NCBI RefSeq assembly: GCF_026151205.1
Contig: NC_087077.1
Span: forward strand, 17,099,475-17,163,474
Length of the DNA: 64,000 nt
Direction: 5' to 3'
Source: Bolinopsis microptera
Taxonomy: Eukaryota > Ctenophora > Tentaculata > Lobata > Bolinopsidae
The first letter of the stretch is position 1. Every line of letters begins with the position of its first letter. Below, one piece after another: positions 1-64,000 of this stretch. The translations under genes and the position numbers were made by a program. The notes below the pieces were generated by a model. That model had not been told where the DNA came from. It was given only the letters and a program-made list of their open reading frames with translations, and did not search any database.

Positions 1-232
1 GTTCAGAACGTTTGTCATATTATGAGAATCGTGGTTCGAATTTTCACTGTATTTTTACTTTATATAAATAGTTGAATAAATTACTCTTATCTTTATAATC
101 GATATCTGGGATAACTGCAACTGACCAACAAGTGATATCTACGGAGTCGGAGTACTTCAAAATCACCACAACCCCTAATTACTTAATTAGTAATTACTAC
201 TAATTAGTAATTAATCCCTGATCCTCTCTCAG

Positions 233-805
233 TTATTAGATCAGAGATACAGCATGAGACTAGGTCCCCCAACAACCTTGTATCCAGAGTGTCAAACTCC
301 CGGCTTCCAAAACGTCTACCCTCACCAGATCAATCCTCTCCAGCACACAGCCCGACCTCCTCAAGTGCTGCATACGGTATGTTGATTTAGCATCTTTTAG
401 TCAGTTTATTGACCTGAGTGATATCGGGATTTGAAAACACAAACATGCCCCACAAACGTGCCCCACAAACGGACCTCACAAGCGTGCCCCACAAACGTGC
501 ACCATTTCCCCACCAAATAAATGCTATACCCAAGTGTACCTTCTTTGTAATCTTCTATGTTGTTTTTTATGAAGTCTTTGGGGCTTGATGACTTTGATGG
601 CGGTATACTTTAAACCTCTAAAGGAGAACTGTCCGACCCTGCAGCTGTTTGAAATTTACCGAATAACGTCTAGTCCGCTGTATCTCAATATTATTCGTTT
701 CAGGCTCCAAGTGCAGCACCATACATCGAACACCTGCACGTTGGCAACTATCTGAGATATCTTGAAGAAGATCATGTGTATTACGATTCTAACAGAGTCA
801 ATTAA
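233..805 (+). CDS. 3' terminal two exons of an unrecognised gene
   Basis: Two exons can be read in one frame. The first runs 233-376 after a pyrimidine-rich acceptor (AG at 231-232) and contains an in-frame ATG at 254; the second runs 704-805 and ends in TAA at 803-805. The intron (377-703) is phase 0, starts GTATGT and ends TTTCAG. The encoded tail is rich in Pro, His, Gln and Tyr (for example PSAAPYIEHLHVGNYLRYLE) and looks like the disordered C terminus of a regulatory protein, but no family is recognised. Upstream exons would lie left of the window unless ATG 254 is the true start. Exon calls rest on splice signals and phase only. Confidence 0.5.
444..505. repeat. short tandem repeat in intron
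   Basis: About four imperfect copies of a 14-base unit (CCCCACAAACGTGC) lie inside the intron of the first gene. No function is suggested. Confidence 0.6.
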
Positions 806-2589
806 ATGATTACATAATTAAGCAGCTAATTGGGTATATTTTCTCGAGGATCATGATCTCTGATTCATTTCTGGTAGGTTCAGATAAACCTGAATCAATG
901 GGCTCAATACATTTACAGAATATAATTAGTGAACAGTGAGTGATCAGGGAATTCTTTTTGCAGTTTTATTTTTGTTCTATTCAAGATTTCAAGAGACTGT
1001 ACAGCAAGTACGTGATTTACTGTCCCGTCAATTTGACGGGTATTTTAACTTTTTGACAGAGGCTAATTGATTGAAATTCTGTTTAATGTGTAATCAATGT
1101 TATATTTATTTCAACTGTTTGAGATTGATGGATTTCGTAGTAATGAAATTAAATTTGTTTCAGATGTACTACTTATTGTGCTTACTTTTAATGACACTAT
1201 TATAATTATAAATCATATACAGCTTGTTTTCGTTGTTGAACGGTTTCAAGTGTTCAAAAACCTTAAGGGGGGGGGGGGGAGGGGTTTAAAGGGACACCCT
1301 GCTTAACAAACTTTTAAATGGTTTGGTTTGACAAAATGGAAAAATGATATTGTCCCATTTTCAGTTTTTGTAGACGAAAAAATGGGACAATAAACGAAAA
1401 TGTTTTCCAGAAACCAATTAGTCTGTCAACTATCGATGGAATATGAGTTATGACATAACTGAGGTGTCGGAAGTTTGTTTCTGGTCCGAGGAAGCTTATT
1501 ACAGAAAGCTTTACAAAAGGAAAATTCAGATTTTACAAATTCTGCCCCATTGTCAACTATGAAAATTTCCGAACAGAAATTTGACAGATTTGGTGGTTCT
1601 TTTGCCCAGTGACCAATTTCCCTGCAGTTAGCTGAAGATGGTATGAGACCAAATTGAGGTACTGGAAGTCAAAATCCCGGACAAAATGGAAAAGTTCCAA
1701 GTCTGACCGCACTGGCCCTTGGGCAAAGTTTTCTCTCAGTTGCTGCTACTTGTTAGGGATATCATATTATCAATTGACATAATTTGATAATTATAGCTGC
1801 GCACTGGCACTAGTGCAAAATATTTTAATATTCCATCTCAATCTCATCATTCATGGAGCTGCAGCTAGTTATTGTATACTGTGGTACTGATAGTGGTACT
1901 GTTTAACATGGATAAATCTTAGCACTTATAGTCATCTCTCTAGATACTGACACTCACCATATAGCGGTGCATTAGTAATAGTTTGTAGTTTAGTGCACGA
2001 GTTTGTAAACTGTAAAGATTTTAACTATAATTATATAAAATGAAGATCGCCGTTTAGGCTTAGCGGGCATGGTATTGTTAAGTTGACGCCTCCCAGCTTG
2101 TACAATTACATATTGTTCAAGTAAAAGCTTGCTACACGTTGTATGCCTCTCGTGCACGCCGCCCCGCGATCAAAAGGGGTTACAGCGTGTGTCAAGTAAA
2201 AGCAATACCTACTGATGATCTGCAACAGGATTCTAAACTTGAGTAAGAGAGTCAAAAGATAATTCTGGTAGTGCAGTACTACTACTACCAAGGTTGAAGT
2301 GCCATGAAACTGGTTGCAGGTTGGGACTTGGGCCTGAATAGAATAGACGACATTGACAATTGACATTATGATAGTTTTTAAATTCTCCACGCTCTTTACG
2401 CTGCTATTTGCTACCCATATATAATATAGAATAACACAATACATTTTATCGTTGAATATTATTGCATCGACCCCAGTGTTACCTGGGGACCCCAGGCTAT
2501 AATGTTCATAAACATTAGAATAGAGATTCGGCGGAATGACAGGCTGAGCGCCGCCCAGTAACCCCAGCGCTACATTTAAAGGCAAAATC
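806..2589. other. non-coding stretch
   Basis: No exon could be supported. The stretch is AT-rich, carries a G tract at about 1267-1279, and only short open frames. A GC-richer patch at 2130-2180 resembles the dispersed GC-rich repeats of 6.5-7.4 kb. Confidence 0.5.
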
Positions 2590-2626
2590 TCTCACAGGTC
2601 GTTGTCAATGACAACGACCTGTGAGA
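2590..2626. repeat. perfect hairpin, 18-bp arms
   Basis: The sequence is an exact inverted repeat: 18-base arms starting TCTCACAGGTCG around a single central base. No coding context was found. It may be a relic transposon end pair. Confidence 0.8.
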
Positions 2627-2840
2627 CAATGTCATACCCATTCTCATCGGGCGATAAGCAGTCCAACGTCAATGCAGTAATCGTCGTTTAACCTTCTTAA
2701 AACACTGACATTACAAATACAATAATATCATCGTGTAATGGACTTTATAGTCTAATACAATAACGCGAGTGGTTTAGACTTAGAGCAATGTGTTTTAAAC
2801 GTTTATTCAGTGAGTTGCTCTTTCTCTCATAGTCGTATTG

Positions 2841-2990
2841 TACAGGGGGGGGGGGGGCAAAAGTCAGTGTACATACGTTGGCCTTTATATATAGCTCAGT
2901 CACTGAGTGGCGAGTGCCCGATTCTTTGTGGTATGATTTACTATCACCACTCATTTAATGTTTTTAACAAAATCGGTGCCATGCTAGAAG
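2841..2990 (+). mobile_element. truncated copy of the 767-bp TA-flanked MITE
   Basis: After an expanded G tract the sequence shares CAAAAGTCAGTGT, GTTGGCCTT and TAGCTCAGTCACTGAGTG with the left end of the element at 60802-61568. The right part of that element is missing. The G tract replaces the GGGTGGGCC of the intact end. Confidence 0.65.
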
Positions 2991-3040
2991 CGTTTCCAAT
3001 CTAATTGTATCCACATACCACATTAACCATGTTTTTACGG

Positions 3041-3446
3041 TACCGCGACAATTGACCTCCCGACAATTGACCCCCTATTTAATTACACTGGGGTCAATTG
3101 TCGCGAAATCTAGGGCTTAGTACGACAAATTGTCGGACAATTGACCCCCCGCCAATTGACCCCCCGACAATTGACCCCCATGCGATTACACTGGGATCAA
3201 TTGATCTAGGGCTCAGTACGACATTTGACCCCAACCATTTTTCAGCTGCTAGTAATAATTTAGGAAAACACCATTTTTTGGCCATATTTCATCATTATAC
3301 TTTAGTACTACATATATATAATACATTATATTTACAAAGTCAAGTCAATGATCCCCGTGATTTTCAAGTCACGTGGTTTTAAGTCACGTGATTTCCCCGA
3401 CAATTGACCCTCCCTTGTCAATTGTCGAGGGGTCAATTGTCGCCCA
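3041..3446. mobile_element. MITE-like element built from CGACAATTGACCCC motifs
   Basis: The block begins CCGCGACAATTGACC and ends GGTCAATTGTCGCCC, that is, with inverted termini. Inside, the motif CGACAATTGACCCC recurs about six times forward in the left half, with one inverted copy near 3090, and inverted copies dominate at the right end. There is no coding content. Exact ends and target duplication are not resolved. Confidence 0.6.
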
Positions 3447-3615
3447 CCCGTTTTTACCTATTAATTAGTATTACTATTATATTAGATTTACTTTTGCAAT
3501 TTTATTAGCTTAAAGTTGAAAGTTTGACCAATGAAGGCCTGCGAACGCCGTGATATTCCTTTGTCGCCTGGCAGAAGAAGGTGCATAACAGTTTCATTCC
3601 AACTCAAAATTCCCT

Positions 3616-5419
3616 ATGAGAGTCAGGAATGTATTGTTGATTCTCATAGTCATTATTTTCTTTGATGAGGTGGCTACTGCTGATGATAAAGGTAGGAATT
3701 ATTTAATCTGTATTGCATTTGTTATACTCTTATAATAGTTATAATTATATCTGTCCATTTCAAGACGCGAAATCGAAATAATTTTCTGCAAGTGATCAAA
3801 ATTAAAAGATGGAAACCAGAGAAAGGATCGTAAAAGAAGCTGAAGAATACAGTAAAACGTTTTACAGGCTGGGTAGTAGTGCATCGTGACGTAAAGACCC
3901 GCCACGACCTAGGAAAACACTCCTCTTAAGATTAAAACAGACAGTACTTCTGGAAATGAGGAGGTGGTTCAAGTGGTGTTTTTCAGCCCACGAAAAAAGC
4001 TTGCAGGGGGTTTTTACATCCAGTTCTCCTCTCCTCCAAAGTATAAAATCTTCTCCTGCAACGCACTTTACACTGCTTTCCCCTCTTCCATTCCCAGCGA
4101 AATTGACAAGACATGGACAATCGCGCTAAACTACCTGGACCCAAGATTACATTGCATTGCAATGGGGTAAATGTTTTTGATATACTGCTGTCAGGCGAAA
4201 CGTGTGACATTCAAAAATGGAGAAATGTTTGGAATAGAGAAGCAAAATTGATTCGATTCAATTCCGAAGACAGTGCCTCTGATTACTACTACAAACCCAA
4301 ACCAGGTATAGTACTTGAACATCAACTTAAATTAGTCAATAAAGTTATATCTTTGATTTTAGACATTTTGAATATTATATGTGTGGCATCATACTGATAT
4401 GATGAGCCCTTTATGTAACTATGATTGTAGCCTCTTATTTCACAGTTTGGTCCGTTTAAAAAGGGCCGATTTTGCAAATAAAAGGATTTAAGTATACGAT
4501 ATCGTGTTTAACTTTAATTTGCATTTTTGACTAAGTAATTTGACCCATTTCCGGCACAGACATTGGATTCAATAAAAATTGTCAAACTAACGAATGTATA
4601 ATTGGGCTGGCTAACTTTTACTTTTCAGAGACAGGAGAGATTACTACTGTTCCAACACCAAGTGTACCTACCGATTCCAGTAATACTGTGGAACCAACTG
4701 AAACAGAAGTCAAAGCTATAACTGATGCCGATGGATGGGTGGCTACTGCAGAAGGTGATTAATTTTCGATTTACTCTTAAATTAAAGTAGCTTTGGTTCA
4801 TTCTCCAAGTTGCACTCCGTTCAATGTTCATATTGGACCAAAATTTCGTCTAAAAACAATAAGTTCTCAGATTCCCTGTTTATTTTCATACTCGATCCGA
4901 ATTCACAACTTCACTGGATAGAGAGCAGGGATGTCTCCGATAACTCTAATTGTTTTTTTGGGAAAATTTGTGGGATTCAGAATTTCTGTTGATCCAACAA
5001 CATAATGTAAATTACATTTTCTTTGATCTCTGTACGCTCCGACAGTAAATCAAGTTCAAATGCGACTCATAAATATAGCCCCCTTGAACTATTTAGCTCC
5101 GACAGGTTTGAGGCTTACTCGGCTGATCTAATGAACACAAAAAATCGACTCGAATCCAAAGAAGCACGCCGGTGTAAGAGCAGCCAATTTTGTTTTCTAT
5201 TTCCGGTTGCAAATCTAATTAAAATCATTTCAGCCCCTTTTGAAGGAGGATAGGGAGAGTACGAAGAATGGACTAGTTGTTCAGCTGTTTGTAAAGAAAG
5301 GACAGGAACACGAACAAGGACCAAAGTATGCACCGACTCTGCCTCAGCGCACGATGAAGCTAGCTGTCAGGGACAAAGGACCGAAATACGACCGTGCAAA
5401 ACTGACCAGTCTTGTCCAG
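3616..5419 (+). pseudogene. secreted CNG-domain/thrombospondin-repeat protein, broken
   Basis: Four exons: 3616-3691 (signal peptide, hydrophobic VLLILIVIIFF), 3941-4305, 4629-4754 (Thr/Pro/Ser-rich linker) and 5234-5419 (thrombospondin type 1 repeat with WTSCSAVC and RTRTKVC). All introns are phase 1, as expected for extracellular modules. Exon 2 carries an extracellular domain with the pattern TWTIAL ... LHCNGVNV ... C ... W ... F ... DSASDYY. Two lesions are visible. Exon 2 changes frame at about 4125-4145, between TWTIALNYLD and KITLHCNGV. The TSR exon has an in-frame TAG at 5251-5253, where the domain usually has its first Trp, so TGG to TAG is the simplest cause. The signal exon is 76 nt, identical in length to those of the genes at 21267 and 26321, so the three are probably related. 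Further 3' exons, if any, are not seen. Confidence 0.7.
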
Positions 5420-5430
5420 GTAATATAATT

Positions 5431-6059
5431 AGGTAGTGCGCCATCGACAGTGAGCCGCGCGTGCCGACTGTAGGATGGTTTTTTAGCGCTAATTTCGGCC
5501 AGCACAATTTTCTTCAAACAAATAGATATTAGTTAGATATTAGTTAGATATTAGTTAGATATATTGAGTATCCTTCCCGACCTCCAATTGCAACAAAAAT
5601 TGGTAAGCTTACTCATAGACTTACAAGAAAAGTGTCCGAAAAATTTAAAGCATATCCAACCATCAGACATTATGTTACAGCTAAAAGCAGCGTATTTTGC
5701 CCCATTTTGATCACTATATCAACTCCGATATCCACCAAATTTTTCGGACAGTTGTGAAAGCCCTATTGAAAGGTCGTCGCCAATTTTTAGAATGATCTCA
5801 TTTAAGGAACTGAAGATAAATCCGAATAATACGACAAAAATGGTCAAATTTGGACGAATTTGGTCAAATTACGCGACTTTTACAGCTACTTTTGCTCCAA
5901 AAGCCGCGCACCATCAAATATGGCACCTAGGCGAAACTCGCTGATCTTTCCAAAAAGGTATGACAAATTTGGTATTGTGAAAATTCTCACAGTCTCTAGA
6001 AAACAGTGGTACAAAAATTTTTAAAATCCGAGCAAGTTTATTTTTATCGTGCACCCCCT
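5431..6059. mobile_element. 629-bp MITE with 8-9 bp target duplication
   Basis: The left end AGGTAGTGCGCC and right end GTGCACCCCCT are imperfect inverted repeats, flanked by AATATAAT at 5422-5429 and 6060-6067. A homologous copy lies at 15509-16216. No ORF is conserved. It sits only 11 nt beyond the splice donor of the broken TSR exon (5420-5421). A short local expansion of TTAGATA occurs at 5525-5565. The 8-9 bp duplication suggests hAT-like or MULE-like mobilisation, but the family is not determined. Confidence 0.8.
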
Positions 6060-6509
6060 AATATAATCCCACTGCTATACATTCACAGTTTCATATGATT
6101 CGTTGGTCGTTAATTGGTATTCTTTGGGAAAGAGTGCCAATTAAAGATCATCTTTTCGCACTTTTACCAAGTTCGTAAAAGCTTGGAAATATTTACTTAA
6201 ATTTGTTAAGCAATTATAAAATTGTGGTATTACTATTAATCAATTATTTGGGCACCATTAATTGAACAATCAGCATACATTTTCTAATCTAACTCCAACT
6301 TATGATGACCAATCAACGTGGATGAGACCCGTGAAGCGTAGTATAAGTTCAGCAGTTGCTGAACAAACTTGTCACCTCTCCACTCTCGGTCAGACATTGA
6401 TAAGATAAAATGGTAAGAGGAAGACAGGCCTCCCCTATATGCAATACGAGTTCGGAAGCGGGGATATTGCCTTTTATTTCAAAGTACGTCTCGGCAAGGC
6501 AGAATGACT

Positions 6510-6605
6510 TTGTCATACGTTGTATGACCCGCCGCGCACGAAGTGCGCGGCTCCCCCTGTATCGTCACTATAGTGAAACGACCGTAGGGGTCGCAACGTG
6601 ATACA
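6510..6605. mobile_element. 96-bp MITE with 9-bp target duplication
   Basis: Ends TTGTCATACGTTG and CAACGTGATACA are imperfect inverted repeats. AGAATGACT flanks it at 6501-6509 and 6606-6614. An inverted relative is at about 46689-46794. No coding capacity. Confidence 0.75.
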
Positions 6606-8105
6606 AGAATGACTCAGGCCGAAAAGTCAAAAATTATAAAAGTTTTAGTCAAACATTTTTAAAATGTTTTAAAACTTTGTCCTAGCCTGGCGCGCGCTAC
6701 TTTGTAGCACTTGCCTCGGGCCACTTCGAAGAAATTTAGACGAGTAACATCCGTCAATAGTTAACGGGTGATATTCGTAAAATATCTGTTCCAAAAAAAT
6801 TTCAACATTACAACTTATATATAGAGTAACATCCTTGATTGACGATGTCAATCCGTCGAGATCGTTGCTCTGCGAAGCAGAGCAACGATCGTCGACGATG
6901 CGTAGCAAGAATGCTAGTTCGCGCGGCGCGTCGAAGTCCTCCAAGTAACATCCGTAACATACCGTCAATTTTTACGTCATGGGGGTGATTCGGAATCGGC
7001 GTCCAAAAATACATCGATTTAGATCAATGTCATACCCAAGCCGTTCACATAGCCATGTGTATACGCGTACTGCGTGACGCGCTTGTTTCACAAGTTGAAT
7101 ATACAATATATATCCTTTGCCGCCTTCGGCGGTCGCGCGCTACTGCAAGTGAGAGGGCTCTGGTTAGAGCAACCCAAGCCGCGATCAATGTCATACTCGA
7201 GCTGCGATGAATTAACATCGCATCGTCAATTAAGCGGTATGTCCTAATATAAGTAGATGGCCCCTTGTATTGACATACGTTGCATGCCACTTTTCGCGCG
7301 CGCCGCCGATACGAAACATGTATCAAATGGCCCCTTAAAAGATCCCACAGAGCGAACTGCGACCACCGGCTGACCAATTTACCCGAAGCCGCCTCGGCAA
7401 TTACGGTTAATTCCTAACGACATTCCTGGCGACGGGAACCTCGGAGAGAACAACTACAAACTATTATTCCTCAGTTCTCGCTGCTGCAAATTTACTATGT
7501 GTTGCGATCAAGTCACCAGTAATCTCATGCACTAGACTGTTCACTGGATAAGCGATACAATTATCTATAATAATCTATCATAATAGGGTGGTTTTCATAG
7601 ATGACCCTGCTGCCTTGCAGCTAAACAACGTAAAGTAAAAGTAAGCAAATTAACAAATCCACAAATAAATAACGACGCGTAATTAATTAAATAAACACGC
7701 GCAACACGCGCGCGTAACGTCCGTGCGTGCTATGCTGAATTTATACGATAATAGCTATGCGTCCTCCAACTTTGAAGTTTCCACGATTTGATCACAACAC
7801 GGAAGCAGAATCACACAGACGTTCGGTGTAATGGTGTAAGGATGCTATCAATAACAATCAACAGATATAAACAATCCATCAGTCGTAATTTAACTACGAG
7901 TCCACATTAAACTTATTTACATCATATCAAAATCTCGTTTTTACCGCCATCTAAATACCCCGCATATTATTAAACTATAAAAGTATGAATCTAACGCTCA
8001 ATTTGTTGTTAAAAATGGTTATCGAGAAACCATTTTGCACCGTTGCAACGATAAATTATAACATCGATAAGATTCCACTCACATGTCAACTGACGGGGGG
8101 CTCAA

Positions 8106-8111
8106 TTTATT
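8106..8111 (-). terminator. polyadenylation signal AATAAA for the RhoGAP gene
   Basis: AATAAA on the minus strand lies about 200 nt beyond the RhoGAP stop codon. It is the first canonical signal noticed on that strand downstream of the gene. Confidence 0.4.
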
Positions 8112-8308
8112 AAAGCCTGTGACAGCAATTAACCGATTAAACCTTTCTACGAGTCCCTAAGTTTATCTACTATCAAATAACACAATCATTTGCCATCGTA
8201 CAGCAAAAGCATATGCTACAAGAATCGATAAAGGAGTATGGTTAAGAATGGAAGAAGCCTCCTGAAAACCTCTATGGATAAGAGAAAGAAATAAAAACAC
8301 GTAAAAAT

Positions 8309-11300
8309 TCAAGGCCCACAAATAGTGCCGGGCCGAGGTTTAACGGCTGGTCTATCTTTAGCAACAGGCTGAGTCCTCCTCCTTAGTTGGGGTGAAGTTA
8401 ACAACTCTACATTTTTATTAGCACCCGTCAACACGGTGTTGGAACTGCGCGGAGGTGGTAGTGGTGACGATGGCAAGGATGCTCGAGGGCTACAACTTTC
8501 CTGCGCCTGGGTAATGGGGCTGATAAGAGGTTATGAAAGGTATTACAAATATTACAAATATTAGGGGTTTGATTTTACTACCGCTGATCTGTTATCATCT
8601 AGATTCTACAATGTAATTATATAGATATATTTTTGTAAAGCTTGAAAAAAGAAAGCCCCACATGACATAACATTGACCTCTAATAATCTCAAATACTGCT
8701 GTATCATTAGAAGTGTAAGAAAAAAAGGCATACATAAAAGCGAAAAGAATGCGTAATAATATGAAACATAATATATTGCTGTCCCGAGAATGCATTACAA
8801 ATCGATCATATCAGCATAATCAGCTATTATTACTTAAGTGATTGTTAGTTCATTATCTTGATCCTGCAACTGATTGGTGTTCCTTAAATTGACATAAAGA
8901 AATATTAAACAGCATATAATTGTGTTGATGATAATTGACACTTGACACTGAATACTGTACTAACGCGGAAATTACTCAAGGTAGCTTTGTAATTTGTAAC
9001 TTGATTCTGCAAATTTGTAAGTATTTATAAGTTTCTGTAAGTATCAACACAGGCGATGTATTTTTATAGGAAATATTACGATGGCCAAAATACATAGTGA
9101 TAAGAAATGTAAGAAAAGGAATTGTGCCATCCCAACAGTATAAACAGTAAACAGTAATAAAACCTACTTTTTTCCCGCAAAAACTACTTATTTAAAGTGA
9201 GAGTATTTTAAGGAAATGACCGTTAATTTCCCGGTAGTAAGTGATAGTAAGATTATCGTACCTCTAGTCGTTGAACACAGCCTCCTAGATGATCCAGCTT
9301 GTTCTGCTGTTCTATAATAGTGTGCTCCTGATGTTCCACAGTTTGCTGAGATTGCGCCAGCTGCGCACGCAGCGCTGCAATCTCCTTATCTTTTGTGAGA
9401 ATCTCCCGTGATTGTACTTGGTATTTTATCATTTTTACCGTGAATAAATTCTGAAAGGTTTGATAATATCATCAAAGCAGTGTCCTTCTAAAATGAATGA
9501 ATAAGAGAACAGATTATTAGAATGTTTCTATTGAGTTTACTAGAAATAAACCTGACTAAGCATTAACATAAGATGAGAGTTGAAGAAACATACCTTAACA
9601 ATTAACATACCTATTACCCAGAAACATACCTTAAGCTCGTCCGGGTCAATATTTTCTAAATCTAAATCTTCTTGATCTTCTTCCTCCTTGTCAGCAGGAA
9701 ACAGTGTCTCGTGGTTCAATATCATCATCTGAAGAGAAGATATAATCTAACTTCACCAAACACGAGTTATATCCTGTAATATCCTGTAAACTTTTAGTAG
9801 TAATAATAGTTCCTAAACTACATATCATAATAAAATACTATTGAACGTTGAACATTTTACTGAGTAAGACGACACAGTAATAAGCTAGTAGAGCTACTTA
9901 CAGAACAGTGGCGATATCATGTGTAATGAAAATATTGCAATATAGTGTTAACTGTTAAAACTATTTACTCAATCTCCGAGTTCAAGTTTCAACCAAATAC
10001 CATATAATATTATGTAATGCTACTATTCAATAACTACACCGTGGTCAGATCATACATACCCCAGAATACCACAGAATATCACAGAATACCACATACGTCA
10101 TACCATAGATTACGACAGAATAACACAGAATATTACATAACACATACCTCTGTGACTTTTTTAAGTTTCTGTATATCTCTCATCTCTAGATCAAGGTTGC
10201 CACTGTTGTTTTTGAGGATTGTGGGTGAAAATACTATGGCTAAGTTGTTGAGGTCCATCCTGTTGGAGTCTGAGTAAGTCTGCACTTTGAACAGGAACTC
10301 ACAAAGTCTCTGAAAAGCGCGGGGGATTCTGTGATTCAAAATTCAAATTTTCAATTCTGTCATCATAGAATTTCTATGATGACTGTTTGATTATCTGTAC
10401 ATTTTCACAAAGAACGCACAGTAATCTGGGAATTGTTTGTTGGATTGACACTCCTCTGAACAGTTTCAGCACAGTTTTGATAACATTCTTTTAAATTAGT
10501 AAAGAAACTACACGGAGTACAAGTTCGCTACTTTCAGTCACACTTCAATACCTCTACAAGTAACATTAAACCAGTGAACTGTAACTCTTGACTTACAGTC
10601 TTGAAACACACAGCATATTTTACTATAGCGAGTTCAATTTTATTCTCTGACGAAAGCAATTACGCTATTACAATTCTATTCGTACAATTTATCAGAACTC
10701 TTAAAAACACAACAGTTTACACTATGAACTACAGTCTAAACTAAGTTAAATTGTTGTAACTGTATGGAAGCTATCTAAAGAGTGTAGTGTAAGCCTCCTG
10801 ATGTCCCTACTATACATTATAAACTATACATTATACATTATACATTATGCATTATACATTATACATTATACAATATACATTATGCATTATATTTTTATAT
10901 TACGTGTTGTTGAAAGACCTTCGAACGATCAAAGATGTACCTCATCACGCCAAGCAGTTATGCTTGTAGGTTAATATACACTTATAGAGTACAACAACGT
11001 TATAACACCATTATACATTATACACTATACACTATACACTATACACTATACATTGTATTTTTGTAACACTCCCTACTGACCCTGATACAGTTGTAGGCTG
11101 AGCAAGGTATTCTGTTGATCAGGTACCGTAACTCGTTCAACCCTTCTTGCTGTAGGAATAGTAGAGATAAGAGAAAATGTACCATTCATCTTGATATATC
11201 TGTATCATATCAAACAATTAATTAATTAATTAAACAATCCATCTACCTGGTTCAGCTCGTAGGTAAGAATTATAGCCACAAAATCCTCATACAGCGAGCT

Positions 11301-12932
11301 GGGTATCACTGAATCAGGCAAACTCCGGAGATACAGTTTCAGTAAACTGCCAATAGTGTGCGTATCTCCCTTTGCTTCTAGGTTCGGCTCCATTCCTTCT
11401 TGGAATTCCATCTTAAGCTGCTTTACCTGGAGGAAAGATTTGGTAATATTTTAGAAAATATCGTTGCATCGCAAAAATTCCTTTCATAACTAAAATACGA
11501 TCAAAGTTAAGCCTGGTTGAATATCACCAATTATAATAGTTATACCAATATTTGCGGTATTTATTGAACTATTGTAATAATAAATCCTCTATTGAGTTAC
11601 ATACCATGCTTACACCTAGATTATGTATCGTAATTTGATACAACCAACATAATATATAATATGTACATACTGTGGACTGGAATCGCATATTACGTAATCT
11701 TACTTGCCTTAAAGTTATATAATAGAATACTGACTCATATCATAAGTGTCGGATAACCATCCAAATGAACACAAAAGTAAAAGTGAGTCTCCAACGCATT
11801 CCACACTGAACACATTCCACACTGAACACATTCCACATATACTTATACTCACGGTCTTCTCGTTTCCTGGCAACCTGAATATTCCATTCTCCTTCAGCCT
11901 GAAACTGTTATCAAGATACCCGATACACTGGGATATGATTTTAGGAACGTTTCTTCCTCCGTGGAGCTTTTCTCTTTTTACAGTCACCTCAATTGAAGAA
12001 CCAAACATCCCACCTCCAAACGGGCCGTAACTGAAATCGGAAAGGTTTTGAAACTTGACTTTGTGATTTGTTGGCGATCATTCAATTTGGCGATCATTCA
12101 ATTTGTCGGCGATCACACGAATTTGAATTTTTGAGCATATTTTCATCCGCATAACACGTTAGATCCCCTAATTTCAAGATAACTTAACATTACTGGGATA
12201 ATAGACACACTAACATGAACATATTATTACTGAAATAGCAACACCGGGTTATATATACATATTATATGTACATATAACGATAGACCACCAAAGGTTAAAG
12301 TAACATTCCATACCTGATACATGATATGGCATCCACCCATTTCTCACGTTCTGTTTTGGTTTCACAGCTAAAATTGTAAGAGCTCTCCTTGTCCGTTAGC
12401 TCAAACTTGAAGCCGTGGTCCGTGTCCGGATTCTGTACTATCTTCTTACCTGTAATTACAGCTATAATAAATATCCTGGTGAGTTAAACAACTGAAATCT
12501 AATCTTCTGAAAGATATAATAGACATCCGTACCTACAGTTATGTAATGGCAATATCATATTTCCTTAACAATTGTTTAGGAAAATAAAGCTCTCTGTCTC
12601 CAGATATGGCTTTTTTAGCAGCAGCTATTATTATTCGCTTACCAGGTAGATCAATGATGCCTAACGATGGATTACTATTATCATCCTTCTTGAAATAGGA
12701 CAAACTGTTGCCAGATACCACCACCCATCTTCTCTCATACCTCCTTAAAGTACCTGCACAAATAAGGGCCTCATAATTTTAATATTTTCAAATTTAATAT
12801 AAAATTATAAAACATAAAATTTAGAACAATTAATCACATTGAATTTCGGCATTAGCAGTGACAATTTAAAATGTATTTTGACACCATACCATGTGTTTCT
12901 TTCTTCAACCATCCAGTAGTGATATTAGCCAT
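8309..12932 (-). CDS. PH-RhoGAP-coiled-coil protein, ARHGAP22/24/25-like
   Basis: Ten minus-strand exons with matching phases give a 454-residue protein: 12932-12890, 12753-12643, 12449-12314, 12030-11853, 11426-11247, 11149-11081, 10309-10148, 9728-9630, 9450-9262, 8506-8309 (stop TGA 8311-8309). Residues about 5-95 form a PH domain (GWLKKETHGTLRRYERRWV at the start, EREKWVDAIS in the last helix). About 107-300 form a RhoGAP domain with the arginine finger at Arg149 in GIFRLPGNEKT and the conserved Asn in NNLAIVFSP. An acidic stretch (DKEEEDQEDLDLE), a Gln/Glu-rich coiled coil (about 335-389) and a Pro-rich tail (PLPPPRSS, DRPAVKPRPG) follow. This order is that of FilGAP/ARHGAP25 proteins, which stimulate GTP hydrolysis on Rac/Cdc42 at membranes and actin. 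It is shorter than the roughly 650-750 residues usual for vertebrate members. No lesion seen. Confidence 0.93.
10805..11056. repeat. TACATTA/TACACTA microsatellite blocks in RhoGAP introns
   Basis: Two AT-rich tandem tracts, 10805-10885 (TACATTA-type unit) and 10996-11056 (TACACTA-type unit), lie in the intron between the QEGLNEL and RLCEFLF exons. Ordinary expansion. Confidence 0.7.
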
Positions 12933-13284
12933 ACTCATTGCAATTCTCAGTTACAAACATGTCACTGTCACATATCTAGAGCCATGGCTATTTATTAAGA
13001 AATATATTATCCTTTTAGTAAAAGATTTGTAGATCTGGTTACTGGTTACTGGTGAGAAGGTGAACTATTTATGGTTTGTCAAGTGAAAGTGGTCCTTGAT
13101 TTCAATTGGTTAACGTTGGAAGCTAATTGTTTAAAATTCACTATCGCGTGTCAGAAAGAACATGGTTCACCTAACCAGCCAGTATCCAGATTTATTGAAC
13201 AACCCTATTTTCGAAAAATGTGCAGATGACTGAAAGAAAGACAGAAAAAATCTGAAATTGATTTGTTTGATAGTTGGGTATTAT

Positions 13285-13611
13285 CAGTGGCGTAACGTAG
13301 GGCCCCGCTGACCTGCTGTGCGGGGGGCGCCATCTTAGGGGGGCACCAAATCGTTGTTTGAATGTGGGAAAATTTTGAAAAACTTAACTGAGGTAGGTAC
13401 TACTACTAGCAAAACTGCGTGTTTTGATCTAGAAACACATTTTTTTAGAGATTTTACCGGCGTATCTTCTAAAATCACCTAATTTGTACAATTTTAGGGA
13501 GGGGCGCCAAAAGGGGAGGAAGGCCAAAAGGGGAGGGGGCGCCAACAGAAGGGCGCTTTTTCGGTGGGGGGGGGGGGGGCGCCAACAGTCAATGTTTGCG
13601 TTACGCCACTG
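13285..13611. mobile_element. hAT MITE, copy A (327 bp)
   Basis: Termini CAGTGGCGTAACG and GTTACGCCACTG are inverted. The 8-bp duplication GGTATTAT is perfect at 13277-13284 and 13612-13619. CAGTGGCG ends with an 8-bp duplication are diagnostic of hAT superfamily elements. The interior is G-rich with CGCCAACAG repeats and no ORF. Confidence 0.92.
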
Positions 13612-13739
13612 GGTATTATGAATAATTTCTGAGAGCTAGGCTGTCAGAAACATGTGCAGGAATATATTGGTTATAATCACAGGAACCACTCCAAAAAGTC
13701 AATGTAGATCTGATTGGCCAATCCAGCTAAAGCATGTAT

Positions 13740-14985
13740 AGTTTCCCAGGTGGCTTTAAAGCACATTTTAAAGATTTTCTGCCGTTTTAAGAAGGAACTA
13801 ATATGGTCTAACAGAAAAGAATCTTTATAAGGTACAAAAGATACAGAGCAATGCTGCTCTGTGTTTATTTACGGCAAAAAGGTACGTGAACCAGTGGCGT
13901 AACGAAAGGCCCTGCTGACCCCGCTGTGCAGGGGGGCTCCGTCTTAGGGGGGCGCAAAATCGTCGTTTGAATGTGGGACAATTTCGAAAACTTAACTAAA
14001 GTACTAGCAAAACTGCGCGTTTTGCTCTAGATACACACTTTTTTAGAGATTTTACCGGCATATTCTTTAAAATCACCTAATTTGTTCAATTTTAGGGAGG
14101 GGCACCAAAAGGGGAGGGGGGCCAACAGGGGGGCGCTTTTTTCGGCAGGGGGGCGCCAACAGGCAACGTTACGCCACTGACGTGAACCTATTTCAAAAAG
14201 CTCCACTATCTACCAGTCTGGTTCAAAATATCACTTCTAGTCTTCAAGTGTCTTAATAACATAGCCCCTCAGTACTTTCTAGGAAACAACCCGAAACAAG
14301 CGCGTCACGCAGTAGGTACGTGAGTGGCTAGATAGATTGTTATTATAATATTATAATATATATAATTTTGTTGTTATGTCGTGTAAGTTTGTGGAGTAGT
14401 AGCAAGAAGGTATAGTATACATTTATATTTGTTCTATTGATTATTTATTAATGATTTTATGTAGGGTCGGCACCAATGTAATTATGGTTTTACCACTGTG
14501 TTTTGGTTCAGCCGAAATAAATTTTACTTTGATGTTTACATAATGTTTCTCACTCCAGCTGCAGTCTGGTAGTGTTGAGTCTCATGAATATTTTTTAGCT
14601 CTCTTTTTCCATGTTTTTGCCCCACAGGAGATATTATGGTCTTTTTTTATTGAATATAACTGTAATAAATTGATGTAAAGTTTATTTGAATTTTGAAATA
14701 AAACATCAATCTAAGAGAAGTAGTACTTCTCGTACTTCTCAGAAGTACGAAGACAAAGTTCTAGACTAGATGATGACTTTTATTTGTTGAAAGTTCCTCC
14801 TGCTCCTCATTTCAGACGAAAAGATACTGAATTTATGTTTTGTGGACCAAAAATTTGGAATGAACTACCCTACTCAGTGAGACCATTATCATCAGTAGAA
14901 TGTTTTAAAAATGCCCTAAAGACATTTTATTTCCACCTAGCTTTTGATAAGTTCCAGTCATTTGGTTCTCCTTCCTTTTGAGTGT
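13740..14985 (+). pseudogene. LINE reverse-transcriptase C-terminal relic, twice interrupted
   Basis: Reading with frame changes gives VQKIQSNAALC, then KLHYLPVWFKISLLVFKCLN and APQYFLG, then after a gap PPAPHFRRKDTEFMFCGPKI and WNELPYSVRPLSS. These match the conserved region after the polymerase core of CR1/L2-type LINE ORF2. A hAT MITE (13892-14179) splits the first two blocks. About 450 bp of AT-rich sequence (14310-14760, with a small hairpin near 14738-14754) splits the last two. Non-functional. Confidence 0.75.
13892..14179. mobile_element. hAT MITE, copy B (288 bp), inside a LINE relic
   Basis: Same CAGTGGCGTAACG / GTTACGCCACTG ends as copy A, with an 8-bp duplication ACGTGAAC at 13884-13891 and 14180-14187. 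It interrupts the reverse-transcriptase relic, so it inserted after the LINE. Confidence 0.92.
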
Positions 14986-14989
14986 GAGC

Positions 14990-15508
14990 GATGGTTATTT
15001 TTATAGATGATTTGAGGTGATTGGGATTACAGGTGAATGTAGTTAGAATGAGATTTTGTCGTTATGTGTTCCATATTGTCCCTGCTCTGTATATGTATGA
15101 TGTAGCTGTCTGATGGTTTAGGTGTGAGGATGAGTGTCTTTTTGCCAAGTCTGCCAGATGTTTCAAAGAGGGAGTTACATATAATGGGGAAATCAAAAAA
15201 AAGAATGAAAAAAAATAACACAATAAATAATAATTATACCTAAAAAACAAAAAAGATTTTAACAAATTCAGAACAATTAACAAACCTTTTTTGTAATCAA
15301 CCTATATTTGAACATAGGATCAGATTAAATACAATTTGCGACAAGACACTTCATGCAACAAGGAGCATATTTTTATTGACAGGACATATATTCTGCCATG
15401 CCCACTGTTTGATACAGTCGCGCGCGAAAAGTGGCATGCAACGTATGTCAACCCACTGTCATGTCAGTAATGTGAACTTGTATCACTTGCAGCATAGCAA
15501 GTCTCATT
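14990..15508. other. non-coding spacer
   Basis: AT-rich sequence after the LINE relic. A short piece at 15420-15452 is the inverse of a repeat at 7270-7310. No exon supported. Confidence 0.5.
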
Positions 15509-16216
15509 AGGTAGTGCGCCATCGACAGTGAGCCGCGCGTGCCGACTGTGGGATGGTTTTTTAGCGCTAATTTCGGCCAGCACAATTTTCTTCAAACAAA
15601 TAGATATTAAGTATTCTTCCCGACCTCCGATTGCAACAAAAATTGGTAAGCTTACTCATAGACTTACAAGAAATGTGTCCGAAAAGTTTTGTAGCGCGAT
15701 GCACTACTGGGTCGCGCGCGCGCATCCAATAATGCTTCTCGCAACCACTCGTATGCAGATCGGCGAGATGCGAAGGATTGACATCGTGAATCAAGAAAAG
15801 TTTTAAGCATATCCAACCATCAAACATTATGTTACAGCTAAAAGCAGCGTATTTTGCCCCATTTTGATCACTATATCAACTCCGATATCCACCAAATTTT
15901 TCGGACAGTTGTAAAAGCCCTATTGAAAGATCGTCACCAATTTTCAGAATGATCTCATTCAAGGAACTGAAGATATATCCAAATAATACGACAAAAATCA
16001 ACGAATTTGGTCAAATTTGGTCAAATTACGCGACTTTTACAGCTAATTTTGCTCCAAAAGCCGCGCACCATCAAATATGGCACCTAGGCAAAACTCACTG
16101 ATCTTTCCAAAAAGGTATGACAAATTTGGTATTGTGAAAATTCTCACAGTCTCTAGAAAACAATGGTACAAAAATTTTTAAAATCCGAGCAAGTTTATTT
16201 TTATGGTGCACCTCCT
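15509..16216. mobile_element. second copy of the 629-bp MITE family
   Basis: Ends AGGTAGTGCGCC and GGTGCACCTCCT, with a perfect 9-bp duplication AGTCTCATT at 15500-15508 and 16217-16225. It is collinear with 5431-6059 apart from lacking the TTAGATA expansion and carrying a 104-bp nested insertion at 15691. Confidence 0.88.
15691..15794. mobile_element. 104-bp GC-rich short element nested in the MITE
   Basis: Comparison with 5431-6059 shows an insertion starting GTAGCGCGATGCACTACTG and ending GACATCGTGAATCAA, flanked by a 10-bp duplication GAAAAGTTTT (15681-15690 and 15795-15804). No clear terminal inverted repeats. Related pieces: 16336-16475, 46138-46180 and 46290-46400, and inverted at 6835-6910. 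Confidence 0.75.
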
Positions 16217-16225
16217 AGTCTCATT

Positions 16226-17074
16226 CAATTTTTAAAATTTACCATGCATATGGTTTACAAAATTCCAAAATATTGACGATATGCGATAGAGATTGTTAAA
16301 GACATTAAATCAATCATGAGCATCATTGCGCTACATTATAGCGCGATGAACTGCTGAGCCGCGCATCAAATGATTTTTCTCGCAACTTCGGTAGATTGGC
16401 AAAATGCCCCACTCATATCATGGTGGGCCTGGGCCTCGCCGAGCTGCGAAGGATTGACGTCGTGAATCAATTCGCTTCATAATTTTACTCAGCTTTAAAC
16501 TTAAATGCAATGTAATATATATGTATGATTTGGCATACTTGATATAAATAATTCAGTTAAACAAAAATTTGAATGCAGTGAGTTGCAGCGCCACCCAATC
16601 TAGCCTGTTAACGGGTGATATTTGTAAGTTTACAACCTACCAGGACGCGCGACGAGTTGGACTCGTCGACGGTATGGAACAGATATTATACGAGTATCAC
16701 CCGTTAATACAAATCGACATGTTAAATGTTACCGAGCGTGCTAAATCTGAAATCGCTCTATACTACTAAGTCTACACAGACACTCTACATCTCGATCCGA
16801 TCTTCGAGATTTTTATAAAAGGGCCCCCGATAGTTGAAGCCAACTGCAGCTGGGATCAATGTATTTTCGAACGCTGATTCCGAATTACCCCTATGACTGC
16901 ATGACATATACTGTACACACAACACATATAAAACAACTTAATTCTGAATAAATTGATAGTAAATTTATCATTCACCAATCCTTCAACATGACATACAACA
17001 ATATACAAGATTAGACTAAGACGTATCACTTTTAACAAATTCATGTCGTATCATGGCTTATATTTTAAAATTAA
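16226..17074. other. repeat-rich spacer
   Basis: 16336-16475 holds a diverged member of the GC-rich short repeat. 16605-16715 carries ACGGGTGATATT and its inverse ATCACCCGTTAAT about 90 bp apart, also present near 6760, suggesting a small inverted-repeat element. No exon supported. Confidence 0.45.
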
Positions 17075-17431
17075 AATATCAGTCACTTAAGAAAATTTCA
17101 ATACGATATTTTGATACAACTCTACAATAATGATAACAGTCTTAAGATATACTTGGGTAACCTAAATCATCCTATACAGAAGATGATAGATTTTGATAAA
17201 ATAAAGATAACAAAATTTATTAAGGGCGCCGCCCGGCTCACCTATGATATTTATCGCACTATGTCAAAACATGACAGGCCAATGTGCAACAAGAAAATTT
17301 TAGGAGACATCGTTGCACTGCAACATTTCAATAATTTGACAAAACAGCAATTGTTCAGGACCATACTTTCACATTCCGCATATCAACAAGCTTGTGATAT
17401 GAACAATCTATTGGATCAACACGAATGGTAA
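17075..17431 (+). CDS. unassigned open frame, possible exon
   Basis: An open frame of about 118 codons ends in TAA and could follow the acceptor AG at 17079-17080. It reads like protein (for example KKILGDIVALQHFNNLTKQQ) but matches no family I recognise and has no good ATG. It lies just past the 3' end of the Rab6 gene on the opposite strand and would overlap the Rab6 3' UTR. It could be an exon, a transposon piece or chance. Confidence 0.3.
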   Translation, partial: NISHLRKFQYDILIQLYNNDNSLKIYLGNLNHPIQKMIDFDKIKITKFIKGAARLTYDIYRTMSKHDRPMCNKKILGDIVALQHFNNLTKQQLFRTILSHSAYQQACDMNNLLDQHEW

Positions 17432-17595
17432 AGTAAAATAGTGAAGTAGCGGTCTCTTCATACAAAATAAGCTCACTAAAAACCCTGATCGCGGCCAGAC
17501 TGTCTGCTCGGTATAATAAATCTGTGTTCGGTAGCAATCTTGCATGAGATGTGGTTGGGACTCTCCAACAGCTGAACCTGGATACAGTATATCTC

Positions 17596-37264
<19,669 letters not shown>

Positions 37265-39027
37265 CTCATTACACCTAAATATAACAAACATGTTATTGTC
37301 AATGTTTTATGATTTTCTACCACTTTTGAACAAGTATAGGATATTAGTTAGGACTGGAGAACATAGGGTCAAATATTATAAAATTTTAAGTGATGTTTGA
37401 GGCTTACATTTGCATATTTTGTTGGATCATGGTTTAAGACAAAGGGAGGATTTTAACAAACATTTTAATGTGTCAATTATTGATAATTCTAGCCCTAAAA
37501 CTTTGAAAGTCCGTGAACATAAATATACTCCTAACATCTTAATTTTAACTTTATATCTGTTTTAAGAGTTTTCAGATTTTTAAAGGAATTTTGGGGTTTA
37601 CCAACTTTTTACAATTTTTAGGCTGATGTCACTGAAGATGACGCCTTGCAACATGCATCTTTCGTGGTACTCTGGAATAGAAAACATCATCAAGTGCTTC
37701 AACAACATTGATCCTAGAGCATATGCAAGGAACTATTCGTTTCTACTCAATGCAACTGCGTTAGGAAAACAAATTTTTTAGGAAAACAAATTTAAATTTT
37801 GGTATTTATTAATAACAATCAAAACATATCATATCATCAAAATAAAGCCGCGCGTTGGTTGACTGCCTCAGTAAGGTGAATAATATAAGCTCGAAGGTGC
37901 CCTGCGCATTTACAGAACCACATGCGGCGATCACATGATCATGAGGACCTGTGAGCGCCAAATTTAATTTAAAGTTTTTAGAAATCATACATCACTACGA
38001 GTTACTCATGCTTTTTTAATTTTCATAGGAGTGTAGATTGTCAGGTATTTCATTCATTCATACTTAGTCGGTTTAAAGCTGTTATATTTATGTTTAGAAC
38101 TCACTATTGTTTAAACTATGAAAGCAGAACGTAGGTAATGGACAATATACCGACGACAATACCAAGGACCCGAGTGCCTCAATGACTTTTCCGGATCCGT
38201 TTTTACCGAGGGCTTATCCACCAGTTACTCATGCTGCATGTATAGTCTGATAATATTTATTTGTTTTATTCTATAACAAGCATTCTGTAAATTGGAGTGT
38301 CGTATTTATTATAAAAGAGCCAGCCAACCTCCGCATTATAATCTTTTGTGAGCCAAGTTCGTTTATAAAATCTTATCATATAATAAAATTGATCCAATAA
38401 TCTTAGATGAACGGTATATAATATATCATAGCTCATCGTTATTAAAATCCGAATGGATGAATTAATCAAGTAATGTTCCCTTTCAACACAACTAAACAAC
38501 AAACAAATGCTTGCTCACCAGTGGTGACGCAATCGTAGGGGCATGCAGTTATTTCGGATAACTCTCACCCCGACGACAGCGTCGAAAAATAATCAAATTA
38601 TGCATTTGCGCCATACTGGACACATTTTATATTTAATATTCTACAGTTTGTAGAAATTAGTGTTATCTACTGCAGTAAGCTTAACTGGCGAGCAAGCATC
38701 GTCCCACTCGGCCGGGACGAAAATACCGAGTCCAATCACAGAAAGTTAACCATAAACTAATGATAAATATAAGAGCTCGGACATCGACAAAAATCACACA
38801 CTCCAGACAACGGGGGAAGAGAGGAAAGGAAGCTGCTGGGCTCAACAAATTTTGATAATTGTAAACAAATTTGTTCTTGTGCCCTATAATAATTTGGTAT
38901 TGAGGTATGACCCTGTACTGTGCGTGATGGCGAAAGTGAAAGTGAATGTGAATCTATAATGCGAACGAAGTGAGTTGTGGCCAAAAGATTCTTCAATTTT
39001 AAAATAACCAAGTCAAAGGACTCTGTT
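37265..39027. other. Rab6 upstream region with a degraded retroelement piece
   Basis: 37330-37690 reads with stops as RTGEHRVKYYKILSD, DFNKHFNVSIID and LKVREHKYTPNILIL, followed by GATGTCACTGAAGATGACGCC, which is like the end of a GIY-YIG-bearing Penelope-type or similar retroelement. This is weak. The rest to 39027 is AT-rich with no exon recognised. The Rab6 promoter must lie just above 37264 but shows no distinctive box. Confidence 0.4.
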
Positions 39028-39755
39028 TTAAAACACAAGCTCATTCTTATCGAAGTTTAATTCTGTCCATTCTAATTCTTCGTACCTGGACTGTATCTTG
39101 AGTAGCTCACTTTTCAGTGTTACTTTAACTAAGTTTGTTGACTTAGTAAAGCTTATCAAACTGTCAATTTTTCGACAGTTGTTCCACATTTTTGTTGATT
39201 GATAAATGAAAGAGGAGGATGGGTTCGGGGTGATGAACTGGTCTGAACGTCTTTGTGATGATGATCTGTGGAGTAAAGATAGGAGTGAGATTGGAGATTC
39301 TAATCTGACAATTTTGAACAGTTCTAATAGACATGTGTATTTGTACAGGTTGTGGACGGTAAGAAGGCCGTTCTTGTTAAACAACGGCTTTGTATGCTCT
39401 TTTTTAAAGAATTCCCTTCCTAGGATTTGTTCATCTATACAACGTGTTCTGGCACATGTTCTAAACTTATCTAGATATGCTTCAAGGTCACCAAATAGTA
39501 TTCTGATACATTTTTTCTGAGTGATGAAGATAGGTTGAAGCATATTGTTACTCGACCCACCCCATACCGATATTCCAAATCTTAGGTGAGACTCAAATAA
39601 CGTGTGGTACAATTCTTTATGGTGTTTTTTCGGGATAACATGTCGTATTCTACTGAGTCTTCCGATCTCACATCTAAGTTTCGAGTTGAGGGCTCTTATT
39701 TGAACATCCCATTTTAGCTTTTCGTCAATAATAACACCTAAAAACTTGGTCTCTT
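39028..39755 (-). pseudogene. LINE reverse-transcriptase 3' fragment, minus strand
   Basis: On the minus strand the frame gives TKFLGVIIDEKLKW, then FGISVWGGSS, QKKCIRILFGD and KEHTKPLFNKNGLLTVHNLY, ending in the stop just beyond 39031. This is the conserved region downstream of the palm of many LINE ORF2 proteins. The catalytic core is absent, so it is a fragment. Confidence 0.75.
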
Positions 39756-39764
39756 TACAGAGTG

Positions 39765-40198
39765 CAGACGCTTCCAGGCCAGACGAGCGGGTTAATAACT
39801 TTCAAAAGCTGTTTACAGACTCCTGGAGATCAAAGATTAACGAGAGCAGGAAACTCACTTTCTACAAGGACGTCAAAACAGTCTTTGCATGGGAGCCTTA
39901 CCTCGATTATGCAAGAACTCTCGATGACAGAAGATCAACAGCTCAAATAAGGTGCAGTTCACACAGACTCAGCATAGAAATTGGGAGATACAACAACACA
40001 GAGAGCAGAACTTGCACCTTTTGTGAACTGAAAGGATCAACCGGGATCATAGAGGATGAAACACACTTTCTCACTTCCTGCCCTCAAGGGAAGGCTATCA
40101 GAGACAAGTTTACCAGAGCTAGTAAAAGCTTGGGAAACAGCAATGACAACGGACTGACCAACATTGTCAACACTCTCTCTCGTACCCAAGATCTTTAG
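39765..40198 (+). pseudogene. LINE ORF2 C-terminal fragment with Cys/His cluster
   Basis: Reads NNFQKLFTDSWRSKI, then AQIRCSSHRLSIEIGRY and CTFCELKG..EDETHFLTSCP, a CX2C..HX4C cluster typical of the extreme C terminus of some LINE ORF2 proteins. It abuts the minus-strand fragment on its left, so the join is a rearrangement or nested insertion. Confidence 0.65.
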
Positions 40199-40286
40199 GG
40201 TAACCTTAACGAGCAGGATGTGAACTTGATTAGACTTTCATGCTCAACCATCAGAGAAATGTACAGTCTATAACAACAACAGACCT

Positions 40287-42385
40287 GTGAAGCTGCCATG
40301 GGACACATCCTCATTGAAGCGCATGAGAAAGAACAAAGATAAAGCATGGACTGCATTTGATATTGAACCTTCTAGTGTTAATCTTAGTCATGAAAGTAGT
40401 AAACAGCTCATATATGAGAATGATGAAGTGAAAGCAAAGATAAGATATGAGAAGAAGATAACTTCCAATTTAAAGATCAATTGTAAATCATTTTATTCTT
40501 ATTTGAGAAATAAGAGAAAGGTTAAAGCTTCGGTACCAAGTTTAGATAAGGAAGACGGTACAAGGACAACTAGTGCAGGGGAGTCTGCAGAGGTACTTGC
40601 AAGTGCCTTTAGTTCGATGTTTGTTAATGAGCCACTCGGCCCATTACCTAGAAGTTTTAGTAAGAATACTAATAGTATATCTGATATTGTTATTACCTGT
40701 GATAAGGTTAAAAAGGAACTATTAAAGCTTAATATTTTTAAAAGCACTGGCCCAGATGGGCATCATCCAAAGCTGCTTAAGTCCCTAGCTGGAGATGCTA
40801 GTTTTGTAACAGCTCTTACTAAATTATTTAGTGCCTGTAGTGATACTGGAAATCTTCCGGAGGTATGGAAGTCGGCATCTGTAGTTGCACTTTTTAAAAA
40901 GGGCTCTAAGTCTGACCCTCTTAACTATAGACCAGTTTCTCTTACTTGTATTCTTTGTAAAGTTTATGAACAGTTTGTTAGATCCCATGTGTTAGAATTT
41001 TTAGAAGACCGTATTTCAAAGGACCAACATGGGTTTGTTAAAGGAAAATCTTGTTTGTCAAATCTTTTGGAGACTTTCGACACTATACTTAATTTAATAG
41101 ATGAAGGTGCTCCTGTGGACTTATTTTATTTTGATTTTAGTAAAGCTTTCGATTCTGTTCCCCATTATCGCTTGATTAACAAGCTAGAGAGTCTAGGGAT
41201 AACTGGTAAAGTTTTAGATGTAATTACAGATTTTATCTCAAATAGAACTATGAGAGTGTGTGTAGAAGGTGAAACTTCAGAGTGGAAGATTGTATGGTCA
41301 GGAGTTCCCCAGGGATCAGTCCTTGGACCATTACTATTTGTGTTATTTATTAATGATTTACCAGATAACATTAAAAGTAAAGTTAAAATATTTGCTGATG
41401 ATCTTAAGCTTATAGCTAATGCCTCCGAGCATGAAATTATAGTTAATGATCTGAATGAACTAGAGATGTGGGAGAGTAAATGGCTTTTAAAGTTTAATCC
41501 TACTAAATGTTCAGTAATGCATTTAGATGTTAACGATAACCCAAGATCAAGTTATTCTCTTAATGGAGTTACATTGGCAGAATCTGTACAGGAAAAAGAC
41601 TTGGGAGTTATAACCCATAACTCTCTGCTTTGGAATGAACAGATTAAGGCTTCAATATCTAAAGCCAACAGAATGATATGTTGGATTGTTAGAAATCTGA
41701 TTATCAGGGAAAAATCTGTGATGATATCCATTTACAAAGCTTTGATAAGACCCCATTTAGAGTATTGTGTTCAATTGTGGAGTCCAGTTGCGGCTCATGG
41801 AAGTTGGGGATCATCTTGGAGCTGGAGAGCGTCCAGAGGCGGTTTACCCGTCTGATTGATGAGGTGGGTACTCTTTCATACAGTCGTCGACTGGAAATCC
41901 TCAATTTAACAACGCTGGCAGAGCGGCGAATACGTGGGGACCTCATTGAATCTTTTAAAATGATAAGTGGTTTGGCCAATTACGGAGCTGGTTTGTTCAG
42001 TATGAGCAGATCTGGTCTTAATGTGGTATCAAACAGTAGATGCAGTAAAAGTAACAGTAAAATGAAGAAAGTCCACAGTTCTTTTCTTCCGGAGAGGGTG
42101 AGACCATATTGGAACAAACTCCCCTCGGATGTCAAGAATTGTGGGACTGTGTTAAGTTTTAAAATGAGATTAGAGGCTTTCAAAAAAGAGACTATTTTAA
42201 ACGGATCTGTAAATGACAGTCATTTTTGGTATATTTCGGACGAAGTATTAGGAAAGATTGAGGAATTAAATTATGCTACTAATAAAGAGAAGCACAATGA
42301 ATATCTTATGTGTAATCCTCATGTTGCTAAAAAACGTTTTATCAACTTATATAGTAGTGGAAAGTACAGGGTGGCCCAAAAGTGA
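40287..42385 (+). pseudogene. 5'-truncated LINE reverse transcriptase with one frameshift
   Basis: The first frame (40287-41855) holds the polymerase: STGPDGHHPKLLK, NYRPVSLTCILCKVYEQFV, DQHGFVKGKSCL, FDFSKAFDSVPH, GVPQGSVLGPLLF and the catalytic FADDLKL, then thumb-like EKDLGVITHNSLLW. Between about 41800 and 41830 the sequence shifts frame and continues as SVQRRFTRLIDEV and VRPYWNKLPSDV to about 42364. There is no endonuclease domain upstream, so the copy is 5'-truncated, as is common for LINEs. A TA-flanked transposon inserted at its extreme 3' end (42365). CR1/Jockey/L2-type placement is by eye. Confidence 0.88.
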
Positions 42386-43020
42386 CTACCCACACGCAAC
42401 TTCTTAATAACTCACGTAATTCATCTCTAAATTGCACCAAAAGTTCAGAGATTATAGATATGGGTCAAACTTAGATTTCCTGAAAGTTTCGTAAGCCACG
42501 CCCAATTACAGTGGGCGTGGCGTGACACTCCCTCTTTTTCACTATTGTCTTCATAAAATGAGAACGCTTTAAGCTAAGAACTCCAAATTTTTTGCACACA
42601 TGTGGCTTGATAATTTAAAACCTTTCCCGAAGTTTCAAGTTCATTGTTCAAAATTTGGCTGAGTTATGACCATTTCAAAATTCATCGGATACGTGATCCG
42701 AGCACTCAGTCAGTGATCTCTGCACTCAATCAGTGATCTCGTCACCCAATCTGATCAAGAGTAAGGCGTTAGCGTGTATTAATGAGGTTCATTAGGCTTT
42801 ACCAAACATACTGAGGAGATGACGACCTGATCATGATTGATTGGATACGGTCATTGTAAAGTTTGCTTTGCCCAAATTTGACTGCCAAAATTGGTACAAT
42901 TTGACCGGTTGAGCTATTTAGTGAGCTAGCATGCCACCTGGTGTTCACCCTTTGTTAATATTTCACCCAGATGGAAACAAATGTTCACTGGACACTTTAA
43001 CATGTAATCTATATGTGTTA

Positions 43021-44945
43021 CTCAGCCAATGTGGAGCATATCAGTGCTTCAAAGTGACATTTTAAAACTTTTTGCAATCTCGTTGGTAACTGAATCTGGC
43101 AGTCAAAACAGGTTGAGACTCTCAGAAAAAGGTCCCATCTACACAGAAAGCCCCGGTTGAGACAACTTCTAATGCTCAGCCTGTGTGGAGCAGTAGCTTG
43201 AAAGTTAGGCAATTTTCGAGACCAAAAATCATACGCTAAACAGTCAAGTTTTTGGTTGAAACTCTATGAACTTTTTAGCTGAAACCCCTCTCAAGAGTTT
43301 TTGACTATTTGCGATAACACACCATGTCTCAACCGACGTGGAGCGAGGTTTTGGCAATGTAGAAATTTGTAAATTTTTAATTTATTAGCTTTTCATAATG
43401 CTTTTGTTTAGATCTGTAAGATTTTTTTAGCTTGGTAACTCTTACTAACTCTATTTTGAGTACTGAAACGGATATTTATATTCAGTACACTTCTCTCAAC
43501 CCTGTGGAGCCCAAAATGGTTAAAAATTTGCCAACTTTTAAATTCTTTCTGGGTTGAGATAAAGTGACTTCTGTGATTTACATCTTGACTCCTGTATCTA
43601 TATTTTCACCGTTGATGCAGACTCTTTAGTCGAGAACAGCCTATCTCAACCATGTGGAGCAAAAAGAGGTCTTCCTTTTGATCAATCGAGACAACTTTTA
43701 AGTGCTTCATGGGATATTATTTTTATTCATTCTAGAGAAAATATGTTATAATACTGGTGGTCAATAAACTTACTTCACGGGAACTATTCAGTGCTCAACC
43801 TGTGTGGAGCAGAGATGATTTCTGTTGTATTAGATTTTCGAAGCTCACTACTTCATTCTACAGCCGCATGCAAGAGAGATCTTAATCAAATGTTAGGCAG
43901 TTGAGGAATCCCGTACATGACATGTCATTTCTAGCTCTGCTCCACTCTGGCTGAACAGTTCTGGAACATCAATCATGGCCCAATCATGGTAAGAAAAGTA
44001 TTTAAAGTATATCAGTAAACTTTAAATTGCATTACGTACAAATTGGCTACAGATCGACCATCATGGAGACTCTTTTTACCGTAGAAAAGCCTGTTGCTCC
44101 TCACGGTTGAGCATATTGTCTTTTTCTATGGTTGCATATTTCTCTTTAAAGGACACAGTACTACATACATCAACAGCTTCTTAAGTATTGATGATATCAT
44201 TCCTCCTTTATCCTAATATAACAACACTGATCCTTACAAATAGTTGTGTTATCAATCTATCATTCCATTCTGCTCCTCTCTGGTTGAGCCTATTAAATAC
44301 AATTTTTCAATCTGTTCTGCTAGTAATTTATTGTAAAAGCTAAAATACTCATTCTAATTTCTCATCCAAGTCATATCAGCCGATGAGGAGTCATGTTATG
44401 CAGTAAAAGTCCTCTGCTCCACATGGTTGAGCATTACTAGGTTTATCAGCAGTTCCAAAGAATAGAGTCAGGGGGTCTGAACATAATCACAAGAAAAAAT
44501 GATATTTTTATGGCCTGATTAGATGTATTTATCGTTTTTAATCACACTCACTTTCAAAACTCAGTTTCTTCCCAATCAGTATTCCCAACTAAGGTATAAT
44601 AGTTTCGTGCTCCGCATCAGTTGAGCAAGGTGTACCATTATTGATAATGTTATCTGGTGCGTATTCCTTTAAACTAAGATTTTGTGAAAAAACGGAGATT
44701 CTACTGTAATGTTTACCCCTGGTTGAGACGAAAAATATGAGGATATTTCGACTGCTCCACACTGGCTGAGGTCCATTTTATGATTTGGCAGTGAAAATAT
44801 TTTGCAATTAACGTCCAGGATCTATTTGTTAAATGGCGATCAAAATAGTCAAAAAGCATAGATTTTATTGGGGTGCTCCACACTCTTTTGCTCCACATCG
44901 AAAACCAGGTCATAACTTTTGCTCCACATGAGATAGAAACTTCAT
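43021..44945. repeat. array of ~17-bp GCTCAACC..TGTGGAGC motifs, mirror-oriented
   Basis: Forward copies start near 43021, 43175, 43328, 43495, 43645 and 43794, spaced 154, 153, 167, 150 and 149. Inverted copies start near 43939, 44096, 44272, 44416, 44609, 44754, 44875 and 44931. Consensus is GCTCAACCTGTGTGGAGC, with GCTC/GAGC ends making it partly palindromic. The sequence between copies does not look repeated. The orientation flips at about 43870. Confidence 0.85.
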
Positions 44946-45099
44946 TCCAAAGAATTCAGAAAATTCGGAATCTTCAGATGAAAATGATATCAGAAAGGAT
45001 TAAATTGCTCTTTATCAACCTGCTTAAAAATTTAATTCAAAAAGTAGGCAAAATGGGCAAAGCAAAATTGACAATGACCATACCGATAATGACTTTGCT

Positions 45100-45388
45100 A
45101 GACAGGAAAACACAAAATTCTTCGTAAAAGTAAGGTCCTAGGATTCCACGAGAACTGATGGCGCACCAGATCGTGACCTTTTCACCTTTTGTTGACAAAA
45201 TCTATCCTCGATTGGAAATCACGGTCTAAAAGTTGGTGTTTCTTTGTGATCCGATAGGCCCGGTTAGAAAGATCTCGCTTAAGGATTCGTTGAAGGGATG
45301 TTCTGCACACAGGGCAGAACTCCCCATTCTCTTTCTTCAGGTAGACGAACAATCGTTGTTCCGCAGTATAGGGAGGATAGTGAACCAT
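45100..45388 (-). pseudogene. remnant mariner-type transposase
   Basis: Starts MVHYPPYTAEQRLFVYLKK (first helix-turn-helix), then RTSLQRILKRDLSNRAYRIT and HQLLDRDFQSRIDF (linker before the catalytic domain), stops at 45182-45184. In another frame it goes directly to EKVTIWCAISSRGILGPYFY, the segment near the second catalytic Asp. The region carrying the first catalytic Asp and everything after this are missing. Confidence 0.8.
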
Positions 45389-45961
45389 TTTCGATGATTC
45401 AATGGATGGTTCATTCCTTTTTATTGATTGTAAGGAACGAACCTGTGACTAGCAGGGCTAACAAGCCCTGCAACCAATCAAGCGGTGCACGTGAGCCAAA
45501 CAGGCCATTAACCAAGTGACGAGATCACTGACTGAGTGCTCGGATCACGTATCCGATGAATTTTGAAATTGTCATAACTCAGGCAAATTTTGAAAAATGA
45601 ACTTGAAACTTCGGGAAAGGTTTTGAATTATCAAGCCAAATGTGTGCAAAAAAATTTGGAGTTCTTAGCTTAAAGCGTTCTCATTTTATGAAGACAATAG
45701 TGAAAAAGAGGGAGTGTCACGCCACGCCCACTGTAATTGGGCGTGGCTTACGAAACTTTCAGGAAATCTAAGTTTGACCCATATCTATAATCTCTGAAAT
45801 TTTGGTGCAATTTGGAGACGAATTACGTGAGTTATTAAGAGGTTGCGTGTGGGTAGTCACTTTTGGGCCACCCTGTATATAAATTAGATTCATTTTAACT
45901 TGGTTGTTTAGGCCAATAGATTTAAGATAATTTTTAAACTTTAGTAGATATATTTTTGATG

Positions 45962-46057
45962 ATGTGTGATGATGTTTGTGTCATTATATTTTGATTATGA
46001 TTTGATTTCTGAATCAAATCATAATCAAAATATAATGACACAAACATCATCACACAT
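45962..46057. repeat. palindrome 1, 46-bp arms
   Basis: Arms 45962-46007 and 46012-46057 are exact inverse copies around a 4-base loop. The right arm overlaps the left arm of the next palindrome. Confidence 0.9.
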
Positions 46058-46289
46058 TCTCTAACATTAAAAGTCATTTACAAAAGTCAGTCAACAGTCC
46101 AGGTAGATTTTTAATTTTGCTTGTTGATTAAAGGTTGTAGCGCGATGCGTTACTGTGCCGGCACAGTAACGCATCGCGCTACAACCTTTAATCAACAAGC
46201 AAAATTAAAAATCTACCTGGACTGTTGACTGACTTTTGTAAATGACTTTTAATGTTAGAGAATGTGTGATGATGTTTGTGTCATTATAT
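46030..46289. repeat. palindrome 2, perfect 130-bp arms without spacer
   Basis: 46030-46159 and 46160-46289 are inverse copies meeting at GTGCC|GGCAC with no loop. The centre lies inside a GC-rich short element (GTAGCGCGATGCGTTACTG). With palindrome 1, segment 46030-46057 occurs three times in alternating orientation. Confidence 0.9.
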
Positions 46290-46880
46290 GCCGCGCCGCG
46301 CACTCAATGAGGCTTCTCACAGCGACATCGGCTAGATCGGCGAAATGCGCTACTGTGCCGCGCCGAGCTGCCATGAATTGACATCGTCAATTAAATTAAA
46401 GGATGTTTAAAAATGTGCAGCATTAATCTTATTATGTATAAAGCGAGACGGTATTATTATATATAGATGAATCCGTATATATGGATGGATCCTGACACCA
46501 CGGCATCAACTTATACGCGCCGACTTACCGCAAAAACCGTAAAAGATATACAACTGCGAAACTTTTTTAATTAGGTCATATGCTTTAATGGCCTCCAAAT
46601 CAGCATGGAAAAATAAAAATTGGCCAAGGAATAGCAGTTTTAGAGCCCAAAATTTAGACCCCCAAGTGAGTCAAAAACAAAAATTAATTTGTATCACGTC
46701 GTGACCCCCACGGTCGTTTCACTAGGTGTTCTTAGGATACAGCTAGGGGGAGCCGCGCACTCGTGTGCGCGCGGGTCATACAACGTACGACAAAAATTAA
46801 ATAGGTAATAATTATTTTAGTCTTTTGAGTCTTGACACCATTTTAGGGTTATACAGGTTCCTTCTAACTGTAAATGATAC
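46290..46880 (-). mobile_element. GC-rich short repeat plus inverted copy of the intron repeat
   Basis: 46290-46400 continues the GC-rich element (ATCGGCGAAATGCGCTACTG, then TTGACATCGTCAATT). 46430-46690 and 46795-46875 are inverse, diverged copies of 19965-20215 and 19425-19484 of the Rab6-intron duplication. They lack the tRNA-like segment and instead contain a MITE at about 46689-46794 (ends TTGTATCACG and GTACGACAA), related to 6510-6605. Confidence 0.65.
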
Positions 46881-47430
46881 AGTATAAGTACTGTTATAAT
46901 ATAAACACCATAAAATGTAAATCAAAAACTTAAACAAAAAATTGGTGCGCCGCGCATATTTTAATTAACACGACACGCGCTTATTTTGTATTTTAACTGA
47001 TTTATACCGCACTACACTCTTAAACCCAAAAAGGTCATGGAGTGCTTGTTGGATGGGGGTCTAAACTGCTTTTTGTTGTGATGTGATTTAGTGGATTTTA
47101 TATATATTATTACAAAGGGTTTTATTTTTACTTCAGTTTTTAAATTTGTCCCATTTTTACAACATTTTTATATAGGGTCATTGCTATATTATGTGTATAT
47201 TGTTTGAATATTCTTTGTTGAAAAAAATGTATACCGCACTACACCAAATTATGGCAATATTTTAAACGAAACTTCGGTTTTCAGCATGAACATAGTTTTT
47301 AGCAAAATATTGTAGGTTCCTAGTACAATACTTTCTACAGCAAGTTTTTAACTTTCTGGAGGTTGGGCTGACAACATTTTTCTTTCATTCGTAACCAAAT
47401 CAAGAAAGGAGTAAAAAATGACTTTTTCCG
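46881..47430. other. AT-rich spacer
   Basis: Two copies of TATACCGCACTACAC about 230 bp apart (near 47005 and 47230) hint at another repeat. No exon supported. Confidence 0.4.
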
Positions 47431-47697
47431 TTGTGCTTGAACTATGATAGAGTTTGTAGTGTGATAGATGATTGTGGCGATGGTTCTGACGAACAACAAT
47501 GTACCAATGTGTTTATGTGTAAATTTAAAGAGCAGCTGATCCTAATAACTGAAAAGTGCGACGGAGAGATTGATTGTCTTGACTTCTCGGATGAATGTAA
47601 CTCTGACTGTGGCAGAGAAATCATACAGAGCCCATTCCTCAAGCTCTTATGTTGGTGTTTGGCCCTTTTAGCAATTGTAGGGTGAGATTGTAGGGTG
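47431..47697 (+). pseudogene. LDLa-module/first-TM exon of a GRL101-type receptor
   Basis: Reads VCSVIDDCGDGSDEQQC, a second LDLa-like module ending CDGEIDCLDFSDEC, then CGREIIQSPFLKLLCWCLAL, the lead-in to the first membrane helix in LDLa-linked GPCRs. The first module lacks its N-terminal cysteines and a TGA lies just upstream in frame. The exit boundary is disturbed: ATTGTAGGGTGAG is present twice in tandem (47674-47699), so the probable donor (GTGAGA) is doubled. Continuation into the receptor fragment at 51.3 kb is possible, but the phases do not fit simply. Confidence 0.6.
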
Positions 47698-47859
47698 AGA
47701 ATCCCTGCCACGTTTTTGGCCAGTTTCGCCGGGGCTCATGTCTTTCCTCGAGGGAGCATTAGTGTATACAGAAAAACTGACAAATCCTAGCGAAGTCCAA
47801 TCCGAACCACATCTTCCATCAGAGGTGGTGCTGGGTCAGCTGGTTACTGAACGGATTGG

Positions 47860-48330
47860 CCTGGAGAATGGCATAGTCCTGTTACTCTCAAGTTAACCAT
47901 TGAGGGGGTCAGGCGCTGTGTGCTCACGGCTGGTTCTGAAGTGGGAGCACTGTCGGTGGTGGCTCACCCAGATAACGGACAGTGTCTCTCCTTCTTTCTT
48001 CTTGGACTTGCATTGTTGCTGGCGAGTCAGCCAGTAGCAATGCAGCATCTCACTCACTCAATCACCTCAGCAGTTCGGTCCATTTTTTCATTTGCATTAC
48101 TTTCGCTCCAGGATGGCACTGTCCTGTCATCCTCAAGCTAACCATCGAGGTAGAGGGTCGGATGCCATCCGTCTCACCTGGTTCTTGACCTGTCGCCCTC
48201 AGACCTACAGAGGTGGGGTGCACTGTCGGTGGCCTGTCACCCAGGTTGTCGGTGGTATCTCTCCCTCTGCCTCCCCTTTGGACATGCATTGTTGCTGGTG
48301 AGTCAGCTGGCAGCAGTGTACCATACTATT
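47860..48330. repeat. imperfect ~240-bp tandem repeat
   Basis: 47872-48045 and 48112-48320 share TTAACCATTGAGG/CTAACCATCGAGG, GCACTGTCGGTGG and TTGTTGCTGGCGAGTCAG in the same order. The sequence is richer in GC than its surroundings. Frames here are not convincing as protein. Confidence 0.6.
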
Positions 48331-48734
48331 GCGTGTTTACTAATCCCCTCTTAGCTTTCAGGCTGAACTAAAATTATAAACTAACAGAAGCAGGATAGAA
48401 GCAAGAAATCATCAGTAGCCCCTCAACTTAACGAAGACTGATATCAACCGCTCTGGTACAAGCAACTCTGATAAAGTACGACACTGCTGCTTCTCTGGGA
48501 AGTCAGCACCAACAGAAATGGGGACACTCTCTGATATGAGTGCTGGAATTCTCAGCCGTTTTACTCTACAGGCTAAGTTTCTTGTTATAATTCTATCGCT
48601 CTGTTCTTTCATTTGTATTCTGTCTCACTCATCTTGTTTTCTCGATCGTTACTTGCCTCCGTATAGGCTGCTAAACTTAAATTATAAACTAACATTCGTT
48701 CCACCCCCTTGTGTGTATACTAACACCCCTAGAT

Positions 48735-49205
48735 TCCCAGGTCTGGTCCTCTGGCATTTCCGAACAACTGAAAGTCAAGTTCTTTAGAGCCTGTGTCGAA
48801 CCAGTATTGCTCTATGGATCAGAGACATGGACCATAAACAAGCAGCTTGAGAAACGCCTCAACGGATGCTACACCCGTCTTTTAATGAAGGCCAAGAACA
48901 TCTCGTGGAAGAAGCATCCAACTCTCAAGCAGATCTATGGCAACCTTCCATCTATTGCCTCAGTGGTTGCGTTGAGGCGTTCCAGATTTGCTGGGCATTG
49001 CATGAGAGCTTCTGACCAAGTTATCTCCACTATCCTCCCCTGGCGACTTGCCCAATCGGGCCGTGGAAGGAGACCACTCACCTTCCTGGACGTAGTAGCT
49101 CGTGACACTGGGCTCCAGTTAGACGACCTTCGAACTGTTATGTGCGATCGAGACGTGTGGAGGCAGACAGTGAATGGGATTTCGATTGAGGATCGCCCAA
49201 AGTAA
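48735..49205 (+). pseudogene. LINE ORF2 C-terminal fragment (second family)
   Basis: Reads SQVWSSGISEQLKVKFFRA, VLLYGSETWTINKQLEKRL, RRSRFAGHCMRASDQVISTI and RDVWRQTVNG, the region after the polymerase of another LINE family, ending at the stop near 49205. No polymerase core upstream. It lies between the two receptor fragments. Confidence 0.8.
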
Positions 49206-50357
49206 AAGTAAGTAGATTCCCAGGAACAGGCATAAATATCTATGGAAATCAAAGCCAAACAGACAGACAGCTACTCAGCCACAATGCAGGGTAACAGATA
49301 CTGCTCTGAACCAAGGATAAGTCGGATTACAAGAATGCCAACATCATACATCACGTCTCTTATTAAAAGACAAAGCTCAACTCTCTATCCAAGTTCCTGA
49401 AATCAGAGTTGTCTAACTGAGATTCGCAGTCAGACATGCATTATACCCCCCTCGACCAACCCATCTACTAATCCGTGTCTACAGGCAAGAAATTGATCTC
49501 GTCATTTGTAATATAACATGAAATATTATATACCTATTGAAATTCTCATCCTCCACATCATACAAAAGAGAGCGGCCTTTGGCCATACACCACATCATAT
49601 CAAAGAGAGCGGCCTCCGGCCAGACATATCAGACCTAACATGATCTATTTTCCTTAAAAGCCCATGTTTATATAAAGTTTTAGCGTGTAAAATTGCTTCA
49701 CTTTACTTACTTGTTTATAAATTTTACCTCGAACCATGCTTTCACAGAATTAAAATATTACCACACGACGCGACAGGGCGACAGTTTTCCAAAACTGGTT
49801 ACATTCTTCCCTCAAGGCGCAGCTCCTACACCTGGTAAATTCCACTCTAATAGCACAACCTCTCAAACAGACTCACCGAAGTAATCTTCAGCCATTAAAT
49901 GCGATTCAGGGACTATAGCACCGCTGTCAAACCTGATCATGTTACAAGGCATGACTTTTCTGCCACTACTTCATCATTATAGATACACTGATTAGTGATT
50001 ACTTAGTGTGTAGATAAAACGATATGAGTGTTGCACACACTGGCTTATCAATGAATGATTGATTCATCCTATCAGCGTTATCTTGATTCGAACTGAGATT
50101 GCTATATTAAATTTTTCCGATATTTTACGTAACGCGCGAACGCCATTTGAGCACAGTATGTACTAATGATCTAGCTGCAAATCCTTTAATACGTTTTGCT
50201 TGCGCGCGCGCTACTCTGGTAGCGCGCATGGCGGGTAGTTTTAGTATCTATTGTGAGGTCATCTTGTTTCAACTTTTTATTCAGTTTTATTCATTTAAAC
50301 GATGTTAATCATTTAAAACGACTTTACTAGAATTTGTCAACGAAGAAGAACTCTAAA
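49206..50357. other. spacer
   Basis: No exon seen. A 30-bp doublet AGAGAGCGGCCT..GGCC occurs at 49568-49625 and a GC-rich short patch at 50195-50235. Confidence 0.45.
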
Positions 50358-50765
50358 CTGTTACCACAGCAACCATTCAATGTTGCCATAGAAACTACAC
50401 ACTCTTAACATAGCAACCACACACGGTTACCGTAGCAACTCCAAATCACTACCTAGCAACTACACGCTGTTACCATAGTAACTACACACTGTTACCATAG
50501 CAACTACACACTGTTACCATAGCAACTACACACTGATACCATAGCAACTATACACTGCTACCATGGCTACTACACACTGTTACCATAGCAACTACACTCT
50601 GATACCATAGCAACTACACACTGTTACCATAGCAACTACATACTGATACCATAGCAACTACACACTGTTACCATGGCTACTACACACTGTTACCATAGCA
50701 ACTACACACTGTTACCATAGCAACTACACACTGTTACCATAGCAACCACACACCGTTACCAGGAC
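50358..50765. repeat. 22-bp minisatellite of RFX X-box-like sites
   Basis: About 18 units of CTACACACTGTTACCATAGC plus AA. Each unit contains GTTACCATAGCAAC or a close variant. Several are exact matches to the RFX X-box pattern GTNRCC-spacer-RGYAAC, including variants GTTACCACAGCAAC and GTTACCGTAGCAAC. First units are most diverged, inner units near identical. It is upstream of the receptor fragment at 51.3 kb. Confidence 0.9.
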
Positions 50766-51252
50766 CCTCCAGTACTGGAAACGATGAACCTTCCCAACCT
50801 GATCACCCATCTCTTTTACATTAATCTCTTCATACCAGCTACCGCTCTCAGGATTGGGAACGAGGAGCGAATGGGAGCTATTGCGATGCAATCCGGACAA
50901 GAGTCTGGGATGGCTCCTTTAGTTCCAACTTCTCAGTACTGAGAGCGATTCTCTTTTCCATTATTTGCCATAGCGTGTGCGACGCGTGCATCCTCGGTGA
51001 GCGCACGTGTGCTCCGTCAGCACCGCTACATAGCGGTCTGCGAGCGTGCGCGGGCAGCTGTGGTGCGCGCTGTGCCGCGCAACGGCGTTGTGGGGTCGGC
51101 CACTCACGCTGAATAACAGAGTAGCCAAACCGGGGTCTATTACCCGTACGGCATATTATTACGCGCAGATGCCACTGGCGGCCCGCCGACCAGAGACGCC
51201 CGGTGGCAAGCTGATCTGCATATATGACCTCCATATCTGAAAGCAGGTTGGA
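50766..51252. other. GC-rich compositional island
   Basis: 50960-51215 is strikingly GC-rich with many CpG against an AT-rich background, and contains a small hairpin ACCGCTA/TAGCGGT near 51021-51036. Frames through it are not recognisable. It could be a CpG-rich promoter or an unknown mobile or foreign piece. Confidence 0.45.
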
Positions 51253-52640
51253 GTGCACTATGGAAAGCTTAGAAGCTTCTGTCACCTACTACTACTACTA
51301 CTACTTTTAGCAATTGCTCTGAACATGATTTCGGTTTACCGAACTTCAACAGACTTTAAAAAAGAAATGTCAAAGGCGGCTCAGATTAACAATAAGATGC
51401 TGATACTTCTAATAAATGTAGGTGACCTGTTGATTGGAGTGTATTTATTTCATATTGCGGTTATGGACACGATAATCTATGGGAGTAGCTACTGCTTTGA
51501 ACAACTGAATTGGCTATCAAGAGTTCATTGTACCATAATTGGTGTCATCTACACACTACACAGCACTATAAAATTGCAATTGGTGGTTAAAGTCTGATGA
51601 TTCTACAGTCTACACACATTATTATCAGCACCACATGTTTTTATTTATTTCATATTGCGGTTATGGACACGATAATCTATGGGAGTAGCTACTGCTTTGA
51701 ACAACTGAATTGGCTATCAAGTGTTCATTGTACCATAATTGGTGTCATCAGCACAATTGGTTACGAAATGTCCCTATTATCCATGACAACTCTCGGCATA
51801 ACCAGGCTGATGGAAATACAAAATGGGGCACGGATCAGTAGTGAAATCTCAAGGTCGGCTATTCGGAACATTTGTTTAATAACAACAGTTATCGTTCTGA
51901 TGTCTATTGCTATAGTCGTAGTCCCTTTGGTGCCTCAATTTGAAGACTTCTTTGTCAATGGCATGACCTATGAACCTTCAATAAAACTTTTTATCGGAGC
52001 TCCTGGGAAAGAAATCCATCATGATCTGCTACAGGAGTACTATGGAAAAATAAAGGAGAAAAATCTTAAATGGAAATCGATTAATGATCTAGTTGATGGC
52101 ATGTTTTCCAATTATTATGGAGTAGATGTACCTGGTCGAAATAGATTGAAATTCTACGGCAATGAAGGGGTTTGTCTTTTTAAATTCTTTGTTAAAAAAG
52201 ACGATCCCCAAAGAATTTATACGTGGGTTGTCATTTCAATGAACATGATTTGCTTTGCAATAATCTCAGTATGTTACATCTTCATCAACATTTTGACCAG
52301 TGCAGTGCCACTTCCAAAGTGCTCACTCAGAAGAAAGCAGGACATGAGATCAGGAAAAGGAACAAAAGAATGAAGATTACAGCGAAAGATATCCCTAATC
52401 ATTGGGACAGACTTCCTCTGCTGGCTACCGGTTACCGTAGCTTCCAGCCTACATTCGGGGGCTGTTATCGACGCAACTCGCTATTATGCCCTTATTTCTA
52501 TAGTCTTCCTTCCAATCAACTCTGTCATCAACCCTGTACTTTATATAATAATGATTTCTTTTCCGTACTTTTGGGAAAATTTTATGAAAAAGTGTATTGA
52601 ATTTGTTTGCAAAAAAGAACCGAAGAACCATCAGTACTGA
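51253..52640 (+). pseudogene. GRL101/relaxin-receptor-like GPCR, broken in several places
   Basis: Frame 1 gives TM1-TM2 (LLLLLLLLAIALNMISVY, INVGDLLIGVYLFHIAVMDT). Frame 2 restarts after an insertion with TM3 (STIGYEMSLLSMTTLGITRL), TM4, a long second extracellular loop (FVNGMTYEPSIKLFIGAPGK, FYGNEGVCLFKF) and TM5. A third frame gives IRKRNKRM, and further shifts reach TM6 (FLCWLP) and TM7 with NPVLY. At least three frame changes after 51550 make it non-functional. The first comes from a 108-bp direct duplication (51442-51549 and 51642-51749) around a 92-bp segment. Family assignment rests on the loop and TM motifs. Confidence 0.8.
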
Positions 52641-53811
52641 TGAGTAAGATCGTGAAGGTCAAATAATAGAGATGGAAACTTTTAAGACCTGTCATGAAAT
52701 ACCACTCGATTAAAACTATACAATTTTTTGATTATGCGGATCGGTTATAAAACTTTTATTCTACTATTTTGTGATTTTGACTGACTGTCATGTTTTCTCC
52801 CCTCATATTCATGATGGTACATTGGCAAAGCTTTTAAAAAGCGTTGAGGGTAAGACAACTTTGCCCTTTACTATCAATGAATCATTAAAAAAAAATTTAA
52901 AGTTTTATCCTTATCTGAATATCAATTGGATGTTAAGTTTGATTGTGGCACAAGGTGATAGTGAATTATTTGTTTTGAGTAGATTATCTTAAACACATTG
53001 GCTCTCTTTTTGCCGCTTTTTCCAGAGCTAAAGTCTGTTGTTAACTTATTTTAATCTGTTCTGATGTTCAACCTAATGAGGTCTATACTGCAATAAATAA
53101 TATAATAAATCTATAATAGTATGTTAAATCTGTAAATGTTTGAATACAATTTGTGAATGAATTTTGTATCGTGCTAGTTGAAATTGGAACTATTGGTCTA
53201 TTTATTTGCTAGATATCTATATTTATATATTTGCTCTATCTCTTTCCCCTATTTATTTGATTTATGTAATTAAATAATTACTCTCTTAATTTCATTTAAC
53301 TATACAACAAGGTGTATTATTTTGTAAGCAAAGGTATGAATGTTTTTGGATAGAGACACCATAGTATTCCAACTTATAATATGATTTGTCTATATTTGAC
53401 ATTCATTGGTGGCAAGGGATGTCAAATGTCAATACCTTATTTGTCATTCTTGCATTTGTACAGTAAATTGTATATTATGATGTGTGTTGTATGTCAGGTC
53501 CTAATTCTACTGTTATAATATGTATATTAGCTAAAGACTAATGATGACCTTGTCTGTGGTGATTCGTTGACTAGAACGATTATTATAGTTGTATTTTGGG
53601 CAACAATAATATCTATATCTTATTGTGTACTTCTAATTTGTTATCTGTTATGTTCCCTATATTTCACGGTGAACCTTCTTTGTGAGAATAAGGTGCCCCG
53701 CCCCGCCCCCACCCGCGGCCGACCCCACCCCCACCCCAGACCCTTATTGTGAAAGAGAGGTGACTAGGGTTATGTAGGCTGTAGCACCCATCTTATTATA
53801 ATCGTTTTAGG
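52641..53811. other. spacer with one small ORF and GC boxes
   Basis: 52771-52992 is a 73-codon frame (FYPYLNINWMLSLIVAQG near its end) that is unassigned and may be retroelement-derived. 53690-53740 is a C/G-rich tract with CCCCGCCCC, a plausible GC-box cluster about 80-120 bp before the LTO1 start. The rest is AT-rich. Confidence 0.4.
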
Positions 53812-56800
53812 ATGCTGGCCTGTGATGACTTCTTGGACGATATTGCTAACATCGAAAAACAGTTAGTATTTTTTTAATCTTTTTTTTAATTGCTATATAA
53901 AGCTTAATAATAATATCTTTAGTTTCATAACTTATAATTTTTTGTCCTTTCATTGATTAAATGTATTAAGATTGCGATTGGTAGGCTCTCCTAATATGAG
54001 AGGCTTTTGTTGCCCACAGCCTCACCACCACACCACTAACACCACATTACTTCAGTTACTACAACACTGGATACAGTGCCGGATGGAGTGCGGGCAAGGA
54101 GGAGGGAGAAAGGGAGGGAGGACCTCTCGGTTACAAGCAGGGAGCACTTCTTGCTAAGGAAATACGCTCATATCAAACATTTGCTGAGACGCTGATCTTA
54201 AATATTCATACTCCTAACAGGTACAGCTGCTGCTTAAAGGGGTTCTGACTTGTGTTTTATCTTTTGAATCTTGTTCAATTGTGGTTATTGTTTAATTTTA
54301 AGCATCGTTAATTTGTATGCAGAAATATGAGGTGGCCATTTTTCATGTTGCAATAACGACTCTTTTTTAATAATATATGAAAATGTAACAAAAATTATAC
54401 AAAATGACAGATTCATTAGCCATAGTGCAATTGTATATTTATTAATTGTGGCGATCTATTAAATGCGTGCAGAATTCATAAAACAAACTCAAATTATGCT
54501 GAAGACGATTTACACAAGTATTTTGAAAGCTCCTGCTAATAAAATCCTTTCGTATCACTTATATGTTTTAAATATCCCCCTCCAAACTCAAATTATGTTT
54601 AACGCAATGGTCACGCAAATTCTATAACAATGTAATTAAATTAACTTCGAGTTCTTTTTCTAAGCATACATGAAATGTGAAATTGTCACCGGTAAGGTTT
54701 TTAAGTCAATCAAAGCATTTAAATGTCAACAATCATTTTGAAATGAAGTTAAGAAAATTTATTTTAAAAGAAGACAAAACTAAAAGTTATGTTATTACAT
54801 TATTACTACAAATAACACGACAAAAATCAAAATGAGTTAAAGAAAATAATCACAATCACATTACATTATTTAAAATCAAATTATCATACCAAAACTTAAG
54901 GATATGTGGCAGCAGCTGTAGGCTCACATGAAATTCCCTTGTAAGAGCTCTGTAAAGGTCCGGGAACTTTAACTCTATATTAGTTTATTAGAGTAGTATA
55001 ACAACTACTGATCTTCCCTAATCATGTAATAATGCATAATAAATCATGTAATGAAATATAATAAGATATATAATAATAACAACTACACACTACACAGCAC
55101 TATAAAATTGCAATTGGTGGTTCAAGTCTGATGTTTCTACAGTCTACACACATTATTATCAGTGCAGCACCACATGTGTTTCAAACAGAAATAAACAGCT
55201 TGGCTTTAATCAGTCATTATATCTCCATTAGTTCAAACCTCCACCCCCCCCCCCCCTCTACCTGTCTATCTGCACTGGCCACTGCAGAGTCTTCTCCAGT
55301 ACCCAACGTATCTCCTCCTCAACTCCTCCTTTCTGCAGATTAAGATGACTGGATAAAGTACCGCGTATATTAGAGGCAGTGTGAACTCTGTGAATCCCAC
55401 CAACATTCCAATATCTGCTACCTCTTTATCAGAGTAACGTTCACCCTCGAAGTAATTCAGCAACAATATGAGCTGGCAGATAATGTACGCAGCGTTACAG
55501 ATGAAGAAGAGGAGAGATACGGAGAAGACGGTGATTGAGACGTGACGGGCGGTATTTGGCATCAGTGGGGAAACTTCGTCATCTTCTTGTTCCCGGAGTG
55601 ATCTTCTCAGGTGTTTTACTTGAATTATCATACATGTTAGCATGATTAGCGGGGGGCCTAGATGGTAGACAGCTTCAATTGAAAGAACAATCCCATTGAA
55701 GATACTATCACACTTTTCAGTGCGTTCGCCAAACCCATAATATATAGCCACAGCCGTAATTCCTCCAGGCATAACGAACAAAAACTGGTAGTAGAGATAG
55801 ATGTATGCACCCTGGTGAACAAGATTTGGTATAAAACTAAAGACAATGGCTGTGAGTATGATGGCATCTGAAACATGAAGCATCATTATGGCAAAGCAAA
55901 GGCAAGCTACAATTTTCCGTAAGCGCTGAAAATTGATCCTATGAAAAGGATTAGAGACCTTAATGGAAATGGAAATGGTCATCACTAAATTGAACACTTT
56001 GGACCAATTGACACCAGGAAGTGCAGTAAGCATGTAGTAAACCAAGCTCTTATAAAGAACAGTCACCTCAACCAGTCCTGTGTACGCTAGGATACTGATC
56101 ACTGAGAGTACCAACTCTCCTTGTGCTCTGAGAATGTCAGACAAGGCAATACCCATGAACAAATTGGGGATTAATTTGTTTCTGTCCTTGTAGTAGCTTC
56201 GAAAGATGAAAATGTTATGGATCACAACTATCACACTCAAAGGTATGGTGAGAGGGGCTAGGTAGAAGAATGCTCCTTTGAAGGCAAAGAAGACTCGACG
56301 GTCAGAAATATCCTGTAACTGATTCATTGCGTATCTAGTGAGTATTTTAAAGGTTATGAAAGAGAAAATGCTAAATTTTATAAACAAAAGCCGCAGTTAA
56401 ATCGGTAGGTTAAGATGATGAGATATTACTAACTATATCAACCAATTCTCATATTAGTGGGTAGGGGAGGTCTAATACATATACTTTCTTTTCACTGACA
56501 ATAATATGCTGACAATAACAAAACTCGTAATATCAAGTGACTGTATTCTGAGTTATGTCCATAAACAAGGTACGGATTCCACGTAAGGATTCCTGCATCA
56601 ATGTATTATCTACTCACAGACATGTTTCAACCTTATAACAAGAATGTAAGAAAGTTCACTGATGTAACTTCTCATACCCTTCAAGAAGTTTTCAAAAGTT
56701 TTACACAGGTTTTAAATCTACATATTGTTAAATTGATGCAGCTTGAAAATGTGTGTAACACTACCTCTTCAGTCGAATAACGAGAGCATTGGAGAGTCTA

Positions 56801-57050
56801 CGAGACATGTGCTCTACCTTTGTTATAGAGAACACGGAGGATTTAATTGAGAGGTTTAACTCGGTCAAAGCAAAACACAGACAGGTTAGCCCACACATGT
56901 TTCAATTTAAAGTATCGATGCTTGCAGAAACTTAGATTATTCGTCCTTCATTGTGTAGTCTGTTGTATTATATACCGTATACGTGATTGTCAGGAAAAAG
57001 CATTTGTTTCAAATTACCTCACAAGTCACAATTCGTGTACCCGGCCTTGA
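53812..57050 (+). CDS. LTO1: LTO1/ORAOV1 homologue, four exons
   Basis: Exons 53812-53861, 54020-54220, 56773-56884 and probably 56928-57050 join in phases 2, 2 and 0 to about 161 residues. Exon 1 is MLACDDFLDDIANIEK. Exon 2 carries seven GX3 steps (GYSAGWSAGKEEGEREGGPL, then GYKQ, GALL), the signature of Yae1/Lto1 proteins, then EIRSYQTFAETL. Exon 3 gives ITRALESLRDMCSTF and LIERFNSVKAKHRQ, matching the C-terminal helix of LTO1. LTO1 pairs with YAE1 as adaptor for loading an iron-sulfur cluster on the ABCE1/Rli1 ribosome recycling factor in the cytosol. The last exon (KLRLFVLHCV onward) is less certain. The 2.55-kb second intron contains an antisense GPCR gene. Confidence 0.85.
55084..55180. 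repeat. donor-like copy of the 92-bp insert in the broken receptor
   Basis: This segment, starting TACACACTACACAGCAC, matches 51550-51641 in the same orientation with few differences (an extra TGCA and single changes). It lies just beyond the 3' end of the GPCR at 55266 in the LTO1 intron. Confidence 0.8.
55266..56387 (-). CDS. seven-TM GPCR, intact and single-exon, nested in LTO1 intron
   Basis: One uninterrupted frame of up to 373 residues; a second ATG at residue 21 (MNQLQDISDRR) may be the real start. Seven hydrophobic helices are visible: TM1 FFYLAPLTIPLSVIVVIHN, TM2 FMGIALSDILRA, TM3 NLVMTISISIKV followed by SNPFHRI where DRY is usual, TM4 CFAIMMLHVSDAIIL, TM5 IVLSIEAVYHLGPPLIML, TM6 ITVFSVSLLFFICNAAYI, TM7 FTLPLIYAVLYPVIL in place of NPxxY. 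A basic C tail follows. This is a divergent rhodopsin-like receptor of the kind expanded in cnidarians and placozoans; ligand unknown. AATAAA on the minus strand at 54984-54989 is a likely poly(A) signal. Confidence 0.88.
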   Translation of the reverse strand: MFIKFSIFSFITFKILTRYAMNQLQDISDRRVFFAFKGAFFYLAPLTIPLSVIVVIHNIFIFRSYYKDRNKLIPNLFMGIALSDILRAQGELVLSVISILAYTGLVEVTVLYKSLVYYMLTALPGVNWSKVFNLVMTISISIKVSNPFHRINFQRLRKIVACLCFAIMMLHVSDAIILTAIVFSFIPNLVHQGAYIYLYYQFLFVMPGGITAVAIYYGFGERTEKCDSIFNGIVLSIEAVYHLGPPLIMLTCMIIQVKHLRRSLREQEDDEVSPLMPNTARHVSITVFSVSLLFFICNAAYIICQLILLLNYFEGERYSDKEVADIGMLVGFTEFTLPLIYAVLYPVILICRKEELRRRYVGYWRRLCSGQCR

Positions 57051-58198
57051 TAATATGTTAACAATTTAGACTGACGAGTTTCACGAGTATTATATTTGAG
57101 CAAAGTTCTGTTTCCCCTTTTTTTGTATGGTTTATTCAGTGTTGTATATATAGTTACAAATTACAATCTCAGGTATGCTCTCTACTGAGCAAACAACGGA
57201 ACAATGATACACAAAGTCCCAGTCCTGACATGTCCTTTTAACACACGTGACTCACACGGATACCCCACCTGGAGTCTCAGTCTTGCAGCAATTCCGGTTA
57301 GGGTTGTCTGTTTTTAGGGTTGTCTGTTTTTAGGGTTGTCTGTTTTTATGGTTGTCTGTTTTTAGGGTTGCCAGTTTTTTGTTAGCTTAGGTTTCACTTA
57401 ATTTTATTCTGAAATATGATAGCTGTCGTGGTGTCACTCTTGATTTTGTTTAATTTCGTGTAAATTTTAGGAGTGAATCAATAGATTTATGTGTAATAAA
57501 TTCAATCAATACATTGTCTCAATTTAAAACATGTTCACTTCTTAATTTATAGCTTCTATGTAGTATGTACAGAGTAGTCAATTGTCATATGAACTCTACC
57601 CCAGATCTAGCCCATTTCTAGGTCAATTATATTCAATCCATGGATCACATCACTAATTGTACGTTACTGATTGGTGACGTGATCTGACCCCTCTTTGGGG
57701 GCCGGATCAGTTTCCGGTCCCAAAGTCTCCCAGTGGTCAAATGATGCAAAGTTCCCGGGTTTATCCTGTGGCATATTAATGATGGAGGATCTTGAAGCGC
57801 AATAACCAAATACCAAATTATTGTGCAAAGCTTAACGCGCGGCTTTTACACACGTGTTCACATCTTATTTAGCTTTACGTACGTTCGCTCCTTGCTCGAT
57901 GAACATTATGTACGATCTTCATTGAAGTAGTCAGTAAAACAAGGACATGATACTATCTATGTGGGGGGACTACGGACCCCATCATAACCCATTTCAAATT
58001 TGCCGCCTGGTTACATAGCACTCAAATTATTTGTTATATAGTAGTGTTGAAAGTATTAAAACTTGTTACATTATACATACCGGTTATGTTGAAATGTGGT
58101 TGCGGATAGCTTCTAATTGTCTAATTCCACCAATAATGGAGATAGACAGAAGATAAAATTTTCCACAGTTAAATTAGATATTTTTGATTTATTTCATC
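57051..58198. other. spacer downstream of LTO1
   Basis: Contains AATAAA at 57495-57500 and a 17-18 bp tandem repeat (57298-57380). Otherwise no feature recognised. Confidence 0.45.
57298..57380. repeat. TTAGGGTTGTCTGTTTT tandem repeat
   Basis: About five units of a 16-18 base repeat, the last ones degenerate. It contains TTAGGG once per unit but is not telomeric. Confidence 0.75.
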
Positions 58199-58200
58199 TA

Positions 58201-59852
58201 CGGGTATATGGCCCCCAGAATATAGGTGGCCCCCAAAATATAGGTCATGTTAGTGGATACATTTCTAACCAAGATAAGCAATACTAATGGGATCTGTTAC
58301 TGCTAGGTTGGAGTAAAACATGTAACTTATGTTTCTGGATAAAAATTTTGGACCTACATGAGGTATTTTGGTATATTTGGTCATGACAGCGAAAGATTTA
58401 AACGATGTTGTCATTTTCTAGAGGGGTAAATATGGCGAAAAATTGTCATGACAAAAATCTGTCCAACACATGCCATTAAGACTACTGGTATGAGTATAAG
58501 TATTATTTTAAGCTATCTTTTCATCGAGACATCTGCAAACTGACAATTTGGAAAAAAGTTATGGCCACCACAATTTTACGGGCCCCCAGAATATAGGTCT
58601 ATACGACCCCCAGAATATAGGTTGGTCAAAAACCCTGAACATGCCCAAAACCATGCTTTGGGATGCTCTACTTGTAGCTACTAGTCTCCTGAACCCACAT
58701 ATCAAGTTTTATCAAAATTGGATAAAAATTGGCCGAGTTATGGGATAAAAACAAAAACCATATGCCCATATTTGGGCATACGCACCAAATTTGATCGATT
58801 TTGGTCCATAAATTGGTCAAATATCAATATTTTTGAATGAAACCAACTTTATATGGAAGGTAAGCATATATTACACATTCTCTATGATTATCAGCTCAAT
58901 ATCTACCTAACTGTGGATTCTGTGTTCAAATAATCGCAAAAAATGAACAAAATCGCCCATATCTCAAACTGACTTCGCTCAAAACAATAGAACTCAATAG
59001 GGTTTCAATATTTTCACATGAAATTTTCAGAATCAACGTAGAATTGTCTCATGACCTTAAGTTTTGGGACAGAATTTTGAGTTAGGCCTTTAAAAAAATT
59101 TGGCGGCCAAAAATGTCTGATTTACAGTCATTGAGGTGCACATTGTATTGATACAGATAAAAACAGCCCCCCTCAATCATATCTAGGGACACTCCTTCAA
59201 TCTTATTTAAGTATTTAGTTAAGATCCCTACTAAATGAGTGCATGAAAGCTTTTAAACAAGTAAAATTAAAGATTTTACTCATCACGGGTATATGGCCCC
59301 CAGAATATAGGTTTTAAAAAAAAAATAGCGACCAAGATTCTGCATTTTCTCTGTCACCCTGAGCATTAAGGAATGTGGGGTAGTGATAAGAAACAGTTAA
59401 AGAACATATGCTGAAGAGATGGCATCATCAAAATGTATGAAGGTGGAGTATTTGAGGACGATTTTTGCATACCTATATTCTGGGGGCCGTAGTTTTTGAT
59501 TTTTTGCTATTAAGTATACTCTAAACCATTTCAATTTAGTATCTGGAGCCATTGGCATCATCAATACAGTCTCAGCAACATATTCTGACTGCATATAACT
59601 GTCTGTGACAATTTTAGAACAACTTAGGAACAGATGTTTGGACCTATATTCTGGGGGCCCTGTTAAAAAATGGTATTTTTACAGGTGAAAAAAAAGTACA
59701 CTTAAAAACCTAATAATTATTTTCAACTACCCAAGAAACATTTAAAGGGTTATAATGTACATATTTACAGCCCTAAACATGCTTAGAAGTAGTTTTAACA
59801 CCTGTTTCTAAGTGCTCAAAAAACGACCTATATTCTGGGGGCCATATACCCG
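58201..59852. mobile_element. 1652-bp TA-flanked non-coding element, copy B
   Basis: Nearly identical to 34131-35783 in the same orientation, with a handful of substitutions and 1-2 base indels. Flanked by TA at 58199-58200 and 59853-59854, ends CGGGTATATGG and CCATATACCCG. The internal CCCCCAGAATATAGG motifs and their flip are preserved. Recent mobility is likely. Confidence 0.9.
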
Positions 59853-59854
59853 TA

Positions 59855-60799
59855 TTGCGTGGTATCAAATTTATGTTCCATCAGGCATCATCCTTTAAAC
59901 TGTTCTGAGATTTAATATTGATAGTAGATATGATGTAAGATTTAGAATTATTATCAAATATACCCTAAAATTAACTCAGTAAGATTATTTGAAATTTCAA
60001 AGACGATTCTAGTTCTACAGGTCGTAAAGGATACTCAAATTAGTTCATGAATAAACAAAATACTGACTTTCCTGATGAGATTTTGCACTGTTCTCTCTAT
60101 GGTCATATTTAAAGTTTAGTTCAGATTCTTTTTGTTTTTGGTTTACCTTGCTTTTGTATTTATGTTATAACAATCTTTTTCTCTACTGTATTAAATATAT
60201 CATGACGTTGGTGTCAGCATTTAGTAACACATAAAACACGCTTCTTTACAATAACAAGAAATCAACTTCTAGTTTGATAGGTGAACACATTCTTTGATAT
60301 ACTCCCAAAGTCAAGATAAAAAGAGTTGTATAAAATAATAGACATGTTCGACATCAAAGGTTAAAATAAAGGTAATTAATAATGTTTGTCCTTAAATTAA
60401 TTCCGTACTGATTAATTCCATAGAATACTAAAACGTTAATTCCATATAATACTGAAAAATTAATCGGTGCTTATTTGGAGTAAACATTCTTTCTAAATAA
60501 AATAAAGAACGTTTTATCTTCCGTACTGACTCCTATTCTTAAGCACAATTTATTCCAGGCCATAACGTGTTTTGCAGCATGTCGTTAAGTATATCTTCGT
60601 AAGTTCATACCCTTTCTTGTCTCCTGAACTTGAAGTGCAGCTGAGAGTTACTCCTCGTAAAATACGAAATTGGTTTACATCTCGTAGTCAGCATGTCTTT
60701 TTCTGAGAGATTTCTCGGTTAGACTATTTTGAGAATGCGTGACGAAAGAGATACTTTTTAGACGGTGGTCAGCAGTTGCCGAAAATATTTTATTTATAA
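59855..60799. other. AT-rich spacer
   Basis: No exon or repeat family recognised. Confidence 0.45.
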
Positions 60800-60801
60800 T
60801 A

Positions 60802-61568
60802 CAGGGTGGGCCAAAAGTCAGTGTGCAAACGTTGGCCTTAATAGCTCAGTCACTGAGTGCCCAATTGAAATACTTCCTTCTGGTATGACTTAGTACCACC
60901 ACTGGTTCGAGGAATTTGTCAACTCGAAAAATATTCGCGTTCATTTTTTTCAAATGGAGGTTCATTTTCACATTTATTTGATAGTTTGGATAGTCGGATC
61001 AAGCTAAATGTTATTGAATTGTGTTTGGCCATTCGAATTACGTTTGTCCTGAAAGAATTAGAACTGTAGCTTCTCAGATGACCGAGATATGAAGCATAAC
61101 GAATTTATTCATTACGTGTGATCAGGTGATTGGTTTACCTAATCACGTGATAAGGTGCCCCCGTTAACTACCCCGTTAAACATTATGGGAATTGTTAAGG
61201 GTGCCCAATTAAGGTGTCGTGTCACGGTGTCACATAATCACCCAGTCAATTTTGTTAACGAGATACACAAAATGCTTGATAACTTCGTCATTTCTAATCC
61301 GTTTTGCCTCATGTTTTCAGATCATATGCAACATTTGATAATCTACCGTCTCTGAAAAAATTAGGCGTTCAGCATGTTCAGAGAAAACAATATAGGTGTT
61401 TTAATATTGAATGGGCGTGGTCTAAAATATTCGAATTTTCAAATTTTGACGACGGAATCCTCGAACCAGTAAGTACAGTATGCCATCTGCAAAGCAACAG
61501 CTCTTAAATATAAAACACGGCGGAGGTATAAGACCCAACGTTTGCACACTGACTTTTGGCCCACCCTG
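60802..61568. mobile_element. 767-bp TA-flanked MITE, mariner-type ends
   Basis: Inverted ends CAGGGTGGGCCAAAAGTCAG continue through GTGTGCAAACGTTGG for about 35 bp. TA flanks at 60800-60801 and 61569-61570. The CAGGGTGG..CAAAAGT start resembles the ends of the 3.5-kb element at 42367. No transposase remnant recognised. Confidence 0.88.
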
Positions 61569-61570
61569 TA

Positions 61571-63695
61571 CTAAAAACTGAATACTCACCTTGTGTACAA
61601 TAATTGTAAGTGCGTAATACAACACAGTACCAGCAAACAGATGGTTTTAGAGCAAACAAGTGGTTAGCTGCATTCTCAGGATTTCCCCGGTTAAAAATCC
61701 AATCAAATGGCGCTATATGGTTGTCGAGATACAGTGTATGTCGATATACAGTGTGATTACCGATATGTTGTTGGGTTTAACCATCGTGCTGGGCCCTGTC
61801 TGTGGCTTTCTTCTGTTTAAAAAAGATATCTTGGTTAAGGTACAGAATCCTATTGTGAATGAGTTGTGAATTTGTGAAAAATGATGTCGACTGTCGAGAG
61901 TCGGTCGAATCATTTTCTCTGTGCTTGTATGATCTTACAGTTAGTGGTAGCTCGTTTGGCTTCGGATGGTTTGTAATTAGTAATAACTGTCACAGTGTCA
62001 CTTGTCGGTCGTTTTCCTGACTATACCTACATTGAGTATTTCCCTGTGATGGAAGGAGAATCAAAACAATCCAAGTAAAAACTGAAAACGGCAACATAGC
62101 TACCAGTCTTATAGAGAACTGGTGAACCTAAACGTGTAGGTAGGGTTACAGACAAACATAACGAACAACGTAAAAGCAATATTAAGAAGGTCATTATTCT
62201 TATCTTCGCATAATATGCTATCAATTTGCAAAACCGCTTAATTTTATCAAGACATAATTACTGCACACTGTGAACTCGTCGGTATTTATTCTCGCATATT
62301 TTGTGTCTACTTGGGTCATGAAATCTTTGTCCTACAGTCATCTGTACCGGGAATGATGACAATTTTTTATTGTTTCTTGAATATTCTCCGCAGAATTTTG
62401 ATTAACGAGCTCGTAAATGAGTAAATCGTCACAACATGCCTATTAATTTCTGAGCTCCGCTTTGATCCTCTGATTAATGTGATTCCGAAGAATTCCCACT
62501 GGTAAGAAAATGCCAATTATGTTGTTAAAGTCGAATTACGTTGAGAAATTTCGGGGATGAGGTAATGTGAGCGGGATTGTTACTAGGTACAGGATTAATA
62601 ATCCTTCTCAGGGTTGACTATTAAGAATCCCTCTTATCTGGCTCCAACAAAGATCAGATCACGTCACCCAATCTGTGACGATCCATGGATTTATAGCTGA
62701 TTAACATGGTAATTATGTAGTCCCTCACTCAAGTAATAGAGCGAAGCAGAGCCTCCTTAATATAGTTCATTTTATAGTTCATTATAGGGACAATAACATC
62801 ACTGAAGTTGACGAATTTTTCTTCTCTCATATTATGTCGGTGAGAGACCAAGATAGGAAAGAATGTAGCGAACGCCAACTTGGCTGATAATGATTGCTAT
62901 TCTGCTGAAGAATAGAGTTTGAAATCCATTCTCTCATACCATCTACAATCTACATCCAATGACAATGAGAAGAGTTTGTCAAGCGGAAGATAAATTTATG
63001 ATTCCTAGATGAAGTGGCAGACGAAAATCATGGAGGAGTTCAACGATTGTGCGAGATTCAGTTATTATACAGCTCAACTTTGATTAATATCAATGAACAG
63101 TGCTGACACCTTGAAAATGTATTCCTCGAAATATGGATCAGTGTTTCCTAGTCCACAGATAGCGCATCTCGCTGTCTTGGCGCTGCCCTCACCCACTGAA
63201 ACATTTTCAACCTTTGTTGTTGTTCTTTCCCTTTTCATCTCGAATCTTCGAATTATTTATGTCAAATACCGAGTCGTTTGTTTATAAATTAATTAAGCGG
63301 CTCGCTTCTAAATTCTTCTGCGCCGATGTATTCGTTCTCATTTATCATTATCTCATTTAAAAAACAGCCAAGCCGTTTATAATTATTCGTTTGTTTTGTG
63401 TCATTTCCTTTATTTAATGAATTGGGAACTTAAGAGAAGGTCAAAATTCCTCAGAATCTAACACATTTTGGCACAAAAGGTCTCGGACCGGTAAATGTAA
63501 TCGTAAAAACATTATACAGTATAAAATATAGAAGCTATTTGAGTATTAATCATACTGTTGATTATGGGTCACAAACCGTTTAATGAAATATTCGAACTTA
63601 CCTTAAAATTATGACTATTACGATGCATATTTCCAATTCCTGTACGTCGCACTATTATTTAGGTATTAAAGACGGCTGTACCAGTTCTTACGAAT
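61571..63695. other. spacer with one candidate exon
   Basis: 61660-61860 is open with a strong hydrophobic run (DMLLGLTIVLGPVCGFLLF) and could be an exon ending at the donor-like GTACAG near 61839, with acceptor AG at 61651-61652 or 61679-61680. It is weakly reminiscent of membrane segments of GPI1/PIG-Q, but this is only an impression. The remainder is AT-rich with no recognised feature. Confidence 0.3.
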
Positions 63696-63932
63696 ATGTC
63701 AACCAACACTGATGGTGATGTTGGTGAAGACTATTCACTGCTGGCAAAGGAAGAAACAGAAGTGGAAAGCAACAAAGAGGAATATGCTTGCTCTGTCTGT
63801 GGAATGATTTTCTCTTTAGGGGACGACTTTACAGTTCATTATAGGGTGAATCATACAATAACTGAAACTGGAATTGACGAGGTTTCCGTCTCTGATATTT
63901 CTGTGAAAGGGAATGCTATCTTATTGATCTGA
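63696..63932 (+). CDS. single C2H2 zinc-finger ORF or first coding exon
   Basis: ATG at 63696, stop TGA at 63930-63932, 78 residues. An acidic N terminus (KEETEVESNKEEY) precedes one zinc finger, CSVCGMIFSLGDDFTVHYRV then NH, spacing CX2CX12HX4H. An acceptor-like TTATTTAG just upstream (about 63654-63661) suggests a 5' UTR exon before it. It may be the first coding exon of a longer protein running past the window. Nucleic-acid binding is inferred from the finger only. Confidence 0.55.
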   Translation: MSTNTDGDVGEDYSLLAKEETEVESNKEEYACSVCGMIFSLGDDFTVHYRVNHTITETGIDEVSVSDISVKGNAILLI

Positions 63933-64000
63933 ACATAAATTATAATTTTGGAGACGTATTATTATATGTTGATTTTAGCTGAATTTATCGAGTTTGTTTT

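What the first reader, a model, noticed from the sequence alone, without database searches (positions are those of the whole stretch)
42367..45875. Mariner-type element whose interior is a mirror-oriented, roughly 150-bp-spaced motif array
The transposase is reduced to two fragments while about 2 kb of non-coding sequence carries at least 14 copies of GCTCAACC..TGTGGAGC. Six point one way on the left, about eight the other way on the right, and the left spacings are 154, 153, 167, 150 and 149 bp. The sequence between copies does not look repeated, so this is not a simple satellite. The spacing is near one nucleosome. The array could bind transposase or a host factor on nucleosome-phased DNA, or mark ends in an enlarged non-autonomous element.
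Basis: partly seen in the sequence, partly recalled or inferred. Interest (0 to 1): 0.85.

Follow-up and report, generated by a model that had tools for sequence, protein, structure and literature searches.

The report
Nested jumping-gene with evenly spaced sites
The regularly spaced motif array is real, but it belongs to a second, non-coding jumping gene that landed inside the mariner element; it most likely serves as a set of docking sites for a protein that moves or controls that second element.

Summary
The array is real and far beyond chance, but it is not part of the mariner. A separate non-coding DNA transposon, 42849-45079 (2,231 bp, GGTC...GACC, 26-bp imperfect TIRs), sits inside the mariner between ATAC target duplications; a mariner copy elsewhere keeps the empty site. 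At least 15 insertions with both ends exist in this assembly, all with perfect 4-bp duplications; the other 14 have none of this mariner in about 0.4 kb of flank. The element holds 12 full motifs (<=2 mismatches; shuffles 0.03), six one way then six the other, spaced 157.5 +/- 15.3 bp, plus 8 isolated half-sites. Left spacers keep faint tandem homology. No transposase-coding partner was found. AcademX transposons here carry a near-identical site, but their ends and 3-bp duplications differ. Best reading: a non-autonomous TIR transposon whose body is a mirrored array of protein-binding sites, as in En/Spm subterminal regions but spread through the element at near-nucleosome spacing. Binding is inferred; within-family selection on motifs is only weakly supported.

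The parts
42365..42844 (.). left part of the host mariner-like element (long TIR about 42365-42745)
   Evidence: inverted repeat with 45515-45877; 97% to mariner copy L057
42845..42848 (.). target-site duplication ATAC, left copy
   Evidence: unoccupied site in L057 has a single ATAC
42849..45079 (.). array-bearing non-autonomous DNA transposon (element 1), GGTC...GACC, 2231 bp, no stop-to-stop frame above 92 aa
   Evidence: 14 other insertions with both ends, 15 of 15 with perfect 4-bp target duplications
42849..42874 (+). left terminal inverted repeat of element 1
45054..45079 (-). right terminal inverted repeat of element 1
43021..43037 (+). full motif 1
43175..43191 (+). full motif 2
43328..43344 (+). 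full motif 3
43495..43510 (+). full motif 4 (1-bp centre)
43645..43660 (+). full motif 5 (1-bp centre)
43794..43810 (+). full motif 6
43939..43955 (-). full motif 7 (orientation flips here)
44096..44111 (-). full motif 8 (1-bp centre)
44272..44288 (-). full motif 9
44416..44431 (-). full motif 10 (1-bp centre)
44609..44625 (-). full motif 11 (window copy carries a private change)
44754..44770 (-). full motif 12
44875..44928 (-). three isolated TGTGGAGC half-sites (44875, 44890, 44921)
   Evidence: 0 elsewhere in the window
42907..42913 (-). isolated CTCAACC half-site; others at 43111, 43155, 43552, 44721, all on the - strand
   Evidence: 5 seen, 0.07 expected
45080..45083 (.). target-site duplication ATAC, right copy
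45084..45877 (-). right part of the host mariner-like element with transposase fragments and TIR
   Evidence: about 226 bp missing relative to L057

Best explanation
The array is the body of a non-autonomous, cut-and-paste type DNA transposon that inserted into an older mariner copy. SHOWN: termini, 4-bp target duplications, clean empty site, at least 15 insertions, 12 regularly spaced pseudo-palindromic motifs with six facing in from each side, isolated half-sites, no coding capacity in the window copy. INFERRED: each motif is a dimer site (arms CTCAACC and GCTCCACA share CTCMAC) for a sequence-specific protein supplied in trans, most likely the DNA-binding part of a transposase or an accessory protein of an autonomous relative that is absent or unrecognised in this assembly. 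The left set then belongs to the left transposon end and the right set to the right end, hence the mirror; cooperative binding along each arm would bring the two ends together. Spacer letters matter little, spacer length may matter. The left array probably began as tandem duplication of a unit of about 150 bp.
For: Nested insertion. Fifteen of 15 insertions with both ends have perfect 4-bp duplications (ATAT 5, TTAT 2, TTAA 2, AAAT 2, one each of ATAC, ATAA, ATAG, ATGT). Motifs: 12 against 0.03 by shuffle; 26.6 bits, regular spacing; half-sites 5 against 0.07 expected, and 3 against none elsewhere in the window. Motif units are 90% alike over 15 fixed columns while spacers are near background (0.744 left, 0.737 right, 0.723 shuffled). 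Tandem origin of the left half: z = 3.2. Copy L011 has two spacer blocks (84 to 69 bp, 109 to 95 bp) replaced by unrelated DNA while neighbouring motifs stay; L014 has a third block. Exact motif forms are nearly private to the family: 44 of 44 hits with the 2-bp centre at <=1 mismatch, 44 of 45 in the CTCAGCC form, 43 of 44 exact in the 1-bp-centre form (but see AcademX for its one-mismatch hits). Analogy: TNPA recognises En/Spm subterminal repeats that act in cis for transposition (PMC2613891, passages).
Against: No binding protein and no autonomous partner found: TIR searches gave family copies plus 1 of 36 and 5 of 40 unpaired hits (controls 1 and 2). Motif constraint inside the family is borderline: slide fraction 0.06 for changes, 0.09 for variable columns; singletons outside L011 show no depletion (11 of 200 against 130 of 2031 columns, p = 0.38); L011's private changes do (2 of 200 against 82 of 2031, p = 0.015) but come from two blocks and are not independent; chance that three replaced blocks miss all motifs is 0.06-0.10. 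A 418-bp derivative keeping both ends but only half-sites exists as one duplicated insertion (L019/L020), so the full array may be dispensable. Known subterminal arrays lie near the ends; here full motifs start 172 bp (left) and 309 bp (right) from the termini and fill the middle.
Confidence: 0.55

Rival explanations
1. The motif is a host protein's site (silencer, architectural or nucleosome-phasing factor), and the element carries an array of it for its own regulation or is recognised through it.
For: Near-nucleosome spacing of 157.5 +/- 15.3 bp; a near-identical 16-bp site in a different transposon family, AcademX-A, could reflect one shared host factor.
Against: Exact forms are almost absent outside transposons: CTCAACCNTGTGGAGC 43 of 44 in element 1 and 1 in an AcademX-A relative; CTCAGCC form 44 of 45 in element 1. 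A host site would be expected at host loci (inference; the 251 one-mismatch hits were listed only in part). The ctenophore loop factors CTEP1/2 bind a GC-rich motif with two CpGs (PMC12221973, passages); the fixed columns of this motif have none.
Confidence: 0.2
2. A decayed tandem repeat: the array is a by-product of unit duplication with motifs retained by chance or gene conversion and no present function.
For: Left spacers keep weak in-register homology; recent copies show no motif depletion in singletons.
Against: Motif units 90% alike while right spacers are at background; isolated half-sites at varying distances from the motifs; replaced spacer blocks stop short of motifs.
Confidence: 0.13
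3. Element 1 is mobilised by an AcademX (FEN/XPG-like nuclease plus CXC domain) transposase, and the motif is that protein's site.
For: AcademX-A TIRs carry CCCAACCCTGTGGAGC, one mismatch from the motif, in the same orientation to the ends; L024 has an exact match; derivatives repeat the site in mirrored units of about 340 bp; AcademX is reported to make 3- or 4-bp duplications (PMC10045372, passages).
Against: AcademX-A derivatives have 3-bp duplications in 9 of 10 pairs and ends TACT; AcademX-C 3 bp in 10 of 10 pairs and ends TAAT; element 1 has 4 bp and ends GGTC. Of 8 loci of other AcademX families (L026-L033), 7 have no site in a detected TIR at <=3 mismatches (the ends of L032 are not resolved); L033 has a 3-mismatch site in both TIRs, a level at which shuffles give 0.25 per 2.2 kb.
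Confidence: 0.09
4. One reading: the array is part of the mariner and marks or binds its transposase.
For: It lies between mariner TIRs.
Against: Fourteen other insertions without this mariner in their flanks, own TIRs and duplications, empty site in L057.
Confidence: 0.01

Closest known systems
En/Spm (CACTA) transposons and their defective derivatives: subterminal TNPA-binding repeats (PMC2613891, passages)
   Same: many copies of a short motif near both ends, direct and inverted; non-autonomous derivatives keep them; motif bound by an element-encoded protein (here inferred)
   Different: element 1 has GGTC ends and 4-bp duplications (CACTA: CACTA ends, 3 bp), pseudo-palindromic 17-bp sites, spacing of about 157 bp through the whole body instead of dense subterminal clusters
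Mutator-like elements with tandem TIRs (PMC3310237, abstract and passages)
   Same: tandem multiplication of end sequences, mostly in non-autonomous elements
   Different: there whole TIRs repeat; here only a 17-bp site survives and TIRs are 26 bp; MULE duplications are 9-11 bp
AcademX transposons and their foldback-like derivatives in the same genome (L021, L023)
   Same: mirrored copies of a nearly identical 16-bp site; tandem units in the ends (about 340 bp, and 149 bp in L029)
   Different: 3-bp duplications, TA-starting ends, long TIRs, units still 83-89% alike in L023
piggyBac-type and other superfamilies with 4-bp duplications
   Same: 4-bp target duplication; TTAA in 2 of 15 sites
   Different: ends reported as CC..GG for piggyBac (PMC10045372, passages), here GG..CC; 13 of 15 sites are not TTAA

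Membership tests
mariner/Tc1 (array element as part of it) | array found only within mariner termini | tested here: not met
   14 other insertions with both ends and none of this mariner in about 0.4 kb of flank; empty site in L057
mariner/Tc1 | TA target duplication (recalled) | tested here: not met
   4-bp duplications in 15 of 15, including AAAT and ATGT
TIR (cut-and-paste) DNA transposon, non-autonomous | terminal inverted repeats, fixed-length target duplication, multiple insertions, no transposase gene | tested here: met
   frames were read in the window copy, other uninterrupted copies are 93-99% identical
AcademX | termini alignable over positions 1-11 and same duplication length (Repbase rule for non-autonomous elements, PMC4455052 passages) | tested here: not met
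   TACT/TAAT ends with 3 bp against GGTC with 4 bp; tested against two of the AcademX families of this genome
AcademX | FEN/XPG-like nuclease encoded (recalled as the mark of the family) | tested here: not met
   window copy non-coding; the nuclease is present in L021-type elements (fold match)
En/Spm (CACTA) | CACTA termini, 3-bp duplication | tested here: not met
   GGTC ends, 4 bp
En/Spm (CACTA) | subterminal motif bound by a TNPA-like protein | not testable with these tools
   motif array present; no binding protein known
piggyBac | TTAA duplication and CC..GG ends | tested here: not met
   2 of 15 TTAA; GG..CC ends
Sola | 4-bp duplication (recalled) and Sola transposase | not tested
   no model or sequence of Sola used here
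tandem satellite | spacers repeated between units | tested here: inconclusive
   left z = 3.2, right z = -0.6; Tandem Repeats Finder finds none at score 30

The most novel reading that the evidence does not exclude
A non-coding transposon whose whole body is a one-site-per-nucleosome array of convergent dimer sites, kept at fixed spacing while the DNA between is replaced freely: a mobile, self-organising chromatin or synapsis scaffold rather than a deleted gene carrier.
Probability: 0.12. Interest if true: 0.75.

Novelty: new variant of a known kind. Interest (0 to 1): 0.42.

Why it matters
Mirrored motif arrays in transposons are known to me mainly from plant CACTA elements. Here an animal element (host probably a lobate ctenophore, inferred) carries dimer-like sites at about 157-bp intervals over 1.75 kb with little other conserved sequence between units. 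If binding and spacing are real constraints, the element is a natural test of how many sites, and how far apart, a transposon end needs in chromatin. For genome readers it is also a clear case of a nested insertion mistaken for one composite element.

Tried and rejected
Array belongs to the mariner: rejected. The 4.5-6.9 kb interruptions in three copies might be the missing transposase gene: rejected; two of the three (L034, L036) encode non-LTR retrotransposon proteins (endonuclease and reverse transcriptase read by eye from the frames), and the third (L035) aligns with the first at 66% over 674 bp. Partner with the same TIR: searches found none. AcademX as partner: looked promising from the shared 16-bp site, then weakened by ends and duplication length. 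The chance of such a motif match in some repeated family is not negligible: my own rough estimate is 0.02-0.06 from the control counts. L011's second replaced block elsewhere in the genome: 1 match, itself; the first block was not searched. Rfam: 17 matches at E <= 1; 15 lie in the palindromes at 45952-46289, the 2 inside 42365-45877 have E 0.65 and 0.94; all 17 are below the families' gathering scores. Motif hairpins: z -1.58 to 0.26 for 4 sequences, not remarkable. Pfam on three window frames: only one weak hit, Rgg_C at E 0.019, below its cut-off, taken as chance. Literature searches listed no paper on such an element; the library holds only open-licence papers, and for most listed papers I saw only the listing and the start of the abstract. 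The AcademH paper cited for AcademX is not held.
Full report
WHAT IS THERE. Its transposase survives as fragments. The motif array is real. Allowing 0-3 bases between the arms CTCARCC and TGTGGAGC, 12 copies have <=2 mismatches, against a mean of 0.03 and a maximum of 1 in 200 dinucleotide shuffles. Six are on the + strand (43021-43810), then six on the - strand (43939-44770). Spacings are 154, 153, 167, 150, 149, 145 (across the flip), 157, 176, 144, 193, 145; mean 157.5, sd 15.3; 0 of 20,000 random placements are as even. The motif carries about 26.6 bits outside its two middle columns. Single arms also occur: 5 isolated CTCAACC (0.07 expected from the rest of the window) and 3 isolated TGTGGAGC (none elsewhere in the window). 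Both arms share CTCMAC, so the full motif is a pseudo-palindrome with two unequal arms, which gives it a direction.

IT IS NOT MARINER DNA. A search with 42850-45060 gave 25 matches in the assembly (the tool calls such counts lower bounds). I fetched every place other than the window, as 20 loci with about 0.4 kb of flank. Compared with the whole 42365-45877, each match stops within 8 bp of 42846 and 45082 or at an internal break; none shows mariner sequence in its flanks. The edges show ends GGTC...GACC (42849-45079, 2231 bp) flanked by 4-bp direct duplications: ATAC in the window; in all, ATAT 5, TTAT 2, TTAA 2, AAAT 2, ATAC, ATAA, ATAG, ATGT 1 each, perfect in 15 of 15 insertions with both ends. 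These 15 are the window and L001-L011 (uninterrupted) plus three copies interrupted by other DNA (L012/13, L014/15, L016/17; the last also rearranged inside). Besides them there are one truncated copy (L018) and one 418-bp derivative present in two copies of a larger repeat (L019, L020; 97% alike over 1035 bp). The derivative's duplication is perfect in L020 and off by one base in L019. Mariner copy L057 reads AATTGGATAC|TGATAATGAC where the window has the insertion: the empty site with one ATAC. The window mariner also lacks about 226 bp relative to L057. The case for a nested insertion is therefore closed.

CODING AND PARTNER. No stop-to-stop frame in the window copy exceeds 92 residues. Of the three interruptions, two encode non-LTR retrotransposon proteins and the third aligns with one of them, so they do not hide a transposase. 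TIR searches found 35 exact family ends of 36 hits, with one unpaired 3-mismatch hit and one control hit, and 35 of 40 with a shorter pattern, five unpaired and two control hits. No autonomous partner is known. Gaps or withheld stretches in the assembly could hide one.

MOTIF AGAINST SPACER. Over 20 aligned rows (12 uninterrupted copies and 8 pieces) motifs changed at 13 of 3017 base positions, isolated half-sites at 2 of 504 and spacers at 264 of 30248; sliding the motif mask along the element gave as few changes in 6% of positions, and as few variable columns in 9%. Much of the spacer excess is one copy, L011, in which two blocks (43849-43932 and 44160-44268) are replaced by unrelated DNA of 69 and 95 bp while motifs 6-9 remain; motif 9 of L011 has one more mismatch than the window. 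L014 has a block of about 24 bp replaced. Such blocks would miss all motifs by chance with probability 0.06-0.10. Variants shared by two or more copies: 0 in 200 motif columns, 24 in 2031 spacer columns (p = 0.10). Private to L011: 2 against 82 (p = 0.015). Both together: 2 against 106 (p = 0.002), but block changes are not independent. Remaining singletons: 11 against 130, no depletion (p = 0.38), as expected for neutral decay after insertion. So evidence for selection inside this young family is weak. The stronger argument is between units: motifs are 90% alike over 15 fixed columns while spacers are near background. Left spacers keep faint in-register homology (z = 3.2, 0 of 300 shuffles), right spacers none (z = -0.6), all together z = 1.7, so at least the left half probably grew by tandem duplication of a unit of about 150 bp. 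A local alignment of all 66 spacer pairs gave a mean z of only 0.18.

THE ACADEMX LEAD. CTCAACCNTGTGGAGC with one mismatch has 251 hits in the genome (4 in the reversed control); only about the first hundred were listed. The 44 exact ones are 43 in element 1 and 1 in L024. Many of the listed one-mismatch hits read CCCAACCCTGTGGAGC or TTCAACCCTGTGGAGC, often as + copies left and - copies right of one place. The five places that I fetched belong to another transposon family (L021-L025), whose TIR had 84 scored matches. L021 is about 7 kb and encodes 631- and 963-residue frames; relatives have single frames up to 1569 residues. Six C-terminal parts of this and related families align and end in a CXC domain (profile match to LIN54 at E 0.0012; Pfam TCR in 3 of 6 at E <= 1, best 1.3e-5). 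A modest model (mean pLDDT 61.6, pTM 0.66) has 7 PDB matches at E <= 0.001, by their titles flap endonuclease, Rad2, GEN1 and a plastid exonuclease, but the superpositions are loose (TM on the query about 0.3). I call them AcademX by this nuclease and by the 3- or 4-bp duplications reported for AcademX (PMC10045372, passages); that Academ encodes an XPG nuclease is recalled. AcademX-A and -C are my labels. Derivatives of A have 3-bp duplications in 9 of 10 pairs and TACT ends; the coding copy L021 itself shows no matching duplication. C has 3 bp in 10 of 10 pairs and TAAT ends. Of 8 further loci (L026-L033), 7 have no such motif in a detected TIR at <=3 mismatches (the ends of L032 are not resolved); L033 has a 3-mismatch site in both TIRs, which is chance level. 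Element 1, with GGTC ends and 4 bp, fails the Repbase rule for joining them (PMC4455052, passages). The shared 16-bp site is therefore chance, convergence, or a shared host factor.

MECHANISM. Committed reading: a non-autonomous TIR transposon in which each half carries a series of dimer sites for a trans-acting protein, used to mark and pair the two ends, as TNPA sites do in En/Spm (PMC2613891, passages). Shown: structure, repeated insertion, sites. Inferred: the protein, its source and pairing. Identity as an independent non-autonomous DNA transposon: about 0.97; binding-array function through a transposon protein: about 0.55. The near-nucleosome spacing is suggestive only.

HOST. G000 has 264.65 Mb in 232 contigs; C1-C13 (lengths) sum to 258.1 Mb, 97.5%. 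Bolinopsis microptera is reported with 13 chromosome-scale scaffolds holding 97.23% of bases and a 1n size of about 254 Mbp (PMC10232365, passages). The figures are close, not identical. The host is probably that or another lobate ctenophore; no marker gene was compared.

VERDICT. Observation largely right, container wrong, functional guess reasonable but transferred to another element. New variant of a known kind; moderate interest.

Noticed in passing
42496-42521 and 45721-45747; TIRs of L021, L026-L031: The mariner TIR and the TIRs of several AcademX families all hold CCACGCCC, which recalls KLF/Sp-type promoter sites (recalled); possibly a shared host promoter element.
   Followed up: no
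45952-46289: Two large near-perfect palindromes (arms 56 and 130 nt, the second 100% complementary with no loop) directly beside the mariner; likely small foldback elements.
   Followed up: no
L021, L026-L033: A rich set of AcademX-like transposons with open frames of about 1,340-1,570 residues in several lineages (24-99% alike), with FEN-like nuclease and CXC domains; the open frames suggest recent activity.
   Followed up: partly
L023:1145-4368 and similar places: Foldback-like AcademX-A derivatives with long, nearly perfect arms made of units of about 340 bp; the extra units begin within a few bases of the CCCAACCCTGTGGAGC-type site.
   Followed up: partly
window 44321-44328 in L014/L015 and L016/L017: Two different retrotransposons in opposite orientation are inserted at the same spot of element 1 in two separate copies, suggesting a target preference.
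   Followed up: partly
right ends of L017, L018, L019, L020 (window 45067-45070): Their right TIR carries the left-type sequence, as if one end had been converted by the other.
   Followed up: no
40230-42360: Reverse-transcriptase-like frames, read by eye, immediately left of the mariner.
   Followed up: no
L029:1766-2155 and 8030-8381: An AcademX family with 149-bp tandem units inside its TIRs, close to the left spacings of element 1.
   Followed up: partly
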